DNA of 64,000 bases from Actinomyces denticolens (GTDB taxonomy: Bacteria > Actinomycetota > Actinomycetes > Actinomycetales > Actinomycetaceae). The stretch lies in the NCBI RefSeq assembly GCF_002072185.1, contig NZ_MVIW01000011.1, forward strand, positions 1 to 64,000, given 5' to 3'. The translations under genes were made by a program, and so were the position numbers. The stretch's first letter is position 1; each line of letters starts with the position of its first letter. Below are positions 1 to 64,000 of the stretch, one piece after another. The notes beneath the pieces are model-generated. The model saw only the letters and a program-made list of their open reading frames with translations, did no database searches and was not told the origin of the DNA.

Positions 1-365
1 GCGCCGCGGCCGCCCGCACGCGCGCCGCGGCCCCGGTCGGCGCCGCGGGCGCCCCCGGTCGGCCCACCGCCCCCGGTCGGCCCACCGCCCCCGGTGCCGA
101 GCTGACCGTCATCCCCTCCGGCAGCTCCACCGCCATCGCGCTGCCCGAGCCCACCGGTCGCCGCGAGCTCACCGCCCTCGACGTCGTCTCCGGCCCCGTC
201 TCCTCAGCGCTGGCCTCGACATCCCTGGGCCGGGCCGCCGACGAGCGCCTCTCCGGGACCACGACCGGGGAGTCCCTCCTGCGACTCGGTCAGATCCTCG
301 TGGCCGCCTTCGGCTTCCTCCTCATCGCCCTCGGCCTGGCCTCCATCCTCGGGCAGGTGATCTGA
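1..365 (+). CDS. C-terminal part of an unknown membrane-anchored protein (5' truncated)
   Basis: This is an open frame entering from the left edge (first full codon at position 3) and ending at TGA 363-365. The visible 120 residues begin with an Ala/Pro/Gly-rich stretch containing APGRPT repeats, continue through a hydrophilic segment, and end in one hydrophobic helix (about ILVAAFGFLLIALGLAS) with only a few residues after it. That pattern suggests a surface or secreted region anchored by a C-terminal helix, but no family is recognisable. The next gene starts directly after the stop, so the two are probably co-transcribed. Confidence 0.6.
   Translation, partial: AAAARTRAAAPVGAAGAPGRPTAPGRPTAPGAELTVIPSGSSTAIALPEPTGRRELTALDVVSGPVSSALASTSLGRAADERLSGTTTGESLLRLGQILVAAFGFLLIALGLASILGQVI
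51..95 (+). repeat. 18-bp tandem repeat, 2.5 copies, in coding sequence
   Basis: The unit GCCCCCGGTCGGCCCACC occurs at 51-68 and 69-86, with a half copy at 87-95. It is in frame and encodes APGRPT repeats in the truncated protein. Such short in-frame repeats can change copy number by slippage. Confidence 0.85.
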
Positions 366-1310
366 GTGACCCCGCCCATCGGCCGCGACCGGCGGCCGGC
401 CTCCGAGCGCGGTCCCGTCAACTGGGGCCAGTCACGGCCCTCGAAGGGCTCCGGCGGGCGCCGGCGCACCACGTGGTCCGAGGCAGAGATCATCGACGCC
501 GACGAGGACCTGGGCCTCGGCGAGGACCTTGGCCGTGCCCCTCGCCCCGGCTCCGGCATCACCGACGACGCCCCCTCCAACGCCGACGGGCCCGGCGCCC
601 ACCGTTCCGAGGGCCCGGCCCCCTCCAGCCGGTCCCGCAATCCCCGGGGCACCGACTGGGGCGTCGGGCGCGGCCGCTCCACGGAGCCCACGCCCCTGCA
701 ACGGGCCCGCACACCCTGGCCGGCCTCCGTCCTGCGCCAGCGCCTGGCGGGGATCGCTTGCGCCCTCGTCGGCCTCCTCCTGGCCACCACCTCGGCGATG
801 CGCCTGGCCACGGCCGCCAACGACGGGCACCCCTGGGTGCCGCCCTGGCTCGTCGTCGTCCTGGGAGGCGCGGGACTCGTCTCCGCCGCCGGGTACCTCG
901 CCTGGGCCGGGGGCACGCCCGTGCGCGGCGAGGCGCAGCGCTGGGAGCCCACGGTCGTGGATGTGGCCGCCGGGCTGACCACCGGCGAGGTCGACGTCGC
1001 CGATCCCCAGCGCCTGCTCGCCTCCGGAGCTGACAGCGAGCCCGTCGGCTTCGCCCCCGCGGGGGCGGGGCCGCGCGTCGCCGTCGGCTCGGGCCCCCGG
1101 CCCCTCATGGGGACCTCCACGGTGGACCAGTCGAGTCAGGCCCCCGCCGGCGTGGCGGGCGCCGTCGGCGGCTTCATGCTCGCCGCCGCCGTGGTCTGCG
1201 CGATCATTGCCCTCGTACTGGGGCCCGCCTGGCTCATCGGCACCTGCGCCCTGGCCATCGGCGGCATCCTCGCCCTCAAGCTCGCCGGCGACTGGCTCGG
1301 CCGCATCTAG
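366..1310 (+). CDS. Hypothetical multi-pass membrane protein
   Basis: This 314-residue protein starts at GTG 366, immediately after the upstream stop. Residues 1-115 are polar, Arg/Pro/Gly-rich and probably cytoplasmic. Two hydrophobic helices follow at about 124-145 and 155-180, then a polar stretch, then a hydrophobic C-terminal third (about 260-310) that could form two more helices. No enzyme motif is visible and I do not recognise the family. The abutting upstream gene, which ends in a membrane helix, suggests a shared envelope role; this is inference. A stem-loop downstream at 1380-1418 probably ends the transcript. Confidence 0.7.
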   Translation: MTPPIGRDRRPASERGPVNWGQSRPSKGSGGRRRTTWSEAEIIDADEDLGLGEDLGRAPRPGSGITDDAPSNADGPGAHRSEGPAPSSRSRNPRGTDWGVGRGRSTEPTPLQRARTPWPASVLRQRLAGIACALVGLLLATTSAMRLATAANDGHPWVPPWLVVVLGGAGLVSAAGYLAWAGGTPVRGEAQRWEPTVVDVAAGLTTGEVDVADPQRLLASGADSEPVGFAPAGAGPRVAVGSGPRPLMGTSTVDQSSQAPAGVAGAVGGFMLAAAVVCAIIALVLGPAWLIGTCALAIGGILALKLAGDWLGRI

Positions 1311-1379
1311 GGCCCCGCGCCGCCACCAGGGCCGGGTCAGGCCACCGGCGCCCATCGAGTGCTGCCGAGTGCAGCGATC

Positions 1380-1418
1380 CGCTCCGAGAGGTGCGGGCAG
1401 GACGCACCGGTCGGAGCG
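1380..1418 (+). terminator. Stem-loop, probable terminator before purS
   Basis: CGCTCCGA (1380-1387) pairs with TCGGAGCG (1411-1418), and GGTGCG (1390-1395) pairs with CGCACC (1403-1408). A 2x2 internal loop separates the stems and a 7-nt loop caps them. No T-tract follows, as is common in GC-rich actinobacteria. Confidence 0.5.
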
Positions 1419-1520
1419 CATCGCACCGGTCAGGGGAGAGCGCACCAGCGAGGGCGAACCGGCGAACCGCACCCGTGTCCGCCCGTGCTGTCACTCCTGC
1501 TGGCGCGGGCGCGGACTGGT

Positions 1521-1526
1521 TACACT
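1521..1526 (+). promoter_or_regulatory. Candidate -10 element for the purS-purQ transcript
   Basis: TACACT fits the actinobacterial TANNNT -10 pattern and lies 39 bp before the purS start, downstream of the stem-loop at 1380-1418. The -35 region is not convincing. Confidence 0.35.
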
Positions 1527-1564
1527 GATCGCGCCGCACTTCCCTCAACTCCCAGGAGAGCACA

Positions 1565-1819
1565 TTGGGACGCATCGTCGTTGAAGTCATGCCCAAGCCG
1601 GAGATCCTCGACCCGCAGGGCAAGGCCGTCATGGGGAGCCTGCCCAGGATCGGCCTCACCGGATTCACCGGAGTGCGGCAGGGCCGCCGCTTCGAGCTCG
1701 CCGTCGAGGGGCCCGTCACTCAGGAGCACCTCGACGACGCCGCCCAGGCCGCCAGCACCCTGCTGTCCAACCCCATCATCGAGGACGTCGTCTCCATCCG
1801 CCCGCTCCAGGAGGACTGA
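1565..1819 (+). CDS. purS: Phosphoribosylformylglycinamidine synthase, PurS subunit
   Basis: This 84-residue protein has the small PurS fold: an N-terminal strand (RIVVEVMPKPEILDPQG), a GxTGF segment and a C-terminal NPIIEDV strand. PurS bridges PurQ and PurL in the FGAM synthase complex, the fourth step of de novo purine synthesis. The start is TTG at 1565, chosen because AGGAG at about 1553-1558 sits at the right distance and the protein then begins at the usual family N-terminus; the only in-frame ATG cuts off the first strand. purQ follows after 3 bp. Confidence 0.93.
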   Translation: MGRIVVEVMPKPEILDPQGKAVMGSLPRIGLTGFTGVRQGRRFELAVEGPVTQEHLDDAAQAASTLLSNPIIEDVVSIRPLQED

Positions 1820-1822
1820 GCC

Positions 1823-2536
1823 GTGAGTGACAGCCCCGTCGGCGCCCGCATCGGAGTCATCACCTTCCCCGGCACCCTCGACGACGTCGATGCCGCCCGC
1901 GCCATCCGCCTGGCCGGCGGCGAGGCCGTGAGCCTGTGGCACAAGGACGCCGACCTGAGGGGCGTGGACGCCGTCGTCGTCCCCGGCGGCTTCTCCTACG
2001 GCGACTACCTGCGCTGCGGCGCCATCGCCCGTTTCGCGCCCGTCATGGGCGAGGTCATCAACGCGGCCGGCGCCGGGATGCCGGTCCTGGGCATCTGCAA
2101 CGGCTTCCAGATCCTCGCCGAGGCGCACCTGCTCCCCGGCGCTCTCATCCGCAACGACCACCAGAAGTTCTACTGCCGCGAGCAGCGCCTGCGCGTGGAG
2201 TCGACGACGACCGCCTGGACGGCGTCCATGGACGACGGCGAGGAGATCGTCGTTCCGCTCAAGAACGGCGAGGGCAACTTCATCGCCTCCCCCGAGGAGC
2301 TCGACCGCCTCGAGGGCGAGGGCCTCGTCGTCTTCCGCTACATCGACAACCCCAACGGCTCGGCGAGGGGCATCGCCGGGGTGAGGAACGAGCGCGGGAA
2401 TGTCGTCGGCCTCATGCCCCACCCCGAGCACGCGGTGGAGCCGGGTTTCGGCCCCGACTCGCCCGCCGGCCCCCGGACCGGCACAGACGGCCTGCGGATC
2501 TTCCAGTCGGTCATCAGCTCCCTCGTGGCCGCCTGA
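1823..2536 (+). CDS. purQ: Phosphoribosylformylglycinamidine synthase, PurQ glutaminase subunit
   Basis: This 237-residue class I glutamine amidotransferase supplies ammonia to PurL. Visible landmarks are the oxyanion region [13 protein letters not shown] (about 54-66), the nucleophile Cys92 in GICNGFQIL, and His200/Glu202 in MPHPEH completing the triad. The start is GTG 1823, three bases after purS. The gene ends just before a strong 16-bp hairpin, so purSQ looks like a closed bicistronic unit, with purL separated by an inverted gene. Confidence 0.96.
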
Positions 2537-2549
2537 GCCGCTTCTCATC

Positions 2550-2592
2550 GATCCGCCCCGGTGGGAGCGCCGCGCGCCCACCGGGGCGGATC
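2550..2592 (+). terminator. Perfect 16-bp hairpin terminator after purQ
   Basis: GATCCGCCCCGGTGGG (2550-2565) pairs perfectly with 2577-2592 across an 11-nt GC-rich loop, 14 bp after the purQ stop. There is no T-tract. Confidence 0.8.
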
Positions 2593-2678
2593 GCGTACCC
2601 GGCAGGATGAGAGGGCCGGGCAGTGGGGCGCCCGGCTGCGCGTGGAGCATGAGCGGGAACCTGTGAGAAGCCTGGGAG

Positions 2679-2712
2679 TTATCCACAAGGTCGCCCGGTG
2701 GGCTGTGGACAA
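2679..2712. promoter_or_regulatory. Pair of inverted DnaA-box-like 9-mers
   Basis: TTATCCACA at 2679-2687 is the strict DnaA-box consensus. TGTGGACAA at 2704-2712 is the reverse complement of TTGTCCACA, the common actinobacterial form. A weaker TGTGGAAAA lies at 3053-3061. The motif match is seen; DnaA binding is inference. Confidence 0.45.
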
Positions 2713-2932
2713 GCCTGTGTTGATCGCTCTGAGACCGAAGTGCCGGAATCGTGTCGGCATCGTGATCGGGGAGGAATGGCCCCATATCCGGGCCGGCTTC
2801 TCGGGCGTCCCCTCGGAATGGCGGCCTGCTGCGGGAAACGGGGCTCCCGGAGTTCAAAACGTGAGGAAAACCGCATAATCTCGGGGATTTGACCAATCCT
2901 GGCAAGACCCTGTACGCACCCTGAAAAGAGAC

Positions 2933-2967
2933 TTGTGCCCCCGCGTGCGGTACATACGGGGGCACAA
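2933..2967 (-). terminator. Stem-loop terminator for the glycosyltransferase gene
   Basis: TTGTGCCCCCG (2933-2943) pairs perfectly with CGGGGGCACAA (2957-2967) over a 13-nt loop. Read on the minus strand it is followed by GTCTCTTTTC, a T-rich tail, so it fits termination of the leftward gene ending at 3102. Confidence 0.6.
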
Positions 2968-3101
2968 TCGTGGGTGTGAGGGCGCCTTCACAGGCGGAGG
3001 CCCGCTATCTCTCGGCTCGTCCTCCACTGCGCACATGCCTGTGGAGGAAGCCTGTGGAAAACTCTGGGGGAAGGCGCGCGCCCGACCGCTGGGGCCGGGC
3101 C

Positions 3102-4553
3102 TCAGGACCTCTCAAGGGCCGCCGCGAGGGCGTCGAGGACCTGTAGGAGATGCCGGTCCGGCAGGAAGGAGCGGCGCACCGACTCGTGCGCCGTCGCCCC
3201 CATCTCCGCCGCCCGCTCGGGGAAGAGCAGCAGGTCCGCCACGGCCTGAGCCCAAGCAGCGCCGTCATGCGGATCCACGAGGACGCCGTCGACGCCGTCG
3301 GTCACCTGCGTGCGGATCCCCCCGACGCCGGAGGCCACCACGGGGGCCTTCTTCCACATCGCCTCGGCCACCGTCAGCCCGAAGGCCTCGACGATCGAGC
3401 GCTGGGTGACCACCGAACTCACTCGCTGCACGGCGTTGACCACGAGGGCGTTGACCTCCCGGTCCTGGGCGGGCACCGCCGCGATGTGGATGCGCGAGCG
3501 CGCTGCCGCGGGGAGGAGCTCGACGGCCTCGACGACCTCGTCCAGCACCCGCGCCGCTGCGGTGCCGCTCCCGGGGCGAGGGCCCACCAGCAGCAGGTGC
3601 GCGTCGTCGGGGAGGGCCCCGAGGTTCTCCGCGAAGGCGATCGCCACCTCCCTCATGCCCTTGAGCCGGTCCCAGCGCGAGACCTGCGTGATCGTCCGCG
3701 CCCCCAGCGGTACCGGGCCCCCGGCGCGCATGACGCCGCCCTCGCCGCCCTCGGCCGCCGCCCGGAGCGCGTCGGTCCGGCCGTCACCGCGGATGAAGGG
3801 GAAGGCGTCGAAGGGGGGCTCGCCGTCGAAGATCCCCGCCAGGCGCGCGATCGACCAGGCCTCGTCCATGTCGAGCACGCGGTTCTTGGGGCTGTCGGGG
3901 TTGATGGAGGGCGGGATGACGGCGCAGGCCTCGGGCTCGGTGAAGGGGGGCCGGTACTCCTCGCAGGAGACGATCACGTAGTCCGCATCCTCCAAGTAGC
4001 GGTCCAGGAAGGCCCAGGCGCGCTGGGCGTCCTCGACTCCCTCGGGGCCGGCGGTGGCGAGGTCCGCGCCCGCGTGGCAGCGCCACACGACGACGGCGCC
4101 CGCCGCCTTGAGCGGGCGCGCCAGGCCGGCGGTCGCGGGATCGTGGAGGATGACGATGTCGCCCTCGCGGACATCCCCGGCGATGTTCTCCGCATTGGAC
4201 GCCAGCGTGTGCTCGTAGAGGTCGCGCTCCTTGTCCCCCAGGCGGCCGCGGTCCCCGATGTCCCCGTGGATCCACGAGTGCAGGCGCCCGCTGAGGGCGG
4301 TGAACTCCGCCGGTGCGTCCAGGCACAGCCATCGGGCGTCGACGTCCAGGCCGCGGGCATAGCCCACCAGGGGGGCCACGGTCTCCACGGGGCCGGCGCC
4401 CGCCTGGTCCGTGGGGGTCACGGTCCACAGGGCGCGCCCCTCCAGGAGCGCCTGAGCGGCCGCCGCACCGTCGCGGAGCCGGTGCGCGGCGACCTCGTCG
4501 AGGTGGGGCTCGAGCTCGGACAGGGGCAGTGGAGCGACGTCGATGGTTCTCAT
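3102..4553 (-). CDS. GT4-family glycosyltransferase, TreT-like (trehalose synthase type)
   Basis: This 483-residue GT-B protein resembles TreT, the glycosyltransferring trehalose synthase that joins NDP-glucose and glucose. TreT-like signatures are VVWRCHAG, PPSINPDSPKNR and the C-terminal EAFGLTVAEAMWKKAPVVA, whose Glu389-x7-Glu397 is the GT4 donor-binding motif. The start is ATG at 4553; an in-frame start 59 codons upstream would run through purL's leader and adds low-complexity sequence. It lies inverted between purQ and purL, divergent from purL by 175 bp. The exact product (trehalose or another glycoside) cannot be read from sequence, and no trehalose-metabolism neighbour is present to settle it. 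Confidence 0.8.
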   Translation of the reverse strand: MRTIDVAPLPLSELEPHLDEVAAHRLRDGAAAAQALLEGRALWTVTPTDQAGAGPVETVAPLVGYARGLDVDARWLCLDAPAEFTALSGRLHSWIHGDIGDRGRLGDKERDLYEHTLASNAENIAGDVREGDIVILHDPATAGLARPLKAAGAVVVWRCHAGADLATAGPEGVEDAQRAWAFLDRYLEDADYVIVSCEEYRPPFTEPEACAVIPPSINPDSPKNRVLDMDEAWSIARLAGIFDGEPPFDAFPFIRGDGRTDALRAAAEGGEGGVMRAGGPVPLGARTITQVSRWDRLKGMREVAIAFAENLGALPDDAHLLLVGPRPGSGTAAARVLDEVVEAVELLPAAARSRIHIAAVPAQDREVNALVVNAVQRVSSVVTQRSIVEAFGLTVAEAMWKKAPVVASGVGGIRTQVTDGVDGVLVDPHDGAAWAQAVADLLLFPERAAEMGATAHESVRRSFLPDRHLLQVLDALAAALERS

Positions 4554-4728
4554 GGCACGATCTTGCCCTGTCCGCGTGTGAGAGGGCGCACCTTTGGGGC
4601 GCGTCTTCATCTCGAATCGCCGAGCGCGCCCCTCGACCGGCTCACCTGGGGGACCCATGACCGGCCGCTCCCACCTGCCGGGTATCCTCGGTCGTGGCCC
4701 CCTCCCGCTCACCCCCAGGAGCAGCCGC

Positions 4729-7101
4729 ATGGCTCACACAGCCCGCACCGCTGAGACCGCCCCCCGCCCCGTGGAGCACCCCGACACCGTCGCCGACGCC
4801 GCGGCGACGCCCGATCAGGCGATGCCCTGGGCCGAGCTCGGCCTCAAGGCCGACGAGTACGAGGACATCAAGCGCCTCCTCGGCCGCCGCCCCACTACCG
4901 CCGAGCTCGCCATGTACTCGGTCATGTGGTCCGAGCACTGCTCCTACAAGTCCTCCAAGAAGCACCTGCGGCAGTTCGGCGCCAAGGTCACCCCTGAGAT
5001 GAAGAAGCACCTGCTCGTCGGCATGGGGGAGAACGCCGGCGTCGTCGACATCGGCGACGGCTGGGCCGTCACCTACAAGGTCGAGTCCCACAACCACCCC
5101 AGCTTCGTGGAGCCCTACCAGGGCGCCGCCACCGGCGTGGGCGGGATCGTCCGCGACATCATCTCCATGGGAGCCCGGCCCGTGGCCGTCATGGATCAAC
5201 TGCGCTTCGGCGCCGTAGACCACCCTGATACTGCCCGCGTCGTCCACGGCGTCGTGGCGGGTGTGGGCGGCTACGGCAACTGCCTGGGCCTGCCCAATAT
5301 CGGCGGTGAGACCGAGTTCGACTCCTCCTACCAGGAGAACCCCCTGGTCAACGCCCTGTGCGTCGGCGTGCTGCGCCACGAGGACATCCACCTAGCCAAC
5401 GCCTCCGGGGCAGGCAATCAGGTGGTGCTCTTTGGGGCGCGCACCGGCGGCGACGGCATCGGCGGGGCCTCCATCCTGGCTTCTGAGTCCTTTGAGGACG
5501 GCATGCCCGCCAAGCGCCCCAGTGTGCAGGTGGGCGACCCCTTCATGGAGAAGGTTCTGATCGAATGCTGCCTGGACCTATTCCAGGCGGGGCTAGTCCT
5601 CGGCATTCAAGACCTTGGCGCTGCCGGTATCTCCTGCGCCACCAGTGAGCTCGCCTCTAACGGAGACGGCGGCATGCACGTGGACCTGGAGAATGTCCTG
5701 CTGCGCGACCCCACCCTCACTGCGGGCGAGATCCTCATGAGCGAGTCGCAGGAGCGCATGATGGCCGTCGTCGCCCCCGACAGGCTCGACGACTTCATGG
5801 CCGTCATCGACAAGTGGGACGTCGAGGCCGCCGTCATCGGCGAGGTCAACGGCTCCGGCCGCCTGACCATCGACCACTTCGGGGAGCGCATCGTGGATGT
5901 GGACCCGCGCACGGTCGCCCACGAGGGCCCCACCTACGACCGCCCCTACGCGCGCCCCTCCTGGCAGGACGCCCTCAATGCGGATACCACCGCGCGCCTG
6001 CCCCGACCCGAGAGTGCCCAGGACCTCGCCGAGCAGATCCGCGCGCTCGTGACCAGCCCCAATCAGGCCTCGCCCGCCTGGGTCACCGACCAGTACGACC
6101 GCTTCGTGCGCGGTGACACCGCCCTGGCCCAGCCCGACGACGCCGGTGTCATCCGCGTGGACGAGGCCACCGGCCGGGGCATCGCCATCGCCACCGACGC
6201 CAACGGCCGCTTCACCAAGCTCGACCCGGCCACCGGCGCCGCCCAGGCCCTGGCCGAGTCCTACCGCAATGTCTGCACGGTGGGCGCCCGGCCCCTAGCC
6301 GTCACCGACTGCCTCAACTTCGGCTCTCCCGAGGACCCTGACGCCATGTGGCAGCTTGTGCAGGCCATCACCGGTTTGGCCGACGCCTGCCAAGAGATGG
6401 GCGTGCCCGTCACCGGCGGTAACGTCTCCCTGTACAACTCTCACGGCAAGGTCAAGGGTCTGATTGACTCCTCCATCAACCCCACCCCCGTGGTGGGCGT
6501 GCTGGGCGTCATGGACGACGTGCGTCGCGCCAACCCCTCCGGCTGGCACGAAGAGGGCCTGGCGGTGGTGGCCCTGGGGGTCACCGCCGCGGAGCTTGAC
6601 GGCTCCGCTTGGTCCCGCATCATTCACGACCACCTGGGCGGCCTGCCGCCGCACGTGGACCTGGCCGCAGAAATGGCTTTAGGGCGAGTGCTGCTGGCCC
6701 TCTCCGCGGCAGATCTGCCCGACGACGGCGGCCGGGTGCTGCGGGCTGCCCACGACCTGTCCAACGGCGGCCTAATCCAGTCCTTGGTAGACGCTGTACT
6801 GCGCAGTGGCGTGGGCGCCAGCATTGATTTGGGCCAAATCCAGGGGCGTGACCAGGTGGACGACTTCACCGCCCTGTTCTCCGAGTCCGGTGCCCGGGCC
6901 CTGGTGGCCGTGCCGGAGGTGGCCCTGCGGGTGGTGGCCGCCGCCGCTGAGGCAGAGGGTGTGGCTTGGGCGCGGATCGGCACCACCGGCGGCGACCTGC
7001 TGGTAGTCACCGGCACCGACCTGCTGGCTGAAGCGCCGTTGGTTCTGGAGCTTTCCGAGCTGCGCGACGCCGTCGAGGCCACCCTGCCCGCGTTGTTCTG
7101 A
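4729..7101 (+). CDS. purL: Phosphoribosylformylglycinamidine synthase, PurL subunit
   Basis: This 790-residue small-type PurL catalyses ATP-dependent conversion of FGAR to FGAM with ammonia from PurQ. Visible are [15 protein letters not shown] near the N-terminus, the nucleotide-binding [23 protein letters not shown], and the second half with [12 protein letters not shown] and [10 protein letters not shown]. The start is ATG 4729, preceded by AGGAG at 4717-4721; a longer in-frame extension from 4594 lacks a ribosome-binding site and overlaps the divergent promoter gap. The gene stands alone, separated from purSQ by the inverted glycosyltransferase. Confidence 0.95.
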
Positions 7102-7159
7102 CGGCGTGCCTTGGCCTCCTGGCCGAGGCCTTGGCCAAGACAGTCGATGCCCCTCGGTG

Positions 7160-7936
7160 CTACTCGAGGCGGGTCAGGGAGTCCCCCAGGCTCTCGAGGA
7201 GGCGGGCGGCGTGAGTGAATATGTCCTTGGCGTTCTCCGGCCCCAGGATCGCCGAGTAGAGCCCGGCCATGGAGAAGACCGAGCTCATGATGAATGCGAA
7301 GGCCTGGTGCTCTGGCCCAGGCTCCTGCCCATCGGTCTTGACACAGAGCCGAGCGGCGGCCTGCAGCAGTTCGCTGATGTGCCTGGCGGTGTGGGCGCGG
7401 CCCACCGGGTTACGGATGGCGAACAGGATGATCTCCAGGGCGAAGGTGATGTCGACGGTGCCCCCTTCGCGGCACATCTCCTCCCACGTCTGGGGTGTGG
7501 TGCCGTTGACGTAGTGCTCGGACAGCTGCTCCTGCTGAAGCTCGTAGTGGCGGTCGGCAGCCGCTAGGAGGAGCTCCTCCTTGGAGGAGAAGGAACCGTA
7601 GATCGCCCCCTTGGTGAACCTTGCCTCGGCTGCGATATCGGCCATCGAGGCGCCCGCGAAGCCCTTGGCGGCCACCACCCGCTTCGTGGCTGCGAGGATC
7701 TCCTCCTGGGTGGAAGTACGGTCCCGCTTCAGCCGACCTGAGGCGGCGTCAGCTTTCTTCGTCAGGGTATCGGCGGCCTCCTGAAGCTGGCGCGAGACCT
7801 GGTTGAAGGCTCGGGCTTGGGCGGTGGTGCTGGTGTCGAGCGCATCGCGGGTGAGTGCGCGGGCGAGGCTGCCGACAGCTTGCGTCAGGTCGTGCAGGGC
7901 GTCGGTTACCCCGGGTGACTGTTCCGAGTCGCTCAT
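7160..7936 (-). CDS. TetR-family repressor with a long N-terminal extension
   Basis: This is a 258-residue protein. The TetR helix-turn-helix occupies about residues 77-123 (EEILAATKRVVAAKGF, then ASMADIAAEARFTKGAIYGS), followed by an all-helical ligand domain. Unusually, about 70 residues of Ala/Gln/Lys-rich, probably helical sequence precede the DNA-binding domain, which is normally at the very N-terminus. The start is ATG 7936; GTG 7942 is an alternative. It is divergent from the ABC exporter at 8067, and the palindrome ATACCGAACGGTAT lies just upstream of its own start, so it probably represses both itself and the exporter. The inducer is unknown. Confidence 0.88.
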   Translation of the reverse strand: MSDSEQSPGVTDALHDLTQAVGSLARALTRDALDTSTTAQARAFNQVSRQLQEAADTLTKKADAASGRLKRDRTSTQEEILAATKRVVAAKGFAGASMADIAAEARFTKGAIYGSFSSKEELLLAAADRHYELQQEQLSEHYVNGTTPQTWEEMCREGGTVDITFALEIILFAIRNPVGRAHTARHISELLQAAARLCVKTDGQEPGPEHQAFAFIMSSVFSMAGLYSAILGPENAKDIFTHAARLLESLGDSLTRLE

Positions 7937-7945
7937 TCCCACATG

Positions 7946-7959
7946 ATACCGAACGGTAT
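7946..7959. promoter_or_regulatory. Operator O1 for the TetR repressor
   Basis: ATACCGAACGGTAT is a 6-bp perfect inverted repeat around AA, 10 bp upstream of the tetR start. It shares the half-site CGGTAT with a second site 86 bp away near the ABC genes. Confidence 0.7.
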
Positions 7960-8017
7960 GCGGGTTGGTGTAAGTGGATTGGGTTGAGAAAGGTCTTGCC
8001 TGCCCTCGCCTCTAGTG

Positions 8018-8045
8018 ATACCTTACGGGATATATCGAACGGTAT
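8018..8045. promoter_or_regulatory. Operator pair O2/O3 upstream of the ABC exporter
   Basis: ATACCTTACGGGATAT (8018-8033) and ATATCGAACGGTAT (8032-8045) are degenerate versions of O1. They overlap by two bases and end about 20 bp before the ATPase start, where a bound repressor would block transcription or initiation. Confidence 0.6.
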
Positions 8046-8066
8046 GGTATCTGCAAGAGGAGAGTC

Positions 8067-8816
8067 ATGAGTCTCAATGTGACACACCTGTGCCGCACCT
8101 TTCCCACCCGGCACGGTCCCGTGCAGGCCAATATCGACCTGAGTCTTGAAGTGCCTGCCGGGCATGTACACTGCCTGCTCGGCCACAACGGTGCTGGCAA
8201 GACCACCCTCATCCGCCAGATCGTCGGCCTGCTGCGCCCCACCTCGGGGAACATCTACCTAGACGGTCACGACCTCGTCGCACGCCCGGAGGTTGCCCGA
8301 AGCCTGGTGAGCGTCCAGGCGCAAGGGACAGTTCCTGTCTCCGGGTTAGCTCCCCGCAAGGCGATCGAACTCGTTGGCCGCCTGCGTGGCCTATCGCGAG
8401 CCGAGAGCAAGCGCCGGGCCGCCGTGCTGATCGAGGCCCTCGACATTGGCGAGTGGGCTGACCGCGTCAGCCAGACCCTCTCCGGCGGGGTGGCGCGCCT
8501 GACCGCCTTCGCCATGGCCGTGGTTGCCCCCGGCAAGCTAGTGGCCCTCGACGAGCCCACCAATGACGTCGACCCGGTGCGTCGCCAACTGCTGTGGCGG
8601 CAGGTCAGGGAGGTGGCGGACGCCGGGGCTGCCATCCTGCTCGTGACCCACAACGTGCGCGAAGCCGAGACCGCCGTCGACCGCCTGACCCTCCTCGACC
8701 ACGGACGGGTTATCGCAGAAGGCTCCCGCGCCGAGCTGTTTAGTGGGCCCGACGCGCCGCCCAGCCTGGAAGACCTATACCTCCAGCTAACCCAGCAAGC
8801 CGAGGAGTCCCAATGA
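8067..8816 (+). CDS. ABC transporter ATP-binding protein (drug-export type)
   Basis: This 249-residue ATPase has Walker A GHNGAGKT (about 39-46), a signature that reads LSGGV rather than LSGGQ, Walker B LVALDEPTNDVD and switch histidine in VTHN. GAGGAG precedes the ATG by 6-7 bp. Its permease partner overlaps it by 4 bp (ATGA). The lone ATPase plus one hydrophobic permease of the ABC-2 type, under a divergent TetR regulator, suggests efflux of a toxic compound or bacteriocin; the substrate is not deducible. It is clearly related to the ATPase at 62885-63901 (shared TNDVD, DEPTN and VTHNV contexts). Confidence 0.92.
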   Translation: MSLNVTHLCRTFPTRHGPVQANIDLSLEVPAGHVHCLLGHNGAGKTTLIRQIVGLLRPTSGNIYLDGHDLVARPEVARSLVSVQAQGTVPVSGLAPRKAIELVGRLRGLSRAESKRRAAVLIEALDIGEWADRVSQTLSGGVARLTAFAMAVVAPGKLVALDEPTNDVDPVRRQLLWRQVREVADAGAAILLVTHNVREAETAVDRLTLLDHGRVIAEGSRAELFSGPDAPPSLEDLYLQLTQQAEESQ

Positions 8817-9547
8817 GAACCCTTAGGCAGTTCGGCTTGTTCATGCAGTGGCAGTTGCGCCGCCAGGCCATGGCCCTGCCCGTCTACCTAGCCCTGCAGG
8901 TCATCATCGCTGCCGCTATCACCCTTGGCTACGGCCTGATCGTCGGGGACGTGGACCACCGCACTAGCCTGCTCCTGAGCACCGCCTCCATGACCGTCTG
9001 CCTGCTGATGCTCGGGCTGGTGGTAGCCCCGCAGACCGTGGCCGACACCCGTGCCGAGGGCGGGTACGAGTGGATGCTCACCCTGCCCGTTCCCCGGGCT
9101 GCTTTCGTTCTGGGGGACATGTTGGTGTGGATAGCCCTGGCCCTGCCGGGACTGATCTCCTGCGTACTGGTGGCCGGCTGGCGGTACGGGCTGGAGTTCT
9201 CACCCAGCTGGTCCGTGGTGCCAGCCGTACTGCTGGTGGCATTTTGCGCTACCGCTATCGGTTACGTCCCTGCCGTCACCTTCGGCAAGGTCGGCACGCT
9301 TATGTGTACCCAGGTCTTCATCATGGGCACGATGCTGTTCACCCCCATCGCCTACCCGGCTGAACGGCTGCCCGCCTGGGGGCGGAGCCTGCACGAGTGG
9401 TTGCCCTTCGAATCTATGGGGCACCTGGTGCGTGGCGGGATGTCCCCGCAGGAGTTTCCGGTCGATTCGCGGCCGTGGGCCGTGGTGGCCTGCTGGGCGG
9501 TGGCGGGGTTTACGGCCTCGCTGGTCATGCTGCGCCGTCGCCGCTGA
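8813..9547 (+). CDS. ABC-2-type transporter permease
   Basis: This 244-residue integral membrane protein has about six hydrophobic segments. The first is near residues 21-43, and the last ends in an Arg-rich tail (MLRRRR). Between helices 2 and 3 is the segment PQTVADTRAEGGYEWMLTLP, typical of ABC-2 permeases. Translation is coupled to the ATPase gene through the ATGA overlap. The protein is similar in size and layout to the permease at 62067-62888. The substrate is unknown. Confidence 0.88.
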   Translation: MRTLRQFGLFMQWQLRRQAMALPVYLALQVIIAAAITLGYGLIVGDVDHRTSLLLSTASMTVCLLMLGLVVAPQTVADTRAEGGYEWMLTLPVPRAAFVLGDMLVWIALALPGLISCVLVAGWRYGLEFSPSWSVVPAVLLVAFCATAIGYVPAVTFGKVGTLMCTQVFIMGTMLFTPIAYPAERLPAWGRSLHEWLPFESMGHLVRGGMSPQEFPVDSRPWAVVACWAVAGFTASLVMLRRRR

Positions 9548-9731
9548 GCGGAGGAGGCTGAGGGCCTGCAAGTACCAGAGTCAATGGCGGCAGACGGGCA
9601 CTGTGATTCCAATGGATCCGCCCATCCAGGGGTAGTCAGGCCTGGTGGATGAGGTCGGTGCTGCTGCGGGGGCGCGGGGCAGTTATCCACCGGAACTAAG
9701 GGTCGCCCTACCGGTTTCGCGAGCCATATGT

Positions 9732-9767
9732 CCCGATCTTGCGGCACCGATGCCCCGATCTCGCGGC
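9732..9767. repeat. Two direct copies of CCCGATCTYGCGGC upstream of the debranching enzyme
   Basis: The 14-mers at 9732-9745 (CCCGATCTTGCGGC) and 9754-9767 (CCCGATCTCGCGGC) differ at one base and are spaced 22 bp start to start, about two helical turns, 60-95 bp before the next gene. This could be a regulator-binding pair. The rest of the 9548-9825 gap holds no gene. Confidence 0.4.
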
Positions 9768-9825
9768 GGGCGTAGGAGCCAGCTTCGCCACAGCGCTCCC
9801 GCCGTCGCAATGCGATGATGGCGGC

Positions 9826-12156
9826 ATGGCAACACCCTCCGCAATTGCAGAATCCACCTGGGCCACCGCGACCTGGCCCCTGGGCGCCCACCCTGACACT
9901 GACGGCGACACCACCTTCGCCGTCTACGCGCCCGCCGCCACCCGCCTCCAGCTGGAGATCTACCCCCAGGCCCTGGGTGCCACCGCCTCCGCCACCTTCC
10001 TGCCCGCCAAGGGCAGCGACGGCGTCTGGCGCGCCCGCCTCTCCGACGCCCCCGCCGGCACCCTCTTCGGCTACCGCGCCTGGGGCCCCAACTGGTCCTA
10101 CGAGGAGTCCTGGACCCCCGGCTCCACCACCGGCTTCAACGCCGACCTAGACGAACAGGGCAACCGCTTCAACCCCAACAAGGTCCTCTTCGACCCCTAC
10201 GCCCGCGAAGTCACCCACAACGTCTACACCGACGCTCTAGCGGAACTAGGCGTCAACGACGGCGTGCTGGGCACCGGCGGGGAACTGGTGGACGGCGTGC
10301 CCCGCCGCCAGATCGACACCGCCCCCTACGCGCCCAAGGGCGTCGTCGTCGCCGATGCCACCCCCATGGCGCCCAAGCCCGAGCTACCGCAGGAGCGGGC
10401 CATCATCTACGAGGCCTCCATCAGGCAACTCACCGGCCACCCCTCCGCCGCTCACCTAGCCGACCTCCTGCACGGACAGGCCGGTTTTGCGGGCCTAGCG
10501 AATATTCCCGCCGAGTACCTGGGCACCTACAAAGGCGCCGGAATGCTGGCGCCGTACCTCAAATCCATCGGCGTCACCACCATTGAGTTGCTGCCCGTCC
10601 ACGAGACCAACAACTCCGAGTCCTGCCGACCGGGCAAGACCAACGCCTGGGGCTACATGACCCTGTCCTTCTTCGCCCCCAACCGCCAGTACTCCTCCGA
10701 CAAGTCCTGGGGCGGACCCACCCGCGAATTCAAACAGATGATCTCCGCCTTCCACACCGCCGGCCTGGAGGTGTACCTGGACGTCGTCTACAACCACACT
10801 GCTGAGGGCGGCAACTGGGGTGGGGACGTCAACACCACCGGCTTCACCAGCCTGGGCGGATTCGCCACCGCCGAGTACTACCAGATGACCGACTCCAAGA
10901 TGCTCGTGGATGGCGCCACCGGCACCTCCAACCAGCTGAACTACTCCTCCCCGGTGGCCCGCCAACTCGTCCTGGACTCCCTGGGCTACTGGTGCCGCGA
11001 CATGGGCGTGGACGGCTTCCGCTTCGACCTGGCCACCGTGCTGGGCCGCAAGCCCGGCGCCGCCGCCGCCGAGGACTGGGGCGCCCAGAAGCGCTTCTTC
11101 ACCGACCATCCGCTGCTCACCGCCATCGCCGACCTGGCCGAGCAGGAGAACATCGAGGTCATCGCTGAGGCCTGGGACCTGTGGGGTTACGAGGTCGGCA
11201 ACTTCCCGCGCGGCTGGGGCGAGTGGAACGGCCGCTACCGCGACGCCGTGCGCCGCTTCACCAAGGGTGACGGCAACACCATCGATTTCCTGGACATGGT
11301 GAACGGCGACTACCACCACTTCGCCGACAACGGCGGACCGCAGAAGTCCGTGAACTTCATTGTGGCCCATGACGGCTTCAACCTGGCCGACCTGGTCTCC
11401 TACCAGAACAAGTCCAACGACCAGCCCGACCCCTTTGGCCCCTCCGATGGCGGCAACGACAACAACCTGTCATGGGACAGTGGCGGCGACCAATCCTTGC
11501 GCCGCGTGCGCCTGCGCAACCTGTGGACCATCCTCATGCTCTCGCGCGGCGTCCCCATGATCGTGGCCGGAGACGAGCTGGGCCGCACCCAGAACGGCAA
11601 CAACAACCCGTGGGCCATCGACACCGCCGCCATGCGCAACAACTACGCGATGCTGGCCACGAGCGACCCGCAGGGCGTGCCCGTCGAGGCGGGCGTCGAG
11701 GCCTCCTACCACAACAACCTTGGCACTTTCGACGCGCCCAGCGGCAGTGTCAACCCGCTCTTCCGCTTCGCGCGCTTCCTCATGCGCCTGCGCCACGACC
11801 ACCCCGCCCTGCACCAGGCCTCCTGGGGCGACGACCAGGTCGGCGGCGACGACGTCTCCTACCTCTTCCGGACCCCGAGCGGCGAGGGCTCGCCGCAGGA
11901 GGGCGATCGGGCCCTGCGCGTCCTCATCGACGGCCCCGGCGAGGCCTTCTGCGCCATGATCAACATGGCCGGCGACGCCGTCGCCTTCGAGGTGCCCGGC
12001 TATGAGGGCGACGTCCAGTGGCGGCGGATCGCCGATACCGCCGCCTGGGCCGAGCCCGAGTGCAACTGCTGGCCCGAGGGATCCGGGCAGGCGCTCGACG
12101 GCGAGGTCGTCGTCGCGCCGTGGTCCGTCGTCATCGTTCACGCGGCCAAGACCTGA
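9826..12156 (+). CDS. Isoamylase-type glycogen debranching enzyme (GH13)
   Basis: This 776-residue enzyme probably hydrolyses alpha-1,6 branches of glycogen. An N-terminal carbohydrate-binding module of the isoamylase type (FAVYAPAATRLQLEIY) precedes the GH13 barrel. Conserved regions are DVVYNHT (319-325), GFRFDLA with nucleophile Asp401, acid/base Glu448 in IAEAWD, and VAHDG with Asp516. The later LSRGVPMIVAGDELGRTQNGNNN is characteristic of GlgX/isoamylase proteins. I chose ATG 9826 because the family N-terminus begins about there; its ribosome-binding site is weak. A strong hairpin follows the gene, which appears monocistronic. Confidence 0.9.
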   Translation: MATPSAIAESTWATATWPLGAHPDTDGDTTFAVYAPAATRLQLEIYPQALGATASATFLPAKGSDGVWRARLSDAPAGTLFGYRAWGPNWSYEESWTPGSTTGFNADLDEQGNRFNPNKVLFDPYAREVTHNVYTDALAELGVNDGVLGTGGELVDGVPRRQIDTAPYAPKGVVVADATPMAPKPELPQERAIIYEASIRQLTGHPSAAHLADLLHGQAGFAGLANIPAEYLGTYKGAGMLAPYLKSIGVTTIELLPVHETNNSESCRPGKTNAWGYMTLSFFAPNRQYSSDKSWGGPTREFKQMISAFHTAGLEVYLDVVYNHTAEGGNWGGDVNTTGFTSLGGFATAEYYQMTDSKMLVDGATGTSNQLNYSSPVARQLVLDSLGYWCRDMGVDGFRFDLATVLGRKPGAAAAEDWGAQKRFFTDHPLLTAIADLAEQENIEVIAEAWDLWGYEVGNFPRGWGEWNGRYRDAVRRFTKGDGNTIDFLDMVNGDYHHFADNGGPQKSVNFIVAHDGFNLADLVSYQNKSNDQPDPFGPSDGGNDNNLSWDSGGDQSLRRVRLRNLWTILMLSRGVPMIVAGDELGRTQNGNNNPWAIDTAAMRNNYAMLATSDPQGVPVEAGVEASYHNNLGTFDAPSGSVNPLFRFARFLMRLRHDHPALHQASWGDDQVGGDDVSYLFRTPSGEGSPQEGDRALRVLIDGPGEAFCAMINMAGDAVAFEVPGYEGDVQWRRIADTAAWAEPECNCWPEGSGQALDGEVVVAPWSVVIVHAAKT

Positions 12157-12191
12157 GCCGGGGATGCGCTCCCGGCCCGAGGCCACGTGAT

Positions 12192-12222
12192 GGTGGGGCC
12201 GCCCCGTGGGGGCGGCCCCACC
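12192..12222 (+). terminator. Perfect 14-bp hairpin terminator
   Basis: GGTGGGGCCGCCCC (12192-12205) pairs with 12209-12222 over a 3-nt loop, 36 bp after the debranching-enzyme stop. Confidence 0.8.
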
Positions 12223-12374
12223 TCGCTTCCCGCCGGGGTCTCCGGGACGGCGCGCCGGGTGGCCCTGGCGGTGCCTGGCAGTGGCGGCGCCGCGCGCCTA
12301 GCGTGTCAAGGGCGCGCGGGCCGAGCGGCTACTCCGGCGGCCCCACCGTCGCCCGAGGAGAATGAGAAGAGCGC

Positions 12375-12848
12375 ATGAGCACGACCAGCGATCCGACCAC
12401 CGATCCAGCCACTGCCACCCCCGACCCCGCCTTCGAGGCCGTCAACGTCTTCGGCACCGGTGAGCCGAACACGGCCTTCGCCCAGTACTTCAGAGGTCAG
12501 TCCTTCCTCCGGCAGATCATCACCGACCCCGAGTGCGCCGTCGGCGTCCACAACGTCACCTTCGCCCCCGGATGCCGCAACAACTGGCACATCCACCACG
12601 CCACCACCGGCGGCGGGCAGGTGCTCCTGTGCACCGCGGGCTCGGGCTGGTACCAGGAGGAGGGCGCGGAGCCAGTGCCCATGGCCCCCGGCACGGCGGT
12701 TTTCGCGCGGGCCGGCGTCAAGCACTGGCACGGCGCGGCGGCCGACTCGTGGTTCAGCCACATCGCGCTCGCGGTCCCCGGTGAGAACGTCTCCAATGAG
12801 TGGCTGGAGCCCGTCGACGAGGACCTCTACAACAGCCTCGGCGCCTGA
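12375..12848 (+). CDS. Small cupin-domain protein
   Basis: This 157-residue single-domain cupin follows about 30 disordered N-terminal residues. Metal-binding histidines are visible in the first motif (HIHHAT, near residue 73) and the second (KHWHGA, near residue 117), so it probably holds a divalent metal. The layout resembles cupins fused to or found beside carboxymuconolactone decarboxylases, or quercetinase-like proteins, but no substrate can be assigned. The gene has its own GA-rich ribosome-binding region and is followed directly by a 120-bp repeat element. Confidence 0.85.
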   Translation: MSTTSDPTTDPATATPDPAFEAVNVFGTGEPNTAFAQYFRGQSFLRQIITDPECAVGVHNVTFAPGCRNNWHIHHATTGGGQVLLCTAGSGWYQEEGAEPVPMAPGTAVFARAGVKHWHGAAADSWFSHIALAVPGENVSNEWLEPVDEDLYNSLGA

Positions 12849-12870
12849 GACCTCGGATCCGCGGTCCCGC

Positions 12871-12990
12871 TGTCAATCCTGCTGCCGTGGCGTGCGAGTC
12901 ATGCGCGGCGGGCGAGGAGGATCGTTGGAATCATGCGGCCTGCTCGCGGGTCCGTGGCGCCGCCGTCCCTCCACGGCAGCAGAAATGACA
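12871..12990. repeat. 120-bp repeat element, copy 1, with 20-bp terminal inverted repeats
   Basis: The element starts TGTCAATCCTGCTGCCGTGG and ends CCACGGCAGCAGAAATGACA. The end reverse-complemented matches the start at 18 of 20 positions. It is 97% identical over 120 bp to 14021-14140 in the same orientation. The form resembles a MITE or a large REP-type hairpin. It contains no transposase. Confidence 0.85.
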
Positions 12991-13015
12991 GCCGGTTCCA
13001 GAGGCAGGACGGTTC

Positions 13016-13933
13016 TCAACGGGAGAGGGTGAAGGGGCCGACTCCACGGGGGACGAGTCGGGTCGCGCCCGGATGCGCCGCGATGACGGCGAGCACCTCG
13101 CCCACGAAGCTTCCCGTTCTCACCTGCCTCCCCGTGAAGCGGATGAGGACGAGCCCCAGTCTTGCCACGTCGCGGCTGCGGGCGTCATCCTGCTCCAGCG
13201 ACCACATATCCGAGTGGTAGTCGAAACCATCGAGCTCGATCACCAGCCACCCGTTGACGACGAGGTCGACCTCGCCAATGCCTCGGATGACGACGCCCTC
13301 GTCGACTTCGAGCCCCGCTGCCCGCAGGCGCAGCCGGGCGAGCGTTTCGATCGGGCTGCGCGATCGGGTTGAGGTCATTGCCAGGCGGCGACGACCGGTG
13401 TCGAATCGAGGGGGCGAGAGGAGGGCGATCAGCTCGGGCAGCGTCACAGTGCCCTGCTTCAGCGGCGCATCGGCGGCGGCGATGGCGAGCTCGTCATCCG
13501 GATCCCACTGCAGGAGGTCCGCGACGGTCTCGGCGAGTGGGAGAACGGGATAGGCGGTGACCTCTGGAAGCGCGAGCCCCCGCCTGCTCCGGAGGCGCTC
13601 GCGGCCCAGAGGACTCATCCGCCCGCCGTGGGGAATGACGATGGTGATTGGCCCGAGGCGGCTGGGCAGCGGGAGCTGGTGGTACGCGGCGGCATGGTGG
13701 CCGGCGATGACTCCTCCGTGGATACGAGCGAGCAGGACGAGACGGCTGCAACCGGGCAGCGAGAGAGTCCCATGCCGGTGGAGCTCGAGGTCGCCCCCAT
13801 CGATGAGGGCGTCAATGCGACGTCGGTCCGCGCGGGTCGGATGGAGGTCCGCGCGGCGAACCGCGCCATGGCAATCGCGCACGCGGGCCAGGAGCCGCTC
13901 ATCGGGATCGGCTCCCGTGGGGAATGGGGCCAT
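13016..13933 (-). CDS. DUF559-type endonuclease-like protein with AbiEi-like N-terminal domain
   Basis: This is a 305-residue protein. The first about 70 residues (RVRDCHGAVRRADL, then RRIDALIDGGDLELHRHGTLSL) look like the winged-helix domain found in AbiEi antitoxins and related actinobacterial proteins. The C-terminal about 120 residues have the DUF559/Vsr-like PD-(D/E)xK pattern: GIGEVDLVVNGWLVIELDG, then a basic/aromatic helix and LVLIRFTGRQV. The putative catalytic residues are Asp and Glu in EVDLV and IELDG. The start at ATG 13933 lacks a clear ribosome-binding site; a TTG start at 14026 would lie inside the flanking repeat. The gene sits alone between two near-identical 120-bp repeats. 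Whether it cuts DNA or acts in defence is inference. Confidence 0.75.
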   Translation of the reverse strand: MAPFPTGADPDERLLARVRDCHGAVRRADLHPTRADRRRIDALIDGGDLELHRHGTLSLPGCSRLVLLARIHGGVIAGHHAAAYHQLPLPSRLGPITIVIPHGGRMSPLGRERLRSRRGLALPEVTAYPVLPLAETVADLLQWDPDDELAIAAADAPLKQGTVTLPELIALLSPPRFDTGRRRLAMTSTRSRSPIETLARLRLRAAGLEVDEGVVIRGIGEVDLVVNGWLVIELDGFDYHSDMWSLEQDDARSRDVARLGLVLIRFTGRQVRTGSFVGEVLAVIAAHPGATRLVPRGVGPFTLSR

Positions 13934-14020
13934 GGGAGGAGTCTGCCTGATCCGGGTACGGCGGGCAGGATGTTGGAGCGCTGGGCTTGTAGGGCCTCTT
14001 GATCGGTCCGGGCGCCCTTT

Positions 14021-14140
14021 CGTCAATCCTGCTGCCGTGGCGCGCGCGTCATGCGCGGCGGGCGAGGAGGATCGTTGGAATCATGCGGCCGGCTCGCGGG
14101 TCCGTGGCGCCGCCGTCCCTCCACGGCAGCAGAAATGACA
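14021..14140. repeat. 120-bp repeat element, copy 2
   Basis: This is a direct repeat of 12871-12990 with 4 mismatches in 120 bp. It has the same terminal inverted repeats, apart from a C for T at the first base. It lies 87 bp upstream of the nuclease-like gene's start and about 220 bp before gdhA. Confidence 0.85.
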
Positions 14141-14243
14141 GCAACGGCGGTCGCCTCCCGGGGCCTGGGCCGACTGACCCCGGCCCCGGGTCGCAACCGG
14201 CCCGGAGGCCCCGGAGCACCGGAAACCGGCTGCGCAGGAAGGC

Positions 14244-14270
14244 CACTGAGTGAGATCATTCATCTCAGTG
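14244..14270. promoter_or_regulatory. Dyad-symmetric element upstream of gdhA
   Basis: CACTGAG (14244-14250) mirrors CTCAGTG (14264-14270), and the nested TGAGAT (14251-14256) mirrors ATCTCA (14262-14267). The element is 88-114 bp before the gdhA start, a position fitting a transcription-factor site. The regulator is unknown. Confidence 0.45.
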
Positions 14271-14330
14271 AAACGTGGTGGTGGGACTCTTGAATCCGGC
14301 ACCGGGGCAGAAGCACGGTGCCTTTTGTGA

Positions 14331-15695
<1,365 letters not shown>

Positions 15696-15705
15696 GGCCC
15701 CTAGT

Positions 15706-15739
15706 GCCGGATCGGCCGCCCCGCGCCGACCGATCCGGC
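15706..15739 (+). terminator. Hairpin after gdhA (first of two)
   Basis: GCCGGATCGG (15706-15715) pairs with CCGATCCGGC (15730-15739) over a 14-nt loop, 10 bp after the stop codon. Confidence 0.7.
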
Positions 15740-15742
15740 TCC

Positions 15743-15783
15743 CGACGGCGCCCGCCACCCTCGGCCGGTGGCGGGCGCCGTCG
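15743..15783 (+). terminator. Perfect 17-bp hairpin after gdhA (second of two)
   Basis: CGACGGCGCCCGCCACC (15743-15759) pairs perfectly with 15767-15783 over a 7-nt loop. It insulates gdhA from the fructose operon. Confidence 0.8.
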
Positions 15784-15824
15784 TGCGCGCCACTCGGGTG
15801 TATGGCGTGGATCATATGACGTAT

Positions 15825-15838
15825 CGCCCGAACGGGCG
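15825..15838. promoter_or_regulatory. Fructose-operon operator 1
   Basis: CGCCCGAACGGGCG is a perfect 6-bp inverted repeat around AA, 102 bp before the DeoR-type regulator start. It shares the CCCG-NN-CGGG core with operator 2. Confidence 0.6.
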
Positions 15839-15874
15839 TACGGTTGTGCTTGTTAGGGCTTCATGGTCCGGCTT

Positions 15875-15894
15875 CAATGCCCGAGCGGGCATTG
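15875..15894. promoter_or_regulatory. Fructose-operon operator 2
   Basis: CAATGCCCGAGCGGGCATTG is a perfect 9-bp inverted repeat around AG, 46 bp before the regulator gene. Its centre is 53 bp from that of operator 1, about five helical turns, so cooperative or looped binding on one DNA face is possible. Confidence 0.65.
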
Positions 15895-15939
15895 GGTGGA
15901 TTCTGGAGCATCCGTGACAGCGTCGTCGAGGAGGGCAGC

Positions 15940-16710
15940 ATGAACGCCGAGAAACGCCAGGCGGGCATCGTCGCCGCCGTCGCCCGCGAGGGCCGCGTCC
16001 ACGTCACCGAGCTCGCCACCCGCTACGGCGTGACCGTCGAGACCATCCGCCGGGACCTCGGCGCCCTCGACCGCGCCGGAGCCCTGCGCAAGGTTCACGG
16101 CGGCGCCGTCCCCGCCCTCGTCAGCGCCTCCCCCGAGACGGGCGTCGCCGAGCGCGAGCTCGCGGCCGCCCCCGCCAAGGCCGCCATCGCCGCCGCCGCC
16201 CTCGAGGCCCTGGAGCCGGGCGAGGGGATGAGCATCCTCCTCGACGCCGGGACCACCACCGCCGCGCTCGCCCGTCTCCTGCCCGCGGGCCTCGACCTGC
16301 GCGTCATCACCGACTCCCTGCTCATCGCCTCCCTCCTCGCCCCCCGCGAGAGCATCAGCGTGCGCGTCCTGGGGGGACAGGTACGCGGCATGACGCAGGC
16401 CGCCGTCGGCCCGGAGGCCCTCGACGCCCTCGCCCACCTGCGGGTCGACGTCACCGTCCTGGGCGCCAACGGGATCAGTGCGGAGCACGGGCTGTCCACG
16501 CCCGACCCGGACGAGGCGGCCGTCAAGCGCGCCATGGCGAGAGCCGGGCGCCGCGTCCTCGCCCTGGCCGACGCCTCCAAGATCGGTCAGGAGCACCTCG
16601 TCTCCTTCGCCGACACCGCCGACGTCGACCTCCTCATCACCAACGCCCCCCTGCCCGAGCCTCTCGCCAGCCAGCTGTCCACCACAGGAACCGAGGTCCG
16701 CATCGCATGA
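15940..16710 (+). CDS. fruR: DeoR-family transcriptional regulator of the fructose operon
   Basis: This is a 256-residue protein. The N-terminal helix-turn-helix (about 20-41, VHVTELATRYGVTVETIRRD) has the DeoR fingerprint, followed by the sugar-phosphate sensor domain with DAGTTT and VLGANGIS. In this family a phosphosugar such as fructose 1-phosphate relieves repression; that is family knowledge. ATG 15940 is chosen because GAGGAGGG lies 6 bp upstream and the helix-turn-helix then begins at the usual place. The stop overlaps the fruK start (ATGA). Two palindromes upstream are likely autoregulatory operators. Confidence 0.9.
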   Translation: MNAEKRQAGIVAAVAREGRVHVTELATRYGVTVETIRRDLGALDRAGALRKVHGGAVPALVSASPETGVAERELAAAPAKAAIAAAALEALEPGEGMSILLDAGTTTAALARLLPAGLDLRVITDSLLIASLLAPRESISVRVLGGQVRGMTQAAVGPEALDALAHLRVDVTVLGANGISAEHGLSTPDPDEAAVKRAMARAGRRVLALADASKIGQEHLVSFADTADVDLLITNAPLPEPLASQLSTTGTEVRIA

Positions 16711-17711
16711 TCGTCACGCTCACACCCAATCCCTCGCTCGACCGCACCGTCGCCCTGCCCGGGCCCCTCATCCGCGGTGGCGTCAACCGTCTCACCGGCG
16801 TCGTCACGGATCCCGGTGGCAAGGGCGTCAACGTCGCCCGCGTCCTGGTCTCCTCCGGCCTGGAGGCCACCACGGTCCTGCCCGCCGCCGAGCACGACCC
16901 CTTGCGCGCCGCCCTCGAGGCCGTCGCCCAGCCCGGCCTGACCGTCAACGCCGTCACCGTGCCGGGCGCCGCGCGCGTCAACACCGCCGTCACCGAGCCC
17001 GACGGCACCACCACCAAGATCAACGAGCCCGGAGCCGAGCTCGGCCGGTCCGAGCGGGCCGCCATCGAGGAGGCCCTGCTCGCGGCTGTCAGGGGCGGGG
17101 ACGGCTCTCTCGGGGCCGACGGCGCCCGATGGGCGATCCTGTCGGGCTCCCTGCCGCCCGGCGCCCCCACCGACTGGTACGCCCGCCTCGTCGCGCTGCT
17201 GCGCCCCACAGGCGTGAGCATCGCCGTCGACACCTCGGACGCCCCGCTCGCCGCCCTGGCCGCCGCCCTGCCGGAAGCCGCCCCCGACCTCATCAAGCCC
17301 AACGGGGAGGAGCTCGGCCAGCTCGCCGGACTGCCCGCCGAGCGCGCCATGGCCCTGGAGGACGGTGCCCTCGCCGGGGACCTCGCGCCCGTCGTCGATG
17401 CCGCCCGCGTCCTCGTCGACCGCGGCGTCACCGCCGTCATGGCCACCCTCGGCCCCGCCGGGGGAGTCCTCGTGACCGCCGAGGGCGCCTGGCACGCCCC
17501 GGCCCCGGCCATCGACGTCGTCTCCACCGTCGGCGCGGGGGACTCCTCCGTCGCCGGCTACGTCCTGGCCGACACTCGCGGGGACGGCCCCGCCGAGCGC
17601 CTGGCCACCGCCATGCTCTACGGCTCCGCCGCCGCCTCCCTGCCCGGAACCACCCTGCCCACCCCCGCCGACCTGCCCGGCGCCCCGCCAACCGCCACCC
17701 GATTCGCCTGA
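16707..17711 (+). CDS. fruK: 1-phosphofructokinase
   Basis: This 334-residue PfkB-family kinase phosphorylates fructose 1-phosphate, the product of the PTS, to fructose 1,6-bisphosphate. Visible are the N-terminal LTPNPSLDRTV, the substrate loop GGKGVN (37-42), LSGSLPPG, and the C-terminal TVGAGDSSVAG with catalytic base Asp279. It is translationally coupled to fruR by a 4-bp overlap and followed by the fructose PTS gene, which settles the substrate. Confidence 0.94.
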   Translation: MIVTLTPNPSLDRTVALPGPLIRGGVNRLTGVVTDPGGKGVNVARVLVSSGLEATTVLPAAEHDPLRAALEAVAQPGLTVNAVTVPGAARVNTAVTEPDGTTTKINEPGAELGRSERAAIEEALLAAVRGGDGSLGADGARWAILSGSLPPGAPTDWYARLVALLRPTGVSIAVDTSDAPLAALAAALPEAAPDLIKPNGEELGQLAGLPAERAMALEDGALAGDLAPVVDAARVLVDRGVTAVMATLGPAGGVLVTAEGAWHAPAPAIDVVSTVGAGDSSVAGYVLADTRGDGPAERLATAMLYGSAAASLPGTTLPTPADLPGAPPTATRFA

Positions 17712-17808
17712 GCGCCCGGCCGCGAGGCCCGCCCCGGCCACCAGCACCCTACGACCCGATGACCCGATCCGCCGGCAGCCCCGGCACCCACCGATCCAAG
17801 GAAGCACT

Positions 17809-19881
17809 ATGACCGAGACCATCGACACCGGCGGCGCCGCGCCGCTCATCATCCCCGAGCTCGTCGCGCTCGACGCCAGCCCCGGCTCCGACAAGAGCGA
17901 CGTCATCACCTACCTGGCCGGAGTCGTCGCGGGGGCCGGGCGGGCCGACGGCCCCGAGGGCCTGGCCGCCGACGCCCTCGCCCGGGAGTCCACCGCCCCG
18001 ACCGGCATCCCCGGCGGCATCGCCATCCCGCACTGCCGCTCCGAGCACGTGCTCGCCGCCAGCCTCGGATTCGCCCGCCTCGCCGAGCCGGTGGACTTCG
18101 GCGCCGCCGACGGCCGTGCCGCCGACCTCATCTTCATGATCGCCGCCCCCGCCGGCGCCGATGACATGCACCTCAAGCTCCTGGCCAAGCTCGCCCGCGG
18201 CCTCATGCGCACCGATTTCACCGACGCCCTGCGCAGCGCGGGCAGCGCGGAGGAGGTTGTCCGCATGGTCACCGAGCAGGTCCAGCCCGAGCTGCTCGAG
18301 GGCGGCGCGGGCGCTGAGGAGGCGAGCGCTCCCGCCCCCGCCTCCGGAAGCGGCGCCGAGCGCGTCATCGTCGGCGCCACCTCCTGCCCCACCGGCATCG
18401 CCCACACCTTCATGGCCGCTGAGGCACTCGAGCAGGCGGGGAAGGACCGCGGCATCACCGTGCGCATCGAGGGCCAGGGCTCGGGCAGGATCGACGCGCT
18501 CGACCCCGAGCTCATCAAGCGCGCCGACGCCGTCGTCTTCGCCCACGACCTGCCCATCAAGGGGCGCGAGCGCTTCGCCGGCAAGCCGGTCATCGACGTC
18601 GGCGTCAAGGCCGCCGTCAACGACGCCGGGAGCCTCATCGACCGGGCCCTGGCCGCCATCGACGACCCCGCCGCCCAGCGCGTCCCCGCCGACGCCGCGG
18701 GCGGCCAGGACGCCGCGGAGGAGGATGAGGGCTCCGTCCACTGGGCCCGGCGCCTCCAGCGCGCCGTCATGACCGGCGTGTCCTACATGATCCCCTTCGT
18801 CGCCGCCGGCGGTCTGCTCATCGCTCTCGGGTTCCTCCTGGGCGGCTACGGCGTCGCCCTCACCCCCGACGGCGCCAGCGAGTCCATCGCGGCCTCGGTG
18901 GTCAAGGACTACTCGCTCACCAATCCGCCGACGGCCATCGCCGGCGAGGGCATCCACTCGGGGATGCTCCTCTACCTCGGCTCCGTGCTGTTCATGCTCG
19001 GTCAGGCCGCCATGGGCTTCCTCGTCCCGGCACTCTCCGGGTACATCGCCTTCGGACTGGCCGGCCGCCCCGGCATCGCCCCCGGCTTCGCCATGGGCGT
19101 CGTGGCCACCGCAGTCGGCTCCGGCTTCATCGGCGGCCTTGTGGGAGGCATCCTCGCCGGCTACGTCGCCGCCTGGCTCGCGGGCCTCGCAGTGCCTCGC
19201 TGGCTGCGCGGGCTCATGCCCGTCGTCGTCATCCCGCTGGGGACCACGCTGGTCGTGGGCGGGCTCATGTACCTCGTGCTCGGCCGGCCGCTCGCGGCAC
19301 TCATGACCTCCCTCCAGGACGGGCTGACCTCGATGTCCGGTGGCAGCTCGGCCATCCTCCTGGGCGTCATCCTGGGCCTCATGATGTGCTTCGACCTGGG
19401 CGGGCCCGTCAACAAGGCCGCCTACCTCTTCGCCACGGCCGGCCTATCCGCGCAGACAACCGCCTCCTTCGAGATCATGGCGGCCGTCATGGCCGCCGGC
19501 ATGGTGCCGCCGCTGGCCGTCTCCGTGGCGACCTTCCTGCGCCCCCGCCTGTTCACCAAGGCCGAGGTCGAGAACGGCCGCAGCGCCTGGCTGCTCGGCC
19601 TGTCCTTCATCTCCGAGGGCGCCATCCCCTTCGCCGCCGCAGATCCGCTGCGCATCATCCCGGCCACCATGGCCGGCGGCGCCGTCACCGGCGCGCTGTC
19701 CATGGCCCTCCACGTGGGCTCCCGAGCTCCCCATGGCGGCCTCTTCGTGGCCTTCGCCATCACCAACGTGGTGGGCTTCCTCCTGGCGATCCTCGCCGGC
19801 GTGGTGGTGACCTCCGCGCTCGTGGTGGTCCTCAAGGGCCTCGGGCACCGCAAGGCGGCTGCGGCCGCAGTCGCCGCCTGA
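17809..19881 (+). CDS. fruA: Fructose-specific PTS enzyme IIABC
   Basis: This 690-residue fusion has three domains in order. IIA spans about 1-155 with phospho-accepting His75 in GGIAIPHC. IIB spans about 185-290 with Cys193 in GATSCPTGIAHT. IIC spans about 320-690 with eight or so membrane helices and the GGPVNKAAY motif. It imports fructose and releases fructose 1-phosphate in the cytoplasm. No HPr domain is fused, so HPr must be encoded elsewhere. AAGGA precedes ATG 17809. An Ala/Pro/Gly-rich linker separates IIA from IIB. A strong terminator follows. Confidence 0.95.
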   Translation: MTETIDTGGAAPLIIPELVALDASPGSDKSDVITYLAGVVAGAGRADGPEGLAADALARESTAPTGIPGGIAIPHCRSEHVLAASLGFARLAEPVDFGAADGRAADLIFMIAAPAGADDMHLKLLAKLARGLMRTDFTDALRSAGSAEEVVRMVTEQVQPELLEGGAGAEEASAPAPASGSGAERVIVGATSCPTGIAHTFMAAEALEQAGKDRGITVRIEGQGSGRIDALDPELIKRADAVVFAHDLPIKGRERFAGKPVIDVGVKAAVNDAGSLIDRALAAIDDPAAQRVPADAAGGQDAAEEDEGSVHWARRLQRAVMTGVSYMIPFVAAGGLLIALGFLLGGYGVALTPDGASESIAASVVKDYSLTNPPTAIAGEGIHSGMLLYLGSVLFMLGQAAMGFLVPALSGYIAFGLAGRPGIAPGFAMGVVATAVGSGFIGGLVGGILAGYVAAWLAGLAVPRWLRGLMPVVVIPLGTTLVVGGLMYLVLGRPLAALMTSLQDGLTSMSGGSSAILLGVILGLMMCFDLGGPVNKAAYLFATAGLSAQTTASFEIMAAVMAAGMVPPLAVSVATFLRPRLFTKAEVENGRSAWLLGLSFISEGAIPFAAADPLRIIPATMAGGAVTGALSMALHVGSRAPHGGLFVAFAITNVVGFLLAILAGVVVTSALVVVLKGLGHRKAAAAAVAA

Positions 19882-19920
19882 GCGCCGCGCCCTGCCCGCG
19901 CCCTGCCAGCGCCCTGCTGG

Positions 19921-19965
19921 CGCCCCGGGCCCCGCTCGCCGTCGTCGCGAGTGGGGCCCGGGGCG
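19921..19965 (+). terminator. 19-bp hairpin terminator after fruA
   Basis: The arms at 19921-19939 and 19947-19965 pair over 19 bp with one G-T wobble and a 7-nt loop, followed by TTCTG. This ends the fruR-fruK-fruA operon. Confidence 0.8.
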
Positions 19966-20002
19966 TTCTGCGCATCCAGTGCGCCCCGGGTATCTTCAAC
20001 CC

Positions 20003-20404
20003 ATGCCGGCACGACGACGCATCGACCCCGCCGACGGCGCCTCCGCCGTCCGCGCCTGGGCCGCCGCCGGCGCCGGCGCGGGGGAGGGGGGCCAGGAACG
20101 ATCGGCTGCCGTCGACCGCCGCACCCTCGCCACCGCCGTGCGCTACACGCTCGAGGAGCTCGCCGCCTGCGCTCCCGGCCGCAGCGTCGAAGTCCGCGTC
20201 CCGCCCTACGGCGCCACCCAGGCCGTCGCCGGGACCACTCACCGGCGCGGCACCCCGCCCAGCGTCGTCGAGACCGACGCCACCACCTGGCTCGCCCTGG
20301 CCACCGGCCGCCTGGCCTGGGAGGACGCCACGGACTCGGGGGCCCTGATGGCCTCCGGGGAGCGCTGCGACCTCAGCCCCTACCTGCCCCTCATGCGCGC
20401 CTGA
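20003..20404 (+). CDS. Sterol-carrier-protein-like (bacterial SCP orthologue) protein
   Basis: This 133-residue protein matches the actinobacterial SCP-2-like family. The pattern RRTLATAVRYTLEELAACAPGRSVEVRVPPYGA, then a DATTWLALATGRLAWEDA segment, is diagnostic. The SCP2 fold binds lipids or thiols, but the role of these orphan forms is unknown. ATG 20003 is preferred over an in-frame start at 19979. The gene is 45 bp ahead of the RNB ribonuclease and may share its transcript. Confidence 0.8.
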   Translation: MPARRRIDPADGASAVRAWAAAGAGAGEGGQERSAAVDRRTLATAVRYTLEELAACAPGRSVEVRVPPYGATQAVAGTTHRRGTPPSVVETDATTWLALATGRLAWEDATDSGALMASGERCDLSPYLPLMRA

Positions 20405-20449
20405 CCCCGCCTCCACCGGCGCGCCCCGCCGAGGCGGTAGGTTCGCCCC

Positions 20450-22039
20450 ATGAGTCGCGCCCGCCTCAGCAGCTTCGCCGCACCGCCCGGACCCGTCGTC
20501 GCCGCCCTCGCCGCCCTGCGGGAGCGCTACGAGGTCCCCGATCCCGGCGCCGAGGGATTCCCCGCCGACGCGCTCGCGGAGGCCGAGGCGGCCGCCGCCG
20601 CATGGCGGGCCGACGGCCCGGCGCGCCTCCTGGCCGGGGGCGCCCGCGACGCCCGCGACCTGCCCCTGGTCACCATCGACCCGCCCGGCTCCATGGACCT
20701 CGACCAGGCCATCGCCCTGGAGCACCTCGATGCCGACGCGCTCCCGGGGCCCGCTCCGGCGAATGGGGAAGCCCCCGGGCTGCGCGGGGCGGCCTCCGAC
20801 CCGGGCGCGGGGGAGGCCGTCTACCGCGTCTCCTACGCCATCGCCTCCCTGGCCACCTTCGTCACCCCCGGCGGGAGCCTCGACGCCGAGCTGGCGCGCC
20901 GCGGGGAGACCGTCTACCTGCCCGACGCCCCCACGCCCCTGCACCCGCCCGTCCTCGCCCACGGCGCCGCCTCCCTCCTGCCAGACCAGGAGCGCCCCGC
21001 CTGCCTGTGGACCATCGACCTCGACGCCACCGGCGCCGTCGCCGCAGCCCGCGTGGAGCGGGCGCTCGTGCGCTCACGCGCGCGCCTGACCTACCAGGAG
21101 GTCCAGGCCGCCCTCGATGACGGCGCGCCCCTGCCCGACGCCGTCCCCACTGAGCTTCCCGCGCTGCTGGCCGCCGTTGGCGAGCTGCGGCAGGATCAGG
21201 AGGCCGCCCGCGGAGGCGTTTCCCTGCCCGCGCCGGAGCACGAGATCGAGCGCGACGGCGAGGCCTATCGCCTCGCCTTCCGCGTGCCGGTCGCCGTCGA
21301 GGGCTTCAACGCCCAGATCTCCCTGCTCACCGGGATCTGCGCCGCGCGAATCATGGTGGACGCCGGCCTCGGCATCCTGCGCACCATGCCGCCCGCCGCC
21401 GAGGAGGACAGGCGCCGGCTGCGCCGCGTCGCCCGGGCGCTGCGCATCGATTGGCCCGATTCCCTGCCGTACGCCGAGCTCGTGCGCGGCCTGGACGCCT
21501 CCGACCCCGCGCACCTGGCCTTCATGGACCACGCCCTCACCCTCTTCCGCGGCTCGGGCTACCTCGCCCTCCTGCCCGGCAGTGACCCGCTCGCCGACGA
21601 CGAGGCCCAGCACGCGGCCATCGCCGCCCGCTACGCTCATGTCACCGCGCCGCTGCGCAGGCTCGTCGACCGCTACGGCCTCGAGGCCTGCCTCGCCGCC
21701 TGCAACGGGCGCGGCGCGCCGGACTGGGTGGTGGAGGCGCTGCCGGGCCTGCCCGAGGCGATGGCCGTGACGGGGCGGCGGGCGAACGCAGCCTCCAGGG
21801 GCGCCATCGACGCCATCGAGGCCCTCGTCCTGGCCGGACACGAGGGGGAGGTCTTCGACGCCGTGATCACCTCCGAGCGCGACGGGCGCGGCGAGGTCAT
21901 GCTCGACGATCCGGCGGTGCTCGGCACGGTCGTCGGCCGGAGCCTGCCCGTCGGCCAGGACGTGCGCGTCCGGCTCGAATCGGTCGACGTCGCCGCCGGC
22001 AGGACGCGCTTCCGGCTGGAACTGGAAGCGGAGGGGTGA
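20450..22039 (+). CDS. RNB-domain (RNase II/R family) exoribonuclease
   Basis: This 529-residue 3'-5' exoribonuclease degrades RNA to short fragments. The RNB core begins near residue 73 with TIDPPGSMDLDQA, whose acidic residues bind catalytic magnesium, and continues through LLTGICAARIMVDAG to YAHVTAPLRRLVDRY (about 394-408), matching the family's PLRR block. A beta-rich C-terminal domain of about 60 residues resembles an S1/OB fold. The N-terminal cold-shock domains of E. coli RNase II/R are missing, as in many actinobacterial members. A low-complexity insert interrupts the RNB domain near residues 95-123. Confidence 0.88.
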   Translation: MSRARLSSFAAPPGPVVAALAALRERYEVPDPGAEGFPADALAEAEAAAAAWRADGPARLLAGGARDARDLPLVTIDPPGSMDLDQAIALEHLDADALPGPAPANGEAPGLRGAASDPGAGEAVYRVSYAIASLATFVTPGGSLDAELARRGETVYLPDAPTPLHPPVLAHGAASLLPDQERPACLWTIDLDATGAVAAARVERALVRSRARLTYQEVQAALDDGAPLPDAVPTELPALLAAVGELRQDQEAARGGVSLPAPEHEIERDGEAYRLAFRVPVAVEGFNAQISLLTGICAARIMVDAGLGILRTMPPAAEEDRRRLRRVARALRIDWPDSLPYAELVRGLDASDPAHLAFMDHALTLFRGSGYLALLPGSDPLADDEAQHAAIAARYAHVTAPLRRLVDRYGLEACLAACNGRGAPDWVVEALPGLPEAMAVTGRRANAASRGAIDAIEALVLAGHEGEVFDAVITSERDGRGEVMLDDPAVLGTVVGRSLPVGQDVRVRLESVDVAAGRTRFRLELEAEG

Positions 22040-22137
22040 GCGCGGCGCCGGGCCCTCGGAGCCGGGTCGCTCTCGGCGGCGGGCGCAGCCCGGGCCGCGA
22101 CCCCTTGCGCCTGACCTGCGGCTGCCGTAACGTATAT

Positions 22138-22156
22138 CAAGTCATCTGAGGACTTG
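22138..22156. promoter_or_regulatory. GntR operator upstream of the regulator
   Basis: CAAGTCATCTGAGGACTTG has 6-bp inverted arms and lies 18 bp before the gntR start. Its core TCATCTGAGGACTT recurs with one mismatch before the downstream kinase gene. Confidence 0.65.
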
Positions 22157-22173
22157 AGGGAACGGGAGGTGCC

Positions 22174-22983
22174 ATGAGCGGGCGCGTCAGCATCGTCGCC
22201 GTCATCGTCGACACCCTCCTCGCCCGCGTCGTCGCCGGCACCTACCGGCCGGGCGGCGCGCTGCCCGCCGAGGCCTCCCTGGCCGAGGACCTCCGGGTCT
22301 CGCGCCTCACCGTGCGCGAGGCCATCAAGATCCTCGTCGCCCGCGGCGTCCTGCGATCCCGCCAGGGGTCGGGCACCTACGTCGTCGACCCGGACCGCTG
22401 GACGGACTTGGCGGGGCTGCTCATGCTCGAGCGCGCCCGCCGCGATGAGCGCGAGGTCGACCTGGCCCTGCTCGAGGTGCGCCGCATGCTCGAGGTCGGC
22501 TCGGCGGGGCTCGCCGCCGCCCGCCGCACCCCGGATCAGCTCGATGCCATGGGGCGTGCCATCGATGTCCTGCGCCGCGCCCACGAGCACGACGACGTCG
22601 AGGCCGCCGCCCGGGCCGACCTCGACTTCCACGACCTGCTCATCCACGCGGCCGGCAACCCGCTCGTCGTGGGCACCTACGCCCCGCTGCGCGAGGAGCT
22701 CATGCGCGCCAGACTCGTGACCTCCGCCCACCCCGAGGTCAGGGGCCACGCCATCGAGCAGCACGAGCGCATCCTGTTCGCCCTGCGCGCCGGATCACCC
22801 GATGCCGCCAAGGCGGCCATGCGGGCGCATATGGAGCAGACGAGCAACGACCTGCTCTCCCACAGCCCGGTCATCCCGATCCCGCCGGGACCCATCGGGG
22901 CCGGCGACGACGGGCCGCCCGAGCACCGGCCCGGCCCCGTCCCCCCGGTCCTCCCGGCCGTTCCGGCGCCCCCCGGAGCCTGA
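22174..22983 (+). CDS. GntR-family (FadR/FCD subfamily) regulator
   Basis: This is a 269-residue protein. The winged helix is at about 10-68 (ALPAEASLAEDLRVSRLTVREAIKIL), followed by an FCD ligand domain carrying the metal-binding Asp/His pattern (DLDFHDLLIHAAGN, then EQHERILFALRAG and MRAHMEQT). The last about 35 residues are Pro-rich and unlike the family. Such regulators usually sense sugar acids or carboxylic acids. The neighbouring kinase, dehydrogenase and gluconate-type permease, and a shared operator core, make this the local repressor. Confidence 0.9.
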   Translation: MSGRVSIVAVIVDTLLARVVAGTYRPGGALPAEASLAEDLRVSRLTVREAIKILVARGVLRSRQGSGTYVVDPDRWTDLAGLLMLERARRDEREVDLALLEVRRMLEVGSAGLAAARRTPDQLDAMGRAIDVLRRAHEHDDVEAAARADLDFHDLLIHAAGNPLVVGTYAPLREELMRARLVTSAHPEVRGHAIEQHERILFALRAGSPDAAKAAMRAHMEQTSNDLLSHSPVIPIPPGPIGAGDDGPPEHRPGPVPPVLPAVPAPPGA

Positions 22984-22993
22984 ACCGCCCAAT

Positions 22994-23029
22994 CGGGGCG
23001 CCCCGTCCCCGGTCCTCACGGGCGCCCCG
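22994..23029 (+). terminator. Hairpin after gntR
   Basis: CGGGGCGCCC (22994-23003) pairs with GGGCGCCCCG (23020-23029) over 16 nt. It separates the regulator from the catabolic genes, whose operator follows at 23046. Confidence 0.65.
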
Positions 23030-23045
23030 CACAATCGCCAGATAT

Positions 23046-23059
23046 TCATCAGAGGACTT
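23046..23059. promoter_or_regulatory. GntR operator upstream of the kinase-dehydrogenase-permease operon
   Basis: TCATCAGAGGACTT matches the core at 22142-22155 at 13 of 14 positions and lies 19 bp before the kinase start codon. Confidence 0.6.
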
Positions 23060-23077
23060 TGTCGCAAAGGAGCGAGC

Positions 23078-24502
23078 ATGACCACCCTCGACGAGCTCAC
23101 CGCAGGGATCCCGGAGGGCCCCCGCGTCGACCCCACCACCATCGCCGGAGGACTCGACCGCGTCCTCATCGTCCTCGACGACGACCCCACCGGCACCCAG
23201 TCCGTCGCCGACCTGCCCGTCGTCACCGGCTGGAGCGTCGCGGACCTCACCTGGGCGCTGAGCACCGGCGCCCCCGCCGTCTACGTCATGACCAACTCGC
23301 GGTCCCTGGACGCCCAGGACGCGGCCAGGGTCAACACCGAGGTCGTCACCCACGCCCTGGAGGCCTCCCGGGCCACCGGGCGCGCCGTCGCCTTCGTCTC
23401 CCGCTCGGACTCCACCCTGCGCGGCCACTACCCCCTCGAGCCCGACACCATCGCCGACCTCGTCGAGGCCGACGGCGCCCGCGTCGACGGCATCATCCTG
23501 TCGCCCGCCTTCGCCGACGCGGGGCGGATCACCGTCCACGGCGTCCACTACGCCGGCTCCCCGACCACCGGCTACGTCCCCGTCGGCCAGACCGAGTTCG
23601 CCCGCGACAAGGCCTTCGGCTACCGCTCCTCCGAGCTCGCCGCCTGGGTCGAGGAGAAGACCGGGGGCGCCACGGCGGCCGACGACGTCATCGTCATCGA
23701 CCTGGTCGCGCTGCGCACCGACCCCGACGCCGTCGTCTCGGCCCTGCGCGGCGCGCGCGACCGCGCCCCCATCGCCGTGGACTGCGTCGAGGAGAACGAC
23801 CTCCTGCTGCTCGCCCTGGCCCTCCAGAGGGCCGAGGAGGAGGGATCCACCTTCGTCTACCGCGTCGGACCGCCCTTCGTGCGCGCCCGCATCGGCCAGA
23901 GGCCCCACCCCCCGCTCACCCCCGACCAGGCCCAGCCCGCGAGCACGGCCCCGGCCACCGACGCCCGGGGCGGCCTCATCGTCGTCGGCTCCCACGTCGG
24001 CCTGACGGGGCGGCAGGTCGACGCCCTGCGCGCGGCCACCTCCACCCCCGAGCTCGTCCTCGACGTGCCCACCATCCTCGACCCGCAGCGGCGCGACGCC
24101 CACGTCCTGGACATCGCCCACCGCGCCGCCGCCGCCCTGGCGGACGGCAATGTCGTCGTGCGCCGCGGCGGGGCCTTCGTGCCCGGGAGGGACCCCGAGG
24201 AGTCCCTCGACTTCGCCCGGCGCGTCTCAGCGGCCGTCGTCGAGACCGTCCAGCGCATCGTCGCGGCCCGCTGCCCCCGCTTCGTCATCGCCAAGGGCGG
24301 CATCACCTCCTCCGACGTCGCCTCCAAGGGCCTGGGCATTAGCCGGGCGATCGTGCGCGGCCCCATGCTCCCCGGGATCATCTCGCTGTGGGAGCCCCAG
24401 GACGGCCCCGCCGCCGGGGTCCCCTACATCGTCTTCGCCGGCAACGTCGGTGACGACGACTCCCTCGCCGTCGTCGTCGAGACCCTCAACACAACCCTCT
24501 GA
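23078..24502 (+). CDS. Four-carbon acid sugar kinase family protein (DUF1537)
   Basis: This 474-residue protein has the N-terminal substrate domain (VLDDDPTGTQS near residue 31, then SRSDSTLRGHYPLE) and the C-terminal nucleotide-binding domain (FVIAKGGITSSDVA, then GNVGDDDSL). Family members phosphorylate keto acids such as 3-oxo-tetronates in threonate or erythronate breakdown. The start at ATG 23078 is supported by AAAGGAG. It is first in an operon with an LtnD-like dehydrogenase and a GntP permease. The exact substrate cannot be told. Confidence 0.88.
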   Translation: MTTLDELTAGIPEGPRVDPTTIAGGLDRVLIVLDDDPTGTQSVADLPVVTGWSVADLTWALSTGAPAVYVMTNSRSLDAQDAARVNTEVVTHALEASRATGRAVAFVSRSDSTLRGHYPLEPDTIADLVEADGARVDGIILSPAFADAGRITVHGVHYAGSPTTGYVPVGQTEFARDKAFGYRSSELAAWVEEKTGGATAADDVIVIDLVALRTDPDAVVSALRGARDRAPIAVDCVEENDLLLLALALQRAEEEGSTFVYRVGPPFVRARIGQRPHPPLTPDQAQPASTAPATDARGGLIVVGSHVGLTGRQVDALRAATSTPELVLDVPTILDPQRRDAHVLDIAHRAAAALADGNVVVRRGGAFVPGRDPEESLDFARRVSAAVVETVQRIVAARCPRFVIAKGGITSSDVASKGLGISRAIVRGPMLPGIISLWEPQDGPAAGVPYIVFAGNVGDDDSLAVVVETLNTTL

Positions 24503-24536
24503 GGCCCTGCGCCCCCAACCGGATCAGGAGATCAAC

Positions 24537-25460
24537 ATGACCACCACCGTCGCCGTCCTCGGATTGGGGGCCATGGGGCTGCCCATGGCCACCCACCTGG
24601 CCGCCACCTTCACCGTCACCGGCTTCGACATCGCCCCCGAGCGCATGGAGCTCGCCTCCCGGGCCGGGGTCGCGCCCTCGGCCGGCGCCGCCGAGGCCGC
24701 CGCCGGAGCCGACGTCGTCCTCGTCGCCGTGCGCAACCAGGCCCAGCTCGACGAGCTGCTCTTCGGTCCGACCGGGATCGCCCCCGCCATGCGCCCCGGC
24801 GCCATCGTCCTGCTCACCTCCACCGTCGGCGAGGGCGTCAAGGACGTCGCAGCGCGCCTGGCCGACGCGGGCCTCGCCCTCGTCGACGCCCCCGTCTCCG
24901 GCGGGCCCGCGCGCGCCGGCCAGGGGGACCTCCTCGTCGTCGTCGGAGCCGAGGACGACGCCTGGCAGCGAGCCCACGACATCCTGGACGCCATGGCCTC
25001 CACCCTCGTGCGCGTGGGCGACGCGCCGGGCTACGGCCAGTCCATGAAGACCGTCAACCAGCTCCTGTGCGGCGTCCACATCGCCGCCGCCGGCGAGGCC
25101 CTCGCCCTGGCCCGAGCGCTCGGCCTCGACCCCGAGGCGGCCCTGCGGGCCCTCATGGCCGGCGCGGCCGAGTCCTTCATGCTCGGCGACCGCGGGCCCC
25201 GCATGCTCCAGGCCTACGACGCCGAGGGAGCCGAGGTCCGCTCCCGCCTCGACATCTTCGTCAAGGACATGGGCATCGTCACTGCGGCCGCCAAGAGCGC
25301 CGGCCTGTCCACCCCCGTCGCGGCCGCCGCAGAGCAGCTCTACCTCCAGGGAGCTCTGCGCGGGCTGGCCGCCCGGGACGACTCCAGCATCATCACGGTG
25401 GTGGCGCCGAGCCGGGGCGAGGCGGGCGGGGCCGACCGGTCCGGGGAGGCGCCGGCATGA
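24537..25460 (+). CDS. NAD(P)-dependent 3-hydroxyacid dehydrogenase, LtnD-like
   Basis: This 307-residue enzyme belongs to the beta-hydroxyacid dehydrogenase family. The Rossmann motif GLGAMGLPMA starts at residue 8. The substrate-binding DAPVSGGPARAGQGDL and the catalytic-Lys segment MKTVNQLLCG follow. Within this operon it probably oxidises a four-carbon sugar acid before phosphorylation by the kinase encoded upstream; this is by analogy with LtnD/DenD pathways. CAGGAG precedes ATG 24537. The stop overlaps the permease start (ATGA). Confidence 0.88.
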   Translation: MTTTVAVLGLGAMGLPMATHLAATFTVTGFDIAPERMELASRAGVAPSAGAAEAAAGADVVLVAVRNQAQLDELLFGPTGIAPAMRPGAIVLLTSTVGEGVKDVAARLADAGLALVDAPVSGGPARAGQGDLLVVVGAEDDAWQRAHDILDAMASTLVRVGDAPGYGQSMKTVNQLLCGVHIAAAGEALALARALGLDPEAALRALMAGAAESFMLGDRGPRMLQAYDAEGAEVRSRLDIFVKDMGIVTAAAKSAGLSTPVAAAAEQLYLQGALRGLAARDDSSIITVVAPSRGEAGGADRSGEAPA

Positions 25461-26908
25461 GCGCCCTCGCGCTGGGCCCGGGCCCCGCACTCGCCTCCAT
25501 CCTGCCCATGGCCGGCGAGGAGCCCCCCGAGCCGGTGCTGTCCGCGCCCGTCCTGCTGCTCCTGGCCGCCGCGGCCATCGCCGTCCTGCTCATCCTGGTC
25601 ATCAAGGTCAAGATGAGCGCCTTCGTCGCCATGCTCCTGGTCTCCATGGGCTTGGCGCTCGCCGCCCGCATCCCCGTGGGCGACGTCGTGACCACCATGA
25701 CCAACGGCATGGGCAAGACCCTGGGGACCGTGGCGATGATCGTGGGCCTGGGGGCGATCCTGGGGCGCGTGATCGAGGCCGCGGGCGGCGCGGAGATCCT
25801 CGCCGACCGCTTCACCCGCATGCTGGGGCGGCAACGCGTCATCGCCGCCGTGACCGCCGCCTCCTTCATACTGGGCATCCCGATCTTCTTCGACGTCGGC
25901 TTCATCATCCTGGCGCCGATCGTCTTCGGCTTCGCCCACATCGCCGGGATCAACCCGCTCAGGATCGGGCTGCCGGTCGCCGCCACCCTCATGGCGCTGC
26001 ACGTCGTCGTCCCGCCCCACCCCGGGCCCGTGGCCTCGGCCGCGACCCTGGGGGCCGATGTCGGGCTGCTGACCATGGCCGCCCTGCCCGTGTGCGCCCT
26101 GGTCGCCGTCGCCTCCTACTACGTCTCGAAGCTGTTCAAGGTCGACAGCATCGTCCTGGACGGCAGCCCGCTGGGCTCCGCTCAGGAGAGCGCCGAGTCG
26201 ACCTACGCGCCGGGCGGGGCCATCGCCCGTCCCCGCGCCACCGGCCCGGTCACCGTCATCCTCCTCATCATCGAGCCCATCGCCCAGATGATGCTGGGGA
26301 CCGTCGGGCAGATGATGGTCGAGGAGGGGAGCACCGCCCACGGGGTGCTGGGCTTCATCGGCTCCTCGACGACGGCGCTGCTGACCGCCGTCCTGCTCGC
26401 CTACGTCGTGGTGGGCCACCAGCAGCGCTGGGACCTGGAGAAGCGCGGCAGGGTCCTGGACTCCGCCCTGCCCGACGTCGCCACGATCGTCTTCGTCACC
26501 GGCGCCGGGGGCGTCTTCGCCTCGGTCCTCGTGGCCAGCGGGATCGGCAAGGCGCTGTCCGGGGTGCTCGTGGACGCCAATATGCCGATCCTGGTCACCG
26601 CCTTCGTCATCTCCCTGGCGCTGCGGGCCTCCCAGGGGTCGGCCACGGTCGCGATCCTCACCACCGGCGGACTGCTGGCCGACGCCGTCGCGACCGGCGG
26701 CTACTCGCCCCTCCAGGTGGTCCTCATCCAGATGGCGATCGGCTTCGGGGCGCTCGGCCTGTCGCATATCTCCGACTCCGGGTTCTGGATCGTCACGAAG
26801 TACATGGGCCTGTCCGTCAAGGACGGCTTGCGGACGTGGACGGCGCTGTCGACCATCGCCGGGCTGGTCGGGTTCCTCCTGACCGCCGCGATGTGGCTGG
26901 TCGTCTGA
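25457..26908 (+). CDS. GntP-family gluconate/sugar-acid permease
   Basis: This 483-residue transporter has about 12 hydrophobic helices. The family hallmark GIPIFFDVGFIILAPIVFGF and the VVPPHPGPVA loop are clear. It probably imports, by proton symport, the sugar acid consumed by the two enzymes encoded upstream. Translation is coupled by the 4-bp overlap. purF begins 12 bp after its stop, so read-through into purine genes is possible. Confidence 0.9.
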   Translation: MSALALGPGPALASILPMAGEEPPEPVLSAPVLLLLAAAAIAVLLILVIKVKMSAFVAMLLVSMGLALAARIPVGDVVTTMTNGMGKTLGTVAMIVGLGAILGRVIEAAGGAEILADRFTRMLGRQRVIAAVTAASFILGIPIFFDVGFIILAPIVFGFAHIAGINPLRIGLPVAATLMALHVVVPPHPGPVASAATLGADVGLLTMAALPVCALVAVASYYVSKLFKVDSIVLDGSPLGSAQESAESTYAPGGAIARPRATGPVTVILLIIEPIAQMMLGTVGQMMVEEGSTAHGVLGFIGSSTTALLTAVLLAYVVVGHQQRWDLEKRGRVLDSALPDVATIVFVTGAGGVFASVLVASGIGKALSGVLVDANMPILVTAFVISLALRASQGSATVAILTTGGLLADAVATGGYSPLQVVLIQMAIGFGALGLSHISDSGFWIVTKYMGLSVKDGLRTWTALSTIAGLVGFLLTAAMWLVV

Positions 26909-26920
26909 GGAGGGGGCGGG

Positions 26921-28780
26921 GTGTGGGAGGATGCCACCGTGCGTCACGGTGAGATCCCCACGCCCACGTCCATCCGATCCGCTGCTCCAGCCCCTCCGTC
27001 CCCCGCCCTCGAGCCCGGGATTCACGAGGAGTGCGGCGTCTTCGGCGTCTGGGCCCCCGGGGAGGAGGTCTCCCGCCTGTGCTACTTCGGGCTCTACGCC
27101 CTCCAGCACCGCGGCCAGGAGTCCGCCGGCATCGCCACCACCGACGGCGCCTCCATCCGCGTCTACAAGGACCTCGGCCTCGTCTCCCAGGTCTTCGACG
27201 ACCCCGTCCTGACCAACCTCGCCGGCCACATGGCCGTCGCCCATGTCCGCTACGCCACCACCGGCGCCACCACCTGGGAGAACGCCCAGCCGATGCTCGG
27301 CCCCGTGGCCGGCTCCACCCTCGCCCTGACCCACAACGGCAACCTCACCAACACGCGCGAGCTCATGGAGGCCGTCCATGCGGCCAGCGGCGAGGACCTC
27401 ACCGGGGAGCTCGGCCGGGGCTCATCCACCGACACCGCCGTCATCGCCGCGCTCATGAACCTCGTCTCCACCTCCGGAGCCCCGGCGGGCTGGGACCGCG
27501 CGGCCGATCGCGCCGAGTCCTGGCCCGGCCTCTCCCCGGCCCCCGACGGCGCCTCCCGGGGGGACGCGAACGACGGCCCCGCCCCCGACGTGGCCTCCGC
27601 CGCCCGCCTCGTCCTGCCCATGCTGCGCGGCGCCTACTCACTGGTCTTCATGGACGAGCACACCCTCTACGCCGCCCGCGACCCCCACGGCGTGCGCCCT
27701 CTCGTCCTGGGCCGGCTCGACGCGGGGTGGGTCGTCGCCTCCGAGACCGCCGCCCTGGACATCGTCGGCGCGCGCTTCGTGCGCGAGGTCGAGCCCGGCG
27801 AGCTCATCGAGATCAATGCCGACGGCGTGCGCTCCACCCGCTTCGCCGCCGCCCGCCGCGCCGGATGCGTCTTCGAGTACGTCTACCTCGCCCGCCCCGA
27901 CACGCGCATCGCGGGCCGCTCCATCATCACCGCCCGCAACGCCATGGGCGCCATCCTCGCCCGCGAGCACGCCGTCGACGCCGACCTCGTCATCGCCACC
28001 CCCGAGTCCGGCACCCCCGCCGCCATCGGCTACGCCCAGGCCTCCGGCATCCCCTACGCCCAGGGCCTGGTGAAGAACGCCTACGTGGGCCGCACCTTCA
28101 TCCAGCCCACCCAGACCCTGCGCCAGCTCGGCATCCGCCTCAAGCTCAACCCCGTGCGCGAGGTCATCGAGGGCAAGCGGCTCGTCGTCGTCGACGACTC
28201 CATCGTGCGCGGCAACACTCAGCGGGCCCTGGTGCGCATGCTCCGCGAGGCCGGCGCCGCCGAGGTCCACATCCGCATCTCCTCCCCGCCCGTGCTGTGG
28301 CCCTGCTTCTACGGCATCGACTTCGCCACCCGCGACGAGCTCATCGCCACCTCGATGAGCGTGGACGCGATCCGGCGCTCCATCGGCGCGGACTCGCTCG
28401 GCTACCTGTCCGTGGACGGCATGATCGAGGCCAGTGGGCAGCCGGGCAGCGAGCTCTGCCTTGCCTGCTTCACCGGTTCCTACCCCATCGCCCCGCCCCG
28501 CGAGGGCGTCATCGCCTCCGCTGCACCGGCCCCCCGGGCCCGCGGGGGAGGGGAGGCCATCGAGCCCCGGCCCACTGCGCCCAGCGCGCCGCGCTACATC
28601 AGCCCGGATCTCATCACCATGCCGGACCTCGCCACCGGATCCACCCGGGCCACCGCCCCCAAGCGCCGCATGGCCCCGCAGCCGCAGACCGTCCGCGTCC
28701 CCGACGGCGCCCGCCCCGGGGCGCCCGTCTACCCCACCGTCCCAGCGCCCGCCGCCCCCGAGGAAGGACACCCCCAGTGA
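26921..28780 (+). CDS. purF: Amidophosphoribosyltransferase (Fe-S type)
   Basis: This 619-residue enzyme catalyses the first committed step of purine synthesis, PRPP plus glutamine to phosphoribosylamine. The glutaminase nucleophile is Cys38 in HEECGVFGVW, which becomes N-terminal after propeptide removal. The PRPP loop is VVVDDSIVRGNTQRALVRML. Cys316, Cys462, Cys513 and Cys516 (AGCVFEY, WPCFYG, CLAC) match the [4Fe-4S] ligands of the B. subtilis-type enzyme. Oddities are a polar Ala/Asp/Pro-rich insert (about 187-230) and a disordered Pro/Ala-rich tail of about 95 residues. GTG 26921 follows GAGGAGGGGG; GTG 26939 is an alternative. Confidence 0.95.
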   Translation: MWEDATVRHGEIPTPTSIRSAAPAPPSPALEPGIHEECGVFGVWAPGEEVSRLCYFGLYALQHRGQESAGIATTDGASIRVYKDLGLVSQVFDDPVLTNLAGHMAVAHVRYATTGATTWENAQPMLGPVAGSTLALTHNGNLTNTRELMEAVHAASGEDLTGELGRGSSTDTAVIAALMNLVSTSGAPAGWDRAADRAESWPGLSPAPDGASRGDANDGPAPDVASAARLVLPMLRGAYSLVFMDEHTLYAARDPHGVRPLVLGRLDAGWVVASETAALDIVGARFVREVEPGELIEINADGVRSTRFAAARRAGCVFEYVYLARPDTRIAGRSIITARNAMGAILAREHAVDADLVIATPESGTPAAIGYAQASGIPYAQGLVKNAYVGRTFIQPTQTLRQLGIRLKLNPVREVIEGKRLVVVDDSIVRGNTQRALVRMLREAGAAEVHIRISSPPVLWPCFYGIDFATRDELIATSMSVDAIRRSIGADSLGYLSVDGMIEASGQPGSELCLACFTGSYPIAPPREGVIASAAPAPRARGGGEAIEPRPTAPSAPRYISPDLITMPDLATGSTRATAPKRRMAPQPQTVRVPDGARPGAPVYPTVPAPAAPEEGHPQ

Positions 28781-29925
28781 GGACCACAGGCACCACAGGA
28801 TCCACCGGCATCACCTACGCCTCCGCCGGCGTCGACACCGAGGCGGGGGACCGCGCCGTCGAGCTCATGAAGGCCTCCGTGGCCGCCACCATGACGCCCG
28901 CGGTCGTCGGCGGCGTCGGTGGATTCGCCGGCATGGTCGACGTCAGCGGGCTGCGCGATCACCGGCGCCCCCTCCTGGCGACCTCCACCGATGGGGTCGG
29001 CACGAAGGTCGCCATCGCCCAGGCCCTCGGCATCCACGACACCATCGGACAGGATCTCGTGGGCATGGTCGTCGACGACATCGTCGTCGTCGGCGCCCGC
29101 CCCCTGCTCATGACCGACTACATCGCCTGCGGCCGCGTCGTCCCCGAGCGCGTCGCCGACATCGTCCGCGGCGTGGCGAACGCCTGCGCCGCCGTCGGCG
29201 CGCCCCTGCTGGGCGGGGAGACCGCCGAGCACCCCGGCCTCATGGCCCCCGATGAGTACGACGTCGCCGGCGCCGCCACCGGGGTCGTCGAGGCCGACCG
29301 CGTCCTCGGCGCCGAGCGCGTGCGCGCGGGGGATGCGCTCATCGCCATGGCCTCCTCCGGCCTGCACTCCAACGGGTACTCCCTCGTGCGGCGCGTCATC
29401 GAGCACGCCGGCTGGTCCCTGGACCGCGAGGTCCCCGAGCTCGGGCGGGCGCTGGGCGCCGAGCTCCTCGAGCCCACCCGCCTCTACACCGCCGCCTGCC
29501 TGGACATCCTCGCTTCCGTCAGCCCCGACGACGGCTCGGGCGCCATGAGGGTCCACGCACTGTCCCACATCACCGGCGGGGGACTGGCCGCCAACCTCGC
29601 CCGCGTCCTGCCCGCCGGCCTCGTCGGCGACGTCGACCGCTCGGCCTGGACGGTCCCGCCCGTCTTCGACCTCGTCCGCGCCCTGGGGGAGGTGCCCTGG
29701 GACGATCTCGAATCCACCCTCAACCTGGGCGTCGGCATGGTGGCGGTGGTGGCCCCGGAGGCCGCTGACGCCACCATCGCGGCCAGCCGGGCGGCGGGCA
29801 TCGAGGCCTGGGCGCTCGGGACCGTCCATGACGCCGCCGGGTACGAGCCCAGCGGACGCGTCGTGGCCGGCACCAAGGGCGTCGACGGCGGCGCCGTCGA
29901 CATCCACGGCCAGTACCGGGCGTGA
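28777..29925 (+). CDS. purM: Phosphoribosylformylglycinamidine cyclo-ligase (AIR synthetase)
   Basis: This 382-residue ATP-dependent enzyme closes FGAM to AIR, the fifth purine step. Motifs are STDGVGTKVAIA, VVDDIVVVGARPLLMTDYIACG, LLGGETAEHPG, ASSGLHSNGYSL and the C-terminal HITGGGLAANL. The start is GTG 28777, overlapping the purF stop (GTGA), with GAGGAAGG upstream. The purF-purM pair is translationally coupled and ends at a strong terminator. Confidence 0.95.
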   Translation: MRTTGTTGSTGITYASAGVDTEAGDRAVELMKASVAATMTPAVVGGVGGFAGMVDVSGLRDHRRPLLATSTDGVGTKVAIAQALGIHDTIGQDLVGMVVDDIVVVGARPLLMTDYIACGRVVPERVADIVRGVANACAAVGAPLLGGETAEHPGLMAPDEYDVAGAATGVVEADRVLGAERVRAGDALIAMASSGLHSNGYSLVRRVIEHAGWSLDREVPELGRALGAELLEPTRLYTAACLDILASVSPDDGSGAMRVHALSHITGGGLAANLARVLPAGLVGDVDRSAWTVPPVFDLVRALGEVPWDDLESTLNLGVGMVAVVAPEAADATIAASRAAGIEAWALGTVHDAAGYEPSGRVVAGTKGVDGGAVDIHGQYRA

Positions 29926-30000
29926 CGGGCGCCGCCGACGGCCGGGGGGCCGCCTGCCGCCCCGCCCGAGGGGACGTGGCCGCCGGCCCGCGGGCATGAC

Positions 30001-30033
30001 GGCGCCGGGCGCACCACGGGTGCGCCCGGCGCC
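30001..30033 (+). terminator. Perfect 15-bp hairpin terminator after purM
   Basis: GGCGCCGGGCGCACC (30001-30015) pairs with 30019-30033 over a 3-nt loop and is followed by ATTCTC. It lies between convergent purM and the DUF3806 gene. Confidence 0.8.
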
Positions 30034-30162
30034 ATTCTCAGGGGCCCGGCTCTACGCGCGATCAGGGACCGCGCGCATCAAGGATGTGGGCCGGCTGCTC
30101 AGGGTCAGGGGATCGACGCCGTCGGCGTCGAGGGTCCTGTGGGCGGGAAGGGAAGGACCTGC

Positions 30163-30630
30163 TCACGCGGTGGCCTCGGCGTGCCGGAGCCGCTCAATGG
30201 CCCGGTGGGTGCCCTCCACGTAGTCGGCCAGGTCCCCCTCGCTCTGCCCCGTCCAGCGCTTGGCGACGGCATTGATGGGGAACAGGGTGATCTGGCCGGG
30301 ATCGCCGACCACGGCGGCATCCGTCCCGTACTCGTCGGTGACCAGCGCCCAGGAGAGGTCGCACTGGTCGACGAGCATCTGGCCCAGGGCGGCGCCGATC
30401 ATCGAGACGGTCGGGTTCGGGTCCTCCCGTTCCTCGGGGGCGACCGATGACCAGGCGGTCCGCTCGGCCACGAGGAAGTCCTGGAGCGCTGCTGGTGAAG
30501 CCATGAGCCCGGCCTGATCGGCCTGGGACACGAGCATGTCGATCCAGGCGGTCTCGGCCTCGTTGAGAGGGCTGATCCGGGGCGCGGAGGCGCCGCACTC
30601 GCTGGGCTGCGCTTCGTCCTTGTGTGCCAT
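30163..30630 (-). CDS. DUF3806-like protein
   Basis: This 155-residue soluble protein has no signal peptide or helix long enough to span a membrane. The mid-region (IGAALGQMLVDQCDLSWALV, then TLFPINAVAKRWT) matches the DUF3806 pattern, in which a domain compares a stored value with a reference; the function is unknown. ATG 30630 is chosen because GGGAG lies upstream. It is convergent with purM. Confidence 0.65.
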   Translation of the reverse strand: MAHKDEAQPSECGASAPRISPLNEAETAWIDMLVSQADQAGLMASPAALQDFLVAERTAWSSVAPEEREDPNPTVSMIGAALGQMLVDQCDLSWALVTDEYGTDAAVVGDPGQITLFPINAVAKRWTGQSEGDLADYVEGTHRAIERLRHAEATA

Positions 30631-30857
30631 CGGCAGTGTCTCCCTTCGTCGAGATGAGCTCTCGGCGCGGTCCACCCGCAGGTCCTGATAGGCAGGTACT
30701 GCGCGGGCGCGCTGGCCCGGATCGCCCGCGTGGGAGCGGACGACGGCCCCACGCTCTCCAAGAGCGGGTCAACCGTAAGGTGACGAACCTGGGAGCACGG
30801 TGGGGGCTGAGTGAGCACTGACAGGGAGCGCGCCCGGCGACGCCGCCCGTGACCGCC

Positions 30858-31094
30858 TCAGCGGCGCCGACCGCCCCGGCTGGGCGCAGCCTCGCCGGGG
30901 GCGTCCCACTCGGAGCCGTCGTCCGGGATGTCGTACTTGGAGGCCAGTGCTTCGTAATCGATCTCGTCGTCGCCCTCGGGCCCCGACGCGGTGGAGAGCT
31001 CGCGCTCGAGCGCCGCGTAATCGGTCTCCGGGCTGAAGTACTTGAGCTTGCGGGCGACCTTGGTCGCCTTGGCCTTCTGACGGCCGCGCCCCAT
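30858..31094 (-). CDS. DUF3073 protein
   Basis: This is a 78-residue, strongly basic then acidic protein. The N-terminus MGRGRQKAKATKVARKLKYF, followed by SPETDYAALERELS, is the DUF3073 signature, a small actinobacterial protein usually encoded beside purM, as here. The C-terminus is Asp/Glu-rich and ends in basic residues. Its function is unknown; the basic segment suggests nucleic-acid or ribosome contact, which is inference only. Confidence 0.85.
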   Translation of the reverse strand: MGRGRQKAKATKVARKLKYFSPETDYAALERELSTASGPEGDDEIDYEALASKYDIPDDGSEWDAPGEAAPSRGGRRR

Positions 31095-31279
31095 AGGCTC
31101 GACCCCCTCCAACGTGTCTCTGAGCGCGCTCAGGGCGCGCGTGTGCATGGGCTAATGTGTCGTGAGGCAACCGTACATCGTCACCGAGCATGAGCACCAT
31201 TCGGCGCTCGGAGGACGGGACCGGCGCGGCTGCTGGGATTCCGGGACCTCGCCGGCGCGGGCCCGATCACAGGGGCGGG

Positions 31280-31618
31280 TCAACGCCGCAGCAGGCGCCC
31301 CAGGGCCACGGCGGCCGCGATGGCGCCCCCGGCCACCGCCACGACGGTGGCGGTGGAGCGGATCGCCTCCTCATCGCCGACCTGGGCGCGGTGCAGGGTC
31401 TCGGAGACGCGGTCGCGCAGGGAGCCGGCCCGCTCGCGCAGGTCCGCAGCGGTCTCCTGCGCCCTCTCCTTGAGATCCTCTCCCGCGGCGCGCGCCTGGG
31501 CCCGGGGGTCCACGCGCGCCGCCAGCTCATCGACGCTGCCGGCCAGTGCCTCGCGCTGGGCGCGCAGCCGGGCCTCGATCTCCTCGGGCGTCGGCGCCGT
31601 TCCGCTTCGCTCGCTCAT
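31280..31618 (-). CDS. DUF3618 membrane protein
   Basis: This is a 112-residue protein. The N-terminal TPEEIEARLRAQREALAGSV and the DPRAQARA segment are the DUF3618 signature. A charged coiled-coil-like stretch follows, and one C-terminal helix (VVAVAGGAIAAAVALGRLL) anchors it. AGGAG precedes ATG 31618. It is last in a leftward operon with a larger relative and a holin-like protein. The function is unknown, probably envelope-related. Confidence 0.82.
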   Translation of the reverse strand: MSERSGTAPTPEEIEARLRAQREALAGSVDELAARVDPRAQARAAGEDLKERAQETAADLRERAGSLRDRVSETLHRAQVGDEEAIRSTATVVAVAGGAIAAAVALGRLLRR

Positions 31619-31629
31619 GTGGGCTCCTG

Positions 31630-32298
31630 TCACTCCGCCGGGAAGGCCTGGCGCCGGTCCGCCCGGGCGAGCCTGACAAGACCGGTGATGCCGCCGCCTG
31701 CCAGGGCGGCGCCGACCAGGGAGACGACCCCCAGGGCGAGGGGATCGCCGTCGGCGGCGTCATCGAGGAAGCGCTTGACGCGCGTGGCGGCGCTCTTCGC
31801 GACCTGGGTGGGGGAGTCGTGCCGGTGGGCGTCGACGAAGGCACGGGCCCGGGCGCCGGCCTCCTCGGCGCGGCCGCGCGCGGCGGCCAGGGCGGTGGAG
31901 GCCCTCTGGCTCGCGACGGCCCTGACGGCGGCGGGGGCGAGGCGCTCACCCAGGGCCTCGGCGTCGGCGGCCAGGGCGGCGCGACGGGCATTGAGCGCCG
32001 CCTGGATCTCCTCGGGGCTCGACGGCGCGGACGCCTCCTCGGGCCGTGCGGGGGCCTGGGGGGCGGGAGTCGCGCTTGAGCGGTGCGGGAGCTCCTGGGG
32101 CGCGGTGGGGCGCGGCGGCAGTGGCGGCACTGCTGAAGGCACGGGCGCCCCGGAGGGCGATGGCGCCGGGGGCACCGCTGACGGCGCTGCGGAGAGGGCA
32201 GGCGATGCCGCCGCGCCGGTTGTCCCGGTCGCTCCCGCGGCCCCCGGGGTGCCCGACTGGCCGCCTGGCATGATGCCGTAATCGGGCTGGGCGCTCAT
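31630..32298 (-). CDS. DUF3618-like protein with Pro/Ala-rich N-terminus
   Basis: This is a 222-residue protein. About 115 residues of Pro/Ala/Gly/Ser-rich sequence precede a domain that resembles the neighbouring DUF3618 protein (SSPEEIQAALNARRAALAAD), then a helical segment and a C-terminal hydrophobic helix (LGVVSLVGAALAGGGITGLV). It looks like a duplicated, extended paralogue of the gene at 31280-31618. Its start overlaps the upstream holin-like gene's stop (ATGA), indicating coupling. Confidence 0.75.
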   Translation of the reverse strand: MSAQPDYGIMPGGQSGTPGAAGATGTTGAAASPALSAAPSAVPPAPSPSGAPVPSAVPPLPPRPTAPQELPHRSSATPAPQAPARPEEASAPSSPEEIQAALNARRAALAADAEALGERLAPAAVRAVASQRASTALAAARGRAEEAGARARAFVDAHRHDSPTQVAKSAATRVKRFLDDAADGDPLALGVVSLVGAALAGGGITGLVRLARADRRQAFPAE

Positions 32299-32783
32299 AG
32301 CGCCTCGCCTCCCTTCTTCAGGCCGGAGGCGACGGCGGACTTCACGGTCTCCGCGCTCGTGCGCAGACCCTCCTGGGGCGCCGGGACGTCGCTGCGGCCC
32401 TTCTTGAGGTGCTTGACGCCCAGGAGCGCCAGGATCGCGACGATGATGAACAGGACGGCTGCCACGATGAGGTAGCCGGCCCACAGCGGCAGCGCGAGCG
32501 CCAGCAGGCGCACGATGCCCCCGAGGAGGATCCCGAAGGCGAACAGCGCGAGGACCCCCGCCGCGGCGAGCAGCCCCGCGCCGAGCCCCAGGTTCGCGGC
32601 CATCCGCTTGCCCTTGGCCTTGGCCAGGTCGATCTCCCCCTGGATGAGCCCGGAGACGTTCTCCGAGATCCGGGCGATGAGCTCGCCGATCGTCGGCTGC
32701 GGGCCGCGTGCGCTACTCCGGCTGGTCGAGCCGTGGGAGCCGGGGGCGCCTGGCGGGGGCGGCGTGGTGGGAGTCTCGCTCAT
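32295..32783 (-). CDS. Holin-superfamily III-like (DUF1469) membrane protein
   Basis: This is a 162-residue protein. After a Pro/Ser-rich start, the segment TIGELIARISENVSGLIQGEIDLAKAKGK is the diagnostic amphipathic helix of the actinobacterial phage-holin-like/DUF1469 family, followed by two transmembrane helices. Despite the family name, no phage genes are near. With the two DUF3618 proteins it forms a conserved-looking trio probably working at the cell membrane. The role is unknown. Confidence 0.82.
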   Translation of the reverse strand: MSETPTTPPPPGAPGSHGSTSRSSARGPQPTIGELIARISENVSGLIQGEIDLAKAKGKRMAANLGLGAGLLAAAGVLALFAFGILLGGIVRLLALALPLWAGYLIVAAVLFIIVAILALLGVKHLKKGRSDVPAPQEGLRTSAETVKSAVASGLKKGGEAL

Positions 32784-32925
32784 GGTTGACCCTCCTGGTC
32801 GGATGCGCGGTCGGGCGCGGGGCGCGAATGCTCCACAAAGGATGTCACACCGCGCGGCGCGGCGCCCACGCGTGCACGCATGGGCGCCGCGCCGCCGCGC
32901 CGAGGGGGAAAGGGTCCATCGTCCT

Positions 32926-34662
32926 TCAGGAACGGCTCCAGGTCGCCCACAGGGACGCGTACTCGCCGTCGAGCGCCACGAGCTCGTCATGCGTGCCCAG
33001 CTCGGTGATCATGCCGTCCATGACCACGGCGATCCGGTCGGCGTCGTGCGCCGTGGACAGCCGGTGGGCGATCTCGATGACCGTGCGCCCCGCCAGCGCG
33101 GTGGACAGCGCGCACTCCAGGCGTCGGGCCGCACCGGGATCCAGCAGGGAGGTCGCCTCGTCGAGGATGAGGGTGTGCGGGTCGAGCAGGACCAGCCGCG
33201 CCAGGGCGACCTCCTGCGCCTGGGCCGGCGTGAGCGCCAGGTTCCCCGAGCCGACGCGTGTCTCCATCCCCTCGGGCAGGGCGTCCACCCAGGCCTCGGC
33301 GCCGATGGAGGCCAGCGCGCGGCGCAGGGTGGCGTCGTCGGCGTCCGGGCGCGCCAGGCGCAGGTTGTCCGCGATCGAGCCGACGAACACGTGGTGCTCC
33401 TGCGTCACGAGGGCCACGTGCCCGCGCAGCTCGGTCTCAGTCAGGTCCGTCAGGCTCACTCCTCCGACGGTCACCGCGCCCGAGGTCGGCGGGTTGATAC
33501 CGGCGAGCATCCGCCCCAGCGTGGACTTGCCCGAGCCGGACGGGCCGACGACGGCCAGGCGCTCCCCGGGCACGAGCTCCAGGGAGATGCCGTGCAGCAC
33601 CTCGACGCCCTCGCGGTAGGCGAAGCGGACGTCGTCGAGAACGATCCGCTTGTCCCGGGGGATCTGGCCGGTGGGGGCCCGGTCCGGCGGGACCTCCTCG
33701 ACCCCCATGATCCGCGACAGGGCGGCCTGGGCCACCTGCAGCAGGTCGATCCAGAACATGAGCTGGCCGATCGGCTTGCGGATCTCCATGGCGTACAGCG
33801 CCACCGTCGTGATCTCCCCCAGGCCGGTCCAGCCGCGGGAGGCCAGGAACCCGCCCCACAGCAGGACCACGACCACCGGGGCCCGCCAGGCGACGTCGAG
33901 GATGAGGAACATGATGAGCCGCAGGCGCGCTGCCAGCTCCTCCAGGCTCCAGGCCTCGGCGATGTCGGCCCGCAGGGCCGCCTCGCGGCGCGCGCCCATG
34001 GCCAGTGCGTCCACCGTCTCGGCGTGCTCGACGGTCTCCGAGACCGTCCCGTTCAAGCGCGCCACGGCGGCGAGGTCCGCCCGGTAGACCGGTACGGCGC
34101 GGCGCAGGTACCAGCGCATCGTGGCCCACACCGGCGGCGCGATGACGCCCAGGGCCAGGGCGAGGAGCCAGTCGGCGGTGAAGGCGGCCAGCACCGTGAA
34201 GACGATCGTCACCACGCACACCATGATCTGCGGGATCCCGACCCGCACGAGGAACTCGATGCGGGAGATGTCGTTGGTGGTGCGGCCCACGAGGTCACCG
34301 GTGCCCGCGGACTCGACGGCGGACAGGGGCAGGTGGACCACCCGCGTCATCATTCGCTCGCGCAGGTCGGCGAACACCGACTCGCCCAGGGTACGCGCGT
34401 GCATCTGCGCGTAGCGGTTGATGACCGCCCCCAGGAGCGTGACGACGACGATCGCCCCCACGACGCCGTCCACGTAGGAGGCGCTGGCGGTTCCCTGCGA
34501 GACGCGGGTGACGAGCCGGCCCAGCAGCTGCGGGGCGACGAGCGTGGCCAGGACCGCGGCGATCTGGAGCGCCAGGACACCGACGAAGCGCCAGCGGTAG
34601 GCGGAGATGATGCCCAGGGCCTTGCGCATGGCGACGCGACCGGGGGCCAGGGGGAGTGCCAT
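32926..34662 (-). CDS. Heterodimeric ABC exporter subunit with degenerate signature motif
   Basis: This 578-residue half-exporter has six helices in the first about 300 residues, then a nucleotide-binding domain. Walker A GPSGSGKS (373-380), Walker B with Asp501/Glu502 in LILDEAT and switch His533 are all intact, but the signature LSGGQ is replaced by LTPAQ (477-481). Its start overlaps the stop of the gene at 34662-36605, whose defects are the reverse. The two therefore probably form one exporter with a single working ATP site. The substrate is unknown; lipid, peptide or drug are all possible. Confidence 0.92.
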   Translation of the reverse strand: MALPLAPGRVAMRKALGIISAYRWRFVGVLALQIAAVLATLVAPQLLGRLVTRVSQGTASASYVDGVVGAIVVVTLLGAVINRYAQMHARTLGESVFADLRERMMTRVVHLPLSAVESAGTGDLVGRTTNDISRIEFLVRVGIPQIMVCVVTIVFTVLAAFTADWLLALALGVIAPPVWATMRWYLRRAVPVYRADLAAVARLNGTVSETVEHAETVDALAMGARREAALRADIAEAWSLEELAARLRLIMFLILDVAWRAPVVVVLLWGGFLASRGWTGLGEITTVALYAMEIRKPIGQLMFWIDLLQVAQAALSRIMGVEEVPPDRAPTGQIPRDKRIVLDDVRFAYREGVEVLHGISLELVPGERLAVVGPSGSGKSTLGRMLAGINPPTSGAVTVGGVSLTDLTETELRGHVALVTQEHHVFVGSIADNLRLARPDADDATLRRALASIGAEAWVDALPEGMETRVGSGNLALTPAQAQEVALARLVLLDPHTLILDEATSLLDPGAARRLECALSTALAGRTVIEIAHRLSTAHDADRIAVVMDGMITELGTHDELVALDGEYASLWATWSRS

Positions 34663-36605
34663 CAGTGAGCCGCCTCCTCATCGCGCTCGCCGTGCTCGCC
34701 CGCCGCTCCGGCAGCGACGGGCGGGGCGGGGGCGCCCTCGGCTCCGGTGGCCCGGGCCACGATCCGTCGGTAGGCCAGAGCCGCCTCATCCCCGGCGCCC
34801 GCGCGCGAGAGCAGCTCGCGGTGGGTGGCCCGAGCGCGCTCGCGGCCCTCGCCGTCGAGGAGGACGACCTCATCGCAGGCCGCCAGGACCAGTGGCGACT
34901 CGGTGACCACCACTGTGGTGCGCCCGGCGCGCGCCGAGCGGATCCGCTGGGCGACGCGCGCCTCGGTATGGGAGTCGAGGGCGGAGGTCGGGGAGATGAG
35001 CACGAGGGCGGGCGCCTCGGTGAGCAGGGCCCGGGCCAGGGCGACCCTCTGGCGCTGCCCGCCGGACAGCGACCGGCCCTTCTCCGTGATCATCCCGGCG
35101 AGGCCGGCGTCCAGGGAGGTGAGGACGTCATTCGCGTCGGCGGCCTCCAGGGCGGCCAGGAGGCGGTTGTCCCCGTCGGCCTGGCGCGGCTGCGGGCGGA
35201 CCTGCTGGTCGACGTCGGCGACCCCGGCCCGCCGGGCCTCCGCCACGGCCAGCTCGGCCGGACCCACGGGGATCGGGTCGGGGGCGGCGCGCCCGGCGAG
35301 GGCCTGGCGCAGCGTCCCGGTGAAGAGCTGGGCCTCCGCCCCGGCCACGACGATGCTCGCGCGCGCCCGGGCCAGTCCCATCTCCCGCAGATCGGTGCCG
35401 TCCAGCGTGACGGGGGAGGCGCCGTCGTCGAAGCGCCCCAGGCGCGTGGCCAGGGCTGCGGAGATGTCTGGGTCGGGGGCGACGATCGCCGTCATGAGCC
35501 CGGGGGCGAAGCGGGCCCCGGAGGCGGTGTCGCGGAGCTCCCCGGTGATGGGCTCGGTGCTGCGGATGTCCTCCTCCAGGCGCTCGCGCTCGGCGACGCT
35601 CCCGGCGGTGGGCGCGGTCTCGAGCAGGCGGCGCAGGCGGCGCACGCCCACAACGGCGCGCGTGTACTCCTGGACCGAGGAGGAGAAGACCATGAGAGGC
35701 CAGGACAGGTAGGCGGTGTAGCCGTAGAAGGTGACGAGTTCGCCGGCGGTGATCTCCCCCTCGATGGCCAGCCTGGCCGCGGCCCACACGATGGCGGCCA
35801 CGAACAGCCCCGGCAGGAGGACCTGCAGGCTCATGAGGATCGACTGGGTGCCTGCCACCTGCACGCCGCGGCGCCGCAGCTCCTGGGAGGCCCGCCGGTA
35901 GCGGTCGGCGAAGACCTCCTCCCCGCCGATGCCGCGCAGGATCCGCAATCCGGCGACGGTGTCGGTGGTGATCGTGGTGACGTCGGACTGCGCCTCGCGC
36001 TGGAGCGACTGGCGTGATTGGAGGGGCTTGATGACGAGGGTGACGATCCAGGCCGTCAGCGGCATGCCGACGATGACGATCGTGCCCAGCAGCGGGGATG
36101 TGCGCAGCATGAGCACGGCCACGACCGCGAAGGAGATCGCCGCCCCGATGACCGGGACCGCGCGCTGGAAGAAGGTGCCGATGGAATCGGAGTCCGAGGC
36201 GACGATCGAGGAGACCTCGCCGGAGGAGGTCTGGCGCCCCAGGGTGGAGCCGGTGGTGGTCACCTGGCGGCCGACGAGCCGATCGATGTCGAAGGAGATG
36301 CGCAGGCGAACGAGGGTGGAGAAGTAGGACAGTATCGTGTCCCCGACGGCGTAGACGCAGAACAGGGCGAGCAGGCCCAGGGCGAGGTTCCAGATGCGGG
36401 GCGTCAGGCCGTGCTCGATGCCCGAGTCGAGGGCGGCGCCGAGGAACGCCGGGACGATCGCCTGGATGACGTTGGCGACGATGGAGGCCGCGCAGGCGAC
36501 GGCGAAGGGCGCGGCCGCGCGCCGCAGCAGCCAGACCAGGATGGCTCGGGTGGAGTGCGTGGGAGGTGCGGTCAGCGGCGCGTCCGGTACGGGCAGGAAT
36601 CGCAT
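34662..36605 (-). CDS. Heterodimeric ABC exporter subunit with inactive ATP-binding site
   Basis: This 647-residue half-exporter has six membrane helices and a nucleotide-binding domain that keeps LSGGQ (513-517). Walker A is replaced by APDPDISA (376-383), without the lysine. Walker B reads [11 protein letters not shown] with Ser538/Pro539 in place of Asp/Glu, and the switch histidine position holds Glu in VTESP. It cannot bind and hydrolyse ATP on its own but can supply the signature motif to its partner. An Ala/Gly/Glu-rich tail follows. A 73-bp palindrome lies upstream, toward the FtsX-type gene. Confidence 0.9.
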
Positions 36606-36658
36606 GATCCTCCGAGCCTAGCTGTCGCCCCGTCCCCATGACCCGCCCTCCCCTGAGA

Positions 36659-36731
36659 GCGAGACCGGTCGTTGTTGTCATCGAGACCGGCCCTCAGGGC
36701 CGGTCTCGATGACAACAACGACCGGTCTCGC
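36659..36731. terminator. 73-bp near-perfect palindrome between two ABC operons
   Basis: The arms at 36659-36694 and 36696-36731 are 36 bp each and perfectly complementary around a single C at 36695. Each arm carries GAGACCGG twice, flanking TCGTTGTTGTCATC. It starts 5 bp after the stop of the leftward FtsX-type gene, so it probably ends that transcript. It is far longer and more perfect than the other terminators here. Confidence 0.75.
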
Positions 36732-36736
36732 GCGGG

Positions 36737-39310
36737 CTATTCGGTGGCGATCGCCTCCAGGACGGGCAGGCGCGAGGCCCGCAGGGCGGGCCACACGGCC
36801 GCGATGACCCCGACGACGGCGGACACCACCATCATCGCCACGAGCTGGCCCCACGGGATGACGAGTTCCGTGAGTCCCTGCTTCTCCAGCACCGCGCGCA
36901 GGGCCCCGGCGAGGAGCACGCCCGTGGCGCCGCCCAGGATCGTGCCGTACAGCGCCGTGAGCACCGATTCGACGACGATCTCCGAGGCCAGTTGCGCCTT
37001 GCCGAGGCCGATGGCGCGCATGAGTCCGATCTCGCGGGTCCTCTCGGTCACCGAGAGCACGAGGGTGTTGACGATGCCCAGGATCGCGATGACGATCGAC
37101 AGGCCCAGCAGGGCGTAGAGGATCGCGAGCATCCGCGTCGCCTGCTGCCCCGCCGCGTCGGAGATCTCGTCGGCGTCCTGGACCGCGTAGATGTAGGTCG
37201 GCTTGACGATCTCCTTGATCCGATCCTTGACCGCCACGGCATCCGCCCCGGGCTCCAGGGTGACGAACATGCCCATCGGGCTGGCCAGTACTTGGTCGGC
37301 CTGGGTCGTCACCGTTCCGGAGAGGGATCCGACGGCGGCCGCCACGTCCGGTGTCGCCCAGACCGTTCCCGTGATGCCCTGAGTATCGGCGATGCCGGCG
37401 ACCGTCACCTCGCGGCTGCCGATGCTCCCCGTGATCGTCACCGTGTCCCCGGCCTTGAGCCCGGAGTTCTCGAAGGCGATGACATGGTCGGCGTCCATGT
37501 CCGTGAAGGAGCCGCTGACCATGTTCGGGTCGTAGGCGGCCTGGAAGTCGGCGGGCTCAACGATGTTGAGGTAGCCGGTGCTCTGCGCGCCGTCCGGCCC
37601 CGTGGTCTGCACGAGGTAGCCGGCGAATCTGGTGGTGGAGGCGACGCCGTCGACGGCTTCGATCTGGGAGGCCGCCTCCGGGGAGAGCTGGGCGCCCGTG
37701 GAGGCCGCGGACGCGGGCTGGACCATGAAGTCGGCGTGCAGGGAGTCGTTGACGATCGAGGACACCGAGCGCTGCATCGAGGCCGCGATGATGGCGCCGG
37801 CGCATACGAGCGTCATGCCGATGAGCAGGGCGGCCGAGGTCGCGGCCGTGCGGCGCGGGTTGTGCACGATGTTGCGCGCCGCCAGGCGCCCGCCGGGGCG
37901 GATGAGCCGCAGCGGCAGGCCGATGAGCGTGACGATGGGGCGCGACAGCACGGGCGAGGCGATGAGCAGGCCGATGAGCAGGGCGCCCGCCGCGCCACCG
38001 AGCGCGGCGGTCCGATGGGGCAGGTCGTCCGCCAGCCAGGCGGCGATCACGCCCGCCGCGCCCGCCGCCGCCAGGAGCATCCCGATCGAGCCGCGCAGCG
38101 CGAGGGACTTCTCGCGGGCCCCGGACACTCCCCGCATGGCCTCCACCGGCGCGACCAGGGCGGCCTCGCGGGCGGGCAGCAGGGCGCCGATGACGGTGAC
38201 GAGCACGCCGACGATGAGCGAGGTGATGATGACGCTGCTGGTCATCGGCACTCCTGCGGGCAGCGGCATCCCCATCGACTCCAGCGCCATCACGATGAGC
38301 CGGGTCAGGCCGAAGCCCCCGGCCACGCCCAGCGCCGAGCCCACCGCGCCAACCGCCAGCGCCTGGAGGATGACGACGCGGAACACGGATGCGGGCGAGG
38401 CGCCGATGGCGCGCATGAGCGCGAACTCCTTGATGCGCTGGCGCACGCTCATGGAGAAGGTGTTCATGATGATGAAGGAGCCCACGAACATCGCCAGCAC
38501 GACGAAGACCATGAGGAAGGCCTGGACGTACCCGAGGATCCTCTCAACGGAGGCGTTGATGTCGTCGACGCGCTCGGCACGGGTCTGGACCCGGACGTCC
38601 TCGGGCACCTGGGAGGCGAGAGCCTGCTTGACGGCGCCCGCGTCCGCCTCCCCGTCGATGACGACCTCGATGGAGCTCACCTTGCCATCGGGGGCCGCCA
38701 GGGGCATGAGCCAGTCCGGGTCCATCCCGACGACGGTCGCCCCCGCCATGGATGCCCCGAAGCTGAGCTCCCCGACGACGCGCACCTCCTGCGGGGAGCC
38801 CTGGACCACGAGCGTGGTCGTGTCCCCGATGGACAGGCCAGAGCGCTTGAGCGCGGACGACTCCAGGATGATCTGGTCCCCGCCCTCGGGCGCGCTCCCG
38901 GCCACGAGCTTGTCGCCGTCGATGTCGGATTGGAAGGGGATGAGGAGCGTCGGCGCCCCCGTGGAGGTCACCGGCGCGCCGTCGGAGCCCACGAGGACGC
39001 CGGTGAGGGAGGCCGAGGCGTGAGCGCCGCGCACGCCGTCGATGCCCGCCGCCGTCTCCTCCAGGGAGGCGTCGATGGGCCGGGTGAGCGCGCCTCCTCC
39101 GGCGGAGTTGGCATCCGAGGAGACCTTCTGCCCGGTGACGTAGAGGTCGGCCGTGGCCGTGGAGGAGGTGAGGGCGGAGAAGGTCTCGGAGAGCACCCCG
39201 CGCAGGGCGAGTGTCCCGGACAGGAAGGTCACCCCCAGGACGACGGCGAGGGCGGTGAGGATGAACTGCTTGGCATGGGCGCGGATCGAGCGCCAGGCGA
39301 CACGATTCAT
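36737..39310 (-). CDS. FtsX/MacB-type ABC transporter permease
   Basis: This 857-residue protein begins with a membrane helix (about 17-36), followed by an extracytoplasmic MacB-like periplasmic-core domain. It then has two FtsX-type helix bundles (about 265-400 and 740-850), with more helices and a second soluble domain between. This duplicated layout is typical of type VII ABC permeases, which transmit force across the membrane or move lipoproteins, peptides or drugs rather than forming a classic channel. The ATPase is encoded 3 bp upstream. The substrate is unknown. Confidence 0.9.
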   Translation of the reverse strand: MNRVAWRSIRAHAKQFILTALAVVLGVTFLSGTLALRGVLSETFSALTSSTATADLYVTGQKVSSDANSAGGGALTRPIDASLEETAAGIDGVRGAHASASLTGVLVGSDGAPVTSTGAPTLLIPFQSDIDGDKLVAGSAPEGGDQIILESSALKRSGLSIGDTTTLVVQGSPQEVRVVGELSFGASMAGATVVGMDPDWLMPLAAPDGKVSSIEVVIDGEADAGAVKQALASQVPEDVRVQTRAERVDDINASVERILGYVQAFLMVFVVLAMFVGSFIIMNTFSMSVRQRIKEFALMRAIGASPASVFRVVILQALAVGAVGSALGVAGGFGLTRLIVMALESMGMPLPAGVPMTSSVIITSLIVGVLVTVIGALLPAREAALVAPVEAMRGVSGAREKSLALRGSIGMLLAAAGAAGVIAAWLADDLPHRTAALGGAAGALLIGLLIASPVLSRPIVTLIGLPLRLIRPGGRLAARNIVHNPRRTAATSAALLIGMTLVCAGAIIAASMQRSVSSIVNDSLHADFMVQPASAASTGAQLSPEAASQIEAVDGVASTTRFAGYLVQTTGPDGAQSTGYLNIVEPADFQAAYDPNMVSGSFTDMDADHVIAFENSGLKAGDTVTITGSIGSREVTVAGIADTQGITGTVWATPDVAAAVGSLSGTVTTQADQVLASPMGMFVTLEPGADAVAVKDRIKEIVKPTYIYAVQDADEISDAAGQQATRMLAILYALLGLSIVIAILGIVNTLVLSVTERTREIGLMRAIGLGKAQLASEIVVESVLTALYGTILGGATGVLLAGALRAVLEKQGLTELVIPWGQLVAMMVVSAVVGVIAAVWPALRASRLPVLEAIATE

Positions 39311-39313
39311 GGC

Positions 39314-40144
39314 TCAGGCCCCCGTGCCGGTCGGGTCGGCCGACGGTGCGGACGGCGCGGCGCCGGCGGCGAGCTCGCGCAGGGCGTCGAGCACGCGGTC
39401 GCGGTCCGGGTCGTCGAGCTGGGCGACGACCCTCCCGTCGCGCAGGAAGAGGACCGTGTCCGCCCAGGCGGCGGCCTCGGGCTCATGGGTGACCATGACG
39501 ACGCTCTGGCCGAGCTCGTCCACGGAGGTGCGCAGGATCTGCAGGACCTGCTCGGTGGAGTGCGAGTCGAGGTTCCCGGTGGGCTCATCGGCGAAGACGA
39601 CGGCGGGGTCCCCCACGAGCGCCCTCGCGCAGGCCACGCGCTGGACCTGCCCGCCGGAGAGCTCCGCGGGGCGGTGGTGGAGCCGGTCCGTGAGCCCGAC
39701 GGCGCCGACGATCTGGTCGAAGCGGGCGCGGTCGACACGGCGCCGGGCGATGTCCAGGGGCAGCGTGATGTTCTCCTCCGCGCTGAGGGTGGGGACCAGG
39801 TTGAAGGACTGGAAGACGAAGCCGATGCGCTCGCGGCGCAGGCGGGTGAGCCGGCGCTGGCTCATCGAGGAGATCTCATCGCCGTCGAGCATGATCCTGC
39901 CCGAGGTGACCGCGTCCAGCCCGGCCAGGCAGTGCATGAGCGTGGACTTCCCCGAGCCCGATGGGCCCATGATCGCGGTGAATCGCGCACGGGCGATATC
40001 GACATCGACATTGTCCAGCGCGGTGACGGCGGCGTCGCCCTTGCCGAATATCTTGGTGAGGGACCGGGCGGTGAGGACGGAGTCCTCGGCGCGGTGGTGG
40101 GTGGTGAGGAGACGGGGCGCGGAGGAGGCGGAGTCCGTAGTCAT
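39314..40144 (-). CDS. MacB/LolD-type ABC transporter ATPase
   Basis: This 276-residue ATPase has Walker A GPSGSGKST, a Q-loop in FVFQSFNLVPTLSAEEN, signature LSGGQ, Walker B VVFADEPTGNLD and switch histidine in VTHEPEAA. The GNLD and NLVPTLSAEEN sequences place it with LolD/MacB-type ATPases. ATG 40144 is preferred over an in-frame start 12 codons upstream. It is in one leftward operon with the FtsX-type permease, and no MacA-like adaptor is present. Confidence 0.93.
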   Translation of the reverse strand: MTTDSASSAPRLLTTHHRAEDSVLTARSLTKIFGKGDAAVTALDNVDVDIARARFTAIMGPSGSGKSTLMHCLAGLDAVTSGRIMLDGDEISSMSQRRLTRLRRERIGFVFQSFNLVPTLSAEENITLPLDIARRRVDRARFDQIVGAVGLTDRLHHRPAELSGGQVQRVACARALVGDPAVVFADEPTGNLDSHSTEQVLQILRTSVDELGQSVVMVTHEPEAAAWADTVLFLRDGRVVAQLDDPDRDRVLDALRELAAGAAPSAPSADPTGTGA

Positions 40145-40377
40145 GGCCCCAACGTACCTGGCGGCCGCGCGCCCCGGCATGGGTGACCACCCTGAGTCGT
40201 CCCTGATCCGCGTGGGTGGGGGTTCCAGGCGGCGCGGTGCCGACTGGTCTCACGGCTTCTTGGCCCGGCCGGCGCGCTCATGGTTAGGATCGGGGCAGAC
40301 CCGAGGCCGAGGCATGACGGCGGTGCGCCCCGGCCCTCGGGTGATCACCCCTGACCGCGTTCTCCTGGGAGGCTCCC

Positions 40378-42093
40378 GTGGATTCCCGACAGCTCGACGA
40401 CGAGCCCGACACTCCGCATGAGGACCTACCGGCCAGTGCGGCCAGCGCCGAGGACGGTCCCGGCGAGCAGGATGGCGGGGAAAGCGCCGTGGCTGAGGAC
40501 GCGGATGGCGCCGCGGAGGCTGAGGGGACCGGTGCGAAGGAGTCCGGGGCGTCGGAGGATCCAGATGGCCCCGACGGCGATGACGCCGAGGCCGGCGCCG
40601 CGGAGGCCGGAACCGAGGAGGCCGATCCTGACGAGGGGGCCGAGCCCGACGACGGCGATGACGCCTCTGAGGCCGCCGACGCCGATGGCGGGGACGAGCC
40701 TGCTGACGAGCCCGGAGGCGAGCCCGCTGACGGTACTGCCGCTCCCGCCGAGTCGGTCCTCACCGACGATGAGGCCGCCCCTGCTGACCCTCCTGGAGGA
40801 GCCGGCAGCGCTGATAAGGCCGATGAGGCCGGGTTGGGCGATGTCGCCCCCCTGCCCCCGATGGATGACGCGGCCGCCTGGGCCGACACTCCCAGCCAGG
40901 CGCCCACGAGCTTCGCCGATCCCGTGCCGCAGGCCGCCTACTCGGGGTTCTCCGCCCCTTCCGCCTACAGTGCGCCGTCGGCCTACATGGCCCCGGTGCC
41001 GTACCAGCAGGTCCTCCCCTACCAGCCCCAGAGTGCCGCGGAGCCCGCGACCCTGCCCCAGGAGTCGCGGTCATCCCAGCGGGGGCTCCTCATCGTCGTC
41101 ATCATCCTGCTGCTCGTCATCGCCACGGGCGGTGGCGTGTGGTACGGCACCACCCGTGGCGGGGACGATGCCACGGGTGCGAGCGTCGTGGCCGCCGACG
41201 GCGCCTCCCAGGGCTCACAGGACGCGGATCAGGGCTCCCAGCTGCCGAGCGCCGAGCCCTCGGTGACGATGGACTCCACCATCGAGGCCTGCGGCACCGC
41301 CCCGAGTCTCAACCCGACCTCGGTGACCGAGTCGAACGGGGAGCTCCAGGTGTCGGTCAGGGCGACCTCGTCCTGCGCCGACGGCGACTTCCTGGCCGGC
41401 AGCGTCGACCGCCTCTACGTCAAGGCGCCGTCGGGCCGGGGTGGGGCCGACGACGTGGTGGCCAATGGCCGCTTCGACTTCTCCGCCGCTCCCTTCTTCA
41501 TCCCCTCCGGCGGCAGGACGCTCACCCTGAGATTCGGGGCGGGCCATTACTTCCGCTCAGCGCAGGACATGAGCGCCCCGAGCATCAGTGTCGGCGTCGA
41601 GCCCGATCGGAGCGGAGGCAGCAGCCTGCCCGCCCAGGGGGTGGGGAGCGGCAGCGTCGCCGTGCTCGCACGGTCCGAGACCCATCCCGCCGACAACGCC
41701 CTCGAGGACACCGCCGCCTCCAGCGCCCTGCAGTGGCAGAAGACCCATGACAAGACGACGGTGACCTCCACCCTCAAGGGCAAGTGGACGCCCCAGCTCT
41801 CCTCCAAGCGGCCGGGCCTCGTCGCCGAGGGCAGGACCTGGGACAGCCGCGCCACCCTCGAGGAGTTCCAGACCACGCGCCGCAGCGTGCCCACCGCCGT
41901 TCTCATCAACAGCGACGATTGGCCGGTCTTCGACGCCGGCGGCGGCTGGTGGGTGACCCTGGCCGGCGTCGCCTACGACACCCCGGAGCAGGCCAACGCC
42001 TGGTGCGACACCCAGGGGCTGGACCGGGACCACTGCTTAGCCAAGAAGATCGACACCACCGGCACCCCGGACGGCACCACCAAACTGCGCTAA
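40378..42093 (+). CDS. Acidic single-pass membrane protein with extracytoplasmic domain
   Basis: This is a 571-residue protein. Residues 1-165 are extraordinarily Asp/Glu/Ala-rich and probably disordered in the cytoplasm, then Pro/Tyr/Gln-rich. One helix (about 236-257, LLIVVIILLLVIATGGG) leads to an external half. That half has a Cys-containing beta-type domain (about 300-410) and a C-terminal segment of about 85 residues (KRPGLVAEGRTWD, then WWVTLAGVAYDTPEQANAWC). The last segment is similar in style to SPOR-like or kinase-linked C-terminal domains of actinobacteria; that comparison is from memory. The start is GTG 40378 after GGGAGG. The function is unknown. Confidence 0.75.
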   Translation: MDSRQLDDEPDTPHEDLPASAASAEDGPGEQDGGESAVAEDADGAAEAEGTGAKESGASEDPDGPDGDDAEAGAAEAGTEEADPDEGAEPDDGDDASEAADADGGDEPADEPGGEPADGTAAPAESVLTDDEAAPADPPGGAGSADKADEAGLGDVAPLPPMDDAAAWADTPSQAPTSFADPVPQAAYSGFSAPSAYSAPSAYMAPVPYQQVLPYQPQSAAEPATLPQESRSSQRGLLIVVIILLLVIATGGGVWYGTTRGGDDATGASVVAADGASQGSQDADQGSQLPSAEPSVTMDSTIEACGTAPSLNPTSVTESNGELQVSVRATSSCADGDFLAGSVDRLYVKAPSGRGGADDVVANGRFDFSAAPFFIPSGGRTLTLRFGAGHYFRSAQDMSAPSISVGVEPDRSGGSSLPAQGVGSGSVAVLARSETHPADNALEDTAASSALQWQKTHDKTTVTSTLKGKWTPQLSSKRPGLVAEGRTWDSRATLEEFQTTRRSVPTAVLINSDDWPVFDAGGGWWVTLAGVAYDTPEQANAWCDTQGLDRDHCLAKKIDTTGTPDGTTKLR

Positions 42094-42231
42094 TAATTGC
42101 CTCTATATAAATAGATTGTCGAAAGTGTCGACTTTGAAGGTTAGGTGCGCCTATATTACTTGCGGGGCGGCCGACAGGGCCTGCCCGACGGCGACGATGG
42201 TGTCGCGGGTCTATTGGGGGCTCTGACGCTG
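42094..42231. promoter_or_regulatory. AT-rich leader before the lipoprotein gene
   Basis: This 138-bp gap opens with a run of AT-rich sequence (TAATAATTGCC, TATATAAATAG, and TATATTACTT at 42152), exceptional in this window. It has several possible -10 boxes but no clear -35 and contains a small inverted repeat GTCGAAAGTGTCGAC (42118-42132). A promoter here is likely, but its exact position is uncertain. Confidence 0.4.
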
Positions 42232-43500
42232 ATGGGATGCCGCACTCGTTCCTCCCTCTCGCGGAGGGGGCTGGGGAGATTGGTCGTCGCCTGCTCGCTC
42301 TACGGGTTCTCGTCCCCGTTGCTGATCTCGGGCTGCGGGGCTCGTTCAACGCCTCGTGAGGAGGTGACGACTGAGGGGAAGGTGCTGGCGATCAGGCTCA
42401 GCAATTCTCCGAATGTTGGAGGTGACTTGCTCGGGGTCGGTAAGGGGTATGTCATGCTCGTTGATGAAGGAGGGTCCTATCAGGTCCTCGATGTCAAGGA
42501 TATGCTGGGCGGGGGGCTGGTCTGGAATGAGACGGGACTGTTCTTTTCGGGCAGGAATGATGAATATCATGTTGACGGTAGTGGTGTGACCTCATTCCCC
42601 CGAGGGGTGGATGAGGGGTATGAGGTTGGCGGGTACTCCACATCGGACTCGCAGGGTTACATGGCATTCTACTCGCGCGCGGGAGTGCAGAGCGTCATCG
42701 TCGGTGATAAGACGGGCATCAAGGGGCGCTCGGATCAGAACGGAATGTTCGCGAGCAATGGCCACTGCGGGGACAGGGTGGTGTCCATCGTCAACACCGG
42801 CTACGCCCCGGATATCGGCTCGAGAATCACCTTGCCCGACAGCAATGGCCCTTTCGACGCGCTCGTCCAAGTCTATCCGCACGCCGAGGGGGGCGATCTT
42901 CCCGTTATTCTCGGAACGGATGAGCATGATGATTCCCTGGATGCCGCACTGAACTACTACACGTGCGACACTGACGTGATCTACGTCCCGACCGCGAAGC
43001 GATCCCACCCGCAGGCCGATCCCGGCAATGGCCTGGATCCCACGGCCGCCACTCTCGTCATCCAGGCCTGGGACACCTCTTCGGGCCAGCGCAGGATAAT
43101 CCCCGTCATTGACGCGTCCGGGACTCCTCTCGATTTCTCCTCGCAAGATATCAGTGGTGCCGCCAACAGAATTATTGATGGAGAGCTGCAGGTCGTCACC
43201 AGGGAAGGGGAGGCTTATCGGGTGGAATTGCCGACAGGCGCCCTGAAGTCGCACTTCTCTATCCCGCTGAGCGATGAGCTGTCATTCTCTCAATTCGCTT
43301 TCATGGACGCCTACGTGTTCGTCCTGGACGTGCCGGCTGATCCGGATGCCGATCTGACGATGAGCCGATACGGGATGTCCTCGGGCGAGGCGTCCAGCAT
43401 TATGGCCATCCATGGTGCGTCGCGGTTCCGGAGCGGAGGCCTCCTCGTCGACGACCCCACGGTGCAATCGATCGCCCTGCGCCCCGGGTACACGGGATAG
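42232..43500 (+). CDS. Predicted lipoprotein of unknown function, lower GC than neighbours
   Basis: This is a 422-residue protein. From ATG 42232 the N-terminus has basic residues (RTRSSLSRRG), a hydrophobic core and the lipobox ISGC with Cys35, predicting a lipid-anchored surface protein; a start at 42145 would bury the signal. The rest is rich in short strands and Gly/Asp turns (GYVMLVDEGGSYQVLD, GLVWNETGLFFSG), resembling a beta-propeller, but no family is recognised. GC is visibly lower than in neighbouring genes and upstream DNA is AT-rich, hinting at transfer. It is convergent with the GH3 gene, 10 bp apart. Confidence 0.7.
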   Translation: MGCRTRSSLSRRGLGRLVVACSLYGFSSPLLISGCGARSTPREEVTTEGKVLAIRLSNSPNVGGDLLGVGKGYVMLVDEGGSYQVLDVKDMLGGGLVWNETGLFFSGRNDEYHVDGSGVTSFPRGVDEGYEVGGYSTSDSQGYMAFYSRAGVQSVIVGDKTGIKGRSDQNGMFASNGHCGDRVVSIVNTGYAPDIGSRITLPDSNGPFDALVQVYPHAEGGDLPVILGTDEHDDSLDAALNYYTCDTDVIYVPTAKRSHPQADPGNGLDPTAATLVIQAWDTSSGQRRIIPVIDASGTPLDFSSQDISGAANRIIDGELQVVTREGEAYRVELPTGALKSHFSIPLSDELSFSQFAFMDAYVFVLDVPADPDADLTMSRYGMSSGEASSIMAIHGASRFRSGGLLVDDPTVQSIALRPGYTG

Positions 43501-43510
43501 TGACTCCCGG

Positions 43511-44800
43511 TCATCCGCCCTGCCTGGCGCTCTTGAGCGCCAGGATCCGCCGGGCCGACTCATCGATCCGCGCCGCCAGCGCCGGATCGGACTGCGCGGC
43601 TGAGACGAGCGCCGTCGCCATGTCGCCCGCCACCGAGGCGTCGGCCGAGGCCAGGACGAGGTCGCAGCCCGCGCTCACTGCTTTCACCGCGCGCTCGCCC
43701 GCCCCCCAGTCCTGCACCTGGATGGCGGCCGAGACGTCATCGGTGATGATGACGCCGGTGAAGCCCATCTCGGTGCGCAGCATGTCCGTGACGATCGTGG
43801 AGGAGAAGACGGCGGGGGCGCCGGCGTCGATCTGCGGGTAGTAGGCGGAGGAGACCATGATGGCCTCGGCGCCGCCCGCGATCGCGTCCCCGAAGATCGC
43901 GACGGCGGGGTCCCCGGTGCGCGTGGTCGCGGAGTCGGTGACGCCCGAGGCGGTGTCGGTGTTCTCCTTGACCCTGCCCAGCCCGGGGAAGTGCTTGAAG
44001 ACGGGAGTGACGCCGGCGGCGCGCATCCCCTCCGCGAAGGCCCTCGCCTGTGAGCTCACCGTGGCGGCGTCGTGACCGTACTCGCGGTGCCACTGGCCGA
44101 TGGGGGCGTTGGACGTGGGGCCGGCGATGTCGACGAGGTCGGCGACCGGCGCCAGGTTCATCGTTACCCCGGCGCTCGCGAGCTCCTGGCCCCAGGCCGT
44201 GGCGGAGGCGACCAGCTGCTCGCGCGACTGCCCCGCCTGCTCGGTGCCCGACGGGATGGAGGAGAATCCGGAGCCGGACAGGACCTGGACATTCCCGCCC
44301 TCCTGATCAGTGGCCACGAGCATGGCGGTGCCGCGGGTGGCGGATTCGGCGAGCCCGGTGAACGCGGAGACGGTGCGGCTGATCGTGGGGGCGGGGGCGG
44401 TGGAGCGCCCGGACAGGAAGACATTGCCCACGTGATGGGCGGTCACGGCGTCCTTGGAGGCCTGCGAGGGGGTGGTGGCGTCCACGCCCACCATGAGGAG
44501 CTGCCCGACCTTCTCCTCCAGGGGCCAGCCCGCGAGCGGGTCATCGGGGGCCGTCGTCTCCGATGGCGCGGCGGTCGGCTCCTGGGCGGGCTCCGACGTC
44601 GTCTCGGCGGGGGAGGGCGCGTCCGACGGGCTCTGCTCGGGCGCGGCGCCGGAGTCCGAGGAGTCCTCGCCGCAGGCGGCCAGGCCCGCTGTTCCCAGCA
44701 GGGCCGCGATCAGCACGGGGCGCCGGCCCACGCGCGTCCGTCCGGCGCAGTGGGCGCCGGCCGCAGGGGTGGTGGCAGGGCTCGGGTCGAGGGACGTCAT
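43511..44800 (-). CDS. GH3-family beta-N-acetylhexosaminidase-like lipoprotein
   Basis: This is a 429-residue protein. A signal peptide ends in the lipobox LAAC, followed by a Ser/Thr/Pro/Glu-rich linker, so it is surface-anchored. The GH3 barrel shows VGQLLMVG, ATDQEGG, NLAPVAD, KHFPGLG (family KHFPGHG) and ITDDVSA, the place of the catalytic Asp in NagZ-type enzymes. It probably removes N-acetylglucosamine from muropeptides or other glycans. ATG 44800 is chosen because the signal peptide follows within about 25 residues. Confidence 0.88.
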   Translation of the reverse strand: MTSLDPSPATTPAAGAHCAGRTRVGRRPVLIAALLGTAGLAACGEDSSDSGAAPEQSPSDAPSPAETTSEPAQEPTAAPSETTAPDDPLAGWPLEEKVGQLLMVGVDATTPSQASKDAVTAHHVGNVFLSGRSTAPAPTISRTVSAFTGLAESATRGTAMLVATDQEGGNVQVLSGSGFSSIPSGTEQAGQSREQLVASATAWGQELASAGVTMNLAPVADLVDIAGPTSNAPIGQWHREYGHDAATVSSQARAFAEGMRAAGVTPVFKHFPGLGRVKENTDTASGVTDSATTRTGDPAVAIFGDAIAGGAEAIMVSSAYYPQIDAGAPAVFSSTIVTDMLRTEMGFTGVIITDDVSAAIQVQDWGAGERAVKAVSAGCDLVLASADASVAGDMATALVSAAQSDPALAARIDESARRILALKSARQGG

Positions 44801-44870
44801 GCCCAGCACCCTAGAGGATGGCGCCGAGTCGGGGGAGCGGGTGGCGGCGAGTGGCGGAGTGCGGCGGGGC

Positions 44871-45260
44871 TCACTCCCAGCCGAGCTCGTGGAGGCGCTC
44901 ATCGGAGATGCCGAAGTGGTGGGCGATCTCGTGGATGACGGTCACGGCGATCTCCTCGACCAGCTCCTCGCGGCTGTCGCACCAGCGCTCCAAGGGTCCG
45001 GAGAAGATGAGGATCCGGTCCGGCAGGACCCCGGACCAGCCGTCATCGCGCTCGGTCAGGGGGATGCCGTCGTAGCAGCCCAGGAGGGTGGGCAGACCGT
45101 CGTCGTCGTAATCCTCGGGGGTGAGCAGCTCGGCGTCGGGCTCGGCCTCGATGATGATGGCGGCGTTGTCGATCTGGTCGAGGAGGGCGCCGGGGATGAG
45201 GCCGAGACCGGCGTCGACGGCGTCCTCGAACTCCTCCGCGGTCAGGTGGGCCGGTGCCAT
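44871..45260 (-). CDS. Zincin-like metallopeptidase (minigluzincin family)
   Basis: This 129-residue single-domain protein carries HEIAHHFGISDERLHELGW at its C-terminus. This matches the HExxHxxG zinc motif with a downstream acidic/His segment typical of the small DUF1025 metallopeptidase family. LPDRILIFSGPLER before it is also family-typical. It probably is a cytoplasmic peptidase of unknown substrate. ATG 45260 is preferred; ATG 45284 is possible. Confidence 0.85.
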   Translation of the reverse strand: MAPAHLTAEEFEDAVDAGLGLIPGALLDQIDNAAIIIEAEPDAELLTPEDYDDDGLPTLLGCYDGIPLTERDDGWSGVLPDRILIFSGPLERWCDSREELVEEIAVTVIHEIAHHFGISDERLHELGWE

Positions 45261-45388
45261 GGCCTCATAGTGCCACGGTGCCATTCCGTCGTGGTGAGGC
45301 GACTCACGCCCGGCCGATTTGCGCGCCCTCGGCGGCGCCCCCTAAGGTTCTATCTGGTTCGAGGCGCGGCGACGCCAAGGGCATCTGG

Positions 45389-45461
45389 GCCCCCATCGTC
45401 TAGCGGCCTAGGACCCCGCCCTTTCACGGCGGTAGCACGGGTTCGAATCCCGTTGGGGGTA
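45389..45461 (+). tRNA. tRNA-Glu (UUC)
   Basis: The 73-nt cloverleaf has acceptor GCCCCCA paired with TGGGGGT, anticodon loop CTTTCAC containing TTC, and a T-loop TTCGAAT. CCA is not encoded. Confidence 0.97.
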
Positions 45462-45513
45462 CGGCTTGTGCGAGTGGAAGAACTCGAATAGAGTCCGGCT
45501 TCGTGCCACACGA

Positions 45514-45587
45514 GGCCTCGTGGCGCAGTTGGTTAGCGCGCCGCCCTGTCACGGCGGAGGTCGCGGGTTCAAGTCCCGTCGAGGTCG
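45514..45587 (+). tRNA. tRNA-Asp (GUC)
   Basis: The 74-nt cloverleaf has acceptor GGCCTCG paired with CGAGGTC, anticodon loop CTGTCAC containing GTC, and T-loop TTCAAGT. It is 52 bp after tRNA-Glu and probably in the same transcript. Confidence 0.97.
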
Positions 45588-45635
45588 CGGAAGGGTCGGC
45601 CCGATCAGATGATGATCGGGCCGATCGCATCCCAT

Positions 45636-45708
45636 GGCTCTGTAGCTCAGTTGGTAGAGCGTTCGACTGAAAATCGAAAGGTCACCGGATCGACGCCGGT
45701 CGGAGCCA
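45636..45708 (+). tRNA. tRNA-Phe (GAA)
   Basis: The 73-nt cloverleaf has acceptor GGCTCTG paired with CGGAGCC, anticodon loop CTGAAAA containing GAA, and discriminator A. It is last in the three-tRNA cluster, followed by a terminator. Confidence 0.97.
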
Positions 45709-45715
45709 CGGCGAT

Positions 45716-45746
45716 AACCCCTGGAACCCACAAGGCTCCAGGGGTT
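45716..45746. terminator. Bidirectional terminator for the tRNA cluster and the dms operon
   Basis: AACCCCTGGA (45716-45725) pairs perfectly with TCCAGGGGTT (45737-45746), followed by TTCG. It lies between the tRNA cluster and the stop (45751) of the leftward dms operon. Confidence 0.75.
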
Positions 45747-45750
45747 TCGC

Positions 45751-46809
45751 TCATCTCGGGATCCTGCGCCCGAGCCCGGTTCCGGCGCCCCGGGAGCGAA
45801 GCCCGGCAGCTTCTCCGGAATCCTCGACCGGGTTCCGGGAGCGGCGGATGGCGGCCACCACGCTCGCGGGCAGCTGGGCCAGCGCCTCTGCGGGCAGTTC
45901 CGCCCTGAAGGGGGAGCGCCGCCGCGCGGAGCACAGGGCGCAGAGCCCGCCCTCCCGAGCCGGATGCGGATTGCCGCAGTGATCGCAGGCCTTGACCTCC
46001 TGCACCTCCAAGACCTCATGGCGGTCGGCCCAGGCCTCGCGCAGTGACACCCGCCCCGCCGGGGCCAGCGCGGCCACGGGGCAGGCCTCGACGCAGGCTC
46101 CGCAGGAGCGGCACGCCGCCAGGTCATGGACGAGCCCCCGCAATGAGGCCCTCCCGGACTCCTCATCGTCACCCGGGGTGAGGATGAGTTCCAGGGCCCG
46201 CTCCGGGCAGGCAGCGGTGCAGACCCCGCAACTCGTGCAGTCCCGCGCCACGAGCCTGCGACCGGCGGCGCTGATCTCCGCCAGGGCATCGCGGTCGACG
46301 CGGGTCCGGCCCTCGGCCTCCAGACCGCTCAGCGCCGCCAATGCGCCTGCCTGCCCATCCGGTGGCGGCTCCGGCGGGTTCCCCAGGCGCAGAAGGCTCC
46401 TGCGGGGCAGCGGCATGGCATCGATTCGCAGCACCTCCCCCCGACGCAGCGGGTGCCGGCCGCCAGGAGTGTACGGACCGACGAGCCCCGGAGTGAGCCT
46501 CGCCCACAGGCTGATGATCAGAGCGCCACCAGGGCAGGCGACGGCCTCCACGCGGCGCGCTCCGGCATGGAGGAGCCGCGCCGCCAGACCGGCCCGCCCC
46601 ACCGGGGCACCAGAGGCGCCGTCGACCGCATCATCCTTGTCCTGTGGTTCGCCGCCCCGGCACTCGCCCCCGCCCAGGCACTCGTCCCAGACGACGACGA
46701 GATCGTGGCGCCCCACCCTGGGCGGCGCGAGGCCCGCGCACACCAGGATGACTCGCTCGTAGGGGTCCCGCGAGCGCAGCAACTCCAGCAGCGCAGTCGG
46801 ATCAGCCAT
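45751..46809 (-). CDS. Two-[4Fe-4S] ferredoxin-like protein with zinc-ribbon-like motif, dms operon
   Basis: This is a 352-residue soluble protein. Two ferredoxin clusters are clear: Cys191/194/197/201 and Cys233/236/239/243. A third pair of CxxC motifs (Cys275/278 and Cys290/293) looks like a zinc ribbon. The N-terminal about 170 residues carry isolated cysteines (24, 44, 50, 92) and no recognised fold; ACPGGA near 92 is reminiscent of a cofactor loop. It is last in the molybdoenzyme operon, so it may pass electrons to or from the DmsAB-type complex or act in its maturation. Both roles are inference. I do not know a named family for the whole chain. Confidence 0.75.
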   Translation of the reverse strand: MADPTALLELLRSRDPYERVILVCAGLAPPRVGRHDLVVVWDECLGGGECRGGEPQDKDDAVDGASGAPVGRAGLAARLLHAGARRVEAVACPGGALIISLWARLTPGLVGPYTPGGRHPLRRGEVLRIDAMPLPRRSLLRLGNPPEPPPDGQAGALAALSGLEAEGRTRVDRDALAEISAAGRRLVARDCTSCGVCTAACPERALELILTPGDDEESGRASLRGLVHDLAACRSCGACVEACPVAALAPAGRVSLREAWADRHEVLEVQEVKACDHCGNPHPAREGGLCALCSARRRSPFRAELPAEALAQLPASVVAAIRRSRNPVEDSGEAAGLRSRGAGTGLGRRIPR

Positions 46810-47485
46810 CGCCCGGCGCCTGATCATCCGCCGTCCCCGCCGCCATGGGCGCTCGCTGGGAGCAGAGAGAGTCCGCTTCCGTGACCGCCCCGCGCAGCAG
46901 CGGCGCCAGTGCGGCGTACATACTCGTCCGCGCGTGCTCCTGCGCCTCGCGCGCCACCTGCTCGGCCAAGGGCCCCAGGCTCTCGCCGATGAGCCTCGCA
47001 AGCGCCGCTCGGAGAGCCTCCGCCTGTACGTGGTCCCCGGCATGGATCGCCTGGCCCCGAGCAGTGGCGAGGAACCCGGCGCGGGCCATGAGCGCGGCGA
47101 TATGCCCGGTCGGCAGGCCCCCTGAATGCGGCGCTCGGAATCCCAGCGCCGAGCAGTCGGCGACGATGCTCGCAACTTCGTCGTCGGGGAGCACCGGGCT
47201 GATCCTCCCCGCCGGCCCGAGGAGGTCCTGGAAGTCCTCGTGCAGCGCCCCATCGCGGGCCAGCGCCACCGCGCGCAGCATCGCCACACCTGCCGCCGAC
47301 TGCTCGTCGCGCAGAGGCCAGCGGTCAAGCATGTCGGCCTCGCGCAGGTTCTCCAGCAGCCCGGGCGACGGCGGCGCGGACGTCATCATCGACAGCACCG
47401 CCAGGGCAGTGGCGAGCCGGACGGCGCGGGCGCCGACATCCTCCTGGGCAGGTGCTTCGTAGGGCGTGAACGACTGCCGGGGCAT
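46802..47485 (-). CDS. Second TorD-like chaperone (divergent)
   Basis: This is a 227-residue, all-helical Ala-rich protein. The C-terminal part (LPTGHIAALMARAGFLATARGQA, then HARTSMYAALAPLL) follows the TorD/DmsD pattern of an acidic/His site before a long helix, but the usual EPDDH motif is weakened to GLPTGH. It follows a clearer TorD-family gene. It probably assists maturation or export of a dms operon product, perhaps the Fe-S protein encoded next. ATG 47485 lies just after the upstream stop; ATG 47497 is an alternative. It overlaps the next gene by 8 bp. Confidence 0.6.
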   Translation of the reverse strand: MPRQSFTPYEAPAQEDVGARAVRLATALAVLSMMTSAPPSPGLLENLREADMLDRWPLRDEQSAAGVAMLRAVALARDGALHEDFQDLLGPAGRISPVLPDDEVASIVADCSALGFRAPHSGGLPTGHIAALMARAGFLATARGQAIHAGDHVQAEALRAALARLIGESLGPLAEQVAREAQEHARTSMYAALAPLLRGAVTEADSLCSQRAPMAAGTADDQAPGDG

Positions 47486-47487
47486 GC

Positions 47488-48261
47488 TCACGCCCATCCC
47501 TGCCGACGGGCGATCCGCACTCGCGCGGGTTGGCCGGCGGGCGCCTCGATCCCGGCCGCCTCCACCCAGGTGGCCAGTGCGGCGAGGGTGAGGGAGCACA
47601 GGCCCCGCATCCAATTCGTACGGGCATGGGCGGCTGCCTCCTGGAGCATCGACGGTGCCCAGACGAGAAGGTGCTCCACGCTGAAGTCGCGGGCGCGCTC
47701 CACCTGGATGCCGGCCGCGCCGGCCTCCCCGCCCCCCAGCGAATCCGCGGCGGCAGCGCAGCAGCGGGCCACGAACTCCAGCTCCAGGCCGAGGTGGTCG
47801 TCAGGCTCACGGCCCAGATGGGGCGCCCGCAGGCCCGCGGCCCGGAATTCCTGGCGCACCTGGAGGGTGTGGGTATCGAAAACCAGTCCCTCCTCCCCAC
47901 GATGAACCGACTCGAAAGGCGGTACGATCGCGCCGCGACTGATCCCATACAGGGCGTCCTGGTCCCCCGCGGTGGCCTCCTGCGTCTCGCCGTCGGCGAG
48001 GGAGGCCGCCAGGAGCGCCTTCGCCCTCCTGGCGAGTTCGGCCGTCTCCTCGCTCACCGGCAGCGCGTCGAGAGGCCATTCCTCCAGGAGGGGGACGACG
48101 TCGGCTCTTTCCTCGGCGCTGGCGGGGGCCAGGTGCAGACGGCCGAGGGCTCCGAGCGCTGCGGCGAGGGCATCGAGATCATCGATGCTCAGGGCCCGGC
48201 GGCCCGCCCCTTTCCAACCTTGCTGTGAGCCCGCGACGCTCCGTGCATCATCCGGGGTCAC
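47488..48261 (-). CDS. TorD/DmsD-family molybdoenzyme chaperone
   Basis: This is a 257-residue protein. The segment VPPFESVHRGEEGLVFDTHT, then RQEFRAAGL and REPDDHLGLELEFVA, is the TorD/DmsD signature, where EPDDH is the conserved core. Such chaperones bind the twin-arginine leader of a molybdenum enzyme and hold it until the cofactor is loaded. The likely client is the DmsA-type protein of this operon. The start is GTG 48261, overlapping the dmsC stop (GTGA), so translation is coupled. Confidence 0.88.
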   Translation of the reverse strand: MTPDDARSVAGSQQGWKGAGRRALSIDDLDALAAALGALGRLHLAPASAEERADVVPLLEEWPLDALPVSEETAELARRAKALLAASLADGETQEATAGDQDALYGISRGAIVPPFESVHRGEEGLVFDTHTLQVRQEFRAAGLRAPHLGREPDDHLGLELEFVARCCAAAADSLGGGEAGAAGIQVERARDFSVEHLLVWAPSMLQEAAAHARTNWMRGLCSLTLAALATWVEAAGIEAPAGQPARVRIARRQGWA

Positions 48262-49280
48262 TGCCCCAGACCCGTCTGCAGCGTGTTGATCCCGACATGG
48301 AACAAACCCTCGTAATGGATGGCGCGCCCCATGAGCTCGGTGACCACGGCCATGATGCAGGCCACGATCATCACCCACACCAGGACGCGCGAGGGCTGCG
48401 AGGACTCCTTCGCCCGCTGATGGGCCACGAGCCTGATCAGCACCACGACGGCGGCCAGCAGCACCAGTCGCACGCCCAGCACGGGCCCTTCGGAGAGGCC
48501 CGCGAGCACATGGTCGGCGGCTTCTTCCTCCCCACTTCCCGCGCCGGCCAAGCGCATGAGGCAGAAGGGGTAGGCGACGAGCAGTAGCGCTCCGGCGACT
48601 GACGCGATGGCGGCGGTGAGCTGAATCGATCGGGCGATGAGCCCCGAGCAGTCGGCGTCCATGGGCTCCTCGCGCGTGACCTGGAGGCGTTCGAGGAACC
48701 GGCTCCACGCCGTCCGCGCGCCCCACTTCTCGCGAACCCGCTGCCTCGTCCAGGAGAAGAGCAGGGCGACCCCGACGGCGAGCGGCCCGGTCAGCAGCGT
48801 GGAGCCGACGAACAGCATCCAGGTCGCGGGGGTGTGCCATGCCGGGATGGTGCGCACGGAGTAGTAGACGCAGGTCATCGCGATGACGAGCCCCGCTCCC
48901 GACAGCGCGGTGAGGACCGCCAGCGCCTGGCGGGCGCGCCGGGGCCCCCAGGAGAACCACTCCATCGCGGTGGTGAGGAGGCCGAGCGCGCCGTAGAGAA
49001 CGCCGAAGGCGATCTCACGGCTCAGCCAGGACGTGCCGACGTGCCGGAAGGTGCTCAGCGCGTGAAAGGGGTCGTTCAGGTGGAAGAAGGCGGCCAGGAA
49101 CCCCAGCACGAGGAGGGGGCCGACGGCGAAGGCCGCGGCATGGGTGACGCGATCGATGCTCGCCGCGGGAATCCTGCGCACCGCTCCGTAGGACTGGATG
49201 AGCACCAGCGTGAGAAATGCCCCCACTGACATCTGGGCCAGGACCGTGAACAGGATCATCGGCAATTCGGCGGCATTCAT
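48258..49280 (-). CDS. dmsC: DmsC-type membrane anchor subunit
   Basis: This is a 340-residue protein with eight or nine hydrophobic helices. It has the DmsC/NrfD-like pattern LPMILFTVLAQMSVGAF at the N-terminus and FHLNDPFHAL, SWLSREI in early loops. It anchors the catalytic dimer to the membrane and oxidises menaquinol. The start overlaps the dmsB stop. The protein is longer than E. coli DmsC (about 287 residues), partly from a charged loop near residues 185-215. Confidence 0.9.
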   Translation of the reverse strand: MNAAELPMILFTVLAQMSVGAFLTLVLIQSYGAVRRIPAASIDRVTHAAAFAVGPLLVLGFLAAFFHLNDPFHALSTFRHVGTSWLSREIAFGVLYGALGLLTTAMEWFSWGPRRARQALAVLTALSGAGLVIAMTCVYYSVRTIPAWHTPATWMLFVGSTLLTGPLAVGVALLFSWTRQRVREKWGARTAWSRFLERLQVTREEPMDADCSGLIARSIQLTAAIASVAGALLLVAYPFCLMRLAGAGSGEEEAADHVLAGLSEGPVLGVRLVLLAAVVVLIRLVAHQRAKESSQPSRVLVWVMIVACIMAVVTELMGRAIHYEGLFHVGINTLQTGLGQ

Positions 49281-49939
49281 CAGATCTCCTTGGGGTTCAT
49301 GATGGCGCCCGTGCCGCCGTCCCAGCGCTGCGCATCGCGGTGAGGCTTGATGACCAGATGGGGCTTGGTGAAGGACGGGTCGGGCAGAGGCGAGATCCCC
49401 GCCTCATCGCCGTGCTCGGCGCGCAGTTCCTCGATGGGCCCCCAGTGCAGGGCGCGGGAGGGGCAGGCGTCCACGCATGCCGGGTCCTGGCCGGTGGAGC
49501 GGTAGTCGTAGCACAGGTCGCACTTGGACATGTGGCCGGTGCGGGGGTCGAGCTGCGGGGCGCCGTAGGGGCAGGCCCACTGGCAGTAGCGACAGCCCAC
49601 GCACTTGTCGCCATCGACGTACACCGTGCCGTCGTCGCGTCGACTCATCGCCGTCGTCGGGCAGACCTCCACGCAGATCGGGTTCTCGCAGTGATTGCAG
49701 GACACGGAGGTGTAGTAGGTGAAGACATCGGGGACGAAGGTGTCGCCGTCGATCCGCCAGGAGCCGCCGGCGTACTCCACCACGCGGCGCCAGGTGACGC
49801 CCACGGGCAGGTCGTGCTTGTCCTTGCAGGCCACCTGGCAGGCCTTGCAACCCGTGCACAAGGTCTGATCAAGGTAGAAGCCGTAGTCCGCTCCGGGGCG
49901 GGTCAGGGAGTCATCGGCGGTGTCCGCGTACTCAGTCAT
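49280..49939 (-). CDS. dmsB: DmsB-type iron-sulfur subunit
   Basis: This is a 219-residue protein with four ferredoxin-type cysteine clusters: 28/31/34/38, 81/84/89/93, 113/116/119/123 and 140/143/155/159, in the interleaved order of DmsB. It passes electrons from the membrane subunit to the molybdenum enzyme. The dmsA gene is 20 bp upstream and dmsC overlaps downstream, giving the canonical dmsABC order. Confidence 0.94.
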   Translation of the reverse strand: MTEYADTADDSLTRPGADYGFYLDQTLCTGCKACQVACKDKHDLPVGVTWRRVVEYAGGSWRIDGDTFVPDVFTYYTSVSCNHCENPICVEVCPTTAMSRRDDGTVYVDGDKCVGCRYCQWACPYGAPQLDPRTGHMSKCDLCYDYRSTGQDPACVDACPSRALHWGPIEELRAEHGDEAGISPLPDPSFTKPHLVIKPHRDAQRWDGGTGAIMNPKEI

Positions 49940-49959
49940 CGTCCTGGTTCCTTTCCGCT

Positions 49960-52614
49960 TCAGGCCTTGACGACCTGGACTGCCGAGGTATGGACGGCAT
50001 TGCCCTTCGCCAAGGGCGAGGGATGCAAAGAGGTCAGCGTGTTGACCGAGCCGTTGACATCGACAGGATGGTCGGGGTTGGCGCCGGGCGGTGGGGCCAC
50101 CTCGGAGGCGGGACGGGGGTCGTACCACGCGCCTTGGGGAACGTCGACGACGCCGGGCACGATCCTCTCGGTCACGCGAGCCTCGATGCGGATGGTGCCG
50201 CGGTCGTTGTAGGCGAAGACGAGGTCGCCATTCTTGATGCCCCGCGGTGCGGCGTCGATGGGGTTGATGGCCAGGTACTGGTGGTGCGCCTCCCTCATCC
50301 AATCCACGTTCCCGTAGGTGGAGTGAGTGCGCTGGCGGTAGTGGTGCCCGATGATCTGCAGAGGGTACTTCTCCGACTCCCGGGTCTCCAGCGCTCCCTC
50401 CCAGGTCGCGGTGAACTCGGGGATGGGGGCCAAGTGATCCCCGGGCAGCGGCTCGCGGAAGGTGTCCCAGGTCCACTTCTCCCCCATGGCGGCCAGGCGG
50501 GAGGAGTAGATCTCGATCTTTCCCGACGGCGTGGGGAGTGGATTGGCCACGGGATCTGCGCGGAAGTCCTCCAGGGGGATGACTGGGCCGACGTTCTTGC
50601 GGAAGAGACCCATCTCGACCCAGTCGTCGTAGGTGGGCAGATCGGGGTCCTTGGTGCGTGACTTCTCCACGATCTCGCGCAGCCAGCCCTCGCGGTCCTT
50701 GCCCTCGTAATACTCGTCGCCGACGCCGAGCTCCGTGGCCAGCGCGCCGCAGATGTCGAACACGGAGCGGCATTCGTAGAGCGGTTCGATGGCCTGACTG
50801 GACATGATGCCGTAGGCCATGGGAGAGGCGTTCTCCCCGGGATGGAGGTCGAATTCCTCGGCCGTAGAGGTCCCCGGCAGGACGTAGTCGGCGTAGCGGG
50901 CCGAGACGGTCATCTGGATATCGCATACGACGATGAGCTCGCACTTCGTGTCATCGCGCAGGATCTCAACGGACAGATTGTTCTGCCCTGTCTGATTGAC
51001 GAGCGAGTTCCCGGAGTATTGCCACACCATCTTGATCGGAGAGCTCAGGCCCACGTTCGTAGGGTTACCGGCCTCGTCCACCGGGACCTTGGCCGCGCGA
51101 ACGCCGGGTTCCGGTTTCTCGCAGACCCCGGCGTTGAAGGTGTCCATCTGCTCTCCGTGGTCGATGGCGTCGAGCCAGGAGAACACTGAGATGATGCGGT
51201 TGGAGGGGTTCGTCTTGCCGGTGAGGAAGGTGCGGTCCAACTTGAGGGAGGGGGCTCCCTCGCGGCCACCGGTGCCTCCACCGGGAATACCGGGATTGCC
51301 GGTGACGCAGGCCAGCAGGAAGATCGCTCGCGAGGTGTTCTCCCCGTTGGCATGGCGCTGCGGTCCCCAGCCCTGATTGATCGCGCAGGGCTTGGCGGAC
51401 GCGATCTCGCGGGCGAGTCTGCGGATGCGCTCGGCCGGAACCCCGCAGATGCCGGCCGCCCACTCGGGTGTCTTCTCGACGCCGTCGGCGCCCTTGCCCT
51501 CGATGTAGGAGCGGTAGGAGGAATTGGCTGGAGCGCCGGGCGGCATGTGAGCCTCGTCGAAGCCGATGCAGTACTTGTCGAGGAATGCCTGGTCGTGCAG
51601 GTTCTCCTTGAGCATCACGTGGATCAAGCCGGCCACGAGTGCGGCGTCGGTGCCGGGGCGCAGAGCGATCCAGTCGTCGCCGAGCAGCGCGGCGGTCTCG
51701 GAGTAGCGCGGATCGATGATGATCGTGCGCACGGAGGTCTGCTTCTTGACCTGCTGGGAGACGAAGGTCCAGCCGCCTCCGGACATGCGGGTCTCCAGAG
51801 GGTTATTGCCGAAGTAGACCTGGAGCTTGGAGTGAGCAGCGTCATCCAGGGAGTTCGACGCCGTCCAGTCCCCGTAGAAATAGGGGTAGGCGGCGGTGAT
51901 CTCCGTGGTGGAGTAATCGGAGTAGTGATCCAGATAGCCGCCCCAGCAGTTCATCATCCGGGCGAAGGGCGTCTGGTCCGGCGGCCAGGAGCAGGCCATC
52001 GTGGAGCCGAGTGTGCCAGTGCCGTAATTGATGTAGAAGGCCTCATTGCCGTGGCGGGACTTGATGTCCCTCATCTTCGCGGCGATCTCGCTGATGGCCT
52101 GCTCCCAGGGGATCTCCTCCCATTGGCCGTCACCGCGCTCGGTGCCCTCCTTGCGCTTGAGGGGCTTCTTGAGGCGGTCGGGGTTGTAGATGCGGTGGCG
52201 GATGGAGCGTCCGCGCACGCACGCCCGCACGCGCTGGGAGCCCAGGGAGTCATCACCGGTGTTGTCCGGAAGGACCCGCACCACTGTGCCGTCCTTGACC
52301 TGGAGGCGCAGGGGGCAGCGCGAACCGCAATTGACCGTGCAGGCGGACCAGACGATCTTATCCGCGTCGGCCATGCCCTCGGCCTGCTCCGCCCGGGCGG
52401 GCGCGCCGATCCCCGGCATGCCCAGGTCCGTGGCGGCGGCCACGAGTCCGGCGGTCCCGGCGGCGACCGCCGACCATGCGAGTACGGAGCGGCGCTTGGG
52501 ACGCGGGCCGGCGGGGCTCTGCGGACCCTGCGCCGCTCCGGCGGGTGGCGTCATCGTGGGGGCGGTGGCTGATGGGGGCAGAGGCGCGGACTGCGCCTGG
52601 TCGCCTGTGGGCAT
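49960..52614 (-). CDS. dmsA: DMSO-reductase-family molybdopterin enzyme, DmsA-type, Tat-exported
   Basis: This 884-residue catalytic subunit follows an unusually long leader. About 40 Pro/Ala-rich residues precede the twin-arginine motif PKRRSVLAW (Arg41-Arg42) and a hydrophobic helix. Cys92, Cys96, Cys100 and Cys132 bind one [4Fe-4S]. GTGTLGSTMACSWPPDQT (198-215) matches the E. coli DmsA segment holding the molybdenum-ligating Ser, here probably Ser209. The enzyme probably reduces DMSO or a related S-/N-oxide in anaerobic respiration; the true substrate is not fixed by sequence. GAGGAG precedes ATG 52614. A DUF6457 gene diverges upstream. Confidence 0.93.
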   Translation of the reverse strand: MPTGDQAQSAPLPPSATAPTMTPPAGAAQGPQSPAGPRPKRRSVLAWSAVAAGTAGLVAAATDLGMPGIGAPARAEQAEGMADADKIVWSACTVNCGSRCPLRLQVKDGTVVRVLPDNTGDDSLGSQRVRACVRGRSIRHRIYNPDRLKKPLKRKEGTERGDGQWEEIPWEQAISEIAAKMRDIKSRHGNEAFYINYGTGTLGSTMACSWPPDQTPFARMMNCWGGYLDHYSDYSTTEITAAYPYFYGDWTASNSLDDAAHSKLQVYFGNNPLETRMSGGGWTFVSQQVKKQTSVRTIIIDPRYSETAALLGDDWIALRPGTDAALVAGLIHVMLKENLHDQAFLDKYCIGFDEAHMPPGAPANSSYRSYIEGKGADGVEKTPEWAAGICGVPAERIRRLAREIASAKPCAINQGWGPQRHANGENTSRAIFLLACVTGNPGIPGGGTGGREGAPSLKLDRTFLTGKTNPSNRIISVFSWLDAIDHGEQMDTFNAGVCEKPEPGVRAAKVPVDEAGNPTNVGLSSPIKMVWQYSGNSLVNQTGQNNLSVEILRDDTKCELIVVCDIQMTVSARYADYVLPGTSTAEEFDLHPGENASPMAYGIMSSQAIEPLYECRSVFDICGALATELGVGDEYYEGKDREGWLREIVEKSRTKDPDLPTYDDWVEMGLFRKNVGPVIPLEDFRADPVANPLPTPSGKIEIYSSRLAAMGEKWTWDTFREPLPGDHLAPIPEFTATWEGALETRESEKYPLQIIGHHYRQRTHSTYGNVDWMREAHHQYLAINPIDAAPRGIKNGDLVFAYNDRGTIRIEARVTERIVPGVVDVPQGAWYDPRPASEVAPPPGANPDHPVDVNGSVNTLTSLHPSPLAKGNAVHTSAVQVVKA

Positions 52615-52895
52615 CGCGGCCTCTCCTCATTGAGGGAACGCTCAGGGAACGGGTTCAGATCGCCCACCACGCTAGACGACAGGAGTGGAGCGGGATGCCC
52701 GAAATGGTGGAGTCGCAGGTGGAGTGTGCTTCTGAGCCACTGCTGCGCGCTCTCGATGAGGTGAGATATCGACAAAGACCGTGTGCATAATTCTATTGCG
52801 GGAGGCAGCGGGAAGCCGCTGCGTGTATCGTGCCTCTCGATGGTCGGCGCATCGGTGTTCTTCTCGACGATGCTCACGATGGAGAGGAGGCGTCC

Positions 52896-53204
52896 GTGCC
52901 TGTTGAGCCCGTGCGCGGGGCGCGCAAGCGGAGTGGCCACGACGACGAGGCCCGCCGGATGTTCCAGATGGAGCGCTGGCTCGACGCTCTGTGCGCCGAG
53001 ATCGGGAGCGATCGCGCGATCATCGACGCCCACCGGGATGAGCTCCTCCACCTCGTCTCAACCGTCGCCCACGGCCCATCACGTCCTGCTGCGCCCATGA
53101 CGGCATTCATCATCGGCTGGGCGGCCGCCAGCACGGGGGAGGACGTCTCCGGACTCGTCGCACGCGCCGAGGCGCTCGCCGCCAGGTGGCAGGCTGATCG
53201 GTGA
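52896..53204 (+). CDS. DUF6457 protein (molybdopterin-associated)
   Basis: This is a 102-residue protein. MFQMERWLDALCAEIG, then LLHLVSTVAHGPSRPAAPMTAFIIGWAA, is the DUF6457 pattern, a small actinobacterial domain often encoded with molybdopterin-guanine dinucleotide genes. Position beside dmsA fits a molybdenum-cofactor role, still inference. GTG 52896 is chosen because AGGAGG at 52885-52890 sits 5 bp upstream; upstream in-frame starts lack this. Confidence 0.75.
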   Translation: MPVEPVRGARKRSGHDDEARRMFQMERWLDALCAEIGSDRAIIDAHRDELLHLVSTVAHGPSRPAAPMTAFIIGWAAASTGEDVSGLVARAEALAARWQADR

Positions 53205-53336
53205 GCGCGAGCGCGCCGCTCAGGAGCGGCGCCTCCGATCCGCGACGGCGATCATGGACGCCGGAGGGCCCATCGGCCATCCTTCATCGACCCCCGCATG
53301 AGGCGGCTCCGGGCCCCTCCTCAGTACGCTGTGCTC

Positions 53337-54635
53337 ATGACGACGCCGCCGGTTCCCTCCCCGACCCCGATCCCCAGTCCGTCGGCCACCCCGATCCCCT
53401 CGCCCCCGCTCGACCCCTCGGCCACGCCCACCCCGAGCGTCACCGCCACCCCCGGGACCGTCGAGGTCGCCGTCGAGGCCACCTTCGACGTGGCGGCCCT
53501 GGCGGTGAAGGTCCTGCTGTTCGCGCTGGCGGGCGCGCTCATCGCCGTCGCCATCGTCTTCGCCCTGCGCGTCATGGCGCGGCGCCGCGGCTACTACACG
53601 CACTTCGTGGAGCACTGCCGTACGCCGCTGGTCATCCTGGGAGGCGCCCTGGGCGGCTACTTCGGCTGCCAGTTCGCCGCCGGGAGCAGTGACGCGCCCG
53701 AGTGGACCAGCGACGCCCTCCACATCCTGCTCATCGGCGTCATAGCGGCGTCGACCCTCCTCGTCGTCTCCCTGACAAAGGCCGTCGAGGCGCTCGTCGT
53801 CGAGGGGGTGCGCGCCCGCGGCGAGCCCGGGCGCACCAACCGGGTGACGACCCAGGCCCAGATCCTGCGGCGCGTCGCCAAGGCCATCATCATCATCTGC
53901 GGGCTGGTCGGCGTCATCATGACCTTCCCCGCCGCCCGGGTCGCCATGGGATCCCTCCTGGCCTCCGCCGGCATCCTCTCGGTGGTCATGGGCCTGGCCG
54001 CCCAGTCCGCCCTGAGCAATGTCTTCGCCGGCATCCAACTGGCCAGCACCGATGCCATGAGAGTGGGGGACACCGTCGTCGTCCAGAAGGACCAGCAGGG
54101 CGTCGTCGAGGAGATCACGCTGACCTACGTGGTCATGCGGACCTGGGACGACCGCCGCCTCATCCTCCCCTCCACGCACTTCACCCAGAACCCCTTCGAG
54201 AACTGGTCCCGACGCTCCGCCCAGTACACGGGCTCGGTGGACCTCGCCCTCGACTGGCGCGCCCCCATCGAGGCGATCCGCGCCCAACTCGCGCATGTCG
54301 TCGCCGGTACCCCGCTGTGGGACGGGCGCCTGGCCTCCCTCTCCGTCCTCGACACCTCCACCGCGACGGTCATGCTGCGCATCGCCGTCTCCGGGCGCAA
54401 CCCCATCGACGTCGCCAATCTGCGCGCCCATGTGCGCGAGGAGATCCTCGTCTGGTTGCAGCGCGAGGCCCCCGAGGCCCTGCCGCGCACCCGCATCCGC
54501 ATCGAGACGGCCCAGGGCGCGTCCGCCGTCGCCGAGCTGGAAGGGCCCGGCGCCGAGGGCCAGGGACAGGACGACGGCGGAGCAGATGGTTCGGAGCCGA
54601 TGGCGTCCGCGGATGGCGCGGTTCCCGGATCGTGA
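53337..54635 (+). CDS. MscS-family mechanosensitive channel
   Basis: This is a 432-residue protein. A Pro/Ser/Thr-rich N-terminus of about 40 residues precedes three or four helices (about 53-78, 97-113, 126-150, 180-198) and the pore helix (about 203-232, [17 protein letters not shown]), followed by the MscS beta domain ([11 protein letters not shown], then [24 protein letters not shown]). It releases solutes on hypo-osmotic shock. ATG 53337 replaces a longer in-frame start that adds unlikely basic residues. Confidence 0.93.
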
Positions 54636-54687
54636 AAACAGCGCCGTCGGGCTCGCGCTAACGGCGCGGGCGGGCGACCATGGGCCC

Positions 54688-55260
54688 GTGAGCACCACGA
54701 GCAACCCGACCACGCCAGCACCGGACCGCACCTCCGCCGGGGAGACCGGAACCGACATCCCCCGTCTGGACCCGGCGGCCATCGCCCGCACCGACGCCCA
54801 GTGGCGCGCCCTCCTGGACCCCATGGAGTACCACGTGCTGCGCGAGGCCGGCACCGAGCGGGCCTTCACCGGCGCCCTCCTGGATGAGAAGCGCGTCGGC
54901 GTCTACCGGTGCCGGGGCTGCGGTGCCGAGCTCTTCCGCTCGACCACCAAGTTCGAGTCCGGATGCGGCTGGCCCTCCTTCTACGACCCCGCCGACTCCC
55001 GGGCGGTCACCCTCCTGCGCGACACCTCCCACGGCATGGTGCGCACCGAGGTGCGCTGCGCCGCCTGCGACTCCCACCTCGGCCACGTCTTCGACGACGC
55101 CCCCCACACGCCCACCGGCCAGCGCTACTGCATGAACTCCGTGAGCCTCACCTTCGAGGCCGACGATGGCTCCTCCGACGGCGACGACGGCGAGCCCGAG
55201 GCCGCTGCGGACGGGGGCGCAGGACGGCGTCACTGGCTTCGACGCGTCGGGCGGGCATAG
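54688..55260 (+). CDS. msrB: Peptide-methionine (R)-S-oxide reductase
   Basis: This 190-residue enzyme reduces methionine-R-sulfoxide in proteins. Two CxxC pairs (CRGC and CAAC) bind structural zinc. [10 protein letters not shown] holds a conserved substrate loop, and RYCMNSVSL contains the catalytic Cys. About 30 acidic/Gly-rich residues extend the C-terminus. It starts at GTG 54688; the overlapping ATG at 54680 is out of frame. Confidence 0.94.
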
Positions 55261-55271
55261 AGTCGGTTCCC

Positions 55272-56243
55272 GTGATCCGGGTGCTCAGCCTCAACCTCCA
55301 GCACTGCCTTCCTGGCGCCGGGGCCGAGCACGACAGCGGCACCGCCTCCTTGGCGGGAGCCGATATCACCGACCCCGCCGCCGCACGGACCGTGCTGGAG
55401 GCGCTCGCAGAACAGATCTCCGCGCTCGCCCCCGACGTCGTCGCCCTCCAGGAGGTCGATATGCGCCAGAGGCGCTCCGGCGGTCTCGACCAGGCCGGCG
55501 AGCTCGCCCGCCTGCTCGGCTGGGAGCACCACCGCTTCGCCGCCGCCTGGGCCGGGCCCGTGGTCGGCCTGCGGCGCCGCCCCCTGCGCTCGTCCCTGGA
55601 GCGCGCCTGGGATGACATCCTCGCCCCCCTCCACCTGATCAAGGGCCGCGGGCCCGCCGGATTCGGCAACGCGATCCTGTCCCGCCTGCCCGTGTGCTCC
55701 TGGCACGTGCGCCGCCTCGGCAGGGGCCCGGCCACCCTCAGTCGACGGGGCGAACGCGCCTGGAGCCCCCGCTCCTACCGCCTCGAGACCTCCACCGCCC
55801 GCACCATGCTCGCCGCCCGGATCGAGGTCCCCGGGGACGGCGGAGTCGGCTCGATCACCCTGGCCTCCACGCATCTGGCCACGCGCACCGGCATGGCCGC
55901 CCGGCAGCTCGCCGCCGCCTGGGCGGCTCTGACCACCCTGCCCGGGCCGCGCCTACTCGCGGGCGACCTCAACATGGGGCCGGGCGGCGTCGCGGCGACG
56001 GGGGTGGCCCGTCCCCTGGGGGAGGGGGCGACGTTCCCCGCCTGGGCGCCCCGCGAGCGCATCGATCACCTCCTCACCGATCCCTGGCCCATGGGTGCCG
56101 ACGGGATGCCGGGAGCGCCGGGCACCGCGCTCTCCCCGGGCTCGACGGACGCGCCCCTCCTGCGCGCGGTCGCCTGGGGGACCCGCGCCTTCGTCGTCTC
56201 CGACCATGCGGGCGCCTGGGCCGACCTCGAGCCGGTCCCGTGA
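55272..56243 (+). CDS. Endonuclease/exonuclease/phosphatase (EEP) fold protein
   Basis: This is a 323-residue hydrolase. Motifs in order are RVLSLNLQH at the start, VVALQEVD, GNAILSRLPV, LASTHLA, LLAGDLNM and the C-terminal SDHAGAWADL, which together form the EEP metal and catalytic site. Substrates in the family range from DNA to phospholipids and phosphoinositides, so no substrate is claimed. The start is GTG 55272, 12 bp after msrB. No signal peptide is seen. Confidence 0.88.
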   Translation: MIRVLSLNLQHCLPGAGAEHDSGTASLAGADITDPAAARTVLEALAEQISALAPDVVALQEVDMRQRRSGGLDQAGELARLLGWEHHRFAAAWAGPVVGLRRRPLRSSLERAWDDILAPLHLIKGRGPAGFGNAILSRLPVCSWHVRRLGRGPATLSRRGERAWSPRSYRLETSTARTMLAARIEVPGDGGVGSITLASTHLATRTGMAARQLAAAWAALTTLPGPRLLAGDLNMGPGGVAATGVARPLGEGATFPAWAPRERIDHLLTDPWPMGADGMPGAPGTALSPGSTDAPLLRAVAWGTRAFVVSDHAGAWADLEPVP

Positions 56244-56272
56244 GCCCGCCGTGCTGAGACCGTGATGAGACG

Positions 56273-57235
56273 ATGCTGAGGATCATCAGCGGACTGGCGG
56301 TCTTCGCCGTCGTCATCACGATCGGGTGGGTCCTCGGGCGCACCGGCGCGCTCCCGCCCCGATCCGATCGCGTGCTCACGCGCCTTGCCTTCTTCGCCGC
56401 CACCCCCGCCCTCATGCTGACGACGCTGGCGGGCGCCGACCTGGGCGCCGTCGTCTCCGCGCGGGCGCTGGCCGCGATCATCGCCGAGCTGCTGACGATT
56501 GCCGGCGCCTGGGCAGTGCACCGGTGGGTGCTGGGGCGCGGCACCGCCGACGCCCTCATCGGGGCTCTGGCCTCGGGCTACGTCAACGCGGCGAACCTGG
56601 GGATCCCGGTGGCGATCCTCGTCGTCGGCGATGTGACACCGATCGCGCCGATCCTCCTGCTCCAGCTCATCGTCCTGACCCCGGTCTCCTTCGCGATCCT
56701 CGACGTCATCACCGGCAGGCGGGGTCAGACCGCCCTGCGGCGCGCCACCGCGCCACTGCGCAACCCGCTCCTCATCGGCGTGGCGACGGGCACCGCCCTC
56801 AACCTGGCCGGGTGGGACCTGGCCGGGATCGCCGGAGGGAGCCCTGCCGAGGTCCTGGGCCTGCTGGGCCGCATGGCGGTCCCCCTCATGATGCTCTCCC
56901 TGGGGTTGAGCCTGGCCGACTCGCAGCGCGAGCGCCGGATGGGACCGGAGCCGCTCGGGAGGGTGACCGAGCCCGCCGGTCCGGCGCTGTGGTGCGCGGT
57001 GGGCTGGAAACTGTTCGTCGCGCCACTCATCGCTCTCGCCGTCGGCGGCCTCATGGGACTGCGGGGCCAGGCGCTGCTCGTGCCCGTCACTACGGCCTGC
57101 CTGCCCACCGCGCAGAACATCTTCATGTACGCCTCCCGATACGAGCGGGCCACCGGCCTCGCCCGGGACACGGTCCTCATCACGACGGCGGGATTCGCCC
57201 CCGTCGTCCTCCTCGCCGCTGCCCTCCTGGGCTGA
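56273..57235 (+). CDS. AEC-family transporter (auxin efflux carrier superfamily)
   Basis: This is a 320-residue protein with about ten hydrophobic helices in two similar halves. The YVNAANLGIPVAILV and PTAQNIFMYASRY segments are typical of bacterial AEC permeases. These transporters often move malate, malonate or other carboxylates; the substrate is unknown here. A short Arg/Glu-rich loop splits the halves near residues 220-240. Confidence 0.88.
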   Translation: MLRIISGLAVFAVVITIGWVLGRTGALPPRSDRVLTRLAFFAATPALMLTTLAGADLGAVVSARALAAIIAELLTIAGAWAVHRWVLGRGTADALIGALASGYVNAANLGIPVAILVVGDVTPIAPILLLQLIVLTPVSFAILDVITGRRGQTALRRATAPLRNPLLIGVATGTALNLAGWDLAGIAGGSPAEVLGLLGRMAVPLMMLSLGLSLADSQRERRMGPEPLGRVTEPAGPALWCAVGWKLFVAPLIALAVGGLMGLRGQALLVPVTTACLPTAQNIFMYASRYERATGLARDTVLITTAGFAPVVLLAAALLG

Positions 57236-57325
57236 GGGGCCGGGCGCGCAGCCAGGCTCCCGGGGAGGATGCGCGCTCGGGGAGCCCCGTGCCGGAGCGG
57301 TCGGCACGAGCGAGACAATGGGCCC

Positions 57326-58237
57326 GTGCTCCCCTACCCGCCCCGCCAGCACGGGCGTCAGTCCGGCAGGATCGGCGCAGCGCTGACGGCCGTTCCCGCA
57401 CCGGGCATCTTCATCGCCACAGCCGTGTCCACCTACATCGGCGCCGGATTCGCGGTGGGCCTGTTCGGCGTCATGCCACCGGTGACAGTCGCCTGGTGGC
57501 GCGTGACCATCGGCGCCCTGGCGCTGCTCGCCTGGAGACGGCCCTGGGGAGATCGGCTGAGGGGGCGCGGGTACGCCTGGACGCGCCGGGCGCTGGGAGC
57601 GGCGGCCGCCTTCGGCGTGGCCACGGCGACGATGAACGTCCTCTTCTACGCGTCGATCTCCTACCTGCCCATGGGCACCGCCGTCTCCCTGGAGTTCCTG
57701 GGGCCGGTGATCGTCGCCATCCTCACCGGCAGGGGCTGGAGGCCGAGGATCGCCGCGGCGCTCGCGATGGCCGGTGTGGCCTCGATCTCCGGGGTGGGCC
57801 TGGACATCTCCGATCCCGCCCATCGGGCGGGCATGCTCCTGGCCCTGGCGGCGGGACTCGCCTGGGCCTGCTACATCCTCCTCGGGCACAGGGTCGCCAC
57901 CAGTGGGGCGGGGCTCGACGCGCTCGCGGTGGGGACGGCGGCAGGCGCGCTGTTCTACACGCCCCTGGCGGCTCCGACGGCGTCGGGGGCCTTCAGCTCG
58001 GCGGGGACGGCGGCGGCGGTGCTCGGGGTCGCGGTGCTCTCCACGGTGATCCCCTACGCCCTCGACCAGATCAACCTGGGGCGCCTGAACGCAGATGCAT
58101 TCAGCCTCCTGGCCTCCCTCATGCCGGCGACCTCGATGGTGGTGGGAATCATCATGCTGCGCCAGATGCCCAATATCGGGGAACTCGCCGGCCTCGTCCT
58201 CGTCAGTCTCGCCGTTGCCCTGGCCGGGCGGTCCTGA
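57326..58237 (+). CDS. EamA/RhtA-type drug-metabolite transporter
   Basis: This is a 303-residue protein with ten helices in two EamA repeats. ISYLPMGTAVSLEFLGPVIVAIL in the first half and INLGRLNADAFSLLASLMPATSMVVG in the second are RhtA-like, a group exporting threonine/homoserine or related amino acids. GTG 57326 is chosen over a longer in-frame start that is Arg/Cys-rich. The substrate is inferred only at family level. Confidence 0.86.
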   Translation: MLPYPPRQHGRQSGRIGAALTAVPAPGIFIATAVSTYIGAGFAVGLFGVMPPVTVAWWRVTIGALALLAWRRPWGDRLRGRGYAWTRRALGAAAAFGVATATMNVLFYASISYLPMGTAVSLEFLGPVIVAILTGRGWRPRIAAALAMAGVASISGVGLDISDPAHRAGMLLALAAGLAWACYILLGHRVATSGAGLDALAVGTAAGALFYTPLAAPTASGAFSSAGTAAAVLGVAVLSTVIPYALDQINLGRLNADAFSLLASLMPATSMVVGIIMLRQMPNIGELAGLVLVSLAVALAGRS

Positions 58238-58581
58238 AGCGATTGGCTGCGGGGCCGGTCTCCGGGGGCGACCGCCCCGCCGCCCTTCGCCGCCCCCGTC
58301 CCGTCGTCCCGTGCCCCATCGATCCCCGTGCCGCGCGCTCGTCGGGCGACGGGGGTCACAGGTCTCGTCGGCTGCCGAGCGGCGCGGGTCATGGCGGGGC
58401 GGGCGTCGGGCCTGAGATGATGACGCCCGGCCCGGCGCCATGCCGTGGCCAGGCTGGCGCCCCGGCTCCGGCTCGCCCAGGCCCCGTGCGGGCGGGCGAC
58501 GCCGTCGAGCCCCGATACCGGCACCCCGCAGTGCTGCGCCCGCCCACCGGCGGCGCCGCCCCGATCCAGACAGGACCCCTC
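58238..58581. other. Gap between EamA transporter and DEAD-box helicase
   Basis: These 344 bp hold no gene I can support. Open frames run through, including an extension of the helicase frame, but they are typical of GC-rich DNA. The helicase promoter should lie here; no clear -10/-35 pair was found. Confidence 0.5.
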
Positions 58582-60045
58582 GTGCCCGCCACCCGCAAGC
58601 GCCCCAGCGCGACCGCCTCCTCCACCGCACCCGGCTCCGCTGTCCAGGAGTCCGCCCCCACCTTCGCCGGGCTCGGCGTCGACCCCGACCTCGCCGCCGA
58701 CCTCGCCGCGCGTGGCTTCGCCTCCCCCTTCCCCATCCAGTCCGCGACCCTGCCCGACACCCTCGCCGGCCGCGACGTCCTCGGCCGGGGCCGCACCGGC
58801 AGCGGCAAGACCCTCGCCTTCTCACTGCCCCTCGTCCAGCGCCTTGCCGACGAGGACTGCGCCCGTGCCGGCCATCCCATCGGCCTCGTCCTGGCGCCCA
58901 CCCGTGAGCTCGCCCTCCAGATCGCCGAGACCATCAAGCCCCTCGCCGCGGCACTCGATATGACCGTCACCACGATCTTCGGCGGCGTCAACCAGAACCC
59001 GCAGGTCAAGGCCCTGCGTGCGGGAGTGGACATCGTCGTCGCCTGCCCCGGACGGCTCCTCGACCTCATCGCCCAGGGCCACTGCTCCCTCGACGAGGTG
59101 AGCATCACCGTCATCGATGAGGCCGACCACATGGCCGACCTCGGCTTCCTGCCCAGCGTGCGCCGCATCCTGCGCGCCACCCCCGCCGACGGCCAGCGGA
59201 TGCTCTTCTCTGCCACCCTCGACAACGGCGTCGACGCCATCGTCCGCGAGTTCCTCCACAACCCCCTCCAGCACGCCGTCGACCCCGCCTCATCCCCGGT
59301 GACGGACATGGACCACCGGGTGTGGCTCCTGGCGGACAAGACCGCCAAGGACGGCGTCGTCACCCGCCTCGCCTCCGGCACCGGCCAGCGCATCCTCTTC
59401 ACCCGCACCAAGCACCTCGCCCGCCGCCTGGCCCGCAAACTGGTGAGCGCCGGAATCCCCGCCGTCGAACTGCAGGGGAATATGAGCCAGGGCGCCCGCG
59501 AGCGGGCCATGGGGGCCTTCACCTCCGGGGCCGTTCGCGTCATGGTCGCCACCGATATCGCCGCCCGCGGCATCGACGTCAGCGGCGTCGAGCTCGTCGT
59601 CCACGTCGACCCGCCCGCCGAGCACAAGGCCTACCTGCACCGCTCCGGCCGCACCGCCCGCGCGGGCGCCTCGGGCACCGTGGTCACCCTCGTCCTGCCC
59701 GAGCAGCGCAAGGACGTCCAGGTCCTCCTCAAGAAGGCCCGCATCAAGGCCGAGATGGAGCGCGTGCGCCCCGACGACGACGCCGTCACCGCACTCGTCG
59801 GCGAGCAGGCCGAGCGCGTCGCCGCCGAGGACATGCCCGACGGCGTCGCCATCAAGGGAGGCCGGCCCACCGGCGTCGGCGCCCAGGCGCCGGCCCGCGG
59901 CGCGCACGGACGCAGAGCGGGGGAGGCCTCCCGCGCCGGCTCCCGCCACGGGGCGCGTCACGGCGGGCGCCGCACCGGGGCCGGGCAGAAGGCGCAGCAA
60001 GGGCAGAAGCGCTCATCGCACCGGGGCCGTCGCTCGGGGCGCTGA
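58582..60045 (+). CDS. DEAD-box RNA helicase
   Basis: This 487-residue ATP-dependent RNA helicase is of the DbpA/RhlE/CsdA type. Motifs are the Q-motif region FASPFPIQSATLP, motif I GRTGSGKT, PTRELA, DEAD in VIDEADHM, SAT, ATDIAARGID and HRSGRTARAG. A basic Arg/Gly/His-rich C-terminal tail (about 90 residues) probably binds RNA. The start GTG 58582 follows CAGGAC; longer in-frame starts (58417, 58420) add Pro/Ala-rich sequence. It probably acts in ribosome assembly or mRNA decay. Confidence 0.92.
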   Translation: MPATRKRPSATASSTAPGSAVQESAPTFAGLGVDPDLAADLAARGFASPFPIQSATLPDTLAGRDVLGRGRTGSGKTLAFSLPLVQRLADEDCARAGHPIGLVLAPTRELALQIAETIKPLAAALDMTVTTIFGGVNQNPQVKALRAGVDIVVACPGRLLDLIAQGHCSLDEVSITVIDEADHMADLGFLPSVRRILRATPADGQRMLFSATLDNGVDAIVREFLHNPLQHAVDPASSPVTDMDHRVWLLADKTAKDGVVTRLASGTGQRILFTRTKHLARRLARKLVSAGIPAVELQGNMSQGARERAMGAFTSGAVRVMVATDIAARGIDVSGVELVVHVDPPAEHKAYLHRSGRTARAGASGTVVTLVLPEQRKDVQVLLKKARIKAEMERVRPDDDAVTALVGEQAERVAAEDMPDGVAIKGGRPTGVGAQAPARGAHGRRAGEASRAGSRHGARHGGRRTGAGQKAQQGQKRSSHRGRRSGR

Positions 60046-60084
60046 CCTCCGGGCGACTCCCCTCCTCGCCGGCCTCAACGGTCA

Positions 60085-60117
60085 TGGGCCGCCTGAGAAC
60101 CCGACTCAGGCGGCCCA
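60085..60117. terminator. Perfect 13-bp bidirectional hairpin terminator
   Basis: TGGGCCGCCTGAG (60085-60097) pairs with CTCAGGCGGCCCA (60105-60117) over a 7-nt loop, between the convergent helicase and CAP-domain genes. Confidence 0.82.
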
Positions 60118-60166
60118 CTCGCGTTCACCGTGGCCGCAGCAGGGCGCCCCAGCCGCCCCTCGGTGT

Positions 60167-61153
60167 CTACTTGGCGCTTAGGATCTCGCGCAGGCCGCGG
60201 AGCAGCGAGTCCAGGGATGACTCCGACGACGAGGGGTCCTGCGGCTTGGTGGCTGCTGCCCCGAGGTTGTTCGTCGCCGTCGTCGAATCAGCGGGTGCCG
60301 GCGCGGCCGACGCCGACGCGCCGGCCGGCTCCGAGGCGGTGGGCGTCGGGGCCTGGTGGCCCGCGGGGACGGAGGAGGCCGAACCGCCACCGTTGGCCAA
60401 GGTGACGTCGTAGATCCCGGACCAGCCCACCGACTCGGCCGAAGCTGAGCGGGCCCACAGGCCCTCACCGGTGAAGTACCCGGCCGAGGCGGCGAAGCCG
60501 ATGTTCGTGACCATCGGGTTGAGCAGGGTGTGCAGATGCCCGGTCTCGTGGTTCCAGGCGCCGCCGGCAGCGACCAACTTGTCGTACTCGCCGGCCCAGA
60601 TCCCGATGCCGGTGGAGATCGTGGCCGACTGGTCCGTCGTCGCCGCCAGGATCTCGAAGGTCCCGTTGACCACGTCACCGATCCGGGCCGTGTTGTAGGA
60701 CTCGCCATTGGGGCGGCTGTGCTCGATCCTCCCCATCTCCAGGCACTCCACGAGGCGCTGCACGCAGATGCGCTCCATGTCCTGGTCCCAGACCAGTGCG
60801 TCCGCGTAGGCCTCGGCACTCGCATAACCCTGGGCCTGGGCGTAGCTCTGGACGGTACCGCCGGTCGAGCCGTCGACGCTGAGCAGCGGCGGGTTCTTGA
60901 CCCACATGTCCAGGCGCAGCCGGCGCACGGCCGCCATGGACTCGGAGTGGACCGATGGCTGGTCCAGGACCACGGCGCGCGTCCCCACGCCGCCCGAGCC
61001 CAACTGCACGCCGGTGTCCAGCCGGCTGGAGGCGACGGCACTCGGGGCGATGACGGCGGAGCCTCCGAGGATCGCCGCGCCGCCGGCGGCAATCAGGCCG
61101 CCGACCTTGAGGGCGTCGCGTCGTGAGGCGGACAGTGCGCGGGTGGTCGTCAC
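60167..61153 (-). CDS. Secreted CAP-domain (SCP/PR1-like) protein
   Basis: This is a 328-residue protein. The N-terminus carries a twin-arginine-like motif SRRDALKVGG and a long hydrophobic core (LIAAGGAAILGGSAVIAPSA), so it is exported, probably by Tat. The CAP domain (about 110-255) shows the family's conserved blocks: HSRPNGESYN, GIGIWAGEYDKLVAAGGAW and HETGHLHTLLNP. A Pro/Ala/Ser-rich tail of about 70 residues follows. Function in actinobacteria is unclear; host or envelope interaction is possible. GTG 61153 is preceded by AAGGAG. Confidence 0.85.
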   Translation of the reverse strand: MTTTRALSASRRDALKVGGLIAAGGAAILGGSAVIAPSAVASSRLDTGVQLGSGGVGTRAVVLDQPSVHSESMAAVRRLRLDMWVKNPPLLSVDGSTGGTVQSYAQAQGYASAEAYADALVWDQDMERICVQRLVECLEMGRIEHSRPNGESYNTARIGDVVNGTFEILAATTDQSATISTGIGIWAGEYDKLVAAGGAWNHETGHLHTLLNPMVTNIGFAASAGYFTGEGLWARSASAESVGWSGIYDVTLANGGGSASSVPAGHQAPTPTASEPAGASASAAPAPADSTTATNNLGAAATKPQDPSSSESSLDSLLRGLREILSAK

Positions 61154-61335
61154 AGGATTCTCCTTGCATCGGGGTCGCGGTGCGCCGGCCACCCTAGCTG
61201 GCCTGTTCATGACCTTCACGGGATCGTGAGCGAGGTCGCGCGGTGTCCGCTCTCCGCAGACCCGCGGGTGGTGGTGGCCACGGCCCGCCCGCGAGCGTCC
61301 CACGACGGCCTCCCCCGGTCCCCGTGCTGGGTCCC

Positions 61336-61995
61336 TCAGCGGGTCCTGGCCACCGCCGCGTCCTTGCGGGCCGCCGTCGCCACCTGCTCCAGGAAGGCCA
61401 TGCGGCGCGCGGGTGTGTCCTTCTCACCCTCCATGCCGCCCAGGACGAGGCGCTGCGTCGTCCTGATCCCGCAGTAGCCGAGCACGGCACGGCTCACCCT
61501 CCACACCGACATCCCCGGCGAGCGCGTCCATGCCGCCGGGCCATGGGAGGTGGTGATGATCGTGGCGGTGCGGCCCATGAGGAGCCTCTCCGGCGAGAGC
61601 TTCCCGGTGCGGTAGCGGTAGGCGATTCCCGGGGTGAGGACGCGGTCGAACCAGCCCTTGAGGAGGGAGGGCTCGGCGGACCACCAGGTCGGGAAGACCA
61701 GGGTGAGGTGATCGCAGTCGATGAGCGCCTCCTGGGAGCGGTTGATGAAGGCGTCGTCGGGCATGTGCTCGCGGTAGCCGAATCGCAGGACCGGGTCGAA
61801 GCTCTCGCCGGCCAGGTCCAGGAGCGTCACCTGCGCGCCCGCCTCCTCGGCCTGCGCGGCGTAGGCCTGGGCCTGGGCGTGCGAGAAGCTCTTGGCGTCC
61901 GGGTGCCCGGCGACGACGAGGATGCGCGGGCCGCTCGAGGCGCTGGGCGGGTCGAAGGGGCCGGTCCGACTGCTTCCATGGGGATCAGGGCTCAT
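61336..61995 (-). CDS. Flavodoxin-fold NAD(P)H dehydrogenase (quinone), KefF/MdaB-like
   Basis: This is a 219-residue protein. The FMN-binding VVAGHPDAKSFSHAQAQAY near the N-terminus and the conserved FPTWWSAEPSLLKGWFDRVL are family hallmarks, with GIAYRYRTGKLSPERLL after them. It reduces quinones or similar electrophiles with NAD(P)H, two electrons at a time. It stands alone, leftward, between the CAP gene and the ABC exporter. Confidence 0.9.
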   Translation of the reverse strand: MSPDPHGSSRTGPFDPPSASSGPRILVVAGHPDAKSFSHAQAQAYAAQAEEAGAQVTLLDLAGESFDPVLRFGYREHMPDDAFINRSQEALIDCDHLTLVFPTWWSAEPSLLKGWFDRVLTPGIAYRYRTGKLSPERLLMGRTATIITTSHGPAAWTRSPGMSVWRVSRAVLGYCGIRTTQRLVLGGMEGEKDTPARRMAFLEQVATAARKDAAVARTR

Positions 61996-62066
61996 GCCTC
62001 CAGGCTATCCAGAGGGGCGATGGCCAGGCCAGGGGCCGGGAGCTCCGGGTGCCCGGACCGCGGGGA

Positions 62067-62888
62067 TCAGCGGCGTGTCAGGGCACGTAGGCAGACCCCG
62101 AGGCTCACGACCATCCAGACCAGGAGGACGAAGAGATCCCTGTCCTGCCAGGCGTAGGCATCCTGCGCCAGGCCTGCTCGCAGGAGGTCCGCTGCTGGAC
62201 GGATGGGCAGCCAGTCGTGAGCGGTCTGGAACCAGTGCGGCAGTTGCGAGGTCGGGAAGGTCACGGGGGAGAACAGGAGGATGAAGAAGACGAGCACCTG
62301 GGTGAGCGCCTGCGCGACCATGGGCTGAAGGCTCACGGCGATCGCGTAGCCCACCGAGGCGGCCATGACCGTGACGAGGAGCGACGCAGTGACAAGCAGC
62401 GGCCAGTCGATGTCCAGGGGGATGCCGAAGCGCAGCCATGCGACCCCCACGGCTACCGCGATCCCCGGCAGGGCGATGAGCGTCCACAGGCTGAGGTCGG
62501 TGGCGAGCAGGATCGGGCGCGGGACCGGCAGGGCGCGCGTGTAGGCGAAGGCCCCGTTGGCCCTCGCCTGCGCCACCACCTGGGGGACCATGACCAGCCC
62601 GACAGTCATGAGCAGGGCCGTTGGTGCTCCGGTGGACATGAGCAGGGCAGTGGAGGGCAACGCGTCGATGTCCGGGATGAGCAGGCCGAACCCGACGATG
62701 ATGCCCGCGGCCATGAGGGCCTGCACGATGACGAAGATCGGAAGAGTCGGCCCGATGGAGAAGAGGCGCCAGCGGAGCATGGCCCGGTAGACGGACCAGG
62801 GGCCCGGGCCGCCGGGCACCGGTCGGTTGGCGGCGGCGGGGGAGGACGGCGGGGTGGGCGCGGCCTCCGAATGGGTCATGACAGTCAT
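62067..62888 (-). CDS. ABC-2-type transporter permease (paralogue of 8813-9547)
   Basis: This is a 273-residue protein with about six helices. The segment PQVVAQARANGAFAYTRALP corresponds to PQTVADTRAEGGYEWMLTLP in the 8.8-kb permease. A Ser/Pro/Ala-rich N-terminal stretch of about 30 residues precedes the first helix. The start ATG 62888 overlaps the ATPase stop (4 bp). It is the partner of the ATPase at 62885; the substrate is unknown. Confidence 0.88.
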   Translation of the reverse strand: MTVMTHSEAAPTPPSSPAAANRPVPGGPGPWSVYRAMLRWRLFSIGPTLPIFVIVQALMAAGIIVGFGLLIPDIDALPSTALLMSTGAPTALLMTVGLVMVPQVVAQARANGAFAYTRALPVPRPILLATDLSLWTLIALPGIAVAVGVAWLRFGIPLDIDWPLLVTASLLVTVMAASVGYAIAVSLQPMVAQALTQVLVFFILLFSPVTFPTSQLPHWFQTAHDWLPIRPAADLLRAGLAQDAYAWQDRDLFVLLVWMVVSLGVCLRALTRR

Positions 62889-63901
62889 GCGGCGATCTCC
62901 TCGCTCTCGTCGTGGTCGGTCCCGGATGCCTCGGTCAGGGCGAGGTAGGCGTCTTCGAGAGTGCTGGGACTCAGGGCATAGGTCTCGATGTCGCCCGACT
63001 CGTGCAACCCGGCCGCCCAGTCGACGCAGGCGGCAGCCGCGGGGGCAGGGATCGTGACGAGCAGGCGGCGGCCGGTGCGCACCGTGCGCAGGGCGGGGGC
63101 GGGCAAGGCGGGCGCGGCGGACGCGCGCCGTGGCGCGGACGACTCGTCGGCCTCGTCGAGCGGGGAGGCGGCTCCAGGGGCCAGGCGCAGTTCCAGCCGC
63201 AGAGCGCCGTCGGCCCCGCGCAGGCTCGCGGGAGTGCCGCTGGCGACGACGCGGCCCCTGTCGAGGATGACGAGCTCGTCGAGCACCTGCTCGGCCTCAA
63301 TCACGTTGTGGGTCACCAGCAGGACCCCTGTCCCGGCATCCGCGCGGCGCCGGACGGCCTCCCACAGGAGGCGGCGCCGGGCGGCGTCGACGTCGTTGGT
63401 CGGCTCGTCGAGGACGAGCAGAGGCATGGGGACGACCGCGGCCATGGCGAAGCCGACGAGCCTACGGATCCCGCCCGAGAGCCCGCCGCCCTCGGGCAGG
63501 GCGCGGCGGGTCAGCCAGGGGCCGTAGCCGAGCTCCTCGGCCATGGCCAGCGAGGCGGCGCGGGCGTCGCGGGCGGACAGGCCGCGCAGCCGGGCTGCGA
63601 TCTCCACGGCGTCGCGCGGGGTCAACCCGTCGATAGGAGCCTGGGACTGGGGCTGGATCGCCACCGCCCGCCGAGCGGCCCCGGGGTCCGCGACGGCGTC
63701 GATGCTCCCGACGTGAATGCTGCCAGCGTCAGGGCGCAGCAGCCCGACCACCTGGGAGACGAGCGTCGTCTTGCCCGCGCCATTGTGCCCCAGGAGGCCG
63801 ACGACGCTGCCGGGCTCGACGCTCAGATCGATGTTGTCGTTAGCGGTGACACTGCCGAAGCGGCGCGTCAACCCGGTGATGTTCAGGCTGGGAGTGGACA
63901 T
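62885..63901 (-). CDS. ABC transporter ATP-binding protein (paralogue of 8067-8816)
   Basis: This is a 338-residue ATPase. Walker A is GHNGAGKT, the signature reads LSGGI, Walker B is LLVLDEPTNDVD and the switch is VTHN. Compared with the paralogue at 8067 it has an extra C-terminal regulatory domain of about 90 residues (ALRLELRLAPG, then a segment ending SPSTLEDAYLALTE) typical of CcmA/DrrA-type ATPases. ATG 63901 is chosen. Upstream are palindromes similar to those of the first exporter. Confidence 0.9.
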   Translation of the reverse strand: MSTPSLNITGLTRRFGSVTANDNIDLSVEPGSVVGLLGHNGAGKTTLVSQVVGLLRPDAGSIHVGSIDAVADPGAARRAVAIQPQSQAPIDGLTPRDAVEIAARLRGLSARDARAASLAMAEELGYGPWLTRRALPEGGGLSGGIRRLVGFAMAAVVPMPLLVLDEPTNDVDAARRRLLWEAVRRRADAGTGVLLVTHNVIEAEQVLDELVILDRGRVVASGTPASLRGADGALRLELRLAPGAASPLDEADESSAPRRASAAPALPAPALRTVRTGRRLLVTIPAPAAAACVDWAAGLHESGDIETYALSPSTLEDAYLALTEASGTDHDESEEIAA

Positions 63902-63914
63902 GATCACCTTTCAA

Positions 63915-63944
63915 ATACTTACGGTATCTGCATACCAAGAGTAT
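63915..63944. promoter_or_regulatory. Operator pair upstream of the second ABC exporter
   Basis: ATACTTACGGTAT (63915-63927) and ATACCAAGAGTAT (63932-63944) are ATAC/GTAT inverted repeats with 5-bp centres, 17 bp apart. The first shares ATAC-n-TTACGG with the site at 8018-8033. Confidence 0.6.
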
Positions 63945-64000
63945 CTGAGGTGGCTCCTGGGGGCAACGGCGTGTGACGGCTACCATCGGCGGAGTGACCG

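Follow-up and report, generated by a model that had tools for sequence, protein, structure and literature searches.

The window, a 64,000-nucleotide stretch of the Actinomyces denticolens genome, carries between a cupin gene and the glutamate dehydrogenase gene (gdh) a single open frame on the minus strand, bracketed by two 120-bp elements that we call family A (Table 1). The two copies lie in the same orientation and are four substitutions apart (positions 1, 23, 27, and 71 of 120), with one gene between them, as the first-pass annotation had described. Its statement that the 20-bp inverted arms match at 18 of 20 positions in each copy holds for element 1 only; element 2, which begins with C, pairs at 17 of 20.

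Table 1. Positions in the window of the nuclease gene, its bracket elements, and the neighboring genes.
Feature	Position	Strand	Remarks
Cupin gene	12375..12848	+	Left neighbor, context only
Bracket element 1, family A	12871..12990	+	120 bp; 25 bp 3′ of the nuclease stop codon
Element 1, left arm	12871..12890	+	TGTCAATCCTGCTGCCGTGG
Element 1, center motif	12923..12938	+	CGTTGGAATCATGCGG; positions 53-68 of 120
Element 1, right arm	12971..12990	-	
Nuclease gene	13016..13933	-	One open frame, 305 aa; likely start ATG 13933, stop 13016
Vsr-like/EDxHD nuclease fold (predicted)	13067..13357	-	Residues 193-289
AbiEi-antitoxin-like fold (predicted)	13370..13909	-	Residues 9-188; winged helix and second domain
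Bracket element 2, family A	14021..14140	+	120 bp; 87 bp 5′ of the nuclease ATG
Element 2, center motif	14073..14088	+	
Glutamate dehydrogenase gene (gdh)	14358..15695	+	Right neighbor, context only

A protein model predicts two parts for the product of the bracketed gene, a DNA-binding region of the AbiEi type and, fused to it, a nuclease domain of the Vsr/EDxHD type. Among 27 homologs, E196 and D223 are invariant, and E233, D235, H240, and D249 are found in at least 90%; we take these acidic and histidine residues to be those that give the EDxHD motif its name. The matches to sequence libraries are weak. Those to Pfam fall below the curated cut-offs (MTES_1575, E 3e-5; DUF559, E 0.019), two marginal matches to NCBIfam lie far under theirs, and annotation of defense systems yielded only weak AbiEi matches. 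No AbiEii (DUF1814) toxin gene was present among the two neighbors scanned, cupin and glutamate dehydrogenase. Comparison of the gene with that of Actinomyces timonensis gave a dN of 0.09 and a dS of 0.61. Homologs are present in 41 of 49 Actinomyces genomes, with 0 to 7 per genome. A. denticolens itself has a second nuclease gene (on C69), whose product is 32% identical to that of the window, and a third homolog, a fragment devoid of elements (C12, locus L358; 41% identity over 131 aa).

A REP-like element was among the possibilities named in the first-pass annotation, and a count of copies supports an element of this type, dispersed and ending in inverted repeats. The A. denticolens assembly (2.83 Mb, 90 contigs) contains eight family-A elements of 120 to 121 bp, including the two brackets, which share 20-bp inverted arms and a center motif, diverged in some; the six others have arms like TGTCAATYCTGCTGCCGTGG and diverged interiors. 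Searched with up to two mismatches, the inner motif GATCGTTGGAATCATGCGG was present in 35 of the 49 Actinomyces genomes, with a maximum of 34 copies in one, and the reversed motif used as a control in none of the 49. A template search of genome_contigs (84,980 species) gave 96 stretches, each with Actinomyces in its title; entries for this genome itself, or for a very close one, may be missing from this result. The presence of eight copies in the genome and of relatives across the genus thus rules out a purely local duplication.

We then considered the anatomy of the elements. Of 60 motif loci, taken from five other genomes and from C22 of this genome, 53 showed an element of 119 to 123 bp starting with TGTC or CGTC, with a 19-base motif at offset 48 to 50; five gave no arms under the rule used, and two (L131 and L145) had odd lengths. 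The arm sequences of such motif-bearing elements vary between subfamilies. Sixty-one elements were kept, eight loci of this genome being among those considered. In the 42 that measure exactly 120 bp, conservation is concentrated in the arms and the central 16 bp. Their arms form 728 Watson-Crick and 25 G-U pairs, with 87 other positions, as compared with 445, 149, and 750, respectively, at the inner positions. The symmetry is thus that of DNA, limited to the arms, and not that of an RNA stem. Of the GTAG or CGTC tags that mark the short hairpins of REP/REPIN elements, GTAG was not found at the ends read. CGTC is present at one end in five of the eight family-A elements (w2, C17, C8, C11, and C6), where it represents a T-to-C change at the first base of an arm whose partner is 80 bp away, rather than a tag on a 20- to 40-bp hairpin.

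Several loci showed other arrangements. At L092:1449-3019, a frame at 2438-2770 that resembles a HigA antitoxin gene is located between two elements in direct orientation, spaced by about 1.45 kb (1454 bases from one motif start to the next). In A. ruminicola (L208:4038-5052), the space of about 0.8 kb between two elements contains a frame of 262 aa (4122-4910), which may be a further case of a bracketed gene. The elements of G051 with TGTCACTGATTGCACCACTTT-like arms (L126, L127, L129, L130, L132, L133, and L135) have flanks that are alike well past the arms, and were therefore probably copied within longer units. In G006 and G003 (L159-L165, L167, and L169), a repeat of about 700 to 750 bp, present in several copies per genome and with ends like TGTGTTGTCTCATGACTTCTGAGA in most of them, encloses a TGTCCACAGCGCTGACATTAAC-type element. 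An Actinomyces-1 RNA (RF02928, 103 bits) is located at L159:233-343, about 1.1 kb from the element.

We investigated the association between gene and element with a uniform rule (arms matching at 16 or more of 20 positions, length 100 to 145 bp, at most 400 bp from the gene) applied to 100 homologous Actinomyces loci. These loci cover 101 of the 104 homolog matches, those left out being G054, G008, and G011:C66:71780. An element was found on both sides of the gene in 43 loci, on one side in 32, and on neither in 25. The proportions were 26, 10, and 3 for the 39 best hits (L272-L310, E up to 9e-44) and 17, 22, and 22 for the 61 more distant paralogs. The three best hits without elements were L280, L286, and L289; the first two have arms at 15/20 in a search anchored on GTC..GAC ends and a length of 114 to 127 bp, a rule that produced six matches, every one at 14/20, on shuffles of the 100 loci. 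None of the controls yielded elements on both sides. The uniform rule gave one-sided elements in 3 of 30 gdh loci (27 had none), a set that includes the window's own locus with its element within 400 bp, in 2 of 100 shuffled loci (98 had none), and in 36 of 200 random places (164 had none), the last in stretches picked because they hold an element. In an analysis of distances and pair likeness restricted to loci with anchored-rule matches, plus two placed by alignment (L274 and L305), 33 of the 39 best-hit loci also had an element 8 to 115 bp past the aligned gene stretch, and the distances on the 5′ side ranged from -5 to 197 bp.

Bracketing thus recurs around homologs of about 40% protein identity with different arms, which indicates that gene and element belong together. 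Chance capture of the gene, whether in a composite unit or by a MITE, is not supported. Among the best hits, the center is kept although the arms differ, and the distant paralogs have other arms, lengths (about 100 to 140 bp), and centers. Outside the genus, we collected 21 loci from 12 of 14 genomes of other families of the same order and counted 20 of them, leaving out the short L420. Eighteen had no element and two had one on both sides at 16/20; at 17/20, none of the 20 had an element on either or both sides. The nuclease family therefore has no need of such elements, and the bracketing architecture has so far been seen only in Actinomyces.

The second nuclease gene of A. denticolens is bracketed by a distinct family, B, with the arms TGGCGAGGTTTGAGGATT. 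The family-B arm core has 37 matches in this genome, versus 2 for its reversed control, and 36 of the 37 form 18 inverted pairs, i.e., 2 brackets and 16 solo elements, in two size classes. Similarly, the arm of the Actinomyces israelii nuclease has 39 matches in its own genome, 36 of them in 18 inverted pairs, of which 16 are exactly 120 bp long, 2 being the brackets; no more than three matches were present in any of the 48 other genomes. Judging from these counts, the arms are gene-specific. One element, at G000:C22:6020-6129, has family-B arms around an exact family-A center motif, showing that arms and center can be combined. The center motif averages 8.9 copies in the 31 genomes with a best-hit gene and 0.83 copies in the 18 genomes lacking one (Mann-Whitney p 1e-4, bracket copies included and phylogeny not corrected). 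At the level of genome sequences, these comparisons show that gene and element are associated.

Sequence comparisons also bear on the turnover of the elements. In 22 of 32 bracket pairs, the likeness of the two copies reaches 85% or more in one of the two orientations, direct for 19 and inverted for 3, versus 55% on average between loci. The bodies of the family-B elements at C2 and C10 are 82 to 84% alike to the C69 brackets, and their 30-bp flanks 37 to 57% (median background, 40%). For three solo family-A sites shared with A. timonensis (C4, C8, and C11), whose flanks are 78 to 90% alike, 33 to 35 of 40 arm positions agree, 12 to 14 of 16 in the center, and 23 to 42 of 64 in the spacers; these counts are ungapped, which omits C32 (121 versus 120 bp), and small cancelling indels make the spacer divergence overstated. 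With that reservation, the aligned sites show the inner spacers to change faster than the arms. Movement of the elements, on the other hand, appears to be slow, as A. timonensis carries an element at the position corresponding to four of the six solo sites (C4, C8, C32, and C11). At C6, that genome has the right flank without an element, only the right junction being placed, and C17 could not be aligned. No precise empty site was found among 286 loci, which gave one weak and uninformative pair, or by comparison of the six solo sites with A. timonensis. As had been noted for the window copies, no target-site duplication was evident by eye, here in 17 family-B and 8 A. israelii copies.

The unit formed by the gene and its two elements sits between the cupin gene and gdh in both the window and A. 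timonensis. At ten of the 29 gdh loci from relatives, 141 to 365 bp separate the cupin match from the gdh match, with neither gene nor element between them, and from this alignment of gene orders the unit is an insertion relative to those ten loci. A repeat found only here, with the gene always present, is thus contradicted by the gene-free spacing as well as by the eight copies; at these ten loci the gene is absent, and no single repeat is left behind. Fifteen further gdh loci have no cupin match upstream, L409 has a cupin match about 1.1 kb away, and L383 and L384, the closest by gdh after A. timonensis, have no cupin, gene, or element within the 1.5 kb read. The center motif of the brackets points in opposite directions relative to the gene in the window and in A. 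timonensis. The identity of the bracket interiors is 0.50 to 0.60 when aligned and 0.45 to 0.51 when flipped, versus 0.415 for shuffled sequences. A simple inversion of the brackets was therefore not retained, and with inner identity low in both senses, replacement and inversion cannot be told apart.

Taken together, these observations make it probable, if by no means secure, that the 120-bp elements are the recognition sites of the bracketed nuclease, gene and elements forming one selfish or domesticated, REPtron-like system. A protein that combines AbiEi and EDxHD halves, encoded beside an element whose two inverted arms stand a nearly fixed distance apart, points to binding as a pair, followed by cutting and then by repair from another copy. 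The AbiEi of Streptococcus agalactiae is described as binding two 23-bp inverted repeats and bending promoter DNA (PMC7319586), and I-Bth0305I as dimerizing on a target of nearly 60 bp (PMC3943268). We infer that the AbiEi-like half would bind both inverted arms, and that the Vsr/EDxHD-like half would cut inside or beside the element. The break would then be repaired from another copy of the element, with the arms providing homology. By this route, element bodies would be transferred to other sites, in one orientation or the other, length and arms would stay constant, and arms would become homogeneous within each genome; through its two flanking elements, the gene would stay next to its own sites. 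This model could account for the constant length, the gene-specific arms, the turnover of spacers, and the two orientations. That the gene acts on its own flanks, as first suggested from the window, is thus kept as plausible.

Other mechanisms can be envisaged. An AbiEi-like autorepressor might bind the arms as operators, the brackets regulating its own gene and the solo copies others, with the nuclease domain secondary. The fold matches AbiEi, AbiEi proteins bind inverted repeats, in pairs, within the promoter that drives their own expression (PMC7319586), and each gene has its own arms. This proposal accounts for binding, but neither for the 3′ element found at most best-hit loci, with variable distances on the 5′ side, nor for the likeness of bracket pairs in either orientation, which repression does not need; in addition, the nuclease residues are conserved. 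We regard it as unlikely. Slightly more doubtful still is a true transposon, in which the nuclease itself would excise or insert the elements, with solo elements as nonautonomous copies. TnsA-type nucleases take part in transposition, the solo elements are multicopy, and the unit behaves as an insertion between cupin and gdh. However, Foldseek returned TnsA only at E > 1, and no strand-transfer domain was found among the structural matches of the protein model. Target-site duplication is not evident, homologs are few in each genome, and no multiplied whole unit was present in the loci read.

An ordinary MITE family moved by an unlinked IS transposase, with brackets arising by insertion preference, appears very improbable. 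Length, inverted ends, and dispersal would fit, as would the presence of a TGTCCACAGCGC-type element within the larger repeat of G006 and G003 (about 750 bp), which has ends of its own. Nevertheless, dozens of loci of one gene family are bracketed with different arms, whereas none of the gdh, shuffled, or random controls has elements on both sides. The center is kept in the best-hit group in spite of differing arms, target duplication is not evident, and among the loci read there was no parent transposon sharing these ends. Finally, a structured RNA or transcription terminator is the least credible possibility: the window copies do fold well as RNA when checked (z -5.3 and -2.0, + strand), but no element in the window stretch and 20 loci matched Rfam above the gathering score (mir-8521 on the L122 element, with scores of 32 and 26.5 bits, stayed below its cut-off of 80), and the symmetry is restricted to the arms.

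The favored reading, that of a nuclease acting on its own elements, invites comparison with known systems. In REP/REPIN-RAYT REPtrons, and in TIRtrons with TIRYT, a gene likewise lies between short units, palindromic or with inverted repeats, whose further copies are scattered through the same genome, as is the case here. Each gene lineage of the RAYT and TIRYT systems has its own repeat, and the gene is not multiplied (PMC3116915; PMC3733652). Although the layout is alike, this is not a REP/RAYT system, since no Y1 transposase (Y1_Tnp, PF01797) was found in the 49 genomes at E 0.001; the control was positive in 5 of 14. In place of the HUH Y1 transposase of REPtrons, there is a Vsr/EDxHD-type nuclease with an AbiEi-like half, and the elements have a near-constant length and a center motif. 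EDxHD homing endonucleases such as I-Bth0305I share the predicted Vsr-like fold with its conserved acidic and His residues, but the window gene lies outside any intron or intein, and its presumed sites, intact and present repeatedly, are found on either side of it. In contrast with the AbiEi of type IV toxin-antitoxin systems, the AbiEi-like region is fused to a nuclease domain and has cupin and glutamate dehydrogenase genes as neighbors. MITEs are also short and dispersed with terminal inverted repeats, but the elements described here are tied to a specific nuclease gene and have a conserved center, and no target duplication is evident by eye.

In the open-license literature, we found no report that ties DUF559/AbiEi nucleases to such dispersed elements. 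A nuclease together with the repeats that it probably recognizes looks like a new kind of partnership. It may represent a new class of system, mobile or domesticated, whose AbiEi-EDxHD nuclease would sustain and spread a genome-wide family of fixed-length inverted-repeat elements through cutting and forced gene conversion, with co-evolution of nuclease specificity and arms; we consider the chances of such a REPtron built on homing-endonuclease chemistry, rather than on a HUH transposase, to be evenly balanced. Beyond RAYT-linked families, the origin and persistence of short palindromic repeats in bacterial genomes are open questions (cf. Di Nocera et al.). In many Actinomyces species, both location and arm sequence link a nuclease of a different class to repeats of its own, and A. 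denticolens has two such families. As each genome would provide a natural enzyme/site pair, comparison across genomes could reveal the rule that links protein to arm. If true, this would suggest a role for a group of DUF559/AbiEi-type proteins, which the libraries scanned name only weakly.
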